The notes under the pieces: generated by a model
Told to the model about the DNA's origin: nothing
What the model saw: only the letters and a program-made list of their open reading frames with translations
Database searches by the model: none
NCBI RefSeq assembly: GCF_014202425.1
Contig: NZ_JACHGT010000022.1
Location: forward strand, 62,001 to 126,000
Length of the DNA stretch: 64,000 bases
Origin: Phytomonospora endophytica
GTDB lineage: Bacteria > Actinomycetota > Actinomycetes > Mycobacteriales > Micromonosporaceae
Reading direction: 5' to 3'
Part shown: positions 1 through 64,000 of the stretch, in pieces
Layout: the number at the start of each line of letters is the position of its first letter
How positions within the stretch are numbered: the first letter of the stretch is position 1
Program-made: the position numbers and the translations under genes

Positions 1-598
1 CGGTGTAACCGACCGTCGACAGTTCCTCGCGGGCTCGCTGTCCGGCGGTCACGTACACGGCGGCGGCGATGCCCCCGATGAGGGCGAGGACGTCGCCGAG
101 GACGGCGGTCGGTGAGACGGTGAATCCCGCGCCGGTGGCCAGGGCGGCGCCGGCGACGGCCGCGCCGATGCCGATCCACGTGGCGCGCGGGAGGCGGTGC
201 CCGCGTACGACGGCGAATAGGGCCGTCCACAGGGGCGTCGTCGAGACCAGGGCGGTGGCGGTGGCGACGTCGGTGAGGACCGCCGAGGGGACCCACGTCG
301 CGAAGTGCACGGCGAGGGCGACGCCGGCGACGGTGCAGCGTCGCAGCCCCGCGCGGCTGAGTGCGCGGAGTTCGGCGCGGCGCCACACGAGCGCGATCGG
401 CACCAGCAGCACGACGGCGAGCGCGTTGCGCCAGAAGGCGACGGCAAGGGCCGGGACGTCGCCGTCGGCGTTGGCCAGGACCACGACGGGCGCCGAGGAG
501 GAGACCGCGAGGACGGCCACGGCCATGGCGATGCCTGGCGCGGCCCGGCGGAGCGGGGAGTCGGCGGTCACGATCGGCAAGTCTGCCAGCGACGCCAC
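1..598 (-). CDS. EamA/DMT-family transporter, partial (C-terminus beyond window start)
   Basis: The minus-strand frame opens at a GTG (596-598) preceded by GGAAGGG at good spacing and stays open to the window edge, about 199 codons. The visible protein has repeated hydrophobic helices (for example PGIAMAVAVLAVSSSAPVVV and LAVAFWRNALAVVLLVPIAL) and the FWRN segment typical of EamA domains of drug/metabolite exporters. About two thirds of such a protein is visible. The substrate cannot be told from sequence. It is divergent from the chitinase gene across 92 bp. Confidence 0.85.
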   Translation of the reverse strand, partial: MASLADLPIVTADSPLRRAAPGIAMAVAVLAVSSSAPVVVLANADGDVPALAVAFWRNALAVVLLVPIALVWRRAELRALSRAGLRRCTVAGVALAVHFATWVPSAVLTDVATATALVSTTPLWTALFAVVRGHRLPRATWIGIGAAVAGAALATGAGFTVSPTAVLGDVLALIGGIAAAVYVTAGQRAREELSTVGYT

Positions 599-690
599 TG
601 ATCGGATTCCCTTCCGTCCCCTTGTGCCGGCTCACGGGAGGGCCTACTTTACTGCTAACTCAATTAACAGCTTCCACCTCGGGACACACC
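599..690. promoter_or_regulatory. Divergent promoter region with an AT-rich core
   Basis: This 92-bp gap separates the divergent transporter and chitinase genes. It carries an AT-rich island (about 644-669) in otherwise GC-rich DNA, with two TAAC steps (TAACTCAATTAAC). On the minus strand TAAAGT (651-646) is a plausible -10 box for the transporter. No convincing -35 or exact palindrome was found, so a regulator-binding site is only suspected. Confidence 0.4.
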
Positions 691-2262
691 ATGAAGCTCC
701 GGCGAATCGCGCTCCTGCTCCTCCCCGTCCTGTTACTGGGCCTGCTCCCCGCCGCTCCGGCGCACGCGGCGGCGGCCGGCAAGGCGGTCTTCAGCAAGGA
801 CGACAGCTGGTCGTCCGGCTACACCGGCCGCTACACGATCACCAACACCGGCACCGCGAACATCAGCGGCTGGACGGTGGCGTTCACCCTCCCGTCGGGC
901 ACCACGGTCGGCTCGTACTGGGACGCGCTGATCACCGGCAACGGCTCCGGCAAGTACACCGCCGTCAACCGCGAGTACAACGGCACCATCGCCCCCGGCG
1001 CGACCGCCTCCTTCGGCTGGGTCGCCGCCGGTACCGGCGCGCCGACCGCCTGCACCCTCAACGGCGCCGCCTGCGGTGGCGCGCCGCCCGGCGACGACAC
1101 CACTCCCCCGTCGGTGCCCGCGGGCCTGACCGTCACGGCCCCGTCGGCGAGCACCCTCACCGTCTCCTGGTCGGCGTCGACCGACAACTCCGGGACCGTC
1201 GCCGGCTACGAGCTCTCCCGCGACAACGGCACGCCGGTCGCGGTGAGCGGCACCTCGACGGTCGTCACCGGCCTCTCGCCGAACACGACCTACGCCTTCA
1301 AGGTCCGCGCGAAGGACGCCGCCGGGAACACCTCCGCCTACGGCGCCTCCGTCAGCGGCCGCACCAACACCGACGATCCCGTCCCGCCGACCGGGAGCAT
1401 CCACGTCGCGCCCTACATCGACATCACCCGCGAGTCGCCGACCCTCACACAGGTCGCCACCGCCACCGGGCAGAAGTACTTCACGCTGGCCTTCATCCTC
1501 GGCTCGTCCGTGGGCTGCGACCCGCAGTGGGGCGGCACGATCCCGCTCAACGACGCGCGGATCATCGGCCAGATCAACCAGCTGCGCGCGATGGGCGGCG
1601 ACGTCGTCATCGCCTCCGGCGGCGCGCTCGGCCCCTACCTGGAGAACATCTGCGGCAGCGCCGACGCCCTCTACAACGCCTACGTCAAGGTCCTGACCGC
1701 GACCGGCAGCAACCACCTCGACGTCGACGTCGAGGCCTCCATCCCGCACAGCATGGTCAACACCGCGCTGAAGCGGCTGGTCGACACCCGTGGCACGACC
1801 GTCAGCTACACGATGCGCATCCAGGGCCAGGACTACGGCATGGACCCGTACTCGGTGCAGATCCTCCAGGACGCCGCCGCCAAGGGCCTGTCCCCCATCG
1901 TCAACCCGATGCTGATGAACTTCGGCTACACCGGCGACTGGGGCCAGGCCATGATCGGCGCGGCCAACGCCACGCTCGGCCAGATGCGCACGATCTGGCC
2001 CGGCAAGTCCGACGCGCAGATCAAGGCGCAGCTCGGCGTCACCCCGATGATCGGCCGCAACGACACGGGCATGACGACCACGCAGGCCCACGCCCGGGCC
2101 CTGCTGAGCTGGGCGCAGAGCAACCACATCGGCTTCATCGGCTTCTGGTCGATCGGCCGCGACAACGGAACCTGCCCCGGCGGCGGGGTCTCACCGTCGT
2201 GCAGTGGCATTTCGCAGTCCCTCTACGAATTCACCAACATCTTCAAGGGATTCGCGGGCTGA
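691..2262 (+). CDS. Secreted GH18 chitinase-like protein with CBM2 and Fn3 domains
   Basis: A 523-residue exported glycosidase, probably acting on chitin. An N-terminal signal peptide (MKLRRIALLLLPVLLLGLLP, likely cut after AHA at 26) is followed by a family 2 carbohydrate-binding module (about 29-128), a Thr/Pro linker, an Fn3 domain (about 140-226) and a GH18 barrel from about 236. The GH18 catalytic DxxDxDxE box reads NHLDVDVE (341-348): the last Asp, Asp and Glu are present but the first Asp is Asn. Further barrel signatures are MNFGYTGDW and the late FWSIGRD strand. The ATG at 691 is chosen because the signal peptide starts there; the frame is open further upstream, but without export features. 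Confidence 0.9.
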   Translation: MKLRRIALLLLPVLLLGLLPAAPAHAAAAGKAVFSKDDSWSSGYTGRYTITNTGTANISGWTVAFTLPSGTTVGSYWDALITGNGSGKYTAVNREYNGTIAPGATASFGWVAAGTGAPTACTLNGAACGGAPPGDDTTPPSVPAGLTVTAPSASTLTVSWSASTDNSGTVAGYELSRDNGTPVAVSGTSTVVTGLSPNTTYAFKVRAKDAAGNTSAYGASVSGRTNTDDPVPPTGSIHVAPYIDITRESPTLTQVATATGQKYFTLAFILGSSVGCDPQWGGTIPLNDARIIGQINQLRAMGGDVVIASGGALGPYLENICGSADALYNAYVKVLTATGSNHLDVDVEASIPHSMVNTALKRLVDTRGTTVSYTMRIQGQDYGMDPYSVQILQDAAAKGLSPIVNPMLMNFGYTGDWGQAMIGAANATLGQMRTIWPGKSDAQIKAQLGVTPMIGRNDTGMTTTQAHARALLSWAQSNHIGFIGFWSIGRDNGTCPGGGVSPSCSGISQSLYEFTNIFKGFAG

Positions 2263-2277
2263 CCGGCGAACATTTGG

Positions 2278-2307
2278 GGAACGGCGGCCGAAACGGGCCG
2301 CCGTTCC
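2278..2307 (+). terminator. Hairpin terminator after the chitinase gene
   Basis: A perfect 12-bp stem (GGAACGGCGGCC at 2278-2289 with GGCCGCCGTTCC at 2296-2307) around a 6-nt loop begins 16 nt after the chitinase stop. There is no long T-run, which is usual for actinobacterial terminators. Confidence 0.75.
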
Positions 2308-2453
2308 TGCCATGGGACGCCCGTCGCGTCAAGCCCGGGGAGTCAGTGATCGGACCCGGCCGCAGCGCTCACATACCGTACGGAAAGCAAAGTTCCGACA
2401 CGTCTCGGTAGCGGTCAGATCCCCGTCATACAACGGGTTGGTCACGAAACAGT

Positions 2454-2489
2454 CCCCGAATAGGCAATCGGGGCCATACCTCGTAGGGT
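2454..2489 (+). promoter_or_regulatory. gluA promoter with inverted repeat
   Basis: TAGGGT at 2484-2489 fits an actinobacterial -10 (TANNNT) and ends exactly 6 nt before the gluA ATG, so the transcript is probably leaderless; there is no Shine-Dalgarno sequence upstream of that ATG. Just upstream lies CCCCGA-N8-TCGGGG (2454-2459 and 2468-2473), where a -35 region would be, a candidate repressor site. No clear -35 hexamer was seen. Confidence 0.55.
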
Positions 2490-2495
2490 GCTCCC

Positions 2496-3254
2496 ATGGC
2501 AGCGCAGACCACGGCGGGAACGCCGCTCGTCCGGTTGTCCGGAGTCAATAAGCACTTCGGCGACAACCATGTCCTTAGGGACATCAACCTTGAGGTACAG
2601 GCCGGCGAGGTCATCGTCGTCATCGGCCCGTCCGGTTCAGGCAAGTCCACCCTGTGCCGCACGGTGAACCGCTTGGAGACGATCGGCACCGGCGAGATCA
2701 CCATCGACGGCAAGGTCCTCCCCGCCGAGGGCCGTGAACTGGCCCGGCTGCGTTCCGACGTCGGCATGGTGTTCCAGCACTTCAACCTGTTCGCGCACAT
2801 GACGGTGCTGGACAACATCACCCTCGGGCCGATGAAGGTCCGCAAGCTCACCAAGAAGGACGCCGAGGCCAAGGGCCGCGCCCTTCTCGACCGCGTGGGG
2901 CTCGCCGACAAGGCCGGCGCCCTGCCCGCGCAGCTGTCCGGCGGACAGCAGCAGCGTGTGGCGATCGCCCGCGCGCTGGCGATGGAGCCCAAGGTCATCA
3001 TGTTCGACGAACCGACCTCGGCCCTCGACCCCGAGATGATCAACGAGGTCCTCGACGTCATGATCGACCTCGCCCGCGAAGGCATGACCATGATCGTGGT
3101 GACCCACGAGATGGGATTCGCCCGCCGCGCCGCGAACCGCGTGATCTTCATGGCCGATGGTCAGATCGTCGAAATCGCGCCGCCGGAGGAGTTCTTCGGC
3201 AGCCCCAAGAGCGAACGCGCACGCGACTTCCTCTCCAAGGTGATGTCGCACTAG
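2496..3254 (+). CDS. gluA: Polar amino-acid (glutamate-type) ABC transporter ATP-binding protein
   Basis: A 252-residue cytoplasmic ATPase that powers import through GluC/GluD. Visible motifs are Walker A GPSGSGKST (44-52), Q-loop VFQHFNLF (92-99), signature LSGGQQQ (147-153), Walker B VIMFDEP (167-173), D-loop SALD and switch His in VVTHEMG. Length and order (ATPase, lipoprotein, two permeases) match the GluABCD system of Corynebacterium. Substrate assignment to glutamate rests on gene order and similarity; other polar amino acids are possible. Confidence 0.92.
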   Translation: MAAQTTAGTPLVRLSGVNKHFGDNHVLRDINLEVQAGEVIVVIGPSGSGKSTLCRTVNRLETIGTGEITIDGKVLPAEGRELARLRSDVGMVFQHFNLFAHMTVLDNITLGPMKVRKLTKKDAEAKGRALLDRVGLADKAGALPAQLSGGQQQRVAIARALAMEPKVIMFDEPTSALDPEMINEVLDVMIDLAREGMTMIVVTHEMGFARRAANRVIFMADGQIVEIAPPEEFFGSPKSERARDFLSKVMSH

Positions 3255-3308
3255 CCCGGTCCTGCCCAAGGACGCGGAAACCCTTTCTGGAAGGAAAGAA
3301 GAAACACC

Positions 3309-4229
3309 ATGCGAATGCATCGCAAACTGGCCCTGATCGGCCTCGCGGCCGTCGCCCTGGTCGCCACCGCCTGTCAAGGCAAGGCGAGCGAGGACCAGGA
3401 GGCCGCCGACCCGAATGTGAAGGCCATCACCTACACGATGCCGGCCGCCACCGAACTCCCCGCCGCTCTGCAGGCGATCAAGGACCGCGGCTACATCAAC
3501 TTCGGCTCGAAGTTCGACCAGCCGACCACCGGTCAGCGCAACCCGGCCACCGGCAAGATCGAGGGCTTCGACTCCGAGATGGGCCGCCTCCTGGCGCAGC
3601 GCATCTTCGGGCCGCAGTACACCGAGGGCGACAGCGGCAACCTGCGCTTCGTGGAGACCATCTCCAAGAACCGCGAGGAGTACCTGGCCAGCGGCAAGAT
3701 CGACGCTCTCGCGGCGACCTACACGATCAACGACGAGCGCAAGCTCAAGGTCGACTTCGCCGGCCCGTACTACATCACCGGCCAGGGCATCCTGACGCTC
3801 AAGGACAAGACCGACATCAACACCCTTGAGGACCTGTCGGGCAAGAAGGTCTGCGTGGCCGTCGGCTCCAACTCGCTGACGAACCTCGAAACGCTCAACC
3901 CGAAGGCGGACATCTCGGCTCCCCTCGCCGACTACTCCGCCTGCCGTGAGGCCGTCGAGAACGGCACTTACGACGCGCTGAGCACCGACGAGCCGATCCT
4001 GCGCGGCTTCCTGTCGGCCAGCCCGGACACGTTCCGCATCGCCGACACCACCTTCACCACCGAGCCCTACGGCATCGCCAGCAAGCACGGTGACAAGGAA
4101 GTCCGCGACTTCATCAACGACATGCTCGAAGAGGCCTACAGCAACGGCGACTGGGTCAAGGCCTTCGAGGGCACCCTCGGCAAGGCCGGCGCCAAGACCC
4201 CCACGCCTCCGCCGGTCGTTCGCTACTGA
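3309..4229 (+). CDS. gluB: Amino-acid ABC transporter substrate-binding lipoprotein
   Basis: A 306-residue extracellular solute-binding protein, family 3. The N-terminus is a lipoprotein signal peptide (LIGLAAVALVATAC) with a lipobox ending at Cys22. The mature part carries SBP_bac_3 features: YINFGSKFDQPTTG, EGFDSEMGRLLAQRIFG, the hinge region DFAGPYYITGQGIL and GKKVCVAVGSNS. It delivers the amino acid to GluC/GluD. An AAGGA-type ribosome site precedes the ATG. It lies 54 nt after gluA and is followed by a strong hairpin. Confidence 0.92.
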   Translation: MRMHRKLALIGLAAVALVATACQGKASEDQEAADPNVKAITYTMPAATELPAALQAIKDRGYINFGSKFDQPTTGQRNPATGKIEGFDSEMGRLLAQRIFGPQYTEGDSGNLRFVETISKNREEYLASGKIDALAATYTINDERKLKVDFAGPYYITGQGILTLKDKTDINTLEDLSGKKVCVAVGSNSLTNLETLNPKADISAPLADYSACREAVENGTYDALSTDEPILRGFLSASPDTFRIADTTFTTEPYGIASKHGDKEVRDFINDMLEEAYSNGDWVKAFEGTLGKAGAKTPTPPPVVRY

Positions 4230-4240
4230 GAATCACCGAT

Positions 4241-4269
4241 GGTGCCCGCCCTCTCTGAGGGCGGGCACC
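4241..4269 (+). terminator. Intra-operon hairpin between gluB and gluC
   Basis: A perfect 12-bp stem (GGTGCCCGCCCT at 4241-4252 with AGGGCGGGCACC at 4258-4269) and a 5-nt loop sit in the short gap after gluB. In binding-protein operons such hairpins usually give partial termination or protect the 3' end, so the binding protein is made in excess over the permeases. Confidence 0.75.
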
Positions 4270-4291
4270 ATTCGTCCCTGGAGGAGTGACC

Positions 4292-4939
4292 TTGCCTAAC
4301 CCCAAGCTGGTTCTCGAAATGTTCGCCAGCGGGTTCTGGAACACCCTGTGGCTGTCGCTGGCGTCGTTCGCCGTGGCCCTGGTGCTCGGTGCGATCCTGG
4401 CGATGATGCACGTCAGTCCGGCCCCACCGGCAAGGTGGGCGGCGCAGGCGTACACCGCCTTCTTCCGCAACACCCCATTGCTCGTGATCCTGATCCTGTT
4501 CGGTTTCGGACTGCCGAAGCTCGCCATCGACCTTGAGCCCTGGCAGTGGGCCCTCATCGGCCTGGGCATGTACACCTCGGCCTTCGTCGGTGAGACCCTG
4601 CGCTCCGGCATCAACTCGATCTCCCTCGGGCAGGCCGAGGCCGCGCGCTCCATCGGCCTCACCTTCGGGCAGTCGCTGCGGCACGTGATCCTGCCGCAGG
4701 CCGTCCGCACGGTGATCCCGCCGCTCGGCACTCTGTACACCGCGCTCGTGAAGAACACCGCGCTGACCCTGGTCATCGGTTTCCAGGAGCTCGCCGCGAA
4801 GACCGAGCGGATGATCAACCAGGACATGGCGCCCGTCTGGGTCGTCGTCGTCGGCATCATCGCCTGTTACCTGATCATCAACCTGCCCACGAGCTGGTTC
4901 ATCAGCCGGGCCGAGAAGCGCGCGGCGTTCGCGCGGTAG
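4292..4939 (+). CDS. gluC: Amino-acid ABC transporter permease
   Basis: An inner-membrane permease of about 215 residues, HisM/GlnP type. It has the TM-MSD conserved loop EAARSIGLTFGQSLRHVILPQAVRTVIPPL, the EAA motif that contacts the ATPase, here given in short as EAARSIGL...QAVR. The start is set by the ribosome site GGAGG at 4280-4284: the TTG at 4292 has 7-nt spacing, while the GTG at 4286 is only 1 nt away and is unlikely. It acts as a heterodimer with GluD. Confidence 0.9.
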   Translation: MPNPKLVLEMFASGFWNTLWLSLASFAVALVLGAILAMMHVSPAPPARWAAQAYTAFFRNTPLLVILILFGFGLPKLAIDLEPWQWALIGLGMYTSAFVGETLRSGINSISLGQAEAARSIGLTFGQSLRHVILPQAVRTVIPPLGTLYTALVKNTALTLVIGFQELAAKTERMINQDMAPVWVVVVGIIACYLIINLPTSWFISRAEKRAAFAR

Positions 4940-4953
4940 CGGGAAGAGATCTC

Positions 4954-5823
4954 ATGAGCAACCCCTCCAAGAGCAGCTCCGTCCTGTTCGACGCGCTCGG
5001 ACCGCGCGGACGCTCGCGCGTCCTGCTGTTCTCGGCGCTCAGCGCCGTCGTCGTACTGGGAATCCTGGCCTACGCGTACTTCCAGCTCAACTCGAAGCAT
5101 TTCTTCGACTCGTCCCGCTGGGTCGACGCGCTCGACGCGCTGGTCATCGAGAACACCTACATCCCCGGCCTCCTCAACACCCTCAAGGCCGCGGGACTGG
5201 CCAGCATCGGCGCGCTGGTGCTGGGCTCGTTCATCGGGTTCGGCCGGATCTCGCGCTTCAAGGCGATCCGCTTCCTCTCCGGCGTCTACGTGCAGTTCTT
5301 CCGGGCCATCCCGGTGCTGCTGCTGATCTGGATCCCTTACACGATCAGCAACCACACCGGGACCGCGATCGACGGCTTCTACTTCGTCGTCGTCGGCCTG
5401 TCCATCTACAACGGCGCGGTACTGGCCGAGATCCTGCGTTCCGGCATCAACGCGCTGCCCAGCGGGCAGGCGGCCGCCGGTCACGCGATCGGCCTGCGCC
5501 ACGGCCAGGTCCTGCGCCTGATCGTCTTCCCGCAGGCGTTCCGGAACATGCTCCCGGCGGTCCTCGCCCAGCTCGTGGTCCTGCTCAAGGACACCGCGCT
5601 CGGGTACATCGTCACCTACCCGGAGCTGCTCAAGATGAGCCAGCAGACGGCGTCGTACTACACGCAGTCCTTCCTCCAGGTGCTCGTGGTCGCGGCGATC
5701 GTGTACTTCGTGATCGCCTACGCGCTCTCGAAGCTGGTGTCGTTCATCGAGGTTCGCATGCGGCGCAAGGTCCCCAAGGCGGCGACCACCGCCGCGGTGG
5801 CCCCCGCCCCCGAACCGGTCTGA
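4954..5823 (+). CDS. gluD: Amino-acid ABC transporter permease
   Basis: A 289-residue second permease of the importer. A cytoplasmic N-terminus is followed by a first helix (VLLFSALSAVVVLGILAYAY), an extracytoplasmic stretch, and the permease core with the EAA-like loop (AAAGHAIGLRHGQVLRLIVF). It is longer at the N-terminus than GluC, as in the Corynebacterium system. It lies 14 nt downstream of gluC, so the two are cotranscribed. A Pro/Ala-rich tail ends the protein. Confidence 0.9.
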   Translation: MSNPSKSSSVLFDALGPRGRSRVLLFSALSAVVVLGILAYAYFQLNSKHFFDSSRWVDALDALVIENTYIPGLLNTLKAAGLASIGALVLGSFIGFGRISRFKAIRFLSGVYVQFFRAIPVLLLIWIPYTISNHTGTAIDGFYFVVVGLSIYNGAVLAEILRSGINALPSGQAAAGHAIGLRHGQVLRLIVFPQAFRNMLPAVLAQLVVLLKDTALGYIVTYPELLKMSQQTASYYTQSFLQVLVVAAIVYFVIAYALSKLVSFIEVRMRRKVPKAATTAAVAPAPEPV

Positions 5824-5840
5824 CCCGCACGACTTCACCG

Positions 5841-5869
5841 AGCCCGGTCGCGCATCGCGCGGCCGGGCT
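5841..5869 (+). terminator. Terminator after the glu operon
   Basis: A 13-bp stem with one G-U pair (AGCCCGGTCGCGC at 5841-5853 with GCGCGGCCGGGCT at 5857-5869) begins 17 nt after the gluD stop. It lies between convergent genes and could serve both strands. Confidence 0.75.
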
Positions 5870-5872
5870 TCG

Positions 5873-6346
5873 TCATGTCCGCAGCGCGAGCCTGGCGGCC
5901 ACGACGACGCCCAGCCAGACCGCACCGCCGATGAACACGTTGAGGGCGGCCGTGACCAGGCCCGTCGGGTGGTCGTCGCCGGCGAAAACCGGCAGCAGCG
6001 CGACAAGGACCAGCGCCAGGCCCATGATCCAGCGGAAGTACGCGAACGGGCGCGCGCTGCCCGTGACGAGCATGTACATCAGCAGGGCGGCGGCTCCCGC
6101 CCCGGCCACCACGACGAGCGCGTAGACCACCACCGACGGCTCGGTGACGCCGCTGTACACCGACACGCCGAGGATCGGCATCTCGAAGACCGAGCGGACC
6201 ACCACGAAACCGGCCACCGCGATCACCGCGGCGGCACTCGCCGTGACCCCGCAGCCGCCCCAGAAACGCCGGGCGCCGAAACCGCGCGCGTACGGGCTGG
6301 TGCCCGGCTCTCGATCGAGGCCGGGCTTGTGCCGGTAGACCGCCAC
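5873..6346 (-). CDS. Small four-helix membrane protein (DUF6069-like), paralogue 2
   Basis: A protein of 157 residues with four predicted membrane helices and a short soluble N-terminus (VAVYRHKPG). It starts with GTG at 6346, 5 nt past the stop of the preceding paralogue, suggesting coupled translation. It shares with that neighbour the pattern MPILGVSVYSGVTEPSVVVYAL and PFAYFRWIMGLAL. The layout resembles small actinobacterial membrane proteins grouped as DUF6069, but that family call is inference. No function is known. Confidence 0.7.
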   Translation of the reverse strand: MAVYRHKPGLDREPGTSPYARGFGARRFWGGCGVTASAAAVIAVAGFVVVRSVFEMPILGVSVYSGVTEPSVVVYALVVVAGAGAAALLMYMLVTGSARPFAYFRWIMGLALVLVALLPVFAGDDHPTGLVTAALNVFIGGAVWLGVVVAARLALRT

Positions 6347-6351
6347 CGCGC

Positions 6352-6870
6352 CTACATGCCGGGGCGCGGTGCGAACGGGTCGGCGGGATCGGCGGCCACG
6401 GGAACGCGCAGGCTGGCCTTCGCCGAGCCCCCGACCAGTACGCCGATCGCGATGCCGATCACCAGGTTGACCACGGCGGTCGCCGCGCCCGTGGCGAGCC
6501 GGTCGACACCCAGCAGCGGCACGAGCATCGCGATGATCGTGCCGAGCGCGACGATCCACCCGAAGAACAGGAACGGCCGGGGCGTGCCCAGCAGCAGCAG
6601 GTGCATGATCCCGGTGGCCAGCAGCGCGGCGAAGGCGGCGATCAGCGCGTAGGTGATCATGCTGGGCTGGACGACACCGCCGTCGACGTCGACACCGAGG
6701 ATCGGCAGCTTCAGCAGGCCCTTGACGATGAGGAAGCCCACGACGGCGAGGCCGGCGGCGATGACGGCCGCGGCGACGCCGCCGCTCCACAGGCGCCCGC
6801 CGTTGACCCGGGAGGAGACCGGTGTCTCCTCCGGATACGGATTGTCGGGTTGGTGCCGGTATGTGGTCAT
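6352..6870 (-). CDS. Small four-helix membrane protein (DUF6069-like), paralogue 1
   Basis: A protein of 172 residues with an N-terminal segment MTTYRHQPDNPYPEE and four membrane helices. The conserved block LPILGVDVDGGVVQPSMITY and PFLFFGWIVALG matches the downstream gene, so the two are tandem duplicates. The ATG at 6870 is chosen because it gives the same YRH N-terminus as the neighbour; the frame is open further upstream. It ends with a proline-rich tail. No function can be given. Confidence 0.7.
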   Translation of the reverse strand: MTTYRHQPDNPYPEETPVSSRVNGGRLWSGGVAAAVIAAGLAVVGFLIVKGLLKLPILGVDVDGGVVQPSMITYALIAAFAALLATGIMHLLLLGTPRPFLFFGWIVALGTIIAMLVPLLGVDRLATGAATAVVNLVIGIAIGVLVGGSAKASLRVPVAADPADPFAPRPGM

Positions 6871-6926
6871 GGGCACAGTGTGACCAATGGCGGCCGCGCG
6901 GGCGGGTGAACGCCCGAATCCGGGCG

Positions 6927-8180
6927 TCAAAGCGCCGGGCGCGGCGCTTTCGCCGGGTGGATCTCCATCGCGGGCGCGTTGGCCAGGAGCAGCCAGGCGG
7001 GCAGCACGGCCAGGCACAGCAGCGGGAGCAGGGTGACGTCGCCGACGACGACGGCCGCCATGAAGATGCTCAGCCAGCCCTGCCTGCTGATGGCCATGGT
7101 GAGGCCGAGGATGCCGCAGCCGACGGCGAGCGCGGCGGGGATCCGTGGGAAGGCGGCGGTGGCGAGCAGACCGAGGGCGACGCCGATGAAGACGACGGGG
7201 AAGATGCGGCCGCCGCGGAAGGCACTGCTCGCCGCGATGACGAGCGCGATGAGTTTGACGACGATGATGACGGCGAGCCCGCCGATGGTGTGGGCGCCGG
7301 GGTCGGCGGCGAGTTCCTTCATTTCTTCGAGGCCTTTGAACAGGGTGAGCTGTCCGCCCCACATGCCGAGGAGGCCGAGCACGGCACCGCCCACGCCGAG
7401 GATCAGGACCGGGTGGCGCATGGCGTGGAAGGCGCGGTGGGCGTGGGGAAAGGCGAGGGTCGCGAGTAGCCCGAGAGCCGCGGCGACCAACGTGACGGCG
7501 GGTCCGGTGAGCAGGTCGAGGGCGGACAGGCCGGGGTAGTCGGCGACGGTGATGGTGAACGAGGGCTCTTCGAGCAGTTGGAGGGTCAGCGAGCCGGCGC
7601 CGGCCGCGAGGAGGGGCGCGAACATGCGGTCCCACAGCGGGGTCTCCGGGTCGCCGGCGGCGGACTCGGTGAGGGTGAGCGCGGCGGCGACGGGCGTGCC
7701 GAACATGGCGCCGATGGTTCCGGCGGCGGCGATGCCGACCCAGGTCGCGGCTCCCGGTCCGGGCAGGAGGCGCAGGCCGAGGAAGACGGCGAGGGCGACG
7801 TTGACGGCGATGATCGGGTTCTCGGGGCCGAGGCTGACTCCTCCGGCGAGGCCGAGGACCAAGGTGATGAGCAGTCCGGGGATCGCCGAGACCGGTTGCG
7901 GCCCGGAGACCAGTGAGGTCGTGGCGGGATCCGGTCCGGCACCGCCGGGCCATTTCCACACGACCAGGCCGACGGCGAGGCCGGTGGCGGTGAGCACGGC
8001 GAACGTCCACCAGGTCCCGTCGGTGCCGACGGAGAACCGGCCGGGCAGCCAGTCCCACAGGAAGTGCTGGAGCTTCTCGGCGAGCACGCTCGCGGCGACG
8101 AGGATGAGAGCGCTCCCGGCGCCGATCAGCACGGCCAGGGGCGCCAGCCGCAGCAGTCCGCGCACGTCGGTTCTCTTCAT
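6927..8180 (-). CDS. CLC-family chloride channel/transporter
   Basis: A 417-residue polytopic membrane protein without CBS domains. CLC signatures are seen in variant form: GGVSLGPENPII corresponds to GSLGREGP and keeps the gating Glu, and FRGGRIFPVVF corresponds to the GGxFxP selectivity segment. Some residues (GPENP for GREGP) are unusual, so ion selectivity is uncertain. Its start overlaps the stop of the SulP gene by 4 nt (ATGA), so it is translationally coupled to it; both are probably made from one transcript. Confidence 0.85.
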   Translation of the reverse strand: MKRTDVRGLLRLAPLAVLIGAGSALILVAASVLAEKLQHFLWDWLPGRFSVGTDGTWWTFAVLTATGLAVGLVVWKWPGGAGPDPATTSLVSGPQPVSAIPGLLITLVLGLAGGVSLGPENPIIAVNVALAVFLGLRLLPGPGAATWVGIAAAGTIGAMFGTPVAAALTLTESAAGDPETPLWDRMFAPLLAAGAGSLTLQLLEEPSFTITVADYPGLSALDLLTGPAVTLVAAALGLLATLAFPHAHRAFHAMRHPVLILGVGGAVLGLLGMWGGQLTLFKGLEEMKELAADPGAHTIGGLAVIIVVKLIALVIAASSAFRGGRIFPVVFIGVALGLLATAAFPRIPAALAVGCGILGLTMAISRQGWLSIFMAAVVVGDVTLLPLLCLAVLPAWLLLANAPAMEIHPAKAPRPAL

Positions 8181-9862
8181 TCGGTCCTCCGGTGTCCCGC
8201 GATCCAGACGTGGGCGGCGTGGGCGGCGCGGTCGAGGGCGCCGAAGACCTCGTCGTCGGCCTCGAAGACGTTGTCGGCGCCCACGCGGGCGAGGACGCCG
8301 CTGTCGTCGAGGATCTTGCGGAAGCGGGCGTCGAGTCCGGCGAGCATGAGCAGCGAGCCGGACGCCCGCAGTTCCTCAGCGCGGCGGGCGAGCCCTTCGA
8401 GGACGGTCGCGGAGGGGATGTCGGTGAGGGTTCGCACGCTGAGGATGAGCACGGCCGGTGCCGCACCGTCCGTGCGCGGCCACTGCTCGCCGACGCTGCC
8501 GAAGCCGGCGAAGAAGCCGCTGCCCGCGTAGTGCAGGACGGTGACCTGGCGGGCGGGGAGGACCTCGGGCGGGTCCGCGACGCGCCAGCCGCCGCCGTCG
8601 GAGCGCAGGGCGACGAGCTTGGCGCGCCGGGCCGCCTGTACGCAGTAGAAGACCAGGGAGAGCAGTGCCCCGAGGAAGATCGCCTGCTGGAGCGGGATCT
8701 GGGTGGTGGCGAGGAAGGTGACGGCCATGGCCGCGGTGGACAACCGGGACGTGCGCAGGACCAGGCGGACGTGGCGGGCCTGCCCGACGATGAGCTCGGC
8801 CCCGACGATGAGCATCAGGCCGCCGATGACGGGCATGGGGATGTACTCGGCGAAGCGTCCGGCGACCAGCACGACTGCCGTCAGCCACAGGCCGGCGAAG
8901 ATACCGGCCCAGCGGGTCCGCGCACCGGCGTCGGTCGCCACACCGGTCCGCGACAGGGAGCCGCCGACCGGGAGGGAGCGCAGGAAGCCGCCGGCCACGT
9001 TGGCCAGGCCCTGGGCGACGAAGTCGCCGGAGGCGCTGGTGCGGCTGCCGTCGGGGTTCGGGACGGCGGCGGCGATGCCCGCCGCCTGGGCCAGCGCGAC
9101 CAGGGTCACCGCGACGGCGCCGACGAGCAGTTCGGGGACCACCGAGAGCTCGGGCAGGACCGGGACCGGCAGGCTCGCCGGGATCGAGGCGATGTCGCCG
9201 ACGGTCTCCACGTCGAGCGAGAACACCGGCGCGGCGACGGTGGCGGCGATCAGCGCGATGAGCATCGCCAGGGTCCTGATCCGCGCCCAGGAGCGGGCCG
9301 CGAACCACACCACGACCGTACCGGCGGCCAGCGCCGTCGTGCTCGGGTCCCAGTCGGTGACGTGCACGAGCCAGTCGGCGGCCTGCGCGACCTTGTTGTG
9401 GACCCGCGGTTCGTAGCCGGTGGCGTCGCCGAGCACACCGGTGAGGATCTGCACGGCGATGCCGGTGGTGAAGCCGGTCATCACCGCGCTCGACACGAAG
9501 TTCATGATCGAGCCGAGCCGCAGGACGCCGAACAGGATCATCATGAGCCCGACGAGGACCGTCAGCGTGGCGACGTTGCCCAGGTCGGCCGGGTCGAGGC
9601 CCGCCTCGGCGAGCACGCTCTGCGAGGACAGCGCAAGTGCACTGGTCAGCGTCGTGACCATGAGGACCGTGCGCGCGAAGAACGATCCGATGATCGCCGG
9701 GAACATGCCCGAGTACAGGCCGAGTACCGGGCTGAATCCGCCGACGGAGGCGTAGGCCATGCCCTCGGGGATGCTGAACAGTCCGGTCACCAGCCCCGAC
9801 ACGACGTCCCGCCCGCTCGGGCGGCTGAGGCCGCGAAACCAGGTCCGCGGACGGCCCGGCAC
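8177..9862 (-). CDS. SulP-family anion permease with STAS domain
   Basis: A 561-residue permease. The N-terminal part has the SulP signature near SGLVTGLFSIPEGMAYASVGG and ten or more membrane helices. A C-terminal STAS domain follows from about 430, with the LILSVRTLTDIPSATVLEGL segment. Family substrates are sulfate, bicarbonate or dicarboxylates; which one is not visible. The start is GTG at 9862: an in-frame TGA lies only 2 codons upstream, ending a 16-codon ORF, and no ribosome site is seen for the GTG itself, which points to coupled re-initiation. Confidence 0.9.
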   Translation of the reverse strand: MPGRPRTWFRGLSRPSGRDVVSGLVTGLFSIPEGMAYASVGGFSPVLGLYSGMFPAIIGSFFARTVLMVTTLTSALALSSQSVLAEAGLDPADLGNVATLTVLVGLMMILFGVLRLGSIMNFVSSAVMTGFTTGIAVQILTGVLGDATGYEPRVHNKVAQAADWLVHVTDWDPSTTALAAGTVVVWFAARSWARIRTLAMLIALIAATVAAPVFSLDVETVGDIASIPASLPVPVLPELSVVPELLVGAVAVTLVALAQAAGIAAAVPNPDGSRTSASGDFVAQGLANVAGGFLRSLPVGGSLSRTGVATDAGARTRWAGIFAGLWLTAVVLVAGRFAEYIPMPVIGGLMLIVGAELIVGQARHVRLVLRTSRLSTAAMAVTFLATTQIPLQQAIFLGALLSLVFYCVQAARRAKLVALRSDGGGWRVADPPEVLPARQVTVLHYAGSGFFAGFGSVGEQWPRTDGAAPAVLILSVRTLTDIPSATVLEGLARRAEELRASGSLLMLAGLDARFRKILDDSGVLARVGADNVFEADDEVFGALDRAAHAAHVWIAGHRRTE

Positions 9863-9865
9863 GGC

Positions 9866-9916
9866 TCAGCCCGCGAGCGCGTCGGCGAAGGGTTCCCGGG
9901 ACGGTGCGACGGGCAT
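9866..9916 (-). CDS. 16-codon upstream ORF (possible leader peptide) before the SulP gene
   Basis: The minus strand encodes MPVAPSREPFADALAG and then TGA, starting at ATG 9916 with a near-ideal GGAGGAGG ribosome site 6 nt away. It is in frame with the SulP gene and its stop lies 3 nt before the SulP GTG. TATGGT (9958-9953, minus) is a plausible -10 about 37 nt upstream of the ATG. The peptide has no Cys run or proline stall motif, so a regulatory role is inferred from position. An alternative is that this ATG is a relic of the permease's own start after a nonsense change. Confidence 0.5.
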   Translation of the reverse strand: MPVAPSREPFADALAG

Positions 9917-10116
9917 CGAGAACCTCCTCCGGGGGACGTGTGGCGCATGATGACCATAACCACACCCGCACCGGAAGAGACGCTTTTCGAGTGATATCGG
10001 CCGTCCATCCGAAAGTGACTGTTTTACGTCCCTATCGGGGGGTTCGAGCCTAGGCTGGGTCGAGCCGGTGGACCGGCCGGTGGCCACCGGCGAGGACGCG
10101 GCGGAGAGGAGAACCC
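9917..10116. promoter_or_regulatory. Divergent intergenic region, SulP operon and small membrane protein
   Basis: The 200 bp hold the putative minus-strand -10 TATGGT (9958-9953) for the SulP operon and a plus-strand TAGGCT (10051-10056), a likely -10 for the downstream membrane-protein gene, with a leader of about 50 nt and a GGAGAGGAG ribosome site before its GTG. No clear -35 hexamers were found. Confidence 0.4.
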
Positions 10117-10497
10117 GTGGGTTTCATAGTCCAGCTCCTGCTGACCGCCGGCGCCCTGTGGCTGTCGACGGTCATCGTCCCCGACATCGACGTCAGCGGC
10201 AGCGGCGCCTTCGCGAACTTCATGACACTGCTGGTCGTCGCCTTGATCTTCGGTCTGGTCAACGCGCTGATCAAACCGATCGTGCAGATCTTCGGCTGCG
10301 CCTTCTACATCCTCACCCTCGGCCTGTTCGCCCTCGTGGTGAACGCGCTGATGTTCTGGCTGACCGGCTGGCTCGCCGACAAGATAAACCTGCCGTTCCA
10401 CGTGGGCGGCTTCTGGGCGGCCTTCTGGGGCGCCATCATCGTCACCGTCGTCAGCTGGATCGTGGGAGCCTTCCTCCCGCGCAAGGCCGAGGACTAG
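10117..10497 (+). CDS. Phage-holin-family (PF04020-type) four-helix membrane protein
   Basis: A 126-residue integral membrane protein with four hydrophobic helices, conserved polar breaks (NALIKPIVQ, NALMFWLTGWLAD) and a short basic tail (PRKAED). This matches the YvlD/holin-4 superfamily common in actinobacteria, where no lytic role is established and no phage genes are near. The GTG start has GGAGAGGAG upstream. Its TAG overlaps the TAG of convergent priA within a single CTAG. Confidence 0.8.
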   Translation: MGFIVQLLLTAGALWLSTVIVPDIDVSGSGAFANFMTLLVVALIFGLVNALIKPIVQIFGCAFYILTLGLFALVVNALMFWLTGWLADKINLPFHVGGFWAAFWGAIIVTVVSWIVGAFLPRKAED

Positions 10498-12440
10498 AGC
10501 AGCTCCGACGGGTCGACCTGGACACGTACCGGGTCGGCCGTCTTCTTCGTGCTGCGCACGCCCGAGGCTCCGTGCAGGGCTGCGGCCAGCTCCGCGCCAT
10601 GGGTCCTGGGCGTGCGCAGCAGCAATCTCTCGGTCCGGTCGTCGACCGGCACCGGCCCCAGCTCCTCGGTCCCCGGCGGCAGCGACGCGTGGCGCAGCAG
10701 ATCCTCCAGCGCCTGCGGCGGTCCCGTGAGCGAGGCCATCCGGGCGATCGGGGGGAACCGCAGCGAAGCCCGCTCGGCCAGCTCACGGGCGGCGAACCAC
10801 GCCGGATCCCAGCGCAACAGGGCCTGCACGACCGCAAGACCGCCGTCGGCGACGACCACGACCTGCCCGCCGTCACGCGCCGGGCGCGCCAGCGCCGCCG
10901 CGGTCATCCACCGGCGCAGCGTCTCCTCCCCCGCGCGCAGATCCGCGCGGGTCAGCAGCGCCCAGGCGTCAAGGAGGAGCACGGCGCCATAACCGCCTTC
11001 GACGACCGGTTCGGCGCCGGGCGTGGCGACCACGAGCGCCGCCCCGCCCGGAACGGAGTCGAGGACCCGGTCCCCACCCGACGTGCGCACCGGCACCCCG
11101 GGAAAGGCGCGGCCGAGCTCGTCGGCGGTCCGGGCAGCACCGATCACGGCCGCGCGCAGGCGGGTGCCACCGCAGGTCGGGCAGCGAAAGTCAGGGCTCT
11201 GCTTGCCGCACCACCGGCACTGCGGGGGCGCGCTCGCCGAGTGGAGTGCCAGCGGACCCTGACAGTGCGGGCAGCGCGCCCGGGAGCGGCACTCCTGGCA
11301 GGACACGATCGGGATGTAGCCGCGCCTCGGCGACTGGATGAGCACCGGGCGGTCGGCGGCGAGGGCGTCGCGGGCGGCGTTCCAGGTCGTCGAGGGAAGC
11401 CTCGCGGCGGCGGCCTGCGGGTCGTGGGCGAGCTGGGCGTCGTCGCCGACGGGCACGATGTGCGGCGCCCGCTCACGCAGGGTCTCGCGCGGAGCGGTGA
11501 GGGGCCTCGCCCACTCGGTGTCGAGGAGGAGCTGGTCCTCGGTGGTGCGGGTGAAACCGCCGAGCAGGACGGCGGTGTCGGTGTTCTGCGCGCGGGTCAG
11601 CAGGACCGTGCGGGCGTGCGGGTAAGGGGCGCGGGGTTCGGCGTGGGAGTCGTCGCCGGCGTCCCACATCGCGACCAGGCCGAGATCGCGCACGGGCGCG
11701 AAGGCGGCGGCCCGGGTGCCCGCGACGACACGGACGGCACCCCGGGAAACGGCCAGGAAGGCGCGGTACCGCTTGGCCGGGCCGAGCGCGGCCGACAGGG
11801 TGACGTGCCGGTCGGGGCCGAGAACCTCGGTGAGGGCGCGGTCGAGGCGGTCGAGGTCGCGCTGGTCGGGGACGACGAGGACGACGCCCTTGCCGGCGGC
11901 GGCGGTCGTCGCGGCGGCCTCGGCGAAACGCCGGGGCCAGTCCTCGCCGGGCAGGGCGCCCCACACCGCGCGCGGGTGGTGGCCGGTGGCCAGGGATTGC
12001 AGGAAGGCACCACCGTGCTCATAGGCGCGCCAGGCCTCCGCCTCGGGCGCGGTCACCGCTTCGGCGGGCTCGCGTGGGGGCTCTGCCTCGACGCGGGCCT
12101 GGCGCGGGGGGACGGCGAGACGCAGCACGTCGGAGAGGTTTCCCGCGAAACGGTCGGCGACCGCTCGGGCGAGGCGCAGGATCTCGGGAGTGAGGACGCG
12201 CTCGGGTGAGACGAGCTTGGCGACGTCGGCGAGGCGGCCGCCGAAGTCGGTGCCGTCGGCCAGTTCGATGACGAAGCCGGACAGCGCCTGACCGGCGAAG
12301 CGGACCTTGACCCGGCAACCGGGACGGATCTGTTCGGCGAGCTCGGGTGGGACGCGGTAGTCGAAGAGCCGGTCGAGATGGGGCAGCGGACTGTCGACGC
12401 ACACTCGCGCCACTCGGGTACCGCCGGTCGCCTCATCCAC
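10494..12440 (-). CDS. priA: PriA, probable replication restart protein (helicase-dead type)
   Basis: A 648-residue PriA homologue. The N-terminal DNA-binding domain (VDSPLPHLDRLFDYRVP...GCRVKVRFAGQ) and the zinc-binding Cys cluster CQECRSRARCPHC / CRWCGKQSPDFRCPTC are clear. The Walker A GSGKT of E. coli PriA is missing; that region reads AVWGALPGEDW, and the DEEH box is replaced by MWDAGDD. This is the known actinobacterial form, thought to lack helicase activity and to act structurally in restart. The start is GTG; its 3' end overlaps the convergent membrane-protein gene. Confidence 0.93.
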   Translation of the reverse strand: MDEATGGTRVARVCVDSPLPHLDRLFDYRVPPELAEQIRPGCRVKVRFAGQALSGFVIELADGTDFGGRLADVAKLVSPERVLTPEILRLARAVADRFAGNLSDVLRLAVPPRQARVEAEPPREPAEAVTAPEAEAWRAYEHGGAFLQSLATGHHPRAVWGALPGEDWPRRFAEAAATTAAAGKGVVLVVPDQRDLDRLDRALTEVLGPDRHVTLSAALGPAKRYRAFLAVSRGAVRVVAGTRAAAFAPVRDLGLVAMWDAGDDSHAEPRAPYPHARTVLLTRAQNTDTAVLLGGFTRTTEDQLLLDTEWARPLTAPRETLRERAPHIVPVGDDAQLAHDPQAAAARLPSTTWNAARDALAADRPVLIQSPRRGYIPIVSCQECRSRARCPHCQGPLALHSASAPPQCRWCGKQSPDFRCPTCGGTRLRAAVIGAARTADELGRAFPGVPVRTSGGDRVLDSVPGGAALVVATPGAEPVVEGGYGAVLLLDAWALLTRADLRAGEETLRRWMTAAALARPARDGGQVVVVADGGLAVVQALLRWDPAWFAARELAERASLRFPPIARMASLTGPPQALEDLLRHASLPPGTEELGPVPVDDRTERLLLRTPRTHGAELAAALHGASGVRSTKKTADPVRVQVDPSELL

Positions 12441-12545
12441 GGTGCGGTTCTACCAGAGAGGTGCGACAGCACGCCGCCTGGGCGGGTGAGAGACGTTCAC
12501 GGCGGCCCGGCGCCGGTTCTGTCCGGCGGCGTCCGCCGGGCTCGG

Positions 12546-12764
12546 TCAGCGGTTGCGCGGGTGATTGCGGCCCGAACGCTCGTTGCCGCGCTTGTAGTTG
12601 CCGGTCCAGCGGGCCATGACCTCCTGGGGGTCACCGGCCTCGACCTCGTCGAGGAACTTCGCGGCGCGCGGACCCCGCAGCGTGGCGGCCTCGCGGCCGT
12701 GGTGGGAGATGTAGACGGTGCCGTTGAGGCGCTTCTGGTAATGGAAACCTTCGGGTGCGGGCAT
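12546..12764 (-). CDS. Conserved small hypothetical protein
   Basis: A protein of 72 residues, MPAPEGFHYQKRLNGTVYIS onward, ending in the basic segment GNYKRGNERSGRNHPRNR. The basic tail suggests nucleic-acid or ribosome contact, but this is only inference. It resembles short conserved proteins found next to priA/metK in other actinomycetes. It lies between metK and priA on the same strand; 104 bp separate it from priA. Confidence 0.75.
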   Translation of the reverse strand: MPAPEGFHYQKRLNGTVYISHHGREAATLRGPRAAKFLDEVEAGDPQEVMARWTGNYKRGNERSGRNHPRNR

Positions 12765-12873
12765 GCCAACGATCTCAGCAGACGCCGGTGATCACGGCAA
12801 TCGGATTAGTGACGGGACGGGCCGCGCCCAGGCGTGCCCGGGCCGACCGGGCCGCCGACCGGTCACACCACCG

Positions 12874-12912
12874 AAAACGGCCCGGTCCGCGCCGTCGCGC
12901 GAGCCGGGCCGT
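12874..12912 (-). terminator. Terminator after metK
   Basis: On the minus strand an outer 9-bp and inner 5-bp stem (ACGGCCCGG...CGCGC) with a short mismatch is followed by TTTTC, 17 nt after the metK stop. Confidence 0.75.
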
Positions 12913-12928
12913 CGGTGTACGTCGGGAA

Positions 12929-14119
12929 CTAGGCCCCCGCGATCGAGCGCAGCGCGTCGGCGCGGTCGGTGCGCTCCCAGGTGAACTCGGGCAGCTCACG
13001 GCCGAAGTGTCCGTAGGCGGCCGTCGCGCGGTAGATCGGGCGCAGCAGCTGCAGGTCGCGGATGATCGCGGCCGGGCGCAGGTCGAAGACCTGGTGCACG
13101 GCGTCCTCGATCCGCTCCAGCGGCACGGTCTCGGTGCCGAAGGTGTCGACGTAGAGGCTCACCGGGTGCGCCTTGCCGATCGCGTAGGCGACCTGCGTCT
13201 CGCAGCGCTCGGCCAGACCGGCGGCGACCACGTTCTTGGCGACCCAGCGCATCGCGTAGGCGGCCGAACGGTCCACCTTGGACGGGTCCTTGCCGGAGAA
13301 GGCGCCGCCGCCGTGGCGGGCGTAGCCGCCGTAGGTGTCGACGATGATCTTGCGGCCGGTCAGACCCGCGTCGCCCATCGGGCCGCCGATCTCGAAGCGA
13401 CCGGTCGGGTTGACCAGGAGCTTGTAGTCCGACACGTCCAGGTCGAGGCTCTCGACCTCTTTGGCGATCACGTGCTCGGCGATGTCGGGCGTCATCAGCG
13501 ATTCGAGGGAGATGTCCGGCGCGTGCTGGCTGGACACGACGACCGTGTCGAGCCGCACCGGGCGGTTGCCCTCGTAACCGATGGTGACCTGGGTCTTGCC
13601 GTCGGGACGCAGGTAGGGGACGGTGCCGTCCTTGCGGACCTGCGTCAGCCGGCGCGAGAGCCGGTGGGCCAGCGCGATCGGCAGCGGCATCAGCTCGGGC
13701 GTCTCCTGGCAGGCGAAGCCGAACATCATGCCCTGGTCGCCGGCGCCCTGGAAGTCCAGGTCGTCGCCGGACGAGCCGTCGCGGGACTCGACGGCCTTGT
13801 CGACGCCCTGCGCGATGTCGGCCGACTGCGAACCGATGGAGATGCTCACGCCGCACGAAGCGCCGTCGAAGCCCTTCTTCGACGAGTCGTAGCCGATCCG
13901 CAGGATCGTCTCCCGAACGATCGTGGGAATGTCGGCGTAGGCGTCGGTGGTCACCTCACCCGCGACGTGCACCTGACCGGTCGTGATGAGCGTCTCGACG
14001 GCCACCCGGCTGGCCGGGTCCTGTTCGAGAAGGGCGTCGAGCACCCCGTCGCTGATCTGGTCGGCGATCTTGTCCGGGTGACCCTCGGTGACAGACTCCG
14101 ACGTGAAAAGGCGTGCCAC
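12929..14119 (-). CDS. metK: S-adenosylmethionine synthetase
   Basis: A 396-residue cytosolic enzyme making S-adenosylmethionine from methionine and ATP. Signatures are the N-terminal [20 protein letters not shown], the loop [12 protein letters not shown] and the glycine-rich [19 protein letters not shown]. Length is normal. The start is GTG with AAGGAG just upstream. It is the last gene before a terminator in the gmk-rpoZ-coaBC-metK block. No S-box or other riboswitch was recognised in the 108-nt gap before it. Confidence 0.97.
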
Positions 14120-14227
14120 GGCGCTCCTTAGGGTTCTTGATTGTCCGATTGAAGTCTAATCCGACGCCACTCCGCCCCCTTGCGGCGCTACGCCGTGTGC
14201 TGTGAACCGGCGTAGTCCGCGTGGACC

Positions 14228-15493
14228 CTACGCCGGGCGACTACAGTCCGGGTCCGCCGGATCGCCGACGGGCGCGACACCCACGGCGGCGTCGAGCACG
14301 GCGTCGGCCACGCGGTCCTTGCTCATCGCCGGCAGCGTGGCCAGCACACCCGCCGGGGTGATGAGCGTGACCGTGTTGTCGTCGACGGCGAAGCCCCTGC
14401 CGTCACCGACGGCGTTGAGCACCGAGAGATCGGCCTTCTTCCGCGCGAGTTTCGCCGCGGCGTACTCCAGCGCGGTCCCGGCCTCGGCGGTCTCCGCGGC
14501 GAAGGTCACCAGAATCTGCCCCGGGCGTTTCGCGGCGCCCAGTTCGGCGGCGATGTCGGGGTTCTCGGTGAGTTCGAGGGTCGGGGCCGCTTCGCCCGCC
14601 ACTTTCTTGATCTTGGCCTCGGCGTAGTTCGCGGGCCGGAAGTCGGCGGGAGCGGCGGCCATGACGATGATGTCGGCGCTCGCGGCGTGCGCGACGACCT
14701 CGTCGCGCAGCTGCGCGGTCGTCTCGACGCGGGTGACCTTGGCCCCGGCCGGGACGGGCAGCGCCACGTTGGCCGCGACGAGCGTGACCTCGGCGCCGCG
14801 GGCGATCGCCGCGCGGGCGATGGCGTATCCCTGCTTGCCGGAGGAACGGTTCCCGATGAAGCGGACCGGGTCGATGGGTTCGCGCGTGCCGCCGGCGCTG
14901 ATCAGAACGCGCTTGCCGGCCAGGTCGGGCTCGCCGGGCCGGTCGAGGAGCCGGATCGCGGCGGCGAAGATCTCCGCCGGGTCGGGCAGGCGGCCCGGGC
15001 CGGTGTCGGCCCCGGTGAGGCGCCCGACGGCCGGATCGAGGACGACCGCCCCGCGCGAGCGGAGGGTGGCGACGTTGTCGACCGTCGCCGGGTGCTGCCA
15101 CATCTCGGTGTGCATGGCCGGCGAGTAGAGCACCGGGCACCGGGCGGTCAGCAGGGTGTTGGTCAGGAGATCGTCGGCGAGGCCGTGCGCGGCCTTCGCG
15201 AGCAGGTTCGCGGTCGCCGGGGCGATGACGACGAGGTCGGCGTTCTTGCCGATCCGCACGTGCGGGACCTCGTGCACGTCGTTCCAGACCTCCGTGGCGA
15301 CCGGCTGCCCGGAAAGGGCCTCCCAGGTCGGCGCGCCGACGAAGCGCAGGGCGGCCTCGGTGGGCACCACACGTACGTGGTGCCCCGACTCGGTGAACAG
15401 CCGGAGCAGTTCACAGGCCTTGTAGGCGGCGATCCCGCCGCCCACACCGAGGACGATGTTCTTCGCCCGCGAAGGCGCCTTAGACGTCGGCAC
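14228..15493 (-). CDS. coaBC: Bifunctional phosphopantothenoylcysteine decarboxylase/synthetase
   Basis: A 421-residue flavoprotein of coenzyme A synthesis that joins cysteine to 4'-phosphopantothenate and then decarboxylates the product. The CoaC domain (about 1-185) has [12 protein letters not shown], the active-site His region [20 protein letters not shown] and PAMHTEMW. The CoaB domain has [18 protein letters not shown] and SSGKQG, with the KIKK motif. The GTG start lies 14 nt inside the end of rpoZ, so it is coupled to it. Confidence 0.95.
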
Positions 15494-15752
15494 CGTCGGT
15501 GCGCTCGGTGATCAGCAGGTCCTGGTCGATCTCACGCAGCGAGATCGACAGGGCCTTCTCCTGCGGGGTGGTCTCCACGAGCGGGCCGACGTACTCAAGC
15601 AGGCCCTCGCCGAGCTGGCTGTAGTAGGCGTTGATCTGCCGGGCGCGCTTGGCCGCGAAGATCACCAGCTGGTACTTCGACGGCGTCTTCTCCAGCAGGT
15701 CGTCGATCGGCGGGTTGGTGATGCCGATGGGGTTCGCGATGGTTCCGGACAC
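15480..15752 (-). CDS. rpoZ: RNA polymerase omega subunit
   Basis: A 90-residue small RNA polymerase subunit that helps assemble beta-prime. It has the family core [28 protein letters not shown] and the ALSISLREI helix. The start is GTG. It lies between gmk and coaBC, the conserved order in actinobacteria, and its last codons overlap coaBC. Confidence 0.95.
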
Positions 15753-15822
15753 GTGTGATCAGCCTCGAATTTCCGCTGCGGTACGCCACAGTGCGTGCGA
15801 TGCGTGCAAAGTGACGCGTACT

Positions 15823-16434
15823 TCAGCCAACGTGGTTGCCGTTGGCCACGGGAGCCCTGGTGGGCGAACCGAGCAAGCTTACCAACTCGGCCGTGGCCTG
15901 TTCCACCGAGACGTTGACGATGGTGTGGTCGAACTCCGCCTCGGCGGCCAGTTCCTCCTTGGCGGCGGCGAGCCGGCGGGCGATCGTCTCGCGATCCTCG
16001 GTGCCGCGCCCGGTGAGCCGGCGGACCAGCTCCTCCCAGCTCGGCGGGGCGAGGAACACCAGCTGCGCCTCGGGCATCGCGATCCGGATCTGCCGCGCGC
16101 CCTGGAGGTCTGCCTCCAGCACGACGGGAAGTCCGGACGCGAGCTGATGCTCGACCGGTTTGCGGGGTGTCCCGTAGAGGTTTCCCGCGTAGTTGGCCCA
16201 TTCGAGGAACTCGCCACCGGCGATGGCGGCTTCGAACTGGGACCGTTCGTAGAAGTGGTAATGGACTCCGTCGACCTCACCGGGGCGGGGTTTCCGGGTG
16301 GTGGCGCTCACTGAATGCCAGACCCATGGGTACCGCTCGCGAATAAGGGCCTTCACGCTGCCCTTGCCGACGCCTGACGGTCCCGAAAGGACCGTCAGGC
16401 GTGCCGCCGTCGGGCGGTGTTCGTCAAAGCTCAC
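15823..16434 (-). CDS. gmk: Guanylate kinase
   Basis: A 203-residue enzyme that phosphorylates GMP to GDP with ATP. P-loop [11 protein letters not shown] lies at about residues 17-27, followed by the GMP-binding segment [22 protein letters not shown] and the lid region [15 protein letters not shown]. Length is normal for the family. The GTG start lies 20 nt after the mihF stop, so the two are probably cotranscribed. Confidence 0.96.
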
Positions 16435-16454
16435 GGATCGTTTCTACCGGATGC

Positions 16455-16775
16455 CTAGGCTTCGGCTTGTCCGAACTCGGCAAGAAGCGCCCTGCGCTGG
16501 TGCTCACCGAGGCCACGAAGGCGACGGCTCTCGGCGATCTTGAGCTTTTCCATGAGCTGCGCGGCCCGGACCTTGCCGATACCGGGGAGCGCCTCCAGTA
16601 CAGCCGACACCTTCATCTTGCCGACGATGTCGTCCTCGATCTTGCCGAAGACGTCCGACAGCGTGGTGGTGCCCTGCTTGAGTTGGTCCTTCAGCTCTGC
16701 GCGAGCCTTGCGGGCGGCAGCGGCCTTCTCCAGCGCGGCTGCGCGCTGCTCGGGGCTAAGCGACGGGAGCGGCAC
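16455..16775 (-). CDS. mihF: Actinobacterial integration host factor (mIHF)
   Basis: A 106-residue nucleoid-associated DNA-bending protein, unrelated to E. coli IHF. The basic N-terminal helix (EQRAAALEKAAAARKARAEL) and the helix-two-turn-helix core (LEALPGIGKVRAAQLMEKL) are diagnostic. The start is GTG with AAGGAG 7 nt upstream. A 157-nt gap separates it from pyrF, which is long enough for its own promoter. Confidence 0.95.
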   Translation of the reverse strand: MPLPSLSPEQRAAALEKAAAARKARAELKDQLKQGTTTLSDVFGKIEDDIVGKMKVSAVLEALPGIGKVRAAQLMEKLKIAESRRLRGLGEHQRRALLAEFGQAEA

Positions 16776-16932
16776 GAGGTCTCCTTGGGTTGACTTGTCA
16801 TCCGGATCCGTGGGTTCACACTCTCACGACCCGGACCGGGCAGGTTGTTTACCCAGCGCCGGAAACCTAGCGGTCGCAAAGGGGTTCCCGCAATCCGGGG
16901 TGGCCTCCGACAGGCCGAAAGACTGCCCGGAC

Positions 16933-17853
16933 TCACCGTCGCAGTGCCGAACGGCACTCGTCAAGGGTCCTGGCGACGGCCTCTTTGATGGCCGCCGGAC
17001 TCGGTCCCTGCCGGGCGATTTCGCGGGAATAGGACGGAATTGCCGCCGCCGCCGCGCGCCCGAGAACGCGTTTGAGGTCACTCGGCTTCCCGCCCTGGGC
17101 ACCCATGCCCGGGACCAGGATCGGTCCATTGATCTTCATCAAATCGTGAGCGGAGTCACTCTGTGGTGTGGCGTGGGTGATGCCGTGTGTGTGCTCTCGC
17201 ACAGCGGTGATCGACCCCGAGTTCTCGGCGCACGCGCCCTTCACGGTGGCCCCGATGACGGCTCCGATCGAGCCCAGGGGCTCGGCGTCCTCGTTCACCG
17301 CCGCGATATCGTCCACAATGGACTGAGCCACGGTGCGGCCGTCGGAGCGCCGCGCGCGCTGCACCGAGGCGCCCTCCGGGTTGGACGTCAGCGCGAGCAC
17401 GAACACGCCCCGGTTGTGCGCCTCGGCGAGATCGAACATGGGCGTGAGCGAACCGAAACCGAGGAAGGGGCTCGCGGTCACCGCGTCACACGAGAGGGGG
17501 CTCGCCGGGTCGAGGTAGGCCGACGCGTAGGCCGACATCGTCGAGCCGATGTCGCCGCGCTTGGCGTCGATGATCACCAGGGCACCGGCGGCGCGGCACT
17601 CGGCCACGACCTTCTCCAGGACCGCGATGCCCTTGGAGCCGAAGCGCTCGAAGAACGCCGACTGCGGCTTGACGAAGGCGGCCGTGTCGGCCACCGACTC
17701 GACCATGGTCCGGCAGAAGCGCTCCAGACTGGCCACGTCGTCCGACAGGCCCCAGTGCCTCAGCAGACCCGCGTGCGGGTCGATGCCCACGCACAGCGGC
17801 CCGCGTTTGGACAGCGCCTTGTGCGCTTTCGCGCCGAAAGTCTTGTCAACCAC
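16933..17853 (-). CDS. pyrF: Orotidine 5'-phosphate decarboxylase
   Basis: A 306-residue enzyme for the last step to UMP. It is the longer actinobacterial type, with GPLCVGIDPHAGLL, catalytic IIDAKRGDIGSTM and the C-terminal phosphate loop ILVPGMGAQGG. The GTG at 17853 (VVDKTFGAKAHKAL) is chosen: it lies 16 nt after the pyrD stop, and the longer open frame upstream would run through pyrD. It is the last gene of the pyr operon. Confidence 0.95.
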   Translation of the reverse strand: MVDKTFGAKAHKALSKRGPLCVGIDPHAGLLRHWGLSDDVASLERFCRTMVESVADTAAFVKPQSAFFERFGSKGIAVLEKVVAECRAAGALVIIDAKRGDIGSTMSAYASAYLDPASPLSCDAVTASPFLGFGSLTPMFDLAEAHNRGVFVLALTSNPEGASVQRARRSDGRTVAQSIVDDIAAVNEDAEPLGSIGAVIGATVKGACAENSGSITAVREHTHGITHATPQSDSAHDLMKINGPILVPGMGAQGGKPSDLKRVLGRAAAAAIPSYSREIARQGPSPAAIKEAVARTLDECRSALRR

Positions 17854-17869
17854 GAAAGGTCGTCTCCGT

Positions 17870-18931
17870 TCAAGATCGGTCGCGCGCGTCCAGCGCGATC
17901 CGCCGGGGCAGGGAAGGGCCGTGGTAGATGAACCCGGTGTAGAGCTGCACCAGACTGGCACCGGCGTCGAACATCCGCGCCGCCGCGTCGGGCGTGTCGA
18001 TCCCGCCGACACCGATGATCGGCAGCTTCCCGCCGGTCTCACGATGCGCGAAGGCGACCACGGCACGCGCCCTGGCACCTAGTGGACGCCCCGACAGCCC
18101 GCCGGGTTCCACACCGCGCGGACGGTCGGTCTCGGCGAGACCGTCGCGGGAGAGGGTGGTGTTGGTGGCGATGAGGCCGTCGACGCCGACCTCGCCGCAG
18201 ACTTCGAGGACCTCGGCGATGGCGTGCTCGGTCAGATCGGGCGCGATCTTGACCAGCAGCGGCTTCACCTTGGCCGGTGCGCCCGGTGAGGTGCTCGCCA
18301 GGCGCCCGCCCTCCTCCCGGAGTGCCGTGAGCAGGGTGCGCAGCTGACCGGCGTCCTGGAGGCCGCGCAGGCCGGGTGTGTTGGGCGAGGAGACGTTGAC
18401 GGCGAAGTAGTCACCGAACTCGTGCAGGACCCGCAGGGAGGCGAGGTAGTCGCCGACGGCGTCCTCCAGTGGCGTCACCTTCGACTTGCCGAGGCTGATG
18501 CCCAGCGGCACCGGCAGCGGCTCCAGGTCGGCGAGACGCGCGGCCAGGGAGATCGCTCCCCGGTTGTTGAAGCCCATCCGGTTGATCAGGGCCTCACTGG
18601 CCGGGAGGCGGTAGAGGCGCGGGCGCGGGTTTCCCGGCTGGGGACGCCAGGTGACCGTCCCGACCTCGATGAAGCCGAAGCCGAGGGACGGCCAGGCGTG
18701 CAGGGCGCGGCCGTCCTTGTCCATCCCGGCGGCGAGGCCGACGGGGTTGGGGAACTTCAGGCCGAAGACCTCGGTGGGGCAGGCGCGGGCGTTGAAACCG
18801 ACGAGGGCCTCGCGCAGTCTCGGCCGGTTCGCCAGCCGGGACAGCGCCCACATGGTGCGCTCGTGGGCGTCTTCGGGGTCGGCGCCGCCGAACTTGAACA
18901 GCAGTGGGCGCAGGACCTGGCGGTAGAGCAC
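17870..18931 (-). CDS. pyrD: Dihydroorotate dehydrogenase (quinone), class 2
   Basis: A 353-residue, FMN-dependent membrane-associated enzyme that oxidises dihydroorotate with quinone as acceptor. Class 2 features are the N-terminal helix [50 protein letters not shown], the catalytic-Ser loop [13 protein letters not shown], and [10 protein letters not shown]. The GTG at 18931 has GAGGAGG 7 nt upstream; the frame is open to 19021 but that would overlap carB. A strong hairpin lies in the gap to carB. Confidence 0.95.
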
Positions 18932-18956
18932 CGGTGACCTCCTCGTGGATGGCCCG

Positions 18957-18982
18957 GCGCCCCGGGGTCGTTCCCGGGGCGC
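18957..18982 (-). terminator. Hairpin in the carB-pyrD gap
   Basis: A perfect 10-bp GC stem (GCGCCCCGGG at 18957-18966 with CCCGGGGCGC at 18973-18982, 6-nt loop) fills the only sizeable gap in the pyr operon. It lacks a T-run and probably gives partial termination or 3'-end protection rather than a full stop. Confidence 0.6.
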
Positions 18983-19004
18983 GCGGGCGTCGGATCGCCC
19001 GCCC

Positions 19005-22350
<3,346 letters not shown>

Positions 22351-22358
<8 letters not shown>

Positions 22359-23484
22359 TGGCCGGCTCCTGCCGTGCGAGTTCGGCGAGCCGGTCGAACA
22401 GGTAGTCCGCGTCGTGCGGGCCGGCCGCCGCCTCCGGGTGGTACTGGACGGAGAAGGCGAGCACCTTGCCGTCCTCGTTGGACAGTCGAAGCCCTTCGAC
22501 GACGTCGTCGTTGAGGCAGATGTGGCTGACCTCGGCCGTCCCGTAGGGGGTGGCGAAGGTCGTGCCGGACTCGGGTGCCTTGACCGCGAAGCCGTGGTTG
22601 TGCGCGGTGACCTCGACCTTGCCGGTGGCGCGGTCGAGGACGGGCTGGTTGATGCCGCGGTGGCCGTAGCGGAGCTTGAAGGTGTCGAGCCCGAGGGTGC
22701 GGCCGAGGACCTGGTTGCCGAAGCAGATGCCGAAGACCGGCACCCCGCGTTCCAGCAGCGCCTTGGTGAGGGTCAGGTCGGCGGTCGCCGGGTCGCCCGG
22801 TCCGTTGGACAGGAACACCGCGTCGGCGCCGACGGCGAGGACGTCGTCGACGGTCGAGGACGCGGGCAGGACGTGCGTCTCGATACCGCGCTCGGCCATC
22901 CGGCGGGGCGTGTTGCGCTTGATGCCGAAGTCGATCGCGGCGACCTTCAGGCGGGTCTCGCCGTCGGCGGGGACCACGTAGGGCTGACGCGTGGTGACGT
23001 CGGCGAGGAGGTTCGCGCCGGCCATCTGCGGCGAGGCGGTGACCTTGCGCAGGAGGGCGTCGGCGTCGGTGTCGACGCTGGAGATCCCGGCGCGCATGGC
23101 ACCGCGCTCGCGGAGGTGGCGGGTCAGGGCGCGGGTGTCGACGCCGCAGATCCCGACGATGCCCTGCGCGGCCAGTTCGTCCTCAAGGGACCGTTTCGCC
23201 CGCCAGTTGGAGGCGGTTCGCGACGCCTGGCGCACGACAAATCCGGCGACCCAGATGCGGGACGACTCGTCGTCCTCGTCGTTGACGCCGGTGTTGCCGA
23301 TGTGCGGGGAGGTCATCGTGACGATCTGCCGGTGGTACGACGGGTCGGTCAGGGTCTCCTGGTAACCGGTCATGCCGGTGGAGAAGACCGCCTCGCCGAG
23401 GGTCTCGCCGACGGCGCCGTAGGCCTCGCCGCGGAAGACGCGACCGTCCTCCAGCACGAGTACGGCCGGGGCTCGTCTGGTCAT
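22351..23484 (-). CDS. carA: Carbamoyl-phosphate synthase small (glutaminase) subunit
   Basis: A 377-residue class I glutamine amidotransferase subunit that feeds ammonia to CarB. The N-terminal domain has [17 protein letters not shown]. The C-terminal amidotransferase carries FLSNGPGDP, the nucleophile Cys in [16 protein letters not shown] and the His/Glu pair in [15 protein letters not shown]. It overlaps pyrC by 4 nt (ATGA). Confidence 0.97.
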
Positions 23485-24794
23485 TTCGTGGCCTTTCCAT
23501 CCAGGACCGTCGCTTCACCGCGCAGGAAGGTCGCCCGCACCGTCGCGGGGAACGTCATGGCGGAGTACGGCGTGTTGCGGCTGAGGCTGGCCAGTTCGTT
23601 CGGGACGACGGTCCAGCTCGCGTTCGGGTCGATCAGGGTGAGGTTGGCGGGGACGCCCGGGGCCGGGTCGAGCCCGTGGCCCTCCAGCCCGGCGATGCGG
23701 GCGGGCGTGCGCGACATGCGCTCGGCGACGCCGTCCCAGTCGAGGAGACCGGGTTCGACCATGGTCTTGACGACGATGGACAGCGCGGTCTGGAGCCCGA
23801 GCATGCCGGGTCGTGCCGCGGCCCACTCGCATTCCTTGTCCTCGGCGGCGTGGGGGGCGTGGTCGGTGGCGACGGCGTCGATGACGCCTTCGGCGAGACC
23901 GGCCCGCAGGGCCTCGATGTCGGCGTCGGTGCGCAGGGGCGGGTTGACCTTGTTGACCGGGTCGTAGGTCGCGGCCCGCTCGTCGGTGAGGAGCAGGTGG
24001 TGTGGGCAGACCTCGGCGGTGACGCGCCAGCCCTTGCTCTTGGCCCAGCGCAGGATCTCCACGGATCCGGCGGTGGAGACGTGGCAGACGTGCAGGCGGG
24101 AGTCGACGTGCCCGGTGAGTAGGCAGTCGCGGGCGATGATGGCCTCTTCGGCGACCGCGGGCCACCCGGCGAGGCCGAGTCGCGCGGAGTACTCGCCCTC
24201 GTGCATCTGGGCGCCACCGGTCAGGCGCGGCTCCTCGGCGTGCTGGGCGATGACGCCGCCGAAGGCCTTCACGTACTCCAGGGCCCGCCGCATCATCTTC
24301 GGGTCGGCGACGCAGAAGCCGTCGTCGGAGAAGATCCGCACCTTCGCCGCCGAGTCGGCCATGGCGCCCAGTTCGGCCATCTGCTCGCCGGCGAGGCCGA
24401 CGGTGACGGCGCCGATCGGCTGGACGTCGACGAGCCCGGCGTCCCGGCCGAGGCGCCAGACCTGCTCGACGACACCGGCGGTGTCGGCGACCGGCGAGGT
24501 GTTCGCCATCGCGCAGACCGCGGTGTACCCGCCGAGGGCGGCGGCGCGGCTACCGGACTCGACGGTCTCGGCGTCCTCACGGCCCGGCTCGCGCAGGTGG
24601 GTGTGCAGGTCGACCAGTCCGGGGAGCGCGACGAGGCCGCTCGCGTCGAGGATCTCGGCGCCCTCGGGCGCGTCGAGCCCTTCACCGACGGCGGTGATCA
24701 CGCCGTCGGTGATGGCGATGTCGGCGTTCCGGCGGCCGAGGACGGACGCGTTCTTGATAAGCCAGCTGTTCACTGCTTCCCTCTCACGGCTCAC
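23481..24794 (-). CDS. pyrC: Dihydroorotase
   Basis: A 437-residue zinc amidohydrolase that closes carbamoyl aspartate to dihydroorotate. Metal-site motifs are [22 protein letters not shown] and the catalytic [13 protein letters not shown]. The start is taken as the GTG at 24794, which overlaps the pyrB TGA as GTGA and has AAGGAG 7 nt upstream. A second in-frame GTG at 24773 (VNSWLIKNA) also has a purine-rich stretch and would fit family N-termini, so the true start is not settled. Confidence 0.95.
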
Positions 24795-25720
24795 TCGCCG
24801 GCTCCTTTTTCACCCGACAGCAGCAGGTAGAGCGCCGCCATCCGTACCAGTACTCCGTTGGCGACCTGCTCGACGATCGCCGACCTCGGCGAGTCGGCGA
24901 CCTCGGGCGCGATCTCCATCCCCCGTACCATCGGGCCGGGGTGCATGACCAGGGCGTCGTCGGGCAGCAGCCCGGCGCGCCGGACGTCGAGGCCGTAGCG
25001 CCGCGAGTACTCGCGGACCGACGGGAAGAAGGAGTCGGTCATGCGTTCACGTTGCACCCGCAGCATCATCACGACGTCGGTTTTCGGCAGAACCGCGTCG
25101 AAGTCGTACTCCACCCCCGCGGGCCACGACTCGACCCCGACGGGCAGCAGCGTCGGCGGCGCGACCAGCGTCACCTCGGCGCCGAGGGTGTTGAGCAGCA
25201 GGACGTTGGAGCGGGCGACGCGGCTGTGCAGGACGTCGCCGACGATCGCGACGCGCAGTCCTTCGAGACGGCCCATTCGCTCACGCATCGTGTACGCGTC
25301 GAGGAGGGCCTGCGTGGGGTGCTCGTGTGTACCGTCGCCGGCGTTGAGGACGTGCCCGTCGACCCACTGCGCGAGCCGGTGCGCGGCACCGGAGGCGGGG
25401 TGGCGGATGACGACGGCGTCGGCGCCCATCGCCTGGAGCGTCCAGGCGGTGTCCTTGAGGCTCTCACCCTTTGAGACGCTGGAGCCTTTCGCGGAGAAGT
25501 TCACCACGTCGGCCGACAGGCGCTTCGCCGCGGCCTCGAAGGAGACCCGGGTGCGGGTGGAGTCCTCGTAGAAGAGGTTGACCACGGTCCGGCCCCGCAG
25601 GGTCGGGAGCTTCTTGACCTCGCGTCCCGACAGCGCGGCGCCGAGCTGCCGCGCGGTGTCGAGCAGCAGCGTGGCGGTGTCGCGGTCGAGGTCGGCGGCG
25701 GAGAGCAGATGGGTGATCAC
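24791..25720 (-). CDS. pyrB: Aspartate carbamoyltransferase catalytic subunit
   Basis: A 309-residue enzyme joining carbamoyl phosphate and aspartate. The carbamoyl-phosphate motif [28 protein letters not shown] and [13 protein letters not shown] are present, as is the aspartate loop [11 protein letters not shown]. The start is GTG overlapping the pyrR stop (GTGA). No pyrI regulatory-chain gene is present in the operon, as usual for Gram-positive bacteria. Confidence 0.97.
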
Positions 25721-26310
25721 TTGTCGCCTCCGGTGCTCGGCTTCTGCGGCTCGCCCCCGGCGAGGAGGACGGCGTCACGGTCGTCGACCTCGCGCAGGAG
25801 GACGCTGACCTTCTCGCTGTGGGAGGTGGGGATGTTCTTTCCGACGTAGTCGGCGCGGATCGGCAGCTCACGGTGGCCGCGGTCGACGAGCACGGCGAGC
25901 TGGACCTGGAGCGGACGGCCGACGTCGTAGAGCGCGTTGAGCGCGGCCCGGACGGTGCGGCCGGAGTAGAGGACGTCGTCGACGAGGATCACGCGGCGTC
26001 CGTCGATGCCGCCGGACGGCACCGAGGTCGGCCCGAGCGGGCGGGCGCCGCGCAGTCGCAGATCGTCACGGTAGAGGGTGACGTCGAGTGCTCCGTGGGG
26101 GACGTCGACGCCTTCGAATGAGCGGATGCGCTCGGCGAGACGTACGGAGAGGGGTACGCCCCGGGTGGGAATTCCCAGCAGCGTCACCTCGCGCGCGCCA
26201 CGAGTTTTTTCCAGTATCTGATGCGCGATGCGGTCGACGACTCGGCCTATATCGGCTTCGGACAGCAGCTCTCGGGATGGTTCGGGCGTGTTTCGGACAC
26301 GGTCCGCCAT
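25717..26310 (-). CDS. pyrR: PyrR bifunctional pyrimidine regulator/uracil phosphoribosyltransferase
   Basis: A 197-residue RNA-binding regulator of the pyr operon. It binds the leader RNA when UMP is plentiful. The PRPP-binding loop [14 protein letters not shown] (107-120) and the YRDDL segment are visible. The ATG at 26310 (MADRVRN) is chosen because GGAGG lies 5 nt upstream; the frame continues to 26334, but that start would fall inside the likely PyrR-binding sequence. First gene of the operon pyrR-pyrB-pyrC-carA-carB-pyrD-pyrF. Confidence 0.95.
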
Positions 26311-26326
26311 TCCGACCTCCCTTCCC

Positions 26327-26339
26327 CGCCTCACTGGAC
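26327..26339 (-). promoter_or_regulatory. Likely PyrR-binding RNA element upstream of pyrR
   Basis: The minus-strand leader reads GTCCAGTGAGGCG, matching the core of the PyrR loop consensus (ARUCCNGNGAGGYU) except at the ends. It sits 17-29 nt before the pyrR ATG. Flanking ACCTTT and AGGGAGGT can pair, which would tie up the ribosome site. TAGGCT (26370-26365) is a possible -10. Translational repression of this kind is known for mycobacterial pyrR. Confidence 0.65.
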
Positions 26340-26447
26340 GGTCCCTTAAAGGTGATCGCCACGGAGCCTAACAGCGGGTTGAACGGCGGCCTTGCGCGGA
26401 CCGGATGACCTGCGCCACTTGACCGGGGCACCCCCACCCGCCTAACC

Positions 26448-26463
26448 TCACTCTCCGTAGTGA
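26448..26463. promoter_or_regulatory. Candidate BldD-binding box upstream of bldD
   Basis: TCACTCTCCGTAGTGA is an inverted repeat (TCACT / AGTGA, 6-nt spacer) 44 nt before the bldD start. It agrees with most positions of the Streptomyces BldD-box consensus, so autoregulation is likely. It also lies 137 nt upstream of pyrR. Confidence 0.55.
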
Positions 26464-26507
26464 AAACTGGGGTCCCCCCAACCTCGACAAGACTGGAGTC
26501 CTAGTCA

Positions 26508-27002
26508 ATGCCGTCTGAGTACGCCAAGAGTCTCGGCAACCGCCTCCGCCAGATCCGGCAGCAACAGGGCCTGTCGCTTCAGGGTGTGGAGGAGAAGTCG
26601 GCCGGCAAGTGGAAGGCGGTCGTCATCGGCTCGTACGAGCGTGGGGACCGTGCGGTCACCGTCGCCCGACTGGCCGAGCTCGCCGCCTTCTACCGGGTGC
26701 CCGTCTCGGAGCTCCTGCCCGAGGGCACGCCCATGAAGTTCGAGCCCGCCGGGAAGATCATTCTCGACCTTGAGGCTCTCTACGAGCACCCCGCCGACGA
26801 GGTCGCGCCGATCGCCCGATACGCGCGTGCGATCCAGCAGCAGCGTGGCGACTACAACGGCCGGATGCTCTCGATCCGCGCCGACGACCTTTCCGCGCTC
26901 GCCATTGTTTACGACACCACGCCTTCCGGCCTGGTGGAGCGGCTGACCGAGCTGGGCGTGCTGATCAGCGACCCGCACGAGTTCCTCAACCGCGAGAACT
27001 GA
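26508..27002 (+). CDS. bldD: BldD developmental transcriptional regulator
   Basis: A 164-residue regulator that represses sporulation genes when bound to cyclic-di-GMP. The N-terminal XRE-type helix-turn-helix spans about 6-70 (GNRLRQIRQQQGLSLQGVE). The C-terminal domain carries the c-di-GMP signature R113-G-D115, eight residues, then R124-A-D-D127, as in Streptomyces coelicolor BldD. A GGAG ribosome site is 9 nt from the ATG. It sits between pyrR and nusB-efp, the conserved actinomycete location. Confidence 0.95.
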   Translation: MPSEYAKSLGNRLRQIRQQQGLSLQGVEEKSAGKWKAVVIGSYERGDRAVTVARLAELAAFYRVPVSELLPEGTPMKFEPAGKIILDLEALYEHPADEVAPIARYARAIQQQRGDYNGRMLSIRADDLSALAIVYDTTPSGLVERLTELGVLISDPHEFLNREN

Positions 27003-27017
27003 CCCCGTGACATGAGG

Positions 27018-27048
27018 AGAGCGGGCCCCACGGCAGGGGGCCCGCTCT
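27018..27048 (+). terminator. Terminator after bldD
   Basis: A perfect 12-bp stem (AGAGCGGGCCCC at 27018-27029 with GGGGCCCGCTCT at 27037-27048), 7-nt loop, followed by CTTTAC. It begins 15 nt after the bldD stop and lies between convergent bldD and nusB. Confidence 0.85.
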
Positions 27049-27068
27049 CTTTACATATGGGTAGAGCC

Positions 27069-27554
27069 TTACTCCTGGTGCCCGGCGAGGCTGTTGAGGA
27101 CGCCGTTGATGAACGACGGCGAGTCGTCGGAGCAGAGCGTCTCGGCGAGCTTGACGGCCTCACTGATCACGACCGGGATGTCGACGTCGACCTGGTGGCG
27201 CAGCTCGTAGACGGCGACGCGCAGGATGTTGCGGTCGACGACGGGCATGCGGGCCAGGGTCCAGCCGTGGGCCGCGCCGGCGATCTCGAAGTCGATCTCC
27301 TTGCGGTACATCGACACGCCCTCGACGAGGACGGTCGTGTACTCGGGGATCGTCGGCATCTCCTTGTCGCGCTCGGCGAGGTCGCGGCGGTCGTCGAGGA
27401 CCCGCGTGAACGGCAGGTCGCGCTGCTCGGCCTCGTAGAGCACGTCGACGGCACGCTTGCGCGCCTTGCGCCGTGCCGGGAACGACGAGAAGGAGGTCTT
27501 ACGGTCCGCGGGGGGCCGCTCCTGGTCAGGCACGGCCGAGGTAGCTGCCGTCAC
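27069..27554 (-). CDS. nusB: Transcription antitermination factor NusB
   Basis: A 161-residue RNA-binding protein of rRNA antitermination complexes. The basic N-terminal [20 protein letters not shown] helix and the C-terminal helix [26 protein letters not shown] are typical. The GTG at 27554 overlaps efp by 29 nt; a GTG at 27533 (VPDQERP) is the alternative and would remove 7 residues. Cotranscribed with efp. Confidence 0.93.
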
Positions 27555-28083
27555 GGGTGTCGACCTTGATCTTCTCGCCGGTGGTCAGGAACAGGGGCAC
27601 GGCCACCTCGGCACCGGTCTCGACGGTGGCGGGCTTGGTGCCGGCCGAGGAGCGGTCGCCCTGGAGGCCGGGCTCGGTGTAGGTCACTTCGAGGACGACG
27701 GAGGTCGGCAGCTCGACGTAGAGCGGGACGCCCTCGTGCATGCCGATGGTCGCCTCGGCCTCGGGGAGGAGGTACTTCGAACCGTCGCCGACGGTCTCCT
27801 TCGAGACCGGGATCTGGTCGTAGGTGTCGGTGTCCATGAAGATGAAGTCGTCGCCGTCGACGTAGAGGAACTGGTAGGTCCGCTTGTCGACGGTGGCCGT
27901 GTCCACCTTGACGCCCGCGTTGAAGGTCTTGTCGACGACCTTCCCGGACAGCACGTGCTTGAGCGTGGTCCGCACGAACGCACCGCCCTTGCCGGGCTTG
28001 ACGTGCTGGAACTTCACGACGGTCCACAGGCCGCCGTCGATGTTCAGCACCAGACCGTTCTTGAGATCGTTCGTGGAAGCCAT
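27526..28083 (-). CDS. efp: Elongation factor P
   Basis: A 185-residue translation factor that relieves ribosome stalling at proline runs. KOW-like N-domain ([20 protein letters not shown]), the loop tip [11 protein letters not shown] where Lys is the modification site in other species, and OB domains ending in [17 protein letters not shown] are all present. It is the first gene of an efp-nusB pair. Its usual neighbour in actinomycetes, a Xaa-Pro peptidase gene, is not upstream here. Confidence 0.97.
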
Positions 28084-28192
28084 GCTCGCGGGTGTCTCTT
28101 TCAGTTGAGAAGCTACGGACCGACAGGCAAGTGTACCGACCTGTACGGGCCTCGGCCGTACCGCCCTCCGGGGGCGTTGGCATCATCGTCGG

Positions 28193-28699
28193 GTGACTCA
28201 CACCGAGGTGTACACGGCCGGTCCGGAGCTGTTCGGCGAGCTCGCGCGGGCCGGTGCGGCCGCGCAGACCCTGTTCGCGGCGGTCGGCATCGACCTGCCC
28301 GACGATGACCCCGAGGAGACCCTGCGGCACGCGGCGGTGGTGCTGGCCGCGGGACGCCCGCCGGTCGGGTTCGCCGCGCTGACGCTCGTCGACGGCGGCG
28401 TGCACCTGGAGGAGCTGGCGGTCGACCCGGCCTTCGGGCGCCGTGGGGTGGGGTCCGCGCTGCTGGAGGGCGTGTGCGACTACGCCCGTGAGCGGGGCTC
28501 GGCGGCGGTGACGCTGACGACGTTCCGCGACGTCGCCTTCAACGGTCCCTTCTACTCCTCCCGGGGCTGGGTGGAGTGGCCGAGGGAGGAGTGGGGTCCG
28601 CAGATGCGCGAGCAGTGGGCCGCCGAGGAGGCCGCGGGGATCGTCGTGGCGCCCCGGCTCGCGATGCGCCGGGAGGTGCCCGTCTCGAAGCGGGTGTGA
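28193..28699 (+). CDS. GNAT-family N-acetyltransferase
   Basis: A 168-residue acyltransferase of unknown substrate. The acetyl-CoA loop is seen as VDPAFGRRGVGSALLEGVCD, preceded by the strand VHLEELAV, and followed by TTFRDVAFNGPFYSSRGW. The GTG start lies 6 nt after CATCAT, a plausible -10, and there is no ribosome site, so the mRNA is probably leaderless. It opens the accessory stretch and is divergent from efp. Confidence 0.85.
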   Translation: MTHTEVYTAGPELFGELARAGAAAQTLFAAVGIDLPDDDPEETLRHAAVVLAAGRPPVGFAALTLVDGGVHLEELAVDPAFGRRGVGSALLEGVCDYARERGSAAVTLTTFRDVAFNGPFYSSRGWVEWPREEWGPQMREQWAAEEAAGIVVAPRLAMRREVPVSKRV

Positions 28700-28700
28700 C

Positions 28701-29936
28701 GTGGGGCTCCGGCCCTTCGCGGGTACCGTGCGGAACGTGCGCGCCCTGTGGAAGACCCGACGCGAACGGACCTTCGACCTGTGGTTCGTCGGCGTGCTGT
28801 GCGCGATCTCGGTCGGGCTCACCTTCTGGGCGCCCCATGGCTACGACCTGACGGGTATCGGGTTCTGGTCGGCGACGTTCCTGCACATCGCCAACATCGC
28901 GCTCGTGCTGTGGCGGCGGGCCTATCCGATCGCCGTCGGCGTCATCGTCACGCTGACCACGATCGGGCTGGCGGTGTCGATGTACATCGCGCCGGGCTGG
29001 CTGCTCGATCCCGCCCGTCCCGACGACGTGTGGGTCTCGCTGGCGACACCGATCGCGGCTTACGCGGTCATGATGTTCTCCGGACGCAGGCTCGCCTCGT
29101 GGCTGGTGGTGGGGGCGCTGTTCGCGGTGCTGGCGCGGCCGTGGGACAGCAGCGGCGAGCTGGTGATGGCGGCGCTGCTGTTCACGGTGCTCCCGGCGAC
29201 GATCGGGATGCGCCGGCGGATCCAGAAACGCCTCATCGACTCTCTCGCCGAGCGCGCCGAGCAGGCCGAACGCGAGCAGCACCTCCAGGGCGAGGCCGCC
29301 CGCGCCGAGGAGCGCACGCGTCTGGCCGGGGAGGTCCACGACGTCGTCAGTCACCGCGTGGTGCTGATGATCCTGCACGCCGAGGCGCTGCGCCGGGCCG
29401 CGCCCGACGCGAACACGCGCGAGGCCGCCGAGGCGCTCGGTGAGACCGGCCGGCAGGCGCTGGGTGAGATGCGCGAGCTCGTCGGGCTTCTGCGCGGGGA
29501 GCCGACCCCGGAGGGGCAGTCGCCGCCCGGGCTCGACGAGCTGCCCGAGCTGGCCGGGGAGTCGTCGGCGGTCGGGTTCCCGGTGACCTTCGTGGAGGAC
29601 GGCGAACGCCCGGCGACCTCGCCGGTGATCGGGCGGACGGTGCACCGGATCGTGCGGGAGGCGCTGACTAACGTGCGCAAGCACGCGCCGGGCGCGGCGA
29701 CGACGGTGCGAGTGGGTTACGAGGCCGAGCGGGTGCGGCTGTCGGTGCGCAACTCGGCGGCGTCGGGCCGGCGGTCGGCGGGCCTGGCCGCGAGCGGTTC
29801 GGGCAGCGGGCTGCTGGGGCTGCGGCAGCGTGCCGAGCTGGTCGGCGGGACGCTGCGGGCGGGGCCGCTGCCCGGCGGCGGGTTCCTGGTGGAGGCCGAG
29901 CTGCCGGTGTACATCGCCTCGGGTGAAGGCGGCTAG
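28701..29936 (+). CDS. Sensor histidine kinase (NarL-partner type) without adjacent response regulator
   Basis: A 411-residue membrane kinase. Four to five membrane helices (about 26-165) are followed by a coiled segment, the HisKA_3 phospho-acceptor box AGEVHDVVSHRVVLM, and a HATPase domain with N-box EALTNVRKHAPGA and G-box GSGSGLLGLRQRAELVGG. The gene begins 1 nt after the acetyltransferase stop, so they form an operon. No receiver gene lies beside it; the next gene is a GntR regulator on the other strand. Its start (GTG 28701) is uncertain, since GTGs at 28728 and 28737 are also in frame. Confidence 0.85.
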   Translation: MGLRPFAGTVRNVRALWKTRRERTFDLWFVGVLCAISVGLTFWAPHGYDLTGIGFWSATFLHIANIALVLWRRAYPIAVGVIVTLTTIGLAVSMYIAPGWLLDPARPDDVWVSLATPIAAYAVMMFSGRRLASWLVVGALFAVLARPWDSSGELVMAALLFTVLPATIGMRRRIQKRLIDSLAERAEQAEREQHLQGEAARAEERTRLAGEVHDVVSHRVVLMILHAEALRRAAPDANTREAAEALGETGRQALGEMRELVGLLRGEPTPEGQSPPGLDELPELAGESSAVGFPVTFVEDGERPATSPVIGRTVHRIVREALTNVRKHAPGAATTVRVGYEAERVRLSVRNSAASGRRSAGLAASGSGSGLLGLRQRAELVGGTLRAGPLPGGGFLVEAELPVYIASGEGG

Positions 29937-29939
29937 CGG

Positions 29940-30611
29940 CTAGTCGTGCGCGGTCTGCTCGTCGAGGTATTCGAGGGCTTCGCGCACGGCGGTGTCGGCG
30001 TCGCCGTCGGCGATCGCGGCGACGAGGCGGGAGTGGTCGATGTAGGCCTCTTCGGTGAGGTGTTCGCCGAAGTCGGCCTGCATGGCGTGGCGGATGGCGT
30101 CGCCGAGGTCGAAGTAGAGGTCGCGCAGGAGGGTGTTGTGGGCGGCCTCGACGATGAACTGGTGGAGGCGGACGTCGGCGTCGACCCAGGTCTCGACGTC
30201 GCCGACGGCCCAGGCCTCCTCGCGGCGGGCGAGGGCCTGGCGGATGGCGGCGAGGTCGGCGTCGGTGCGGCGGGAGGCGGCCAGGCGGACGGCCTCCAGT
30301 TCGAGGGCGCGGCGGACTTCGAGGGCCTCGCGACTGTGGCAGTCGGCGACGCGGCGGCGGACGGCGCCGGCGAGTTCGCTGGCGCCGCGCACGAAGGTGC
30401 CCGAGCCCTGGCGGATCTCCAGGAGTCCGGCGTGGGCGAGGGCGCGGACGCCTTCGCGGACGGTGTTGCGGCCGACGCCGAGCAGCGCGACGAGTTCGGG
30501 TTCGGTCGGGATGCGTTCGCCGACGGCCCACTCCCCCGCCGCGATCTGCGCGCGGAGCTGGCCGATGACCTGGTCGACGAGGGCCGACCGGCGGGCGGTT
30601 TGCAAGGCCAT
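29940..30611 (-). CDS. FadR-subfamily GntR transcriptional regulator
   Basis: A 223-residue repressor-type protein. The winged helix-turn-helix occupies about 10-75 (LRAQIAAGEWAVGERIPTEPELVALLGVGRNTVREGVRAL), given here only as its position, and the all-helical FCD ligand domain follows, with metal-type residues DVRLHQFIVEAAHN and a late His in YIDHSRLV. The ATG at 30611 has GGAG 9 nt upstream. It is divergent from the MFS gene and most likely controls it. Confidence 0.9.
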   Translation of the reverse strand: MALQTARRSALVDQVIGQLRAQIAAGEWAVGERIPTEPELVALLGVGRNTVREGVRALAHAGLLEIRQGSGTFVRGASELAGAVRRRVADCHSREALEVRRALELEAVRLAASRRTDADLAAIRQALARREEAWAVGDVETWVDADVRLHQFIVEAAHNTLLRDLYFDLGDAIRHAMQADFGEHLTEEAYIDHSRLVAAIADGDADTAVREALEYLDEQTAHD

Positions 30612-30709
30612 GGCGCGTCTCTCCTTCGGGCGCGGTTGGCGTAGCTCACAGCCCGCGTCTTCGAGGAAGCGCGGACGGCGTCCACGAGTTAATGTTGGCA
30701 GACGGAAAT

Positions 30710-30728
30710 TCATCCCATCATTCGATGA
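30710..30728. promoter_or_regulatory. Candidate operator between the GntR regulator and MFS gene
   Basis: TCATC-N9-GATGA is an inverted repeat in an AT-richer stretch of the 154-bp divergent gap, 37 nt before the MFS start. Position suggests binding by the neighbouring regulator, but the arms are short. Confidence 0.35.
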
Positions 30729-30765
30729 CCCGTTTAATCTTACCGTCACCGAGAGGACAAGCCGG

Positions 30766-32037
30766 ATGAGCGCGCTCCTGGCCAAAGACGCACCGGCCGC
30801 GGGAACGCGTGCTCAGCGCGTGGTCTCGACCTCCTGGGTACTGGTCGCCGGGGTCCTGCTGACCGCGGCGAACCTGCGCACCGCCGTGACGAGCGTCGGG
30901 CCGCTGCTGGAGGAGATCCGCGACGGGCTCGGCACGTCGGCCACCGTCGCCGGGATCCTCACCACCCTCCCCGTGCTCTCCTTCGCCGCGCTCGGCGGCT
31001 TCACCCCCGCCCTCGCCCGGCGATTCGGTGAACGAAAACTCCTCACCGCGGCCCTGCTCACCATGAGCTTCGGGCTCGTCGTCCGCGCCATGGTCGACTC
31101 GACACCCGTCTTCCTCGCCGCCTCCGCGCTCGCCCTGGCCGGCGGCGCCGTCGGCAACGTCGCGATCCCGGCCGTGGTCAAGCGCCACTTCCCCGACCGC
31201 GTCGGGCCGATGACCACCGCCTACTCGACGGCCCTCGCCGTCGGCACCATGGTGACCGCGGCCCTGACCGTGCCGCTGGAGCAGGCCTTCGACGGCAACT
31301 GGCACCTCGCCCTCGGCGTGTGGGTCGTCCCCGCGCTGCTGGCCGTCGTGCCGTGGCTGCTCTGGCGCAGTCCCGCGACCGAGGCCGCCGAGCACGCCGA
31401 GGCCGCCGCGCCCGTCCGCCGCGTGTGGCGCAGCAAGCTCGCGTGGATGATGGTCGCCTTCTTCGGCATGCAGTCGCTGATCGCCTACGTGATGTTCGGC
31501 TGGCTGGCGCAGATGATGCGCGACACCGGCCACACCGCCGGCCAGGCCGGCGTGATGCAGGCGGTGTTCACGGCCATCAGCATCCCCGTGTCGCTGATCG
31601 TGCCGTCCCTGGCGGCGCGCATGCGCGACCAGAAGGCGCTGATGTTCACCCTGGTCGGCCTGTACCTGATCGGCCTGCCCGGCCTGTGGCTCGGCCGCGG
31701 CGGCCTGCAGTGGCTCGCGCTGGTCGTCACAGGCGTGGCGATGGGCACCTTCCCGCTGATCCTGACGCTGTTCGGGCTGCGCACGCGGACCCCGCAGGGC
31801 ACCGCGGCGATCTCGGCCTTCGCGCAGTCCGGCGGCTACCTGATCGCCGGATCCGGGCCGCTGCTGGTCGGCGTGCTCTACCAGGCGACCGGTGGCTGGG
31901 CCGCTCCGTTCACGATGCTGCTGGCCGCGGCGGTCGTCGCGCTGATCGTCGGCGCCTACATCTCGCGGCCGCTGTTCCTGGAGGACGAACTGGCGGCGGC
32001 GGAGCAGAAGGACAAGGCCGCACCCGCGTCGGCCTAG
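30766..32037 (+). CDS. MFS transporter, CynX/NimT-like
   Basis: A 423-residue carrier with 12 predicted helices. The N-terminal segment LTAANLRTAVTSVGPLLEEI is typical of the CynX/NimT (cyanate/nitroimidazole) group, and RRFGERKLL is the loop 2-3 motif. The ATG at 30766 follows GAGAGGA; the frame is open far upstream without a credible start. Substrate unknown. Its TAG is shared with the convergent nucleotidyltransferase gene as CTAG. Confidence 0.88.
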   Translation: MSALLAKDAPAAGTRAQRVVSTSWVLVAGVLLTAANLRTAVTSVGPLLEEIRDGLGTSATVAGILTTLPVLSFAALGGFTPALARRFGERKLLTAALLTMSFGLVVRAMVDSTPVFLAASALALAGGAVGNVAIPAVVKRHFPDRVGPMTTAYSTALAVGTMVTAALTVPLEQAFDGNWHLALGVWVVPALLAVVPWLLWRSPATEAAEHAEAAAPVRRVWRSKLAWMMVAFFGMQSLIAYVMFGWLAQMMRDTGHTAGQAGVMQAVFTAISIPVSLIVPSLAARMRDQKALMFTLVGLYLIGLPGLWLGRGGLQWLALVVTGVAMGTFPLILTLFGLRTRTPQGTAAISAFAQSGGYLIAGSGPLLVGVLYQATGGWAAPFTMLLAAAVVALIVGAYISRPLFLEDELAAAEQKDKAAPASA

Positions 32038-32741
32038 GGCGTCCCGGGCTTCGGCGCGGACCTGCGGTAGCCCTCGAACAGCGGCCCGCCGGCACGGTCG
32101 AGAACCTCGCGGGTGAACGCGATGAGCGCCTCCCGCTCGTCGCGTGCGGCCGTCCAGCGTTCGGCGAGGCCGGCGTCGTGGGCGCGGAGTTCCCGCAGGA
32201 GCCACTTGCCGTTGCCGGTCCAGTGGGCGCCGAACTCCAGCGCCGCCCGGCCGGCCGACAGCCACAGCTGTGTCCCCACGAGCGTCGTCTCGGCCGGATC
32301 GACGCTGTGCAGATAGTCGTCGAGCTCGTCGGTGAGGACGTAGCGGCTCCAGTCGCTGGCCTCGGCCGGCACCGGCCCCGGCCCTTCGGCGAGCCGCTTC
32401 GCGCACTCCTCCCGCAGCCCGGCGAGCTCCCCGTCGACCTCGCCGAGCGGCACCCCGGTGCCGATCATGCGGTGGAGGGTCGGCTTGCGGGCCGCCAGCT
32501 CGATGTCCAGGAAGTGGCGGTGGCCGCGCAGGTCGTTGGCGAAGATCTCGACCGGCCAGCCCCGCCACCGGTGCGAGGAACGTCCGGCGGCGGCGTCCCC
32601 GTCGGGCAGGCGGACCACGATGTCGAGGTCCGAACCGGGTGTCCGCGCCGACGTCGTCACGCTCCCCGCCAGCAAGGCCCAGCGGGCCTGGGGGAAATGC
32701 TCGGCGACGAAGTCGCGGGCGTCGGCCAAGGGTGCGTCCAT
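32034..32741 (-). CDS. Nucleotidyltransferase-fold protein (aminoglycoside adenylyltransferase-like)
   Basis: A 235-residue protein whose N-terminal half has the Pol-beta-type nucleotidyltransferase motif: GSVTTSARTPGSDLDIVVRL, that is GS followed by DxD. The C-terminal part is helical (WLSAGRAALEFGAHWTGNGKWLLREL), as in ANT-type transferases. Real resistance activity cannot be claimed. The ATG at 32741 lies 6 nt after GATGAT on the minus strand, so a leaderless mRNA is likely. Confidence 0.8.
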   Translation of the reverse strand: MDAPLADARDFVAEHFPQARWALLAGSVTTSARTPGSDLDIVVRLPDGDAAAGRSSHRWRGWPVEIFANDLRGHRHFLDIELAARKPTLHRMIGTGVPLGEVDGELAGLREECAKRLAEGPGPVPAEASDWSRYVLTDELDDYLHSVDPAETTLVGTQLWLSAGRAALEFGAHWTGNGKWLLRELRAHDAGLAERWTAARDEREALIAFTREVLDRAGGPLFEGYRRSAPKPGTP

Positions 32742-32834
32742 CCCGGCATCATCCCTGCTCGGGCCCGGGTGGACAAACCGATTGCCGCCGATCCTTCGGT
32801 CGCCGCCGAAGACTCGACGGCGCAAGATGGAGCC

Positions 32835-33548
32835 ATGACCGACCCTCAGGCCGCCCCACTCGCCGAGCTCGCCTCCGTGCTCGCCGACCGGACCCGCGTG
32901 GCGATCCTCCTCGCCCTCCTCGACGGGCGCGCGTGGACGGCCGGGGAACTCGCGCGGCACGCCCAGGTCGCGCCGTCCACGGTCAGCGGGCATCTCACCC
33001 GCCTGGCCGACGCGCGTTTCGTGACCTACTACCGGCAGGGCCGCCACAGCTACGTGCGGATCACCGATCCGGAGGTCGCCGAGCTGCTGGAGAACCTCAC
33101 GGCACGACTGGAGACCCCCGCGCCGAAGGTGACCTCGCTGCGGGCCTCGAACCGGCAGCGGGCCCTGGCGGCCGCCCGCACCTGCTACGACCATCTCGCC
33201 GGGCGCCTCGGCGTGGCGGTGGCCGAGGCCCTGGTGCGCGAGAAGCTCGTCTCCGTCGGCGACCACCCCGCGCTGACCGACGACGGCGAGCGCTGGTTCG
33301 CCGACCTGGGCGTCGACCTGACCGAGCTGCGCCGGAAGCGGCGGCCGATCCTGCGGGAGTGCATCGACTGGACCGAGCGCCGTCCGCACCTGGCGGGTGC
33401 GGCGGCCTCCGGGCTGCGGGAGGCGGTGACCTCGCGGACCTGGGTGGTGCCCGTCGGTGACACGCGTGGACTGCGCATCACCGACGAGGGCTACGCCGCC
33501 TTCGCCGACCTGCTCGGGCTGACCCGTGAGGAACTCAAGGTCGGCTGA
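32835..33548 (+). CDS. ArsR-like winged-helix transcriptional regulator with C-terminal domain
   Basis: A 237-residue regulator. The first 85 residues are an ArsR-type winged helix (ELASVLADRTRVAILLALLD, HAQVAPSTVSGHLTRLADA, VTYYRQGRHSYVRI). The C-terminal part is of the type seen in larger actinobacterial ArsR-like proteins and has no Cys metal site. The ATG lies 6 nt after CAAGAT, a weak -10, consistent with a leaderless start. Its last 14 nt overlap the convergent ABC permease gene. Confidence 0.82.
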   Translation: MTDPQAAPLAELASVLADRTRVAILLALLDGRAWTAGELARHAQVAPSTVSGHLTRLADARFVTYYRQGRHSYVRITDPEVAELLENLTARLETPAPKVTSLRASNRQRALAAARTCYDHLAGRLGVAVAEALVREKLVSVGDHPALTDDGERWFADLGVDLTELRRKRRPILRECIDWTERRPHLAGAAASGLREAVTSRTWVVPVGDTRGLRITDEGYAAFADLLGLTREELKVG

Positions 33549-35982
33549 GTCCGGGCACGGCGACGGTGAGCGCCGAACCGAGTGCGACCACTCCACAGGC
33601 CCCCACCACCAGCGCGACGGCTCCCCAGGGGACGACGATCGCGCCCGTCCCGGTGAGCAGCAGGAGCGCCAGGGACATCCCGCCGAGGACGAGTCCACCG
33701 GCCAGTGCCGCGAGGACCGTCCCGACGAGCAGGACCACGAGCGTCTCGACGGCGAGCACGGCGAGCACCTGGCGGCCGCTCGCCCCGGCGAGTCTGAGCA
33801 GGCGTCTTTCGGGGCGACGGTCACGGGTGGCCATGGCGAGGGTCCCGGCGATGAACAGGCCGGTGTAGGCCAGGGCGATGCCGAGGACGACGCGCATGCC
33901 CAGGGCGGTGACGCCGCCGGATGCCGCTCGCCGCGACGCCGCCCAGTCCTGGTGACTCACCGCGGTGGCGCCGAGCGGTGCCAGACCCGCGCGGAGGTCC
34001 GCGGCCACGACCGCCGGATCGTGGCCCGGTGCGGCCGAGACGAACAGCTCGCCGACTTCCGCGCCGGGGGCGTTGGCGGGGGTGACATAGGCGCCGTTGC
34101 CGCCGGCCCCCTCGCGGATGACGGCGACCACGCGGAGGGTTACCGGGCTGCCGTCGGCGCGCCAGATCGCGACCTCCTCGCCGAGTTCGCGGCCCCATTC
34201 GGTGTCGACGACGATCGTGGAGTCGTCGAGTTCGCCGGGCGAGCCTTCGAGGACCGGGGGCGCGAGCGCCGTCCCGAAGGCGGCGGGGTCGACCGCTCGT
34301 GCCTGCCTGCGCAGGAGGGCGGTGTCCTCCTCGACGTCGAAGAGGACGGTCTCGCGGGTGACGCTGACTTCGGCGCCGGGTACGTCCCGCGCGGCCGTGG
34401 CCATGGCCTCGGTCAGGGCGGGCGCCTGTTCGGGCAGGACGAGGTATCCGGCCGTCACTCGCGCGGTCTCCTCCTCGGTCCGGGCGCCGTCGACGGTCCC
34501 GACGGCTCCGAGCAGGCAGATCGCGAGCCCTACGGTCAACAGGATGGGCGCGGCCGTGGCGGCCGTGCGGCCCGAGGTGGCCAGCGCCGACTCGCGGGCG
34601 AGCATGCCCGTGGCACCGCGCAGCCTGCTCAACGGCCAGGTCACCAGCCGCGCGATCGGCCCGGTCAGCAGGGGCGCGAGGGCAGCCAGGGCGACGAGCA
34701 GCATCAGGACCAGGGGCGTGTACTGCTTGCGTTTGAGCAGCGTGGCCGGGCCCTCCAGGAGCGGCTGGATCAGCATCAGCAGCGCCCCGAGGAGCGCGGC
34801 GGCGCCGAAGAGGGCGCGCAAGGGTGACAGTCGACGGGCCTGCACGTGAGTCTCGCGCAGCGCTTCGGTCGGCGCGATACCGCCCGCCCGGCGTGAGGCC
34901 GACCAGGCCCCGCACCACGCGACCACAACGCCGACGGCGAAGGCGATGTAGAACGGCGCCGGCGAGGAACCGACGGTGAACCACGGCGGCGCCATGCCCA
35001 GCTCCCGCAGCCACGCCGCCATGCGAGGCCCGCCGGCGTCGCCAACGACGCAGCCCGCGGCCGACCCGGCCAGTCCGAGGAGCGTCGCCTCGGCCATGAC
35101 GGTCCGGCGGACCTGACGTGGTGTCGCTCCCGCCGCCCGCAGCAGGGCGAACTCGCGCCGCCGCTGGCCCACCGCGAAGGCGAAGGTCGAGGCCACCACG
35201 AACACCGAGACGAAGGCGGCGATCCCGCCCGCCGTGCCGACCAGGGAGTTCGCCGCGATCAGCGCCTGTTCGTCGCGGGCGGTCGCCGGGTCGAGCAGGC
35301 GCAGCTCGCCGCCGCTGAAGACCTCGGCCTCCGTCCCGACGAGGTCCCGGACGGCCGCGGCCGGACCGTCCACGACGGCCAGCCCGGCGACCGGTTGGAG
35401 ACGCGCGGCCTCGGCGTCGGTGAAGTAGACGCCCGGGTCCTCCCCGGCGGACGCGGCGAGACCGGTCACCAGGTACGCCCGTGGCCCCTGTGGGGTGTAG
35501 ACGGTGACGTGCTCGCCCAGGGCGCCCGCGCCGGTGGCCAGCACGATCTCGTCGTCGACCTTCGGCGCCCGTCCCGAGAGGAGTTCGGTGCCCGAGAAAC
35601 GCGCCGACGGCCAGGGCCGTCCCGTCGCGGTGCCGCCGGGCGCGCCGAGTTCGAAAACGCGGTCGACGGTGACCGCGCCGAGGGTGGCGAGACGGTCGAG
35701 GAGCCCCGCCGACAGGGCGTGCTCACCGGGCAGCGGCGTGGTCTCGGTGTCGTGCGAGGTCTCCACACTCAGCTCGGCGAGCGCCCGGACGACCACGGGC
35801 GCGTTGGCGTAACGGACCGGCGCACGCTCGGGCGCGCTGAAGGTTCCGGTGAGGACCTGGCCCATCGCGGCGACGAGACCGACGCCGAGGGCCAGGGCGA
35901 GGAAGGTCGCCGCGAAGGTCATCCAGCGCGAGCGCAGACCACGCCAGGCCATCGCGAGCAGGGTGAACGGTGAGGTCAACAT
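33535..35982 (-). CDS. FtsX-like ABC transporter permease
   Basis: An 815-residue macrolide-exporter-type permease with two FtsX blocks. The first helix (MTFAATFLALALGVGLVAAMG) is followed by a large extracytoplasmic domain (about 45-245), helices near VGTAGGIAAFVSVFVVASTF, central helices, a second extracytoplasmic domain and three terminal helices. GQRRREFALLRAAGATPRQVRRTV is the conserved FtsX loop. It works with the ATPase gene 40 nt upstream. Substrate unknown; lipid, peptide or antibiotic export are all possible. Confidence 0.9.
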   Translation of the reverse strand: MLTSPFTLLAMAWRGLRSRWMTFAATFLALALGVGLVAAMGQVLTGTFSAPERAPVRYANAPVVVRALAELSVETSHDTETTPLPGEHALSAGLLDRLATLGAVTVDRVFELGAPGGTATGRPWPSARFSGTELLSGRAPKVDDEIVLATGAGALGEHVTVYTPQGPRAYLVTGLAASAGEDPGVYFTDAEAARLQPVAGLAVVDGPAAAVRDLVGTEAEVFSGGELRLLDPATARDEQALIAANSLVGTAGGIAAFVSVFVVASTFAFAVGQRRREFALLRAAGATPRQVRRTVMAEATLLGLAGSAAGCVVGDAGGPRMAAWLRELGMAPPWFTVGSSPAPFYIAFAVGVVVAWCGAWSASRRAGGIAPTEALRETHVQARRLSPLRALFGAAALLGALLMLIQPLLEGPATLLKRKQYTPLVLMLLVALAALAPLLTGPIARLVTWPLSRLRGATGMLARESALATSGRTAATAAPILLTVGLAICLLGAVGTVDGARTEEETARVTAGYLVLPEQAPALTEAMATAARDVPGAEVSVTRETVLFDVEEDTALLRRQARAVDPAAFGTALAPPVLEGSPGELDDSTIVVDTEWGRELGEEVAIWRADGSPVTLRVVAVIREGAGGNGAYVTPANAPGAEVGELFVSAAPGHDPAVVAADLRAGLAPLGATAVSHQDWAASRRAASGGVTALGMRVVLGIALAYTGLFIAGTLAMATRDRRPERRLLRLAGASGRQVLAVLAVETLVVLLVGTVLAALAGGLVLGGMSLALLLLTGTGAIVVPWGAVALVVGACGVVALGSALTVAVPGLSRP

Positions 35983-36022
35983 GGACGGACCGCCTCGGGT
36001 GCAAGGTGACGGGTGTGGAGTG

Positions 36023-36772
36023 TCATGCCGCTACCGCCACGGGACGCAGATCGGCCAGGGCCGCCGCCACCCGCGAGGGCGTCGGCTCGTGATCCTCACC
36101 GGCGACGCGACCGTCGGCCAGGTACACCACCCGGTGCGCGTAGGACGCCGCCACCGGATCGTGCGTCACCATGATCACCGTCAGCCCATGCCCGTCGACC
36201 AGCCCGCGCAGCAGGCGCAGGACCTGCGCGCCGGTCTCGGTGTCGAGGGCACCGGTCGGCTCGTCGGCGAAGAGCACCGCCGGGCGGGTCACCAGGGCAC
36301 GGGCCAGCGCCACCCGCTGCTGCTGGCCACCGGACATCTCATGTGGACGATGCCCGCCGCGCCCGTCGAGACCCACCTCGCTCAAGGCCTGACGCAGAGC
36401 CTTTCGGCTCACCCGGCGCCCGGCCAGACGCGCCGGGAGGCTCACGTTCTGCTCGGCCGTCAACGTCGGCAGGAGGTTGAAGGACTGGAACACGAAACCG
36501 ATCCGCTCACGGCGCAACGTCGTCAAACGCTTCTCCGACAGGCCCGTCAGCTCCACCGGCGGCCCACCGCCCAGCAGCACCGAACCCGCGTCCGGCCGAT
36601 CCAGCCCGGCGGCGCACTGCAGCAAAGTGGACTTGCCCGAACCCGAAGGGCCCATCACCGCGGTGAAACCGCCCGACGCGAAAGAGAGGGAGACACCGGC
36701 GAGAGCGTGGACCGCGCTCTCCCCGGAACCGTAGGTCTTGCGAAGACCGGTCAGCCGGACTGCGTTCGTCAT
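36023..36772 (-). CDS. ABC transporter ATP-binding protein (LolD/MacB type)
   Basis: A 249-residue ATPase with Walker A GPSGSGKST (about 41-49), Q-loop VFQSFNLLPTLT, signature MSGGQQQRVALARAL, Walker B AVLFADEPTGALD and switch His VTHD. It pairs with the adjacent FtsX-like permease. The pair is divergent from a two-component system across a 131-bp gap that holds a striking dyad, so its expression is probably controlled by that system. Confidence 0.92.
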   Translation of the reverse strand: MTNAVRLTGLRKTYGSGESAVHALAGVSLSFASGGFTAVMGPSGSGKSTLLQCAAGLDRPDAGSVLLGGGPPVELTGLSEKRLTTLRRERIGFVFQSFNLLPTLTAEQNVSLPARLAGRRVSRKALRQALSEVGLDGRGGHRPHEMSGGQQQRVALARALVTRPAVLFADEPTGALDTETGAQVLRLLRGLVDGHGLTVIMVTHDPVAASYAHRVVYLADGRVAGEDHEPTPSRVAAALADLRPVAVAA

Positions 36773-36815
36773 AGGTCAATCAGACCGGCGAATCGGCCCG
36801 CGCGCATTGGCACAA

Positions 36816-36859
36816 GTTCTAGTTCCGGGGTAGAAGAACTTCTACCCCACAAGTAGAAC
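36816..36859. promoter_or_regulatory. 44-bp nested dyad, candidate response-regulator operator
   Basis: The sequence is GTTCTA-N5-GGGGTAGAAG-AA-CTTCTACCCC-N5-TAGAAC, symmetric in arms and spacers. It contains four TAGAA-type half-sites. It ends 8 nt before a -35-like GTGACC of the kinase promoter and lies 43 nt upstream of the ABC ATPase gene, so it is placed to control both directions. The neighbouring NarL-type regulator is the obvious candidate. Confidence 0.75.
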
Positions 36860-36867
36860 CAGCACCA

Positions 36868-36897
36868 GTGACCGCGCCGACCACCAGCCCGTACGGT
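36868..36897 (+). promoter_or_regulatory. Promoter of the two-component operon
   Basis: GTGACC (36868-36873) and TACGGT (36892-36897) are separated by 18 bp, and the -10 ends 6 nt before the kinase ATG. No ribosome site is present, so the message is probably leaderless. Confidence 0.6.
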
Positions 36898-36903
36898 CGA
36901 CGC

Positions 36904-38214
36904 ATGAACATCTCGACGGCATGGCGGGCGCTCAGTTCGGGCCGCCTGCTGCGCGGCTGGTGGCCGTGGCGCTCCGTCGCCTACGTGGCCGGCGGCGCCC
37001 TGGCCGGCTTCGCCGCGTTCATCGCCATCACGGCCCTGCTCACCCTCGGCGTGACCCTCGCCGTCGTCCTCATCGGCATCCCCCTGCTGATCGCCGCCGC
37101 GCTCTCCGGGATCCCCGTCGGCATCGTCGAGCGCCTCCGCCTCCGCCTCGTCGACACCCGCCCCGCCCACGACCCGCACCGCGAACCGCCCCGCCCCGGC
37201 CTCGCCTCCTGGGCCCGCACGCGCCTCACCGAACAGAGCACCTGGCGCGCCCTCGGCTACACCCTCCTGCACGCCACGCTGCTGTGGCCCCTCGACCTGC
37301 TCGTCCTCGGCTTCGCCCTCGTCGCCCCCGGCAGCCTGCTGATCGCGCCGGCGGCCCTCGCGCTCGCCGAGGACGGCGAGGTCAAACTCGTCAAACTATG
37401 GCTCATCGACGACTGGCGCGAGGCCCTGCTCGCCGTCCCCGTGGGCCTCGCCGGCCTGGTCGCCGGGCTCTACCTCGTCACCCTCTACGCCGCCGGGCGC
37501 GGCGCCCTCGCCCGCGTCCTGCTCTCCGTACCCGCCGAGGACGCCCGCGAAAGACTCACCGCCGTCACCCGTTCCCGCGCGCGCCTGGTCGCCGCCTTCG
37601 ACGCCGAACGCCGCCGCATCGAACGCGACCTCCATGACGGAGCCCAGCAACGCCTCCTCGCGCTGAGCATGACCCTCGGGCTCGCCAAATACGCCGAAGG
37701 GCAAGACCTCCAGGACCTCCTCGACCGCGCACGAGCCGAGTCCACCACCGCGCTCGCCGAGATCCGCGAACTCATCCACGGCATCCACCCGCAGGTCCTC
37801 GTCGACCGCGGCCTCGGCCCCGCGCTGGAGGAGGCGCTCGACCACCTCGGCATCCCCGTCGAGTCCGACATCTCCCTGCCCGAGGAGCGGCCACCCTCCG
37901 CGGTCGAGACGGCGGCCTATTTCGCCGCCCGCGAGGTCTTCACGAATGTCGCGCGCCATTCCGGGGCCACGAACATGCGACTGTCGGTGGAGGCCGACAC
38001 GTCCTGGCTGCGTCTTGAGATCATCGACGACGGTCACGGCGGCGCCGACCCCGCCGAAGGCACCGGCCTGACCGGCCTCGCCGACCGCATCGCCGTCGTC
38101 GACGGCACCTTGAGTCTGTCGAGCCCGCCCGGCGGCCCGACCCGAGTACACGTGGAGATCCCTTGGCACCGCAGCGAACGGCCCGCGTCGTCCTCGCCGA
38201 AGACGGAGTCCTGA
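36904..38214 (+). CDS. Sensor histidine kinase of a NarL-type two-component system
   Basis: A 436-residue membrane kinase. The N-terminal half has four membrane helices arranged as in the putative-sensor domain of actinobacterial kinases (WRSVAYVAGGALAGFAAFIA; LLHATLLWPLDLLVLGFALV). The phospho-acceptor box is ERDLHDGAQQRLLALSMTLG, and the ATPase domain has VFTNVARHSGATN and GTGLTGLADRIAVVDG. The ATG at 36904 fits the promoter. The response-regulator gene overlaps its end by 52 nt. Confidence 0.9.
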   Translation: MNISTAWRALSSGRLLRGWWPWRSVAYVAGGALAGFAAFIAITALLTLGVTLAVVLIGIPLLIAAALSGIPVGIVERLRLRLVDTRPAHDPHREPPRPGLASWARTRLTEQSTWRALGYTLLHATLLWPLDLLVLGFALVAPGSLLIAPAALALAEDGEVKLVKLWLIDDWREALLAVPVGLAGLVAGLYLVTLYAAGRGALARVLLSVPAEDARERLTAVTRSRARLVAAFDAERRRIERDLHDGAQQRLLALSMTLGLAKYAEGQDLQDLLDRARAESTTALAEIRELIHGIHPQVLVDRGLGPALEEALDHLGIPVESDISLPEERPPSAVETAAYFAAREVFTNVARHSGATNMRLSVEADTSWLRLEIIDDGHGGADPAEGTGLTGLADRIAVVDGTLSLSSPPGGPTRVHVEIPWHRSERPASSSPKTES

Positions 38215-38819
38215 TCGCCGAGGGCATCGCCGGTCTCCTCCGCCGCTTCGGCCACGACGTCGTGGCCGTCGTCGGTGACGCCGTCAAACTCCGCGACGCC
38301 GTCTCCGCCTACCTGCCCGACCTGGTCGTCACCGACGTGCGCATGCCGCCGAACTTCAGCGACGAGGGCCTCGTCGCCGCCATCGAGCTGCGCCACAGGT
38401 ACCCGACGATGGCGGTGATGGTGGTCAGCCAGTACATCGAGGCGACCTACGCCGGCGAACTCCTCGACGCCGACGGCGACGCCGGCGTGGGTTACCTGCT
38501 CAAGGACCGCATCGCCGACGTCATGGAGTTCGGCGCGGCCGTCGAACGCGTCCTCGCCGGCGGCACGGTCGTCGACCCACTCGTGGTGAAACAACTCGTC
38601 CGCCGCAACCGTGACCCCCTCGCCTCCCTCAGCGGCCGGGAGAAGGACGTCATCGCCCTCATGGCCGAAGGCCGCTCCAACGCGGCGATCGCGAAGACAC
38701 TGCACGTGTCCGAAGCCGCGGTCGCGAAACACGTGACGGGAATCTTCACGCGCCTGGGACTCATCGCGACGGAGGACGACAACCGGCGGGTCATGGCGGT
38801 GCTGCGCTACCTGCGGTGA
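38163..38819 (+). CDS. NarL/LuxR-type response regulator
   Basis: A 218-residue regulator with a receiver domain (VVLAEDGVLIAEGIAGLL; phospho-Asp in LVVTDVRMPP; conserved Lys in GYLLKDR) and a LuxR helix-turn-helix (LSGREKDVIALMAEGRSNAA, then HVSEAAVAKHVTGIF). The start is TTG at 38163, supported by GGAG at 5-nt spacing inside the kinase gene; no ATG or GTG would keep the full receiver. It should bind the dyad upstream of the kinase. Confidence 0.9.
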   Translation: MAPQRTARVVLAEDGVLIAEGIAGLLRRFGHDVVAVVGDAVKLRDAVSAYLPDLVVTDVRMPPNFSDEGLVAAIELRHRYPTMAVMVVSQYIEATYAGELLDADGDAGVGYLLKDRIADVMEFGAAVERVLAGGTVVDPLVVKQLVRRNRDPLASLSGREKDVIALMAEGRSNAAIAKTLHVSEAAVAKHVTGIFTRLGLIATEDDNRRVMAVLRYLR

Positions 38820-39009
38820 GGGGACAACGGGGGGTGCGGCGGGAAGGTTGAAGGGCGAAGAGCGAGAGCCGGGCGGGGTGGGCGAGGCAGGGCCGGCTGC
38901 AAAGGCGAAGCGCGAAGACGGCCCTGGGTACGACTGGCGGAGAGCGAGGACTCCACGGGCCACCGGACTGCGGGCGGCGTCTAGCGGCGGGCGAACCGCG
39001 CGGCCCGCC
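38820..39009 (-). terminator. Intergenic region between response regulator and aroQ, with hairpins
   Basis: This 190-bp gap separates convergent genes and holds no credible ORF. A 7-bp stem (GGCGGGC 38986-38992 with GCCCGCC 39003-39009) lies immediately after the aroQ stop on the minus strand and may terminate it. AGGGCCG (38889-38895) pairs with CGGCCCT (38919-38925) across a long loop and may serve the plus strand. Both are modest. Confidence 0.4.
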
Positions 39010-39447
39010 TCACTCCCCCAGCGAAGCCAGGTGCCGCAGCGCCAGCCGGTACCCGTTCACGCCGGCCCCCACGATCACCGCGTCGGCGTGCGCCGACACA
39101 TAAGAGTGGTGCCGGAACGCCTCGCGCTTGTGCACATTGGAAATGTGCACCTCGACGAGCGGCGCCGTGAGCATCGCGCACGCGTCCCCCACCGACACCG
39201 AGGTGTGCGTCAGCGCCGCCGCGTTCAGCACGACCGGCGTCTCGTTGTCGGCGGCTTCGTGCAGCCATGCGAGCAGCTCGTGTTCGGCGTTGGTCTGCCG
39301 GACGTCCGCGTTGAGTCCCAGTTCCTTCGCGGCCAGCTCGCAGAGCGTGACCAACTCGGCGTAGGTGGTACTACCGTAAATGTGCGGCTCACGGGTGCCC
39401 AGCCGGTTGAGGTTCGGCCCGTTGAGGATCAGGACGTCGGTGGTCAT
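39010..39447 (-). CDS. aroQ: 3-dehydroquinate dehydratase, type II
   Basis: A 145-residue dodecameric-type enzyme for the third shikimate step. Signatures are [19 protein letters not shown] with the catalytic Tyr, the [15 protein letters not shown] loop, [10 protein letters not shown] and [20 protein letters not shown]. The ATG at 39447 overlaps the aroKB stop by 4 nt (ATGA); the longer open frame upstream lies inside aroKB. Confidence 0.96.
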
Positions 39448-41009
39448 GCGCTCACCTCGGCGTAGGCGGTGCGGAGCTGCTCCTCGGTCACGTCGTCCAC
39501 GAGGGCCGGCCGGCCGATCGCGTCGAGCAGCACGAAACGCATCGTCGCGCCGACCGACTTCTTGTCGACGCGCATGGCCGCGAGCAGCCCATCGAACTTC
39601 CCGGCCTCGTAGTGGGTCGGGAGTCCCAGCGACTCCAGGATCGCCACGGTCCTGCCGACCACGTCGACACGACCGGTGAGGCGGCCGAGGTGCGCGGCGA
39701 AGACCATGCCCACGGCGACGGCGTCGCCGTGGCGCCACCGGTAGTTCTCGACCTTCTCGATGGCGTGGGCGAAGGTGTGCCCGTAGTTCAGGAAGGCACG
39801 ACGCCCGGATTCGCGGAGGTCCTCGGTGACGACCTCCGCCTTCACGCGGATGGCGCGGGCGGCGATGTCGGCCAACAACGCCGAATCGGCGACCAGGGCC
39901 GCCTTCGGGTCGGCCTCGACGCGTCGGAGGATCTCGGCGTCGGCGATGAAACCGCACTTGACGACCTCGGCGAGCCCCGCGGCGAGGTCGGCGGACGGCA
40001 GCGACTCCAGTGTGGACAGATCGCACAGGACGACGGCCGGGGGATGGAAGGCGCCGACGAGGTTCTTGCCCGCGGCGACGTTCACGCCCGTCTTCCCGCC
40101 GATGGCGGCGTCGACCATCCCCAGCAGGGAGGTCGGCAGGTGAATGACGCGCACACCGCGCAGCCAGGCGGCCGCGACGAAACCGGCGAGGTCGGTCACG
40201 GCGCCTCCACCGAGGCCGATGACGACGTCGGTGCGGGTGAAGCCCGCGGCGCCGAGGTGGTCCCAGCAGGCCGCGGCGACCTCGACCGACTTGGCGGCCT
40301 CGGCGTCGGGAACCTCGGTCAGCAGCGGCCGGACACCCGCGTCGGCGACGGCCACGGCTAGCGCGGCGGCGCGTTCGGCGAGGGGCGCGGTGTGCAGGAT
40401 GGCGGCCTGGGCGGCGCCGGTGAGGTATTCGGGTACGTGCGACCACAGGTCGCGGCCGATGACGGCGTCGTAGTCGGCGGCGCCGCCGAAGGGGATGCGA
40501 ACGGGCCGTTCGCCGACGTGGGCGAGCAGCTCGTCGACGATCCCGGCGGGGTCGCGGTCGTCGGTTTCGACGGTGACGGTGGCGACGTCGCGGTAGAGCG
40601 GCAGCCGCTGGTCCATCAAGACCTTGAGGGTCGCGCGGGGGTTCATCTCCAGGAGGGGCCGTCCGGCGCCGAGTCCGACGCGGCGGACGGCGTCGGTGAG
40701 CCCGACGTTGAGGAACACGACGCGGTGCCCGCCGAGGAGCGCGCGGGTCGCGTCGGCGAGGATCGCGCCGCCGCCGAGGGCGAGGACGCCGTCGTGCCCG
40801 GTGAGGGCGTCGGCGACGGCCTGGCGTTCGAGGGCGCGGAAGTGGTCTTCGCCCTCGTCGATGAAGATCTCCGGGATGGGTTTCCCGGCGAGGGTCTCGA
40901 TGTCGAGGTCGGTGTCGCGGAAGGCGACGCCGAGGCGTTCGGCGAGGGCGGCGCCGACGGTGGTCTTGCCGGAGCCGGGCGGGCCGACGATCACGCAGAC
41001 GGGCTTCAT
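39444..41009 (-). CDS. aroKB: Fused shikimate kinase / 3-dehydroquinate synthase
   Basis: A single 521-codon frame joins AroK and AroB. AroK (about 1-165) has P-loop GPPGSGKTT (9-17), substrate Asp in FRDTDLDIE, Arg in [11 protein letters not shown] in LALGGGA and lid RPLL. AroB (about 168-521) has [31 protein letters not shown] and [12 protein letters not shown]. No stop and no ATG, GTG or TTG occurs in the linker ([20 protein letters not shown]), so separate translation of AroB is unlikely. It overlaps aroC and aroQ by 4 nt each. Confidence 0.93.
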
Positions 41010-42184
41010 CGGATCAGCAGGTTCTCCAGGTAGCCGGCGAGGTTGCGCCGGGTCTCGCCGACCGAGTCGCCGCCGAACTTCTCCAGCGCGGCCTCGGCGA
41101 GGACGAAGGCGACCATGGACTCGGCGACGATGGCCGCGGCGGGCACGGCACACACGTCGGAGCGCTGCGCGATCGCGGCGGCGGCCTCGCCGGTGGCGAC
41201 GTCGATGGTGGACAGGGGCCGCGTGAGCGACGAGATCGGCTTCATCGCCGCGCGGACGCGGACGGCTTCACCGGTGGTGATGCCGCCTTCAAGGCCGCCG
41301 GCGCGGTCGGTGAGGCGCTTGACGCCGTCGGCGGTGGCCACGATCTCGTCGTGGGCGGCCGAGCCGCGCGAGCGGGCCTGAGTGAAGGCATCGCCGATCT
41401 CGACGCCCTTGATCGCCTGGATCGACATGAGCGCGGTGGCCAGGCGTGCGTCGAGTTTGCGGTCCCACTGGACGTGCGAGCCGAGTCCGGGCGGGGCGCC
41501 GTAGGCGAGGACTTCGACGACTCCGCCGAGGGTGTCGGCGTCGTTCTTGGCGTCGTCGACGGCGGCGACCATGCGCACGGAGGCGTCGGGGTCGAGGCAG
41601 CGGAGGGGGTCGGCGTCGATCTGGGCCTCGTCGCCGGGCTCGGGGAGGATCCCGGGTTTGGCGGCGACGTCGCCGAGGGCGACGACGTGGGAGAGGACGT
41701 CGATGCCGATGGCCTGCTTGCAGAAGGCCTTGGCGACGGTGCCGATCGCGACGCGCGCGGCGGTCTCGCGGGCGCTGGCGCGTTCGAGGATCGGGCGGGC
41801 GTCGTCGTGGGCGTACTTCTGCATCCCGGCGAGGTCGGCGTGGCCGGGCCTCGGGCGGGTCAGCGGTTTGTTGCGGGCCTGTTCGGCCAGCAGGGCGGGG
41901 TCGACGGGGTCGGCCGACATGACCGTCTCCCATTTGGGCCACTCGGAGTTCCCGACGCGGATCGCGACGGGCGAGCCGAGGGTGAGCCCGTGGCGGACGC
42001 CGCCGATGATCTCGACCTCGTCCCGCTCGAACTTCATCCGGGCGCCGCGGCCGTAACCGAGGCGGCGGCGGGCGAGTTCGGTCGTGATGGCCTCGGTGGT
42101 CACCGCGACGCCGGCGGGGAGGCCGTCGATGATCGCGACCAGGGCCGGTCCGTGTGATTCTCCGGCAGTCATCCAACGCAACAC
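41006..42184 (-). CDS. aroC: Chorismate synthase
   Basis: A 392-residue FMN-dependent enzyme that makes chorismate from EPSP. The N-terminus [20 protein letters not shown] and the arginine-rich [20 protein letters not shown] are family signatures, together with [14 protein letters not shown] and the C-terminal GGDSVGET. The GTG at 42184 is chosen because the family begins at MLRWLTAGESHG. It heads the aroC-aroKB-aroQ operon. Confidence 0.96.
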
Positions 42185-42264
42185 GGTGGCAAGTGTGTCA
42201 CGCAGGCGGCGGTGACCGGTCAGCAGGTGAGCGGCGCGTCCCAGGCCTCGGGACGGGTGCGGGT

Positions 42265-42855
42265 TCAGGCCAGGAGGACGGCCAGATGGGCGCCGAGCAG
42301 CATCGACGGTCCGTACGGAAGGTGGGTGCGGCCGGCGCGGGCGGCGGCCAGGGCCCACAGGGCGCCGATGGCGATGGTGCACACGGTGGCCGTCGCCACA
42401 GTGGTCCAGGAGAGCCGGCCGAGGGGCAGGGCGAGGAGGGCGGCGAGTTTGACGTCACCGAAGCCGAGTGCCGCCGGGGCGGCGAGGTGGACGGCGGCGT
42501 AGGCGGTGAGGCAGACGGCGGAGGCGGCGAGCGCGCGGGTGAGGGAGGCGCGGTCGCCGGTGAGCGCGAGGGTGGCGGCGGTGAGCGGCCAGGCGGGGAG
42601 GACGAGCGCGTCGGGGAGCCGGTGGAGGGCGGTGTCGACGGCGGCGAGCGCGACGCCGAGGACGGTGAGGGCGGCCAGGACGGCGGTGACGGGGAGGGGC
42701 CGTGGGGTGAAGGCCAGTGCGGCGAGGAGTCCCATGGTGGTGATGGTGAGGACGGGGATGTTCGGTGTGGTGTGGGCGCCGACGGCGGCACCGAGGGGGC
42801 GGGCGCAGGCGAGGCCGAGGAGACCGGCGAAGAGGACGGAGTAGACCATCCCCAT
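42265..42855 (-). CDS. A24-family prepilin peptidase-like membrane protein
   Basis: A 196-residue membrane aspartyl protease, peptidase domain only. Both catalytic Asp motifs are seen: [16 protein letters not shown] and [17 protein letters not shown]. The N-terminal zinc/methylase domain of full PilD is absent, as is common in actinobacteria, where such proteins process Tad/Flp pilins or secretion pseudopilins. It sits between aroC and aroE regions, a conserved spot in actinomycetes. No pilin genes are in the window. Confidence 0.88.
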
Positions 42856-42921
42856 GTCTACTCATAGCGCGCAAATAGGACGGGGTCGATGTTGGCGGCG
42901 GGCGTCGGGCATGCTGTGCGG

Positions 42922-43809
42922 ATGTTGATCCGACCGGCCGTGCCCGAAGACGCCGCGGCGCGTGCCGCCCTCGCGGCGGTGTGCCATCCGCATGTCCTGG
43001 TCAGCGAGCGGATGATCCGCTATTTCCTGCCCGATCCCGCGCTGCGCAGGGCGTCGGTGGTCGCCGAAGTGGACGGCCGGGTCGTCGGGTCGGGGTCGGT
43101 GGAGCTGGAGGTCATGGATCGCACGACGGCGGCCGAGACGATCAGCGTCGCCGTCGACGCGCGCCGCCGTGGCGTCGGCTCGGCGATCCACGCCGCCTTG
43201 GCCGAGCATCTGGCGACGCTGCCCGCGACACGGCTGAAAGGACGGGTGACGGGCCCGGAAGGCAGGGCCTTCGCCGAGGCGCACGGTTTCACGCCCGGCC
43301 GCGTATGGCGGATCTCCGGCACCGACCCGCGACAGGCACCGCCCGTCCCGCGCATTCCCGAGGGCATCACGCTCACCCCGCTCGCCGCCGTCGAAGACCT
43401 CGCACCGGTCTACGAGCTCTACCGGGAGTGCGGTGCCGACATGCCCGGTCGCGAGCGCGGGCCCGGTTTCTCCTACGAGGACTGGCTGAAGTTCGCCGTC
43501 AACTCCCCCGTGGCCGACCGGGACTGCTCGATCGTCGCCTACGACGGGGACGTCCCGGTGGCCTTGACGTTCATCAACAGCGACGGCGACCGCGCGTTCA
43601 ACTCCCTCGCCGGGACCGCCCGCGATCACCGCGGCAAGGGCCTGGGCAGGCTCGTCAAGGCCGTGTCCCTGCACAAGGTCGCCGCCAAGGGCGTGATGAG
43701 TGTGTACACGGCCAACACCGAGGACAACGCCGCCATGCTCGCGGTCAACACCTGGCTGGGTTACCGGCCCGCGCTCGAAGAGCTCACCATGGTCCGGCCC
43801 GTTGGCTAA
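42922..43809 (+). CDS. Tandem-GNAT acetyltransferase, copy 1
   Basis: A 295-residue protein with two GNAT halves. The first half has AVDARRRGVGSAIHAALAEH and the second TARDHRGKGLGRLVKAVSLH, followed by NTEDNAAMLAVNTWLGYRP. The ATG at 42922 (MLIRPAVPEDAAAR) is chosen over 42889 because it starts the GNAT fold and lies 6 nt after CATGCT, a likely -10. The double-GNAT layout recalls mycothiol synthase, but the substrate is unknown. A paralogue follows directly. Confidence 0.85.
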   Translation: MLIRPAVPEDAAARAALAAVCHPHVLVSERMIRYFLPDPALRRASVVAEVDGRVVGSGSVELEVMDRTTAAETISVAVDARRRGVGSAIHAALAEHLATLPATRLKGRVTGPEGRAFAEAHGFTPGRVWRISGTDPRQAPPVPRIPEGITLTPLAAVEDLAPVYELYRECGADMPGRERGPGFSYEDWLKFAVNSPVADRDCSIVAYDGDVPVALTFINSDGDRAFNSLAGTARDHRGKGLGRLVKAVSLHKVAAKGVMSVYTANTEDNAAMLAVNTWLGYRPALEELTMVRPVG

Positions 43810-43850
43810 ACGGCGTGACAACACCCGGCCGGCTGCGGCATGGTGGCCGC

Positions 43851-44747
43851 ATGATCCTGCGTAAGGCCACCCCCACCGACGACGGCGCGGTCCTCGCGCT
43901 GTGGACCACCTGCTATCCCTTCCAGGTCTTTACCGAGGCGCTGATCCGCGCCCGGGAGGTCGACAGCCCGCCCGCCGAGAAGCGGCTGACCCTTCTCGCC
44001 GAGGTCGACGGCGTCGTCGAGGGCGCCGCCATCTGCCGGGTGGACTTCGAGTCGGCCGATCCGGGGGTCGCCACACTCGCCCTGATGGTCGCGCCCGATT
44101 CCCGGCGCCGCGGCATCGGTGGTGCCCTCCACGAACGTGCGCTGGCCTACCTGCGCGGGCTCGGCATGACGCGACTGATCGTGCGCACCGGGGACGACGA
44201 CGGCATGGCCTTCGCCACCGCACGGGGAATGACGCTCAGCCGCACCGAGCGGATCTCACGGGTCGACCCGCGCGACGTGCCGGCGCCTCCCGCGCTTCCC
44301 GACGGGATCACCCTGCGGTCCATGGCCGACATCGCCGACCTGCGCCCGGTCTATGAACTCGACGGCGCGGTGAGCCTCGACGTGCCCGGTGACACGCCCT
44401 TCCAGTCCATGCCCTACGAGGAATGGCTGCGCGCGATCGTCGGTATCCCCATCTTCGACGCCGAGGCGAGCATGGTCGCCTACGACGGGGACCTGCCCGT
44501 CTCGCTGGCCTGCGTGGAGTCGGCCGGGACGCGCATGTTCAGCGGCCTGGCCGGGACCCTCGCCGGCTACCGCGGACGCGGGCTCGCGCGCGTGGTCAAG
44601 GCCCACGCCCTGCGCCGCGCCGCCGCGAAGGGGATCACCGAGGCGTTCACCAACAACGACGCGAGCAACACCGCCATGCTGGCGGTCAACACCCGGCTCG
44701 GCTACCGCGAGCACACCAGACTGCGGGTCGTCACCGGCGCGATCTAG
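43851..44747 (+). CDS. Tandem-GNAT acetyltransferase, copy 2
   Basis: A 298-residue paralogue of the previous gene with the same two halves: VAPDSRRRGIGGALHERALA and LAGYRGRGLARVVKAHALRR, then NDASNTAMLAVNTRLGYREH. It starts at ATG 43851, 6 nt after CATGGT, with no ribosome site, so it appears to have its own leaderless promoter despite the 41-nt gap. Its TAG is shared with convergent aroE as CTAG. Function unknown. Confidence 0.85.
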   Translation: MILRKATPTDDGAVLALWTTCYPFQVFTEALIRAREVDSPPAEKRLTLLAEVDGVVEGAAICRVDFESADPGVATLALMVAPDSRRRGIGGALHERALAYLRGLGMTRLIVRTGDDDGMAFATARGMTLSRTERISRVDPRDVPAPPALPDGITLRSMADIADLRPVYELDGAVSLDVPGDTPFQSMPYEEWLRAIVGIPIFDAEASMVAYDGDLPVSLACVESAGTRMFSGLAGTLAGYRGRGLARVVKAHALRRAAAKGITEAFTNNDASNTAMLAVNTRLGYREHTRLRVVTGAI

Positions 44748-45568
44748 CGGGCGGCGACGGCTTCACGCAGGGCCGCGCGCATCGCCTCGACGGGCGCGTC
44801 GACGCCCGTGAACAGCTCGAACTGCCGCACGGCCTGCGCCAGCAGCAGCGCGAGCCCGTCGACGACGACACAGCCGGCCTCGATGGCGCCGGCTGCCAGG
44901 GGCGTCGGCCACGGGTCGTAGAGCACGTCGAACAGGGTCGTGCCCGCACCCCACGACACCGCCAGGTCGTCGGCGACACCGCGCGGGACGGTGGAGATGA
45001 CCAGGTCGGCCGCCGAACAGGCCGGGGCCTGCGTCCAGCTGGCGCCGGTGAAGCGGTGCGCGCCGAGTTCGGTGGCCACGGCCGTAAGGTCGGCGAGCGA
45101 CTCCGGGCGGCGGGCGTAGGCGACGATGTCGGAGGCGCCGAGGTCGACGGCCGCGGCGACCGCCGCGCGGGCCGTGCCGCCGGCGCCGAGGACGGCGACG
45201 GTGTTGGCCTTCTCGATCCCGGCGTCGAGCAGTGCGTCGACCATGCCCGGCGCGTCGGTGTTCTCGGCGAAGCGGCCGCCCTCGCGCAGGACGAGCGTGT
45301 TCGCCGCGCCGATCGCGCGAGCCGTCGGCGACACCTCGTCGGCGACGTCGAGGGCCGCCTCCTTCAGCGGCATCGTCAGCGACAGTCCCGCCCACGACAC
45401 GTCGAGCCCGTCGAGGAAGGCGGGCAGCCGGTCGGCGGTCAGCTCGTGCCTGTCGTAGACCCACCCGGTCAGGCCCGCCGCGGCGTAACCGGCGTTGTGG
45501 ATCACCGGTGACAGCGAGTGCGTCACCGGTGAACCGAGGACGGCGGCCTTCCGGACCGGGCCGGTCAT
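44744..45568 (-). CDS. aroE: Shikimate dehydrogenase (NADP+)
   Basis: A 274-residue enzyme reducing dehydroshikimate. Substrate-domain motifs are LGSPVTHSLSPVIHNAGYAA and SLTMPLKEAAL with the catalytic Lys; ANTLV and TDAPGM are conserved; the NADP site is VLGAGGTARAAVAAAVDLG. It starts 1 nt after the mltG stop, the usual mltG-aroE order. It is separated from the other aro genes by the tandem acetyltransferases and a peptidase gene. Confidence 0.95.
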   Translation of the reverse strand: MTGPVRKAAVLGSPVTHSLSPVIHNAGYAAAGLTGWVYDRHELTADRLPAFLDGLDVSWAGLSLTMPLKEAALDVADEVSPTARAIGAANTLVLREGGRFAENTDAPGMVDALLDAGIEKANTVAVLGAGGTARAAVAAAVDLGASDIVAYARRPESLADLTAVATELGAHRFTGASWTQAPACSAADLVISTVPRGVADDLAVSWGAGTTLFDVLYDPWPTPLAAGAIEAGCVVVDGLALLLAQAVRQFELFTGVDAPVEAMRAALREAVAAR

Positions 45569-45569
45569 G

Positions 45570-46760
45570 TCACAAGACCCCGTTCGCTTGTGCTTCCAGG
45601 ATGTTCTGCTCGTGCTCGGTGAGCGTCTCGGCGAACTTCGTGGTGCCGTCCTTGTCGACGGCCACGAAGTAGAGCCACTTGCCGTCCGGCGGGTTCATCG
45701 CGCCTTCGAGGGCGGGCTTGCCCGGGTTCCCGATGGGCGTCGGCGGGAGGCCCTCGTGAGCGTGCGTGGACCACTTGTTGCTGTCCGGGTCACGAAGCAC
45801 GTTCATGTCCATGTCCTTCGAGGCCAGCGCCTTGCGGCCGGCCATCAGCTCACCGTAGTTCCAGGTGACGTCGTATTCGAGCAGGCCGGTGACGAAATCG
45901 CCGGTGGAGATCCCGAAGATGCGGTTGTAACCGACCCGCGAGACCTTGCCCATGTCCTCGTCCTTGAGGGCCTCGGCCTGCGACATCGACGCCATGTTCA
46001 GCGCCTCCCACGGGCTCACCTTCCCCTCGAAGGTCGACTCGACGGTCTCCTTGAACGAGATCTCGTCGGCGACGGCCATGAACCGCGACACCATCTCCTT
46101 GAGCATGCTCTCGGCGGTGTCCTCCTTGGTGAAGTCGTAGGTGTCGGGGTACAGGAAACCCTCCACGCTCTTCACGATCTTCTCGTCGTCGGTGTTCCGC
46201 TCGAACCAGGAGTCGTCGATGCCGAGGGCCTCGGTGTCCTTCGCGGCCTCCTTGAAGTCCTTGACGTCGACCCCGGTCTTCTCCGAGAGGATGTCGTAGA
46301 TGTCGAAGGAGTGCCTGCCCTCGGTGATGGTGATGCCGTTCTTGACGCGGCTGTCGGGCGAGAGCAGCAGCTCCAGCGCCGACTCCGCCGACATCTCCTT
46401 GCGCAGCGTGTACGTGCCCGGCTGGACCTTGCTCGAATCGGGGTTGGCGTCCCACGCCTCGACGAAGGCCGCACCGCTTTTGACCACACCCTCGTTGTAC
46501 AAGATGTTGGCGATGTCCGAGCCCAACGCGCCGTCGGGAATGGTCACCTCCACCTCACCGGTGCCCGTACCCTGATAATCCTCGGCGGCGAAAGCGTCCT
46601 GGAGCTTCCCGAAGCCCCACCAGCCCCCGGCGACCAGACCACCGAAGAGGACCACGACCAGCAGCAAGGTGACGCCGGTCCGGCCCTTCTTCTTCTTACG
46701 GTGGCTCTTGGGGCGAGGACGGTCCTCTCCCGTGCGCGCGAAATCGTCAAGCACGGACAC
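45570..46760 (-). CDS. mltG: Endolytic murein transglycosylase MltG
   Basis: A 396-residue cell-wall enzyme that cuts nascent glycan strands and limits their length. A basic cytoplasmic stretch (RPRPKSHRKKKKGRTG) precedes one membrane helix (about 31-52); the rest is outside the cell. A LysM-like region (VEVTIPDGALGSDIANILYN) and the YceG domain follow, with the catalytic Glu probably in MASMSQAEALKD and a conserved YNRIFG. Cotranscribed with ruvX upstream and aroE downstream. Confidence 0.94.
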   Translation of the reverse strand: MSVLDDFARTGEDRPRPKSHRKKKKGRTGVTLLLVVVLFGGLVAGGWWGFGKLQDAFAAEDYQGTGTGEVEVTIPDGALGSDIANILYNEGVVKSGAAFVEAWDANPDSSKVQPGTYTLRKEMSAESALELLLSPDSRVKNGITITEGRHSFDIYDILSEKTGVDVKDFKEAAKDTEALGIDDSWFERNTDDEKIVKSVEGFLYPDTYDFTKEDTAESMLKEMVSRFMAVADEISFKETVESTFEGKVSPWEALNMASMSQAEALKDEDMGKVSRVGYNRIFGISTGDFVTGLLEYDVTWNYGELMAGRKALASKDMDMNVLRDPDSNKWSTHAHEGLPPTPIGNPGKPALEGAMNPPDGKWLYFVAVDKDGTTKFAETLTEHEQNILEAQANGVL

Positions 46761-46822
46761 GGCGCTCTCCCAACGGGTTCGGTCATGGCGACCACGACTA
46801 CGAGGACGATCGCGGCACGGCG

Positions 46823-47296
46823 TCAGATACGCCGCTGCCGCTCCAGGTACTGCTGGAGGATCTCGACGGCCGCCGCTTGGTCCACGACGGCCTTCCGGCG
46901 CCGGCCTTTGACGCCCCGCTCCGCCAGCCTACGGCTTGCCGAGGCGGTGCTGAGCCTCTCATCGGCCAAACGGACCGGAACGGGCTCGACCGTTCGGGCA
47001 AGAAGGCCCGCGTACTTGCGGCACTCACGCGCCGCGAAGCTCTCTGTCCCGGCCAGGGTGACGGGAAGTCCCACGACGATCTCCACCACCTCATGCTCCT
47101 CGACGAGATCGACGAGCGCGGCGATATCGGTGGGAACGCCCTTTTTTGTGGTGAGATCGCGCGCGAGAGTCACCAAAGGTGAGGCAAGCACGCCATCGGG
47201 GTCGCTCATGGCGACCCCGACGCGTACCTTGCCCACATCCACGGCCAGCCTGCGTCCACGCGTGAACGCGGCCGGCTCGGGTTCGTTCTCCGACAC
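46823..47296 (-). CDS. ruvX: Putative pre-16S rRNA nuclease / Holliday junction resolvase-like YqgF
   Basis: A 157-residue RNase-H-fold nuclease. The fold's acidic residues are in RLAVDVGKVRVGVAMSD, VGLPVTLAGTES, RLADERLSTASA and the final VVDQAAAVEILQQYL. The GTG at 47296 (VSENEPEPA) is chosen; the frame is open upstream but would overlap alaS. Located between alaS and mltG as in most actinobacteria. The cellular role is debated between rRNA processing and recombination. Confidence 0.92.
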   Translation of the reverse strand: MSENEPEPAAFTRGRRLAVDVGKVRVGVAMSDPDGVLASPLVTLARDLTTKKGVPTDIAALVDLVEEHEVVEIVVGLPVTLAGTESFAARECRKYAGLLARTVEPVPVRLADERLSTASASRRLAERGVKGRRRKAVVDQAAAVEILQQYLERQRRI

Positions 47297-47357
47297 ACGG
47301 GCGATCTTAACCGCGTCGATGACCAGCGTCGACGCGGTCTCGTCCCGGCACCCGGCG

Positions 47358-50042
47358 CTACTCTCCCGCCACGATCCGGCCGACCCGCTCACCCACGGTG
47401 CTCAGCAGCCCCTTGGCCTCCGAGGCCGGGGCGCCGCCGCCCTGCGCGACGTCGTCGCTGCCGCCACCGCGACCGGAGAAAGCGGCCTTGACCAGCTCTT
47501 TCGCCGACAGACCCGCCGACTTCGCCGCCGCGTTCACGGTCACCACGAGCGAGGCCTTGCCACCCTTCGTCGCGGCCACCGCCACCACGCCCGGACGGGT
47601 CGAGGGGATGTGGTCGCGGATCGCCTGGGACAGCTTGCGCGAATCCTTGTCATCGTCGAGGACGGCGACGAACGCCACCCCCGCGACGTCTGCCGCGCGG
47701 GCCGCGTACTCGGCCGCCTCGGCGCCCAGGAGACGCTCGGTGAGCTTCTCCGAGGCCCGCTCGGCGTCCTTCAGCCGCTTCACCAGCGCCGAGACACGCT
47801 CGGCGAGCTCGCCCCGGGGCGCGCCCAGCTCCTCGCTGATGCGCGTTACCAGGTCGCGTTCGCGCGCGAGGTACTGGTAGGCCTCGATACCGGTCGCGGC
47901 CTCGATGCGCCGCTGCCCGGAACCGACGGACGACTCCGCGGTGACCACCAGGGGCCCGATCTGCGAGGAGTGCGACACGTGCGTGCCACCGCACAGCTCG
48001 CGGGACCATTCGCCGCCGATCTCGACGACGCGGACCTCTTCGTCGTAGGTCTCGCCGAACAGCGCCAGCGCGCCGATCTCCCGCGCCCGGCCCAGCGGCA
48101 TGTACTCCACCGCGACGGGCAGGTCCTTGCGAACGGCCAGGTTGGCGACCTCTTCGACCTCGCTGCGGGTCGTGTTCGACAGGCCCTTGCGCCACGAGAA
48201 GTCCAGGCGGAGGTAACCGGGCCGGTTGAAGGAACCCGACTGAAGCGCGCTCGGCCCGAGGACCTGGCGCAGCGCGGCGTGCACGACGTGGGTGCCGGAG
48301 TGCGCCTGACGCGCCCCGATCCGCCACTCCGGGTCGACCGCGGCGTGCACGGTCTGCCCGACGCCGAGTTCGCCGCCGGTCACGCGGACCTTGTGCGCGA
48401 CGAGCCGCTTGACGGGCCGCTGCACGTCGAGGACCTCCGCCGACAGACCGGGACCGGTCAGCGTGCCCGCGTCGGCGTGCTGACCACCGGACTCGGCGTA
48501 GAAGGGCGTGCGGTCGAGGATGACCTCGACGATGTCGCCCTCACCCGCGCGGTCGACGGGCGCGCCGTCGGCGAGGATCCCCAGGACCTTCGCCTCGGAC
48601 TCCAGGGTCTCGTAGGCGACCCAGTCGGTCGGGCCGTTCTCGGTGAGCAGGCTCGTGTACGCCGACTTGTCGGCGTGCGCGGACTTCCGCGAGGCCGCGT
48701 CGGCCTTCGCGCGCTGCCGCTGCTCGGTCATGAGCGCGCGGAAGCCCTTCTCGTCGACGGTCAGGCCCTGCTCGGCCGCCATCTCCAAGGTCAGATCGAT
48801 CGGGAAGCCGTAGGTGTCGTGCAGCTCGAAGGCCCGCTTGCCGGGAAGTTCCGAACCACCCTCGCCCTTGACCTCCTTGACGGCGGTGTCGAGGATCGTC
48901 GTGCCCGCCCGCAACGTGGACAGGAACGCCTCCTCCTCGCCGTAGGCGTACTGGGAGATGCGCTCGTAGTCCGACTCCAGCTCCGGGTAGGACGGCGCCA
49001 TGCAGTCGCGCGCCACCGGGAACAGGTGCGGGAAGGCCGGCTCCTCGAAGCCGAGCAGGCGGATCGCGCGGACCGCGCGGCGCAGGATCCGGCGCAGCAC
49101 GTAGCCGCGGCCCTCGTTGGAGGGCGTCACGCCGTCGCCGATGAGCATCAGGCCGGTGCGGACGTGGTCGGCGATGACCCGCAGGCGCACGTCGTTGGGG
49201 TGCGACTCCGCAGCCACCTGCGACTTCGACACGCCGTACTTCACGCCGGTCAGCTCGGTCGCGCGATCGAGGATCGGGCGGACCTCGTCGATCTCGTAGA
49301 GGTTGTCGACACCCTGCAGGATCGAGGCCATGCGCTCAAGGCCCATGCCGGTGTCGATGTTCTTCTTCGGGAGGTCGCCCAGGATCGGGTAGTCCTCCTT
49401 GCCGCTGCCCTCGCCACGGATGTTCTGCATGAACACGAGGTTCCAGAACTCCATGTAACGGTCCTCGTCGACCGCCGGGCCGCCCGCCTGACCGTACTGG
49501 GGGCCGCGGTCGTAGAACAGCTCCGAACACGGGCCGCACGGCCCCGGGATGCCCATCGACCAGAAGTTCGGGCCCTTGCCCAGACGCGTGATGCGTTCCT
49601 TGGGCAGCCCGATCTCGCGCTCCCAGATGTCGAAGGCCTCGTCGTCCTCGAAGTACACCGTCGGCCAGATGCGGTCGGGATCCATCCCGTACCCGCCCTT
49701 GTCCAGCGGCATCGTGCACAGGTCCCACGCGAAACGGATCGCCTGGGACTTGAAGTAGTCGCCGAAGGAGAAGTTCCCGTTCATCTGGAAGAACGTGCCG
49801 TGGCGGCTGGTCTTGCCGACCTCGTCGATGTCAGGCGTGCGGATGCACTTCTGCACCGAGACGGCGCGGGAGTGCGGCGGTTCGGCCTGTCCGAGGAAGT
49901 AGGGCACGAACTGCACCATGCCGGCGTTGATGAACAGCAGGTTCGGATCATCGATTGCCGGAAGCGGTGCGCTGGGCACCACGGTGTGTCCGTTCTTCTC
50001 GAAGTGAGCCAGGAACCGTCGCTTGACTTCCGCGGTCCTCAT
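47358..50042 (-). CDS. alaS: Alanyl-tRNA synthetase
   Basis: An 894-residue class II synthetase. Catalytic-domain motifs include [15 protein letters not shown] and [19 protein letters not shown]; the editing domain has the zinc-site [12 protein letters not shown] and [15 protein letters not shown]; the C-Ala domain has [20 protein letters not shown]. All expected domains are intact. It starts at ATG 50042, overlapping the small gene upstream by 4 nt. Confidence 0.97.
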
Positions 50043-50332
50043 CGGCGGTAGCCACCCTCTCGATCGTCGTACGGGTCATCGTCTTCATCGGCGGAGAAGT
50101 CGATCAGGTGGCCCTCGGCCATCGCCTGATGGATCTCCGCCTCACGCTCGTGCATGTTGTCGAAGACGTCTGCAACAAAACTACGTGCGGAATCGACCAC
50201 CCCGACAGCGCTTTTACGCGCCGAGTCGGCGATGCCGCCCGGGGTGAACTTCTCCGCCTTCTTGGTCAGCTGGCGCACCACGATCGCGCCCGCCGCCAGC
50301 CCCAGACCGAGCCAGAACAGCCGCTTGACCAT
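50039..50332 (-). CDS. DUF6167-type small membrane protein
   Basis: A 97-residue protein with one N-terminal helix ([20 protein letters not shown]), an amphipathic middle ([20 protein letters not shown]) and an acidic/basic tail ([16 protein letters not shown]). It fits the small protein found between DUF948 and alaS in actinomycetes. The ATG at 50332 overlaps the DUF948 stop (TGATG) and its own stop overlaps alaS. Function unknown. Confidence 0.85.
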
Positions 50333-50823
50333 CACGCCCCCTTGGCGTGGCGGCCGCTGCGGCGGCTCGACTTCGCCTCGGCCTTGCGGGCCTTGATCTG
50401 CCCGCGGACCTCGCGGTCCTCGTCGGCGGCCTTGCGCTGCGACACGGTCTTGCGCAGCCCGTAACCGAACGCGGCGACCTTGACCAGCGGGCTCGACGCG
50501 GCCGCGCCGACGATCGAGGAGATGTTGGCGACGTTGGCGGTGACCGCCTGCGCGTGGTTGGTGATCGTGTCCAGCCGCTCCAGCTGGATGTTCACGCCGT
50601 CCAGCGAGGAGTGGACCTGCACGAGCGCGGTGTTGACGTTGTCGATCGTGGTGTTGACGTTGCCGAGAATCGGCACGATCTGCTTGTCGATGTCCTGCAC
50701 GGTCTTGGTCGCCGCGTCGATCGTCGCGCCGAGCCTCCACAAAGGCCGGATCAGGAACAGTACGAGAACGACGAATGCGCCTGCCGCGATCAAACCGGCG
50801 ATTTCTCCAGGCGAAACCGACAC
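50332..50823 (-). CDS. DUF948 domain-containing membrane protein
   Basis: A 163-residue protein with one N-terminal membrane helix (IAGLIAAGAFVVLVLFLIRP), a long heptad-like helical segment of the methyl-accepting/DUF948 type (TKTVQDIDKQIVPILGNVNT onward) and a basic C-terminus (KARKAEAKSSRRSGRHAKGA). It heads the DUF948-DUF6167-alaS-ruvX-mltG-aroE operon. Function unknown; the fold suggests an envelope coiled coil. Confidence 0.88.
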   Translation of the reverse strand: MSVSPGEIAGLIAAGAFVVLVLFLIRPLWRLGATIDAATKTVQDIDKQIVPILGNVNTTIDNVNTALVQVHSSLDGVNIQLERLDTITNHAQAVTANVANISSIVGAAASSPLVKVAAFGYGLRKTVSQRKAADEDREVRGQIKARKAEAKSSRRSGRHAKGA

Positions 50824-50937
50824 AGGTCCCCCTTGCGTGGCGAGTGAGTCTAGGGAAGTGGCCGCCCGAAGCGGACAACGACGCTGACCTTACCGCTCGC
50901 GCCGGACACGCCCTTTAGCGGCGTAGGGCTGTCGAAG

Positions 50938-51480
50938 TCAAGCCCCCGCCGTCAGTGACCGCCTGCCGTCGGCGACCCGGTTGCGCACCACCGCCGTGGC
51001 CATCGCCCCCGTGCACCTGTCCCGCGCCGCCAGATCCGTCGCGTCGCACGGCAACGGCCGCACCCACAGATCCAGCACGTACTCGTCCCGCGACCAGCAC
51101 GCGTACACCCCGATGATGTCCACCGACGGCGGACAGCCCTCCACGACGAGGGGCTCCCACGCGTCACGCTCCAAGGCCGCACCGAAGGCCTCCCGCGTCG
51201 CCGGCAGATCCCGCTCCGAGGTCCACGTCCGCTCCCGCGTCCGGCACTCCCCCACGCACCAGCGGCTCCCGTGCGCCGCGTCCACCGGGGAACCCGCCGC
51301 CCACTCCGGCAGGCCCAGGTCGTCCAGCGCCACGAACACCGGGTCCTCGCTCACCTCGCGCGCCACCAACACCACCGGCACCACGCTCAGCACCGCGGCG
51401 GCCGCCACCGCGTACGTCGTCAGCCGCAGCCGCGCCTCCCGTGCGCTGTGCCGCCGCAACGCGTCGACGACACGTGTCAC
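50938..51480 (-). CDS. Uncharacterised single-helix membrane protein with Cys-rich outer domain
   Basis: A 180-residue protein that I do not recognise. A basic N-terminus ([12 protein letters not shown]) leads to one membrane helix (about 23-40), and an outer domain with six Cys: CVGEC, GCPPSV, YACWS, LPCDAT and DRCTG. The pattern suggests disulfide bonds outside the cell. Its start overlaps the rarA stop by 4 nt, so it is translated with rarA, although no functional link is apparent. 114 bp separate it from the DUF948 gene. Confidence 0.7.
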
Positions 51481-52823
51481 GTCGCCTCGCCTCTCACGAT
51501 CCGCCGCAGCTTCGCCACCCGCTCCCCCACCTCGCGCTCCCCGCCGTGCGGACTCGGCACGTAGTACGTGCGCCCCCGCACCGGCTCCGGCGCGTAGTCC
51601 TGGGTCAGCACACCGCGCGGATCCTTGTGCGGAGACCGGTAGGTCACGCCGTGACCAACTTCCTTGGCACCGCTGTAATGGGCGTCGCGCAGGTGGGCGG
51701 GGATCGAACCGATCCGCCCCTCCCGCACATCGGTCAAGGCCGCGCCCAGCGCCGAGATCACCGCGTCCGACTTCGGCGCCGTCGCACAGTGGATCACCGC
51801 GTGCGCCAGGTTGATACCGCCCTCGGGCATCCCGATGAACGCCACCGCGTCGGCCACCGCGATCGCCGTCTGCAGTGCCGTCGGATCGGCCATCCCGACA
51901 TCCTCGCTGGCGAAGATCACCAGCCGCCGGGCGATGAACCGCGGATCCTCGCCCGCCACGATCATCCGGGCCAGATAGTGCAGGGCGGCGTCGACGTCCG
52001 AACCCCGCATGCTCTTGATGAAGGCGCTGGCCACGTCGTAGTGACTGTCACCGTCGCGGTCGTAGCGGACCGCGGCGGTGTCGACCGCCTTCTCGGCCAC
52101 CTCGACCGAGATGACCTTCTCGCCGGTCGCCCGCACCGAACTCGCCGCCGCTTCGAGGGCCGTCAAGGCCTTGCGCGCGTCGCCCGCCGCGAGCCGGACG
52201 AGGTGATCCTCGGCCTCGGCTGACAGGGTCACCTCGGCGTTGAGCCCACGCTCGTCGGTCACCGCCCGCTTCACCAGCGTGCGGATGTGCTCGTCGGTGA
52301 GCGGCTCCAGCGTCAGCAGCACGCACCGCGACAACAGCGGCGAGACCACCGAGAAGTACGGGTTCTCCGTCGTGGCCGCCAGCAGCGTCACCGTGCGGTC
52401 CTCGACGGCCGCGAGCAGCGAGTCCTGCTGCGTCTTGGTGAAGCGGTGCACCTCGTCGATGAACAGGACGGTCTGCACACCGCTGCGGCGGCGCATCTTC
52501 GCCTCGGCGATGACCGCGCGGACCTCCTTCACGCCCGCCGACAGCGCCGACAAGGGCACGTACCGGCGCGCGCCCGAGCCCGCGACGAGTTGCGCGATCG
52601 TCGTCTTGCCCGTCCCCGGAGGGCCCCACAGGATCACCGACAGCGGCGCCTCACCCGCGACGAGCTGCCGCAGCGGACCGCCCGGCACCAGCAGGTGCTC
52701 CTGCCCGATCAGCTCGTCGATGGTCCGGGGGCGCATCCGCACGGCGAGGGGCGCGTTCGGGTCGATCTCCACCGGCTTCGCCGCGGCCGCCTCACCGATG
52801 TCGAACAGTCCAGGCTCATCCAC
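51477..52823 (-). CDS. rarA: Replication-associated recombination protein A (MgsA/RarA)
   Basis: A 448-residue AAA+ ATPase acting at stalled replication forks. It has an N-terminal segment for SSB or RNAP-like contacts, Walker [11 protein letters not shown] (66-75), Walker [10 protein letters not shown], sensor 1 ATTENPYF, and the RarA tetramerisation tail with [21 protein letters not shown]-like ending. The start is GTG. TATCGT ends 8 nt before the start and may be its -10. Confidence 0.95.
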
Positions 52824-52859
52824 GCCCGCTGACGATACCGGCAGGCGGCGACGCGCCGA

Positions 52860-54839
52860 TCACGCCGCCGGATCCGCCGTCAGCATCTCCGGCAGCGGCT
52901 CGGTGTGCACGATGGTCAGCCGGGACACCGCGCGCGTCAGCACCACGTACAAACGGTGCAGCCCACGGGCCTCGGCGGCCACGATCCGGGCCGGCTCGGC
53001 CACGATCACGTGGTCGAACTCCAGCCCCTTGGCCAGGGACGCGGGCATCAGGGTCACGCGCTCGTGGTCCTCGGGCAGGGACGCCCGCACGGCGTCGAGG
53101 GTCTCCTCGGTCGCGATCACGCCGACCGAGCCCTCGAAGGTCAGGGCGTCGGCGATCGCCGAGGCCAGTTCGCCGCCGAGTTCGGTGGTCTCCCGCAGAT
53201 CCAGCAGGCCGTCCCGGCGCAGCGAGAGCGCCTCGGGGACGTCCACGTCGAGGGCCGGGAGGAGCCGGTTGGCCAGCGCGATGATCGACTCGGGTACGCG
53301 GAAGCCGGTGGTCAGGGCGACGACACGGCCGTCGGGCTTGCCCATGTGCTCCATCGACACCGACCAGTCGCGCGCCGCCCACGGCGACGTGCCCTGCGCG
53401 AGGTCGCCGAGGACCGTGATCGACCCGTGCGGACTGCGGCGGGCGACGGCCCGGCACTGCATCGCCGAAAGGTCCTGCGCCTCGTCGACGACGACGTGCC
53501 CGAAACCCACGGGACGGTCGAGCAGCCCGGCGATCTCGTCGGCGAGGACGGCGTCGGCGCGGGTGAACTTCGGCGCCTTCGTCTTCGACGCGAGCAGGCC
53601 GAGCTCCTCGTCGGTGAACAGGTCGCGGTTGAGTTCGGCGCGCCAGCCGGCGTCGGTGTACAGGCGGGTGAGCAGCTTGCGGGGGTCGAGCGCGGGCCAC
53701 ACCGCGTCGAGCAGGACCGTGACGGTCTTCGAGCGGCCGAGCTTGCGCAGCCAGCCCTCGGTGGGCGACTCGCCGGTGCGCCGTTCGATGCTGCGCTGGA
53801 CGGCGCCGACGGTCAGCGCGCGGACGCGTTCGCGGCCGAGGTGGTACGGCAGCCCTTCACGGCGGGTGTCGTCGATGAAGCGGAGGACGTCCTCTTCGGG
53901 GATGCGGTGGCGCCAGCCGCCGTCGGTGACGGTGACGGTCCCGTCGGGGCGGCTGATGTGGCTCCACACCGCGCGGTGGAGGAGCTCGGCCATGCGGACG
54001 TCGTGTTTGAGGATCTCGACGTGTTCGGCCTCGGTGCCCTTCAGCACCAGCGGAGCCATCAGGTCGTCGACGGTCACCTGGGTGACGTCGACCTCGCCGA
54101 GGGTCGGCAGGACCTGGTCGATGTAGGACATGAAGGCGGTGTTGGGGCCCACGACCAGGACGCCGTTGCGTTTGAGGCGGTCGCGGTGGGTGTAGAGCAG
54201 GAAGGCCGCGCGGTGCAGGCCGACGGCGGTCTTACCGGTACCGGGGGCGCCCTGGACGCAGATGGAGTCGGCGAGCCCGGCGCGGACGAGGTCGTCCTGC
54301 TCGGGCTGGATGGTGGCGACGATGTCGCGCATGGGACCGACGCGGGGCCGTTCGATCTCGGCGGCCAGGAGCGCGCTGCTGGTCTCCTCGCCGCCCGCGT
54401 CGAGGCGTTCGTCCTCGAAGCTGGTGAGGTGGCCGCCGTCGAACCCGAAGCGGCGGCGCAGCTCGACCTCCATGGGCTCGCGGACGCTGGCCTGGTAGAA
54501 CAGGCGCGAGACGGGAGCCCGCCAGTCGAGGACGAGGGGTTCGCCGGTGTCGTCGACGACGTGGCGGCGGCCGACGTGGAACTGCTCGCTCGGGAAGTCG
54601 AGGCGCCCGAAGAACAGCGGGATGTCGGGCAGGTCGACGAGTTCCTTCAGCCGCAGGACGCGGGCCTTTCCGAGCGCCTCACTGGAGAAGGCGTTGCCGC
54701 CGACGTCACCGAGGCCGGTGGTCCGGTCGCGCATGCGGGCGAGGGCGGCGTGGGAGGCGAGCAGATGTTCGCGCTCGGCGGCGAGCTCGGTGGTCAGTGC
54801 GGTGTCGTGGGCGGCGTCGGTCGACATGGCGTGAGGCAT
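52860..54839 (-). CDS. HelD-like RNA polymerase-recycling ATPase (UvrD/Rep superfamily 1)
   Basis: A 659-residue superfamily 1 ATPase. The N-terminal coiled-coil arm (about 12-45) and PLFFGRLDFPSEQ, DWRAPVSRLFYQA are HelD signatures. Motif I is QGAPGTGKTAV (196-206), motif II VVVDEAQDLSAMQ, motif III GDLAQGTSPWA, motif IV TTGFRVP and motif V KGLEFDHV. HelD proteins remove stalled RNA polymerase from DNA; some actinobacterial ones give rifamycin tolerance. This one is shorter than usual. ATG 54839 or 54827 could be the start. Confidence 0.88.
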   Translation of the reverse strand: MPHAMSTDAAHDTALTTELAAEREHLLASHAALARMRDRTTGLGDVGGNAFSSEALGKARVLRLKELVDLPDIPLFFGRLDFPSEQFHVGRRHVVDDTGEPLVLDWRAPVSRLFYQASVREPMEVELRRRFGFDGGHLTSFEDERLDAGGEETSSALLAAEIERPRVGPMRDIVATIQPEQDDLVRAGLADSICVQGAPGTGKTAVGLHRAAFLLYTHRDRLKRNGVLVVGPNTAFMSYIDQVLPTLGEVDVTQVTVDDLMAPLVLKGTEAEHVEILKHDVRMAELLHRAVWSHISRPDGTVTVTDGGWRHRIPEEDVLRFIDDTRREGLPYHLGRERVRALTVGAVQRSIERRTGESPTEGWLRKLGRSKTVTVLLDAVWPALDPRKLLTRLYTDAGWRAELNRDLFTDEELGLLASKTKAPKFTRADAVLADEIAGLLDRPVGFGHVVVDEAQDLSAMQCRAVARRSPHGSITVLGDLAQGTSPWAARDWSVSMEHMGKPDGRVVALTTGFRVPESIIALANRLLPALDVDVPEALSLRRDGLLDLRETTELGGELASAIADALTFEGSVGVIATEETLDAVRASLPEDHERVTLMPASLAKGLEFDHVIVAEPARIVAAEARGLHRLYVVLTRAVSRLTIVHTEPLPEMLTADPAA

Positions 54840-54943
54840 GGTGAAGCGCCTTCGGCTCGGTGGATTGTGGGGCCCACTGCCTTAGGCCCGGCCGTGCTCT
54901 TCGGCACGTCCGTCAGCGCCCGGCTGCGACGGGGGTGGCGAGC

Positions 54944-55888
54944 TTACCTCTCTGCTCGCCCGACGAGGTCGGCGGCCGCTTCGGGCCACTCGGGGAAGGC
55001 GAAGTCGAAGCCGTTCTCGGGCAGCCTTCGTGGGACGACGCGGCGGCTCTTGAGCAGGAGTTCGGTGTCGGAGCGCATCGCGAGGGCGCCGAGTTCGGCC
55101 ATCCACCTGGTGGCGGGGAGACCGACCGGCATTTTCGCGGCGGCGCGCAGGTGGCGCATGAACTCGCGCTGCGGGAGCGGGCCGGGAGCGGCGACGTTGA
55201 CGGTGCCGTCGATGTCGTCGCGGTCGATGAGGAAGGCGACGGCGCGGGCGAAGTCCTCGGCGTGGATCCAGGAGATGAACTGGCGGCCGCCGGCGACCGG
55301 GCCGCCGAGGCCGAGGCGGGTCATGCGCAGCAGCGTGTCGAAGACGCTGCCCTTGTCGCGGCTCATGACCATGGCGGCGCGGAGGGCGACTTTGCGGGTG
55401 GCGGGGGTGTCGGCCTCGGCCTGGGCGCGTTCCCAGGCGCGGGCGATGTCGACACTGAAGGCCCAGTAGGCGGGAACGCCGGGTTCTTCGCCGCCGATCA
55501 CGCCGGAATCGTCGTTGGGTTCGGCGTGGGTGTGGGCGTAGATGGTGGCGGTGCTCATCTGGAGCCAGACGGGCGGCGGGTTCGTCGCGGCGGCGATGGC
55601 GGCACCGACGGCGCGGGTGGAGTCGACGCGGGAGTCCATCATCTCGCGCAGGTTCTCAGGGGTGTAGCGGCAGCTGACGCTGCGGCCGGCGAGGTTGACG
55701 ACGGCGTCGCAGCCGTCGATCTCGGCGGTCCACGGTCCGGGGCCGCGACCGTCCCAGGCGACGGTGCGGACGGCCGCGTCCGCGCGTGGGCGGCGACTGA
55801 GGTGGACGATCTCGTGGCCTCGGGCGAGCAGTGCGCGGGTGAGGACGGCGCCGACGGGTCCGGTGCCTCCGGGGATGACGACCTTCAT
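54944..55888 (-). CDS. TIGR01777-family NAD-dependent epimerase-like protein (DUF1731)
   Basis: A 314-residue extended-SDR protein. The N-terminal Rossmann motif is MKVVIPGGTGPVGAVLTRAL (GGTGPVG), and DAVVNLAGRSVSCRYTPENL is the family signature. The C-terminal DUF1731 tail ends with LLLKSRRVVPRRLPENGFDF. The substrate is unknown. It has an unusually clear promoter with an operator over its -35, and the ATG begins 6 nt after the -10, so its message is leaderless and probably repressor-controlled. Confidence 0.9.
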   Translation of the reverse strand: MKVVIPGGTGPVGAVLTRALLARGHEIVHLSRRPRADAAVRTVAWDGRGPGPWTAEIDGCDAVVNLAGRSVSCRYTPENLREMMDSRVDSTRAVGAAIAAATNPPPVWLQMSTATIYAHTHAEPNDDSGVIGGEEPGVPAYWAFSVDIARAWERAQAEADTPATRKVALRAAMVMSRDKGSVFDTLLRMTRLGLGGPVAGGRQFISWIHAEDFARAVAFLIDRDDIDGTVNVAAPGPLPQREFMRHLRAAAKMPVGLPATRWMAELGALAMRSDTELLLKSRRVVPRRLPENGFDFAFPEWPEAAADLVGRAER

Positions 55889-55894
55889 GGGGAG

Positions 55895-55923
55895 AGCGTA
55901 GCGCGAAAGTTGAACGTGTTCAA
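55895..55923 (-). promoter_or_regulatory. Promoter and TetR-like operator of the epimerase gene
   Basis: On the minus strand TTGAAC (55923-55918), 17 bp, TACGCT (55900-55895), 6 nt and ATG form a near-ideal promoter. The -35 lies within TTGAAC-N2-GTTCAA (55910-55923), a perfect inverted repeat of the kind bound by TetR/AcrR repressors. No TetR gene is in the window. Confidence 0.75.
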
Positions 55924-56222
55924 AAAAGTGCCGGCGGGTGCGTCGCGGCAGGTCGTTGACGTCAGACGATGCCGAATCCGGAGGGACGGACATAAGTTTC
56001 CGTTATCGACTGAGCTGCTCATGGGCAGCGCGCGACGCCCGCGCCCGAACGGAAACGCGGACTCCGCCCATCACTCCAAAGGGGCCCCACAAATCACGAT
56101 ACGGGCGAGCTGTGACATTTTCCGACGGGGATTTCCGGTTCCGGCGAGGATTTCGCCGAGAGAGCCCCCGGAAACTCCCTGCCGCGAGTCGCCCCCCCGA
56201 GGGTGTACCGAGGAAGCCGCCC
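55924..56222. other. Intergenic region without recognised gene
   Basis: About 300 bp lie between two minus-strand genes. No ORF with a credible start, no strong hairpin terminator and no RNA gene was recognised. It is slightly less GC-rich than its surroundings. Confidence 0.5.
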
Positions 56223-57053
56223 CTACTCCCCCAGGAACTCCCGTGCCCCGCGCAGGCGCGTGCGCAGCACCTTCCGGGCCAGTCCGCTGTCGAGCGTCGT
56301 GTCCGCCGCCCGCGGTACGCCCAGGTCCGCTCCCCTGCCCGCCGGAACTGTCGCCGGGTCGAGTCCCTCCCGCTGCGCGATCAGGCGTCCCAGGGCGTGC
56401 CGGTCGAGCGCGTCGGCGCCACCGAGGTGGATCACGCCGGCGAAGTCGCCGGTCACCAGTTCGACGAGGGCCGCCGCCAGGTCCTCGGGATGCACGGCGC
56501 TGCGGATCTCGTCGTCGAACAGGGCCCCGGTGATCCGGCCGCGCGTGAGGTCGAGGCTGAAACGCTCGTGCTTGCTCTCGCCGTCGCCCATGACCAGCGA
56601 GGTCCGCGCGACCACCGCGGCGGGGTCGACCGCGCGCACGACGGTCTCGGCGGCGGCCTTCGCCGCGCCGTAGCGGTTGACGGGTTCGGGCAACGCCGAC
56701 TCGTCGTAGGGCGCTCGCGTCCCGGAGAACACCGCGTCGCTCGACAGGTGCACCAGCCGCAGCCCCCGCGCGGCGGCGGCGACCGCGACGTGCGCGGCCC
56801 CGTCGGCGATGCACTCCCAGTCGTCGAGGCTGGTCCCGACCGCGGTGTGCACGACCGCCTCGGCACCGGCCGAGGCGAACAACGCCGACACGTCCGAACG
56901 GTCGCGGATGTCGAGGCGCACCCAGTCGACACCGGGGACGTCACCGGGCGCGCGATGGTAGGTCCCGGTCACGCGGTGCCCGGCGCGCGTTGCGCACCGG
57001 GCGACCGCGCCACCGACGTAACCGCTGGCGCCGGTGACCAGCAGACGGGCCAC
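56223..57053 (-). CDS. RmlD-like NAD(P)-dependent sugar-nucleotide reductase/SDR
   Basis: A 276-residue extended-SDR protein. Nucleotide-binding MARLLVTGASGYVGGAVARC, the RmlD-type SSDAVFSGTRAPYDE, and the active-site YGAAKAAAE (YxxxK) are present, with a C-terminal VIHLGGADALDRH segment. dTDP-4-dehydrorhamnose reductase is the nearest family; with no other rhamnose genes near, the substrate is open. The GTG start lies 3 nt after the aspS stop, so it is cotranscribed with aspS. Confidence 0.88.
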   Translation of the reverse strand: MARLLVTGASGYVGGAVARCATRAGHRVTGTYHRAPGDVPGVDWVRLDIRDRSDVSALFASAGAEAVVHTAVGTSLDDWECIADGAAHVAVAAAARGLRLVHLSSDAVFSGTRAPYDESALPEPVNRYGAAKAAAETVVRAVDPAAVVARTSLVMGDGESKHERFSLDLTRGRITGALFDDEIRSAVHPEDLAAALVELVTGDFAGVIHLGGADALDRHALGRLIAQREGLDPATVPAGRGADLGVPRAADTTLDSGLARKVLRTRLRGAREFLGE

Positions 57054-57056
57054 GCC

Positions 57057-58838
57057 CTAGGACGCGGCCTGCTCCGCGGCGGCCGTCTCCGGCACCGCGT
57101 CCACACCGGCCTCCTTGCGCTGCGCGGGGGTGATCGGCGTCGGCGCGCCGGTCAGCGGGTCGTGTCCACCGCCGCTCTTGGAGAAGGCGATGACCTCGCG
57201 GATCGAGTCGACGCCCGACAGCAGCGCGCAGATCCGGTCCCAGCCGAAGGCGATGCCCGCGTGCGGCGGGGGGCCGTACTGGAACGCGTCGAGGAGGAAC
57301 CCGAACTTGTCGGCGGCCTCGTCGTCACCGATGCCGAGGGTCGTGAAGACCCGGCGCTGCATCTCGGCGGAGTGGATACGGACCGAACCGCCGCCGATCT
57401 CGTTGCCGTTGCAGACGATGTCGTAGGCGTAGGCGAGAGCCTCGGCCGGGTTGTCCTGGAAACCGTCGGCCCACTCGGCGTTCGGCGAGGTGAAGGGGTG
57501 GTGCAGGGACGTCCAGCCCTCGTCGGTCTCGCCGAACATGGGCGCGTCGACGACCCACAGGAAGGACCAGGCGTTCTCGTCGATCAGGTCGCAGCGGCGG
57601 CCGATCTCCAGACGGGCCGCGCCGAGAAGCTCCTGGGCGTCGACGCGCTTGTCGCCGGCCGCGAAGAAGATCGCGTCGCCGGGCTTGGCGCCGGCCGCGT
57701 CGGCGAGGCCCGCGAGGTGCGCCTCGGAGAGGTTCTTGGCGACGGGGCCGCGCGCCTCACCGGTCTCGCCGTCGAGGACGACGTAGGCCAGGCCGCGGGC
57801 ACCGCGCGCCTTCGCCCAGTCCTGCCAGCCGTCGAGCTGCTTGCGGGTCTGCGAGGCGCCGCCGGGCATGACGACCGAGCCGACGTAGCCGCCGTTGTCG
57901 ATGGCCTGCGCGAACACGCGGAACTCGGTGCCGCGCAGGTAGTCGGTGAGCTCGGTGATCTCCAGGTCGAGCCGCAGGTCGGGCTTGTCGGAGCCGTAGC
58001 GGTTCATCGCGTCGTGCCAGGTCAGCCGTTGAATCGGGCCACTGATCCGGTAACCGGCGAGCTCGCTCCACAGGGCGGTGACGATCTTCTCGCCGAGGGC
58101 GATGATGTCGTCCTCGGTGACGAAGGAGGCCTCGATGTCGAGCTGGGTGAACTCCGGCTGCCGGTCGGCGCGGAAGTCCTCGTCGCGGTAGCAGCGGGCG
58201 ATCTGGTAGTACCGCTCCATGCCGGCGACCATGAGCAGCTGCTTGAACAGCTGCGGTGACTGCGGCAGGGCGTACCAGGTGCCGGGCTTGAGGCGGACCG
58301 GGACCAGGAAGTCGCGCGCGCCCTCGGGCGTCGAACGGGTCAGCGTCGGCGTCTCGACCTCGGTGAACTTGAGGTCGTGGAGGAGGTTGCGGGCGATGCG
58401 GTTGGCCTCGCTGCGCAGCTTCATCGCGTTCGACGGGCCGGTGCGGCGCAGGTCGAGGTAGCGGTAGCGGTGCCGGACGTCGTCGCCGACCTCGACGTTG
58501 TCGTCGACGGGCAGCGGCAGCGGCGCGGCGACGCTCAGCACGGTGAGCGTGTCGGCGACGACCTCGACCTGGCCGGTGGCGAGTTCGGTGTTCTCGTTGC
58601 CGTCGGGGCGGCGGGACACGGTGCCGGTGATCCGCACGCAGAACTCGTTGCGGAGGGCGTGCGCGGCCTCGGCGACCTCGCCTTCGCGGAAGACGACCTG
58701 GACCACGCCGGAGGCGTCCCGCAGGTCGATGAAGTCGACGCCGCCGTGATCGCGGCGGCGCGCCACCCAACCGGCGAGAGTGACCTGCTCGTCGACGTGC
58801 GCGGCGCGAAGCGCGCCCGCCTCATGGCTGCGATACAA
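57057..58838 (-). CDS. aspS: Aspartyl-tRNA synthetase
   Basis: A 593-residue class IIb synthetase of the bacterial type. The anticodon-binding OB fold ([20 protein letters not shown]), motif 2 ([20 protein letters not shown]), the GAD insertion domain and motif 3 ([15 protein letters not shown]) are all seen. The start is TTG at 58838, supported by GGAG with 8-nt spacing. Whether it also charges tRNA-Asn depends on genes outside the window. Confidence 0.97.
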
Positions 58839-58890
58839 GGGACGGTCTCCTTACAGACTGCGGTGGCCGGAATGCTCGCCCGTCATTGTT

Positions 58891-60135
58891 TCAGGCGGCC
58901 TCGGGCAGCACGTCACCCGGCTTCGCCAGTGCGTCCTGGACGGCCGCGGTGGGCTGGGCCTGCCCGGCCGGTCCGCGCCAGAAGGTCATCAGCACCAGGC
59001 CGATGACGGCGATGACGACCCCGGCCCCGCCCGCGGCGACGAAGCCCCATTCCGGGCCGAAGCCGTCGATGACCGCGCCGACGGCCGGCGCGCCGATCGC
59101 GCCGCCGATGGTGATGGCCGAACCGTGCAGTCCCATCGCCTCACCGCGCACGGCGGGCGGGACGATCCGGCTGACGCGGTCGACCATGGAGGCCAGCGCC
59201 GGAGCGCACAGGAGCCCGGGCGGGACGGTCGCGAGGACCATGAACCACCAGTTGGTCGCCAGCGCGACGGGCAGCAGCATCGCGCACATCCCGCCGAGCA
59301 GCAGGAGCGGGTGGACCTCGCGGTGGATCGCGCCGTAGACGAAGCCGCCGATGAGCGAGAACGCCGCCCACAGCCCGAGCACGATGCCGGCCTGCGCGGC
59401 CTGCCCGTGTTTGGTGAGCAGCGCGACCATCGACACCTCGCTGCCGCCGAGGGCGACGGTCGCGGCGACGGCGCCGATCAGCATCGCGACCATCGGGCCG
59501 CGCAGCCAGACCTTGCGGGGCGGGCGGGCCTGCCCGGCCATCTCGGCGAGTTCGGCGGCCGACTTGGTCGGCGGGTTGAGGCGGAACAGGAGCGTGCCGG
59601 AGATCGTGATGAGGGCGGCGACGCCGACCATGGCGACGCGGCTGTTCTGGCCGGCGACGAAGATCGCCGCGGCCGGCGCGATGATGAACGCGACCTCGAC
59701 GCCCATCGAGTCCAGCGAGTAGGCGGTGCGGCGCATGTCGGCGGGGACCATGGCGGCCAGGCCCTGCCGGATCGCGCTGAAGGCGGGCAGGCTGAGCAGC
59801 CCGGCGGGGAACGCGACGATGAGGAGGACCTGGTAGGGCAGCACGGTCGCGGAGACCCAGAACAAGGTGGCGGTGGCGGTCGTGACGGCGATGACGGGCC
59901 GCAGACCGACCTTGTCGATGATCCGGCCGGTGACCGTCGAACCGACCGCGACGCCGATGGTGAGGACGGCGGCGACGAGCCCGGCCTCGAAGTAGTTGCG
60001 GCCGAGGGTGTCGCGAACGTGGAAGAGCATGGTCATCCCGGCCGCGGCGATGGGGAAACGCGCGGCCGACCCGACGAGGATCAGGGCGGTGACGCCGGGG
60101 AGCGCGAAGACCTTCTTGTAAGGGGTGAGATTCAT
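58891..60135 (-). CDS. MFS transporter
   Basis: A 414-residue carrier with 12 predicted helices. Helix 1 includes ILVGSAARFPIAAAGMTMLF; the loop 2-3 motif is GRIIDKVGLRPVI. The C-terminal tail is soluble and Ala/Pro-rich. It belongs to the set of MFS carriers common near aspS/hisS in actinomycetes; its substrate is unknown. It is divergent from the tRNA-like genes. Confidence 0.88.
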   Translation of the reverse strand: MNLTPYKKVFALPGVTALILVGSAARFPIAAAGMTMLFHVRDTLGRNYFEAGLVAAVLTIGVAVGSTVTGRIIDKVGLRPVIAVTTATATLFWVSATVLPYQVLLIVAFPAGLLSLPAFSAIRQGLAAMVPADMRRTAYSLDSMGVEVAFIIAPAAAIFVAGQNSRVAMVGVAALITISGTLLFRLNPPTKSAAELAEMAGQARPPRKVWLRGPMVAMLIGAVAATVALGGSEVSMVALLTKHGQAAQAGIVLGLWAAFSLIGGFVYGAIHREVHPLLLLGGMCAMLLPVALATNWWFMVLATVPPGLLCAPALASMVDRVSRIVPPAVRGEAMGLHGSAITIGGAIGAPAVGAVIDGFGPEWGFVAAGGAGVVIAVIGLVLMTFWRGPAGQAQPTAAVQDALAKPGDVLPEAA

Positions 60136-60259
60136 ACGACTGGTGACCTCCGCGATCTATGTTCGCGGTTGGGTACGACCTTTGTCGCCGGACATCGCGG
60201 TGATTCCACTCACCATGATCCACGGCTTTTTTCGCGATGCGGAAAGGCCGTGGTCCGGC

Positions 60260-60265
60260 TAGGGT
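60260..60265 (+). promoter_or_regulatory. -10 box of the tRNA-like gene pair
   Basis: TAGGGT ends 9 nt before the first base of the extended acceptor helix of the first tRNA-like gene, so transcription should start almost at its 5' end. No clear -35 was seen. Confidence 0.5.
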
Positions 60266-60274
60266 GCTCCACAA

Positions 60275-60354
60275 TGCCCGGACGTAGCGCAGCCCGGCCG
60301 GCGCACCGTCTTCGCAGGACGGGGGACGCGGGTTCGAATCCCGCCGTTCGGGCA
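60275..60354 (+). tRNA. Unusual tRNA-like gene 1, anticodon loop position reads CGC
   Basis: A full cloverleaf can be drawn: T8-A9, D stem GCGC/GCGC, anticodon stem CCGTC/GACGG with loop TTCGCAG (anticodon CGC by position), variable loop GGGAC, T arm GCGGG-TTCGAAT-CCCGC. The acceptor CCGGACG/CGTTCGG (one G-U) extends 3 more pairs outward, to 10 bp (60275-60284 with 60345-60354). CGC would read the Ala codon GCG, but there is no G3-U70 pair of tRNA-Ala in the normal register, and no CCA is encoded. Amino acid and function are uncertain. Confidence 0.6.
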
Positions 60355-60366
60355 GGTTCCACGATC

Positions 60367-60442
60367 GTGGGCCCGGTAGCGCAGAGGCCGTCGCACCGCC
60401 TGCACAGCGGGGGACGCGGGTTCGAATCCCGCTCGGGTCCAC
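60367..60442 (+). tRNA. Unusual tRNA-like gene 2, anticodon loop position reads GCA
   Basis: It follows gene 1 by 12 nt and shares 24 identical bases with it (60409-60432), covering the variable loop and T arm. The anticodon stem CCGC/GCGG (4 bp) holds loop CTGCACA, with GCA (Cys) at the anticodon. The D arm is short, 3 bp at best. The acceptor pairs over 10 bp (60367-60376 with 60433-60442, two G-U pairs). It does not look like ordinary actinobacterial tRNA-Cys: the D arm is too weak and the acceptor too long. It may be a variant or decayed tRNA. Confidence 0.5.
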
Positions 60443-60465
60443 TGCTCCGGTTGGAAGGGGACAGG

Positions 60466-61770
60466 GTGGACGTGCCAACGGCCGAGGAGATGGCGGCCTT
60501 CCACGCCGTGCTCGGGCGGCTTCGCGAGTTGCCCGCCGATCACGAGGTGCGGCTGCGCGCCGAGCACGCGGCCGGCTCCTTCGCGCGGGACGGGCGGCTG
60601 CGCCGTCGCCGGGTCAGGGCCGACGCCGTCGCGGCGGCCGACGCCGGGCTGCTGTCGGCGACCTCGACCGGTGCCACCGGGCGCACCGAGGACGCCCCTC
60701 TGGACACTGTGGACGGTCGCGCCGGGGAGCTGACCCGTCCGCGCCGCTGCTACGTCTGCAAGGGCCTCTACCGGGACGTGCACGCCTTCTACCACCTGCT
60801 GTGCCCCGAGTGCGCCGCCGACGGCACCCGGCGCCGTGGAGCGGGCACGGACCTGTCGGGCCGGCGGGTGCTGCTGACCGGCGGACGGGTGAAGATCGGT
60901 TTCGAGCTGGCGCTGATGATGCTGCGCGACGGCGCCGAGGTGGCCGTCACGACACGTTTCCCGCACGACGCCCTGCGCCGTTTCACCGCCGCCGGGGCGC
61001 CCCAGGAGCGCCTGAGCGTCCTCGGGGCCGACCTGCGCGACCCGCGCCAGGTCCTCGCCCTCTGCGACCGTCTCGCGCGAACCTGGGGGCGTCTGGACGT
61101 GCTCGTCAACAACGCCGCCCAGACGGTCCGCCGTCCCGTGCACGCCTACGCCGCGCTCGACGCCGGTGAGACGGGCGCGCTCCCGCCCGGGGCGTGGACC
61201 GCACCAGGCTTCGGCGACCGGCGGGCGCTGCCCGGTCTCGTGGGTGCGGGCCTCGTCGACGCCTCGGGACTGCTGCCGGACCTGTCGCCGGTCAACTCCT
61301 GGTCGGCGACGCTCGGCGGTCTTGACCCGGCCGAACTCCTCGAAGTGCAACTCGTCAACGCCGTCGCTCCCGCCCTGCTCTGCGACCGGCTGCTGCCGAT
61401 GCTGACGGCCTCCCCCGCCGAGCGTCGCTACATCGTCAACGTGACGGCCGTGGAAGGCCGTTTCGCGGTCCACCGCAAGACGTCGCGGCACCCGCACACG
61501 AACATGGCCAAGGCCGCGCTGAACATGCTCACCCGCACCAGCGCGGCCGAACTGGCCGGGCGGGGCGTGTACATGTGCGCCGTCGACACCGGCTGGATCA
61601 CCGACGAGAACCCCGCGCCGAAGAAGGCCCGCCTCGCCGCCGCCGGTTTCCGCCCGCCGCTCGACGTGGTCGACGGCGCCGCGCGCGTCTACGACCCCGT
61701 CCTGCGCGGCGAGGCGGGCGAGCCGGTGTGGGGTGTGTTCCTCAAGGACTACCGGGAGGCGCGATGGTGA
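60466..61770 (+). CDS. Atypical SDR-fold protein with N-terminal zinc-ribbon
   Basis: A 434-residue protein. Residues 1-92 are helical and charged. A zinc-ribbon follows (C95-x2-C98-x14-C113-x2-C116), then an SDR domain from about 132. The nucleotide motif is TGGRVKIG (138-145), with Lys for the middle Gly, and DVLVNNAAQTVRRP is the NNAG equivalent. The catalytic Tyr of YxxxK is replaced: the sequence is TNMAKAALNMLT, and the Ser strand reads VNVTAVEG. The GTG at 60466 has GGAAGGGG 5 nt upstream; GTG 60472 is possible. Classical dehydrogenase activity is doubtful. It lies 24 nt after the tRNA-like pair. Confidence 0.75.
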   Translation: MDVPTAEEMAAFHAVLGRLRELPADHEVRLRAEHAAGSFARDGRLRRRRVRADAVAAADAGLLSATSTGATGRTEDAPLDTVDGRAGELTRPRRCYVCKGLYRDVHAFYHLLCPECAADGTRRRGAGTDLSGRRVLLTGGRVKIGFELALMMLRDGAEVAVTTRFPHDALRRFTAAGAPQERLSVLGADLRDPRQVLALCDRLARTWGRLDVLVNNAAQTVRRPVHAYAALDAGETGALPPGAWTAPGFGDRRALPGLVGAGLVDASGLLPDLSPVNSWSATLGGLDPAELLEVQLVNAVAPALLCDRLLPMLTASPAERRYIVNVTAVEGRFAVHRKTSRHPHTNMAKAALNMLTRTSAAELAGRGVYMCAVDTGWITDENPAPKKARLAAAGFRPPLDVVDGAARVYDPVLRGEAGEPVWGVFLKDYREARW

Positions 61771-61853
61771 CCGAGGGGCACGCCGGATCGGGCCGGTCAC
61801 ACCGAGGCCCGTGCCCGGCCTCCCTTCCCCCGCTCGCGTGCACCGGACGGCGG

Positions 61854-62888
61854 TCAGTCCAGGAAGTTGAGCTCGTGGCCCTCCTCGACGGTGCCGTACT
61901 CGGCGGCGGCGATCACCGCGGGAAGGGCCTCGGGCAGTTCGGGTAGCCGAGGGCCGCAGTACTGGACCAGCCGCAGCATGAGCCCCAGCACGGTGGCGTC
62001 GTCGACGTCGTCGATGTCGAGGGTCCGCTCGCCGAGCGCCACGCGGATCACCGCGTCGACGTGCAGTGGCGGCAGGAGCTCGGGTTCGCGGATCACGAGC
62101 CGCATCAGCCAGTCGAAGCCACCGGCCGCCAGCGAGCGGCAGATCCGGGTGAGGATCCGATGGCAGAGGCTCCACATCGTGTCGTCGTCTCCGCTGGACT
62201 CGGCGATCAGGTCGGAGAAGACCGGGGTGGCCGGGTTGTCGCGGACGTAGCCGAGCAGCAGGCGCCCGTAGGCGCTGCGCGGGTAGTCCCACCGGCGTTC
62301 CGGGTCGGCGCGGACGAACTCACCGGAGAGATCCGACCAGGCGAAGTCGTCGTGCTCGTAGTCGCGGCGAACGATGATCGTCGCGCCGGGCAGTCCGCCA
62401 CGCGCGATGTACTCGAAGAACGAGACCGGGTAGGCGAGCCGCGGGTCGGGCATCTCCTCGGCGAAGGCGGCGCCGCGCAGTCCCGCGCCCTCGAAGCGGG
62501 CGAGCAGTGCCAGCGCCTCGGTCACCGCGTCCGTCGCGGGGGTGCGGCGGGCCAGGGAGGCGAGCAGGTCCCCCACGGCACCGGCGATGACCGGCCAGTC
62601 GGCGAAAGGCGCCAGCCGGTACTCGCCGAGCGCGACCCGTACGAAGGCTTCGGCTTCGCGCCCGAGGGCGGCGTCACGCCCGGACAACGGACCCTGGTGT
62701 TCGCCGAGGTCGCGAAGCAGCGCGGCCGCCGCCAAGGGCTCGCAGCCGTCGGGAAACTCCCGCAGCAGCATCACGAAGGCGGTGACATATCCAAGGCGCA
62801 GGGCGTCACCGTTCAGGGTCGTGTCCTCGGCACCGGCGAGCAGCGCGTTCAGGTGGGCGGCGGGCAGGGCGTAGCGGTCATCGCTCAC
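61854..62888 (-). CDS. Uncharacterised 344-residue protein
   Basis: I do not recognise this protein. It is acidic, mainly helical, without signal peptide or membrane helix, so probably cytosolic. Aromatic segments such as YPVSFFEYIARGGLPGATII and FDWLMRLVIREPELLPPLHV may be helical repeats. The GTG at 62888 (MSDDRYALPAAHLNALL) is chosen because GGAG lies 7 nt upstream; the frame is open further but runs into hisS. It follows a hisS terminator, so it is probably transcribed separately. Confidence 0.65.
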   Translation of the reverse strand: MSDDRYALPAAHLNALLAGAEDTTLNGDALRLGYVTAFVMLLREFPDGCEPLAAAALLRDLGEHQGPLSGRDAALGREAEAFVRVALGEYRLAPFADWPVIAGAVGDLLASLARRTPATDAVTEALALLARFEGAGLRGAAFAEEMPDPRLAYPVSFFEYIARGGLPGATIIVRRDYEHDDFAWSDLSGEFVRADPERRWDYPRSAYGRLLLGYVRDNPATPVFSDLIAESSGDDDTMWSLCHRILTRICRSLAAGGFDWLMRLVIREPELLPPLHVDAVIRVALGERTLDIDDVDDATVLGLMLRLVQYCGPRLPELPEALPAVIAAAEYGTVEEGHELNFLD

Positions 62889-62914
62889 GGGCACACTCCT
62901 GGGCGTGGAGGCGA

Positions 62915-62943
62915 AAGGGCCGCCGGCGATGCCGACGGCCCTT
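62915..62943 (-). terminator. Terminator after hisS
   Basis: A 13-bp stem with one G-U pair and a 3-nt loop (62915-62927 with 62931-62943) lies 16 nt after the hisS stop on the minus strand and is followed by TCGCC after the stem's closing T residues. Confidence 0.75.
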
Positions 62944-62958
62944 CCATGGTGCCTGGGT

Positions 62959-64000
62959 CTACTCCCCCGCGCGGATCTCCGGCCGCAGGTCGGCGACCGG
63001 CGGGGTCCACGAGTCCATGTCGACGGGCGTCTGCTCGCCGCTGCGGATGTCGCGGATCTCCGGGCCGCCCGACTCCCCCTCGGGGAACAGGACGTAGGGG
63101 ATCCCCCGCCGCTGCGCGAAACGGATCTGCTTGCCGTACTTCTGGGCCGCCGGAGCGACCTCGGTGGCGATGTCGCGGGTACGCAGGACGCGCGCGAGAC
63201 GGTCACAGTCGCGCCGGCGCTCCTCCTCGGGGAGGGCGACGAGCACGGCCGTGGGCGTCTCGCGGGTGGCCGAGACGAGGCCGTTGCCGAACAGCGCGCC
63301 GAGGATCCGCGAGACGCCGATGGACAGGCCGACGCCCGGGAAGGTGTTCTTCCCGTCGGAGGCGAGGGTGTCGTAGCGGCCGCCCGAGCAGACCGAACCG
63401 AGCCGCTCGAAACCGTCGAGGGTGGTCTCGTAGACCGTCCCGGTGTAGTAGTCGAGGCCGCGGGCGATGCGCAGGTCGGCGGTCACCAGGCCCGGCGCCT
63501 CCGCCGCGGCGGTCGACACGACCGCGGCGAGCTCGGCGAGGCCCTCGTCGAGGAGTTCGTCGGTCACGCCGAGGGCGCGCACGGCGTCGACGAAGGACTC
63601 GTCGGGCGAGGAGATCTCGGCCATCGACAGGCACGCCTTGACCTGCGCGTCGGTGGCGTCGAGCTGTTCGGCGAGGAGCTTGCCGACCCCGGCGGGACCG
63701 ATCTTGTCGATCTTGTCGACGATGCGGATCGCCTCCATCGGATCGGCGATGCCGAGCCCGCGGAAGAAGCCCTGGGAGACCTTGCGGTTGTTGACGTGCA
63801 TGCGGATCGCCGGTATCGGCAGTCCGCGCAGGGCGTCGGCGATGACCAGCGGCAGCTCGACCTCGTAGTGGCCGGGCAGGGTGTCCTTGTCGATGATGTC
63901 GATGTCGGCCTGCCAGAACTCGCGGTAGCGGCCCTCCTGCGGCCGCTCACCGCGCCAGCAGGGCTGGATCTGGTAGCGGCGGAAGGGGAACTGCAGCTTC
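62959..64000 (-). CDS. hisS: Histidyl-tRNA synthetase, partial (N-terminus beyond window end)
   Basis: The C-terminal 346 or so codons of a class II synthetase; the frame is open to the right edge. Motif 2 (RYQIQPCWRGERPQEGRYRE and FWQADIDII), the histidine-site LVTADLRIARGLDYYTGTVYE, motif 3 (VGLSIGVSRILGALFG) and the anticodon-binding domain (TAVLVALPEEE to the end) are visible. It encodes the charging of tRNA-His. Confidence 0.95.
   Translation of the reverse strand, partial: KLQFPFRRYQIQPCWRGERPQEGRYREFWQADIDIIDKDTLPGHYEVELPLVIADALRGLPIPAIRMHVNNRKVSQGFFRGLGIADPMEAIRIVDKIDKIGPAGVGKLLAEQLDATDAQVKACLSMAEISSPDESFVDAVRALGVTDELLDEGLAELAAVVSTAAAEAPGLVTADLRIARGLDYYTGTVYETTLDGFERLGSVCSGGRYDTLASDGKNTFPGVGLSIGVSRILGALFGNGLVSATRETPTAVLVALPEEERRRDCDRLARVLRTRDIATEVAPAAQKYGKQIRFAQRRGIPYVLFPEGESGGPEIRDIRSGEQTPVDMDSWTPPVADLRPEIRAGE

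Follow-up and report, generated by a model that had tools for sequence, protein, structure and literature searches.

A tandem pair of tRNA-like elements upstream of an SDR-like gene in Phytomonospora endophytica represents a family of candidate tRNA-mimic RNAs in actinobacteria

The window analyzed here is a stretch of 64,000 nucleotides from Phytomonospora endophytica (RefSeq assembly GCF_014202425.1, contig NZ_JACHGT010000022.1, positions 62,001 to 126,000 of the forward strand). Two tRNA-like elements lie in tandem within it, together with the putative promoter box, ribosome-binding sequence and SDR-like gene listed in Table 1. Both ARAGORN and Rfam model RF00005 recover the pair, in agreement with a preliminary description that had been made from the sequence alone. 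ARAGORN also reads the same anticodon positions, calling tRNA-Ala(CGC) at 60278–60353 and tRNA-Cys(GCA) at 60369–60442. The start codon given for the SDR gene is a choice, since a second GTG occurs two codons further on.

Table 1. Coordinates of the tRNA-like pair and associated features in the window
Feature	Position	Strand	Basis and remarks
−10 box TAGGGT of putative promoter	60260..60265	+	Sequence; 9 nt to the first base of element 1
tRNA-like element 1	60275..60354	+	CGC in anticodon position; ARAGORN, RF00005 and family model R1
tRNA-like element 2	60367..60442	+	GCA in anticodon position; ARAGORN, RF00005 and family model R1
Shine–Dalgarno-like sequence GGAAGGGG (putative)	60453..60460	+	Sequence; between element 2 and the start codon
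Zn-finger SDR-like protein, 434 aa	60466..61770	+	PF00106/PF13561; GTG start 24 nt past element 2

Each element closes with an acceptor helix of 10 pairs, G-U pairs included, as had been proposed: TGCCCGGACG/CGTTCGGGCA (60275–60284/60345–60354) in element 1 and GTGGGCCCGG/TCGGGTCCAC (60367–60376/60433–60442) in element 2, both read from the sequence. The anticodon stems are CCGTC/GACGG and, with 4 bp, CCGC/GCGG, exactly as first described. The block of identical sequence shared by the two elements is 25 bases long rather than 24, and the 92-bp register reported between them holds in the 5′ half, with the offset falling to 88 in the T arm. In minimum free energy (MFE) folds, element 1 alone forms a cloverleaf with the 10-bp stem, and element 2 forms the 10-bp stem, the T arm and the anticodon hairpin. 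The D arm of element 2, described as weak, does have a stem of 3 bp that is poor in the MFE fold, but a 3-bp D stem is typical of the family described below, the fourth D-stem pair being absent in 51 of 56 relatives. An encoded CCA is indeed absent, but its absence is uninformative, with CCA encoded in just 16 of the 45 ordinary tRNAs of the host genome. The folding energy of the elements is unremarkable compared with shuffled sequences (z −1.56 and −1.51), and the 231-nt leader folds no better than shuffled sequence (z +0.54).

RF00005 scores element 1 at 52.0 bits and element 2 at 36.1 bits, with a gathering score of 29. Standard tRNA scores combined with normal 7-bp acceptors had been named as the outcome that would make the pair unexceptional; the scores are above gathering, yet the acceptors have 10 bp. 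No other Rfam family matches the pair at gathering. tmRNA reaches 24.6 bits against a gathering score of 47 and was rejected, as were matches to the Tymo tRNA-like and mascRNA families, both under their gathering scores. For the Y RNA family, no match was listed at E ≤ 10 in 901 bases around the pair, in a library that may hold no such family. The host genome (8.35 Mb, 35 contigs) has 48 RF00005 matches, and ordinary genes for both tRNA-Ala CGC and tRNA-Cys GCA are among them; therefore, the window pair is redundant for decoding. A family model built without the window elements, R1, gives them 73.0 and 71.9 bits, whereas the best ordinary tRNA of the host scores 58.4 bits, a separation that is good only within this genome. 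Across the phylum, R1 has matches in 52 of 296 genomes at E ≤ 1e-15, a count that is not used as a family size. Seven R1 matches with 66–71 bits were fetched from genomes other than those of the Streptomyces-type genus, and each proved to be an ordinary tRNA-Pro, -Gly or -Thr. Because ordinary tRNAs of other classes thus reach ~71 bits, close to the scores of the window pair, R1 alone is not diagnostic.

The protein encoded downstream has a predicted SDR fold (mean pLDDT 65), and a fold search with the structure model also returns SDR proteins. Residues C95, C98, C113, C116, T345 and K349 are invariant in an alignment of six rows (A2). Besides a four-Cys finger, the protein has HPHTNMAK at residues 342–349, at the expected position of the catalytic YxxxK motif; by this rule, which we assume to apply here, T345 sits where the catalytic Tyr is expected. 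Judged by its sequence, a family with these features is probably not one of ordinary dehydrogenases. No further gene of the system discussed below adjoins the SDR gene in the window. Tandem ankyrin-type and MoxR-type genes are found on another contig of the host genome (G000:C14, L297 9770–12440), and ARAGORN calls nothing tRNA-like in the surrounding 18 kb. Between the promoter of the pair and a divergent MFS gene, directly 5′ of the former, lies an inverted repeat, CCACGGC...GCCGTGG (60220–60253).

A DNA search of 60 relatives yielded similar elements with differing anticodons, often in tandem. We then described the family by the search pattern TAGMGCAGAGGHMGNCN{22,46}GGTTCGA, which matches in at least 73 of 250 genomes of the host's taxonomic family and at least 20 of 394 of its class; family members are present in Streptomyces too. 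The reversed pattern, used as a control, has no match among the matches listed, and a narrower pattern has none in viral contigs. In total, 168 distinct cores were collected, including those at loci reached through the SDR gene (L093–L121). Since the elements are related, the counts given here do not represent independent events. Element 1 of the window has a longer D loop and is therefore outside the search pattern. Element 2 is among the 54 of 168 elements with other arm lengths, which are excluded from alignment A4 and from the arm statistics. A4 comprises 56 of 61 diverse, ungapped elements, the other five being omitted. All A4 sequences have GG in the D loop and TTCGA in the T loop, and the two loops could thus make their usual contacts, as expected of a YrlA-type tRNA mimic; both motifs are, however, fixed by the search pattern, so part of the D-arm and T-arm invariance is imposed. 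We found no paper on these tRNA-like elements in the open-licence PMC literature, which is not proof of absence.

The preliminary description had suggested compensatory change and selection on RNA structure, and had named a lack of conservation and covariation as the finding that would speak against this. The relatives collected support the suggestion strongly. In A4 (n = 56), the covariation score of the cloverleaf with a 10-bp acceptor is 0.501 versus 0.165 for shuffled alignments, with none of 500 shuffles reaching the observed value; the same structure slid along A4 scores at most 0.159, and doubly changed cells number 217 versus 63. Unaided, RNAalifold predicts the same arms and eight of the 10 acceptor pairs. 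In the five-pair T stem, 99.6% of cells are paired. The three acceptor pairs beyond the usual seven occur in 64, 70 and 80% of A4 sequences and show 12, 9 and 19 doubly changed cells, respectively. Among all 168 members, acceptor positions 8–10 are paired in 74, 77 and 73%, compared with 31, 29 and 22% in the 45 ordinary tRNAs of the host. The mean extension of the helix is 2.39 bp in the family, 0.97 in shuffled sequences, and 0.40 in the ordinary tRNAs.

The anticodon arm is hypervariable, with 109 distinct arms in a set of 114 elements of one length, and anticodons differ at the same SDR locus between related genera. Nevertheless, the anticodon stems of these elements form an average of 4.50 of five pairs, compared with 3.06 ± 0.08 in 2000 shuffles. 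On this comparison of sequences, the arm is free in sequence, with its pairing kept by compensatory change. U33 is kept in 73 of 94 canonical or near-canonical arms, as in real tRNAs; arms with five pairs have U33 in 61 of 77 cases and a purine at position 37 also in 61 of 77. A class of 15 arms (roughly CCYWNGCNNCRAGCWGG) has no normal anticodon stem and U33 in none of its members; in most cases examined, these arms precede SDR or LRR genes. The anticodon arms are slightly closer to the host's own tRNA arms than independent columns would be. The best identity to host tRNA arms averages 12.33 of 17, versus 11.96 ± 0.09 (maximum 12.23) in 500 shuffles, and 14 of 94 anticodon loops are identical to real ones, versus 8.0 ± 2.4, a value of 14 also being reached by at least one shuffle. 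This small effect may stem from descent from real tRNAs or from mimicry that is being maintained.

The position of the promoter is closely tied to the long helix. In 99 of 114 first elements (the window is not among the 114), a TANNNT box starts at −28 to −21 before T8, and in just three of the 114 does one occur elsewhere within −70 to −7. The commonest position of the box is 7 nt before the first base of the 10-bp helix. Because this position suits the −10 box of a sigma-A promoter, we infer a transcription start at the helix's first base or directly beside it. No −35 motif common to all loci was seen by eye. The acceptor extension averages 2.96 bp in elements with a −10 box (n = 115) versus 0.74 bp in those without (n = 34). 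Nineteen of the 34 elements without a box lie behind another matched element, 17 of these at 21–31 nt. Elements lacking a box keep the ordinary 7-bp acceptor in most cases and may undergo tRNA-type processing. In the window, both copies have the long helix, downstream of the TAGGGT box. The extra pairs would be made by the transcript's own 5′ end lying on the would-be discriminator and CCA site.

Some of these promoters carry a further motif. TGTCRGTG-N8-TANNNT, which we take to be a PafBC-type (RecA-NDp) promoter, occurs with at most one mismatch before 10 of 114 first elements, compared with two of 839 control TANNNT sites. In published accounts, promoters of this type have a role in the response to DNA damage and have spread to other Actinobacteria (PMC6789036, PMC8223512). 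The exact motif is present at loci L079, L086, L088, L242 and L276, before SDR, LRR or ankyrin-type system genes. In the window promoter, the corresponding eight letters (60244–60251) do not fit it.

Linkage to protein-coding genes is frequent. By the rule used, 74 of 110 elements directly precede an SDR (34), ankyrin-type (29) or LRR (11) gene, with a median distance of 28.5 nt from element to gene and ≤60 nt in 55 of the 74 linked cases; for elements fetched by RNA pattern alone, 62 of 94 are linked. The same rule leaves 36 of the 110 elements unlinked to the three gene families, and 18 of the 110 with no same-strand gene at all. In related genomes, the SDR, ankyrin and LRR genes run together with genes for a MoxR-type AAA ATPase and a DUF2201/VWA protein, according to blastp between loci and Pfam analysis of L076. 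Pfam analysis of linked proteins at L076, L082–L084, L093, L105 and L112 found SDR, LRR, ankyrin, AAA and DUF2201/VWA domains and no TROVE domain. PADLOC, applied to 10 proteins, found no defence family beyond weak repeat and AAA matches, and an NCBIfam search found no specific family. The structure model of the ankyrin family matched essentially on the ankyrin end in a fold search. At L238 (539–2551), ankyrin-type and SDR proteins are fused in one frame directly past two tRNA-like elements; the fusion hints, at the level of sequence, that the two proteins share a function.

The view that homologous elements would stand beside the same SDR gene was borne out when the SDR protein was used as the starting point. 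Of at least 574 encoded matches, 80 were kept; among these, the 29 closest relatives (55–70% identity, from Streptomyces, Kitasatospora, Lentzea, Kutzneria, Amycolatopsis and others) include 19 with same-strand tRNA-like elements upstream. At a further two, L106 and L098, the family model detects weak traces (45.1 and 24.3 bits) upstream of SDR genes that are intact. In the remaining eight of the 29, the family model finds nothing upstream; thus, the SDR protein can do without the element. The other 51 of the 80 kept loci, which carry SDR paralogues, have no upstream element in 700 nt (in three of the loci, less sequence than this was covered), and three of the 51 carry an ordinary tRNA-Leu. 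An SDR match is present in at least 169 of 250 genomes. Among the best 41 listed SDR matches in these 250 genomes (≥579 bits), 31 have a listed element ≤300 nt upstream; the 109 further listed matches (≤565 bits), which represent a paralogue, have none, as compared by eye. The split between the element-bearing SDR and the paralogue is not clean: a third, lower-scoring group, ~50% identical to the window protein, also has elements (L235, L248, L273–L275, L277 and L280). The syntenic relative of the window, L084 (G007, 8013–10280), has the same neighbors and four elements before two shortened SDR-like genes; in one of these elements, the anticodon arm is extended by some 14 nt.

Thirteen loci found through the SDR gene have a further element elsewhere. 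In 11 of the 13, this element is head to head with the DUF2201-type VWA gene, starting within ~110 nt of the start of the VWA match or slightly overlapping it. In L105 and L112, the DUF2201 assignment is confirmed by Pfam. Eight of the 11 loci are from Streptomyces, with one each from Kutzneria, Amycolatopsis and Streptacidiphilus. In eight of the 11, no same-strand gene is predicted behind the element within 700 nt; of the other three, L105 and L112 have an ORF call there, and the contig ends in L102. In L099, a T run follows directly behind the element. Since the VWA-facing copies mostly lack a gene behind them, we argue that the RNA can be a product in its own right.

Several known RNAs resemble these elements in part. 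Ro60, the partner of Y RNAs, carries a VWA domain. YrlA is a bacterial Y RNA with a tRNA-like domain, encoded in rsr-yrlBA-rtcBA operons beside the gene for a Ro60 orthologue, and a role as competitive inhibitor of an anticodon nuclease has been suggested for it (PMC7790460). The elements share with YrlA the mimicry of tRNA beside a VWA-type gene, and the YrlA operon is described there as stress-linked (PMC7790460). However, the VWA protein here is of DUF2201 type, not Ro60, and RtcB is not among the proteins scanned. In addition, the cloverleaf here begins near +1 with a 10-bp helix, is often in tandem and has a hypervariable anticodon arm. By analogy, the elements may work like YrlA and other Rsr Y RNAs while belonging to a separate group, as their neighbor is not Ro60. 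tRNA-like operators also occur in mRNA leaders, e.g., that of E. coli thrS, where tRNA mimicry is likewise found just 5′ of the start codon; by contrast, the elements here are complete cloverleaves by non-synthetase genes, and some copies have no gene behind them. In allo-tRNAs and tRNA-Sec, the acceptor and T branch comprises 8+4, 9+3 or 8+5 bp. The elements also exceed the usual length of this branch, but with ~10+5 bp and an extension that is mainly in promoter-adjacent copies, and the linked proteins scanned include no recoding partner. MoxR-vWA conflict systems of multicellular bacteria, actinobacterial hosts included, combine MoxR-type AAA and VWA proteins, according to a published account (PMC7159879), as do the loci described here, and the AAA protein of L076 has a weak match to Pfam bpMoxR. 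Unlike the present loci, the main text of that account contains no “ankyrin,” “short chain,” “DUF2201” or “leucine,” and tRNA solely in the title of a reference (PMC7159879). With ordinary tRNAs, the elements share the cloverleaf; they have neither a 7-bp acceptor with a single-stranded discriminator and CCA site nor a conserved anticodon.

The reading that we prefer, at roughly even chances, is that the window pair encodes tRNA-mimic RNAs that serve as cofactor or bait of a system of SDR, LRR, ankyrin, AAA and VWA proteins, with the copies in leaders coupling the output of RNA and protein. It builds on the structure, covariation and linkage described above and predicts transcription, a start site, binding and a function. 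The RNA would be made with a closed, CCA-free end, since transcription would start at its 5′ end and the helix would hold its 3′ end. The RNA would therefore escape normal maturation and charging, looking like a tRNA without being one. Proteins of the system would bind the RNA as a cofactor or bait, with AAA and VWA proteins as the machine, repeat proteins as adaptors, and the SDR protein as a nucleotide-binding sensor or effector. The changing anticodon arms might sample tRNA-directed attack, e.g., by anticodon nucleases, or mimic several tRNAs. An element in the leader would tie protein production to the state of the RNA, and, given that a subset of promoters carries the PafBC-type damage motif, stress would raise RNA and protein together.

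The main rival to this reading is that the elements act in cis only: the tRNA-like fold at +1 would guard the 5′ end of the mRNA or control translation, as a switch flipped by a tRNA-binding protein, a nuclease or the encoded protein itself, and no free RNA would act. The start of the elements near the putative +1, their ends within 60 nt of the start codon in most linked cases, and the association of long helices with the −10 box are all consistent with such a leader, as is the fact that each gene of one cluster may own a copy (L079, L236, L242). Yet the VWA-side copies point away from the VWA gene, eight of 11 with no predicted same-strand gene behind them in 700 nt, and one (L099) runs straight into a T run; 18 of 110 elements have no same-strand gene by the rule used, and a leader switch needs no hypervariable anticodon arms. 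We regard action in cis alone as a real possibility, though one that we doubt. A role in protein synthesis fits poorly. Translating tRNAs with a supplementary or specialised task, or tRNAs that donate aminoacyl groups to a biosynthetic enzyme, charged once CCA is added, would explain why ARAGORN and RF00005 score full cloverleaves as tRNAs, why U33 and purine-37 are common in five-pair arms, and why some arms are identical to those of real tRNAs (Asp, Glu). This is improbable, however, as both window anticodons are already in the genome, the arms are almost all distinct and one class lacks U33 altogether, the 3′ end is paired inside the long helix, and no aminoacyl-tRNA-using enzyme is among the linked proteins scanned. 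The window elements are, therefore, probably not tRNAs for protein synthesis. Thus, of the three roles offered in the preliminary description, that of unusual decoding tRNAs fits badly, and use outside translation or as regulatory RNAs fits best.

Two further explanations also fit poorly. If the elements were functionless, as decaying tRNA duplicates or integration scars, the traces at L098 and L106 beside intact SDR genes and the wide differences in element sequence would be expected; strong covariation, conserved promoter boxes, gene linkage across genera, and tRNA copies that are complete rather than half make this a very improbable account. That the elements recode, as selenocysteine tRNAs and allo-tRNAs do with their lengthened acceptor branches, is scarcely credible: the branch does exceed the normal 12 bp, but a T stem of 5 bp and an acceptor of ~10 bp give ~15 bp in place of 8+5, 8+4 or 9+3, the anticodons are sense and variable, and no synthetase or SelA/SelB-like partner was seen among the linked proteins scanned. 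RF00005 or tmRNA is also the best clan match listed, weaker clan members being hidden.

The preferred reading of a tRNA-mimic cofactor or bait has a more specific and more tentative form, which we think rather unlikely to hold in full. A fast-diversifying tRNA decoy would be the sensor, and its cleavage or capture by a tRNA-directed attacker, such as a nuclease of a phage or competitor, or by machinery for damaged RNA, would signal a response of the MoxR-AAA, VWA, ankyrin, LRR and SDR proteins. Bacterial RNA-protein systems of this class would then act as an immune or damage alarm based on tRNA. Because ARAGORN files the elements as ordinary tRNAs, many actinobacterial genomes may contain, unnoticed, an RNA family that has a promoter logic and protein partners of its own. 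As cofactors or decoys, such RNAs would open a way into an uncharacterised AAA-VWA system and allow tRNA mimicry under diversification to be tested, and the role of tRNA-like RNAs beside VWA genes, a question also asked for YrlA, would become addressable in Streptomyces.

Two other arrangements were observed among the loci. At L078 (8235–8397), two tRNA-like elements precede a ferric-reductase-like gene, which is not a usual system gene. L037 (G012:C48) and L046 (G027:C18) are dense arrays, with 15 and 14 ARAGORN tRNA genes, respectively, in ~3 kb.
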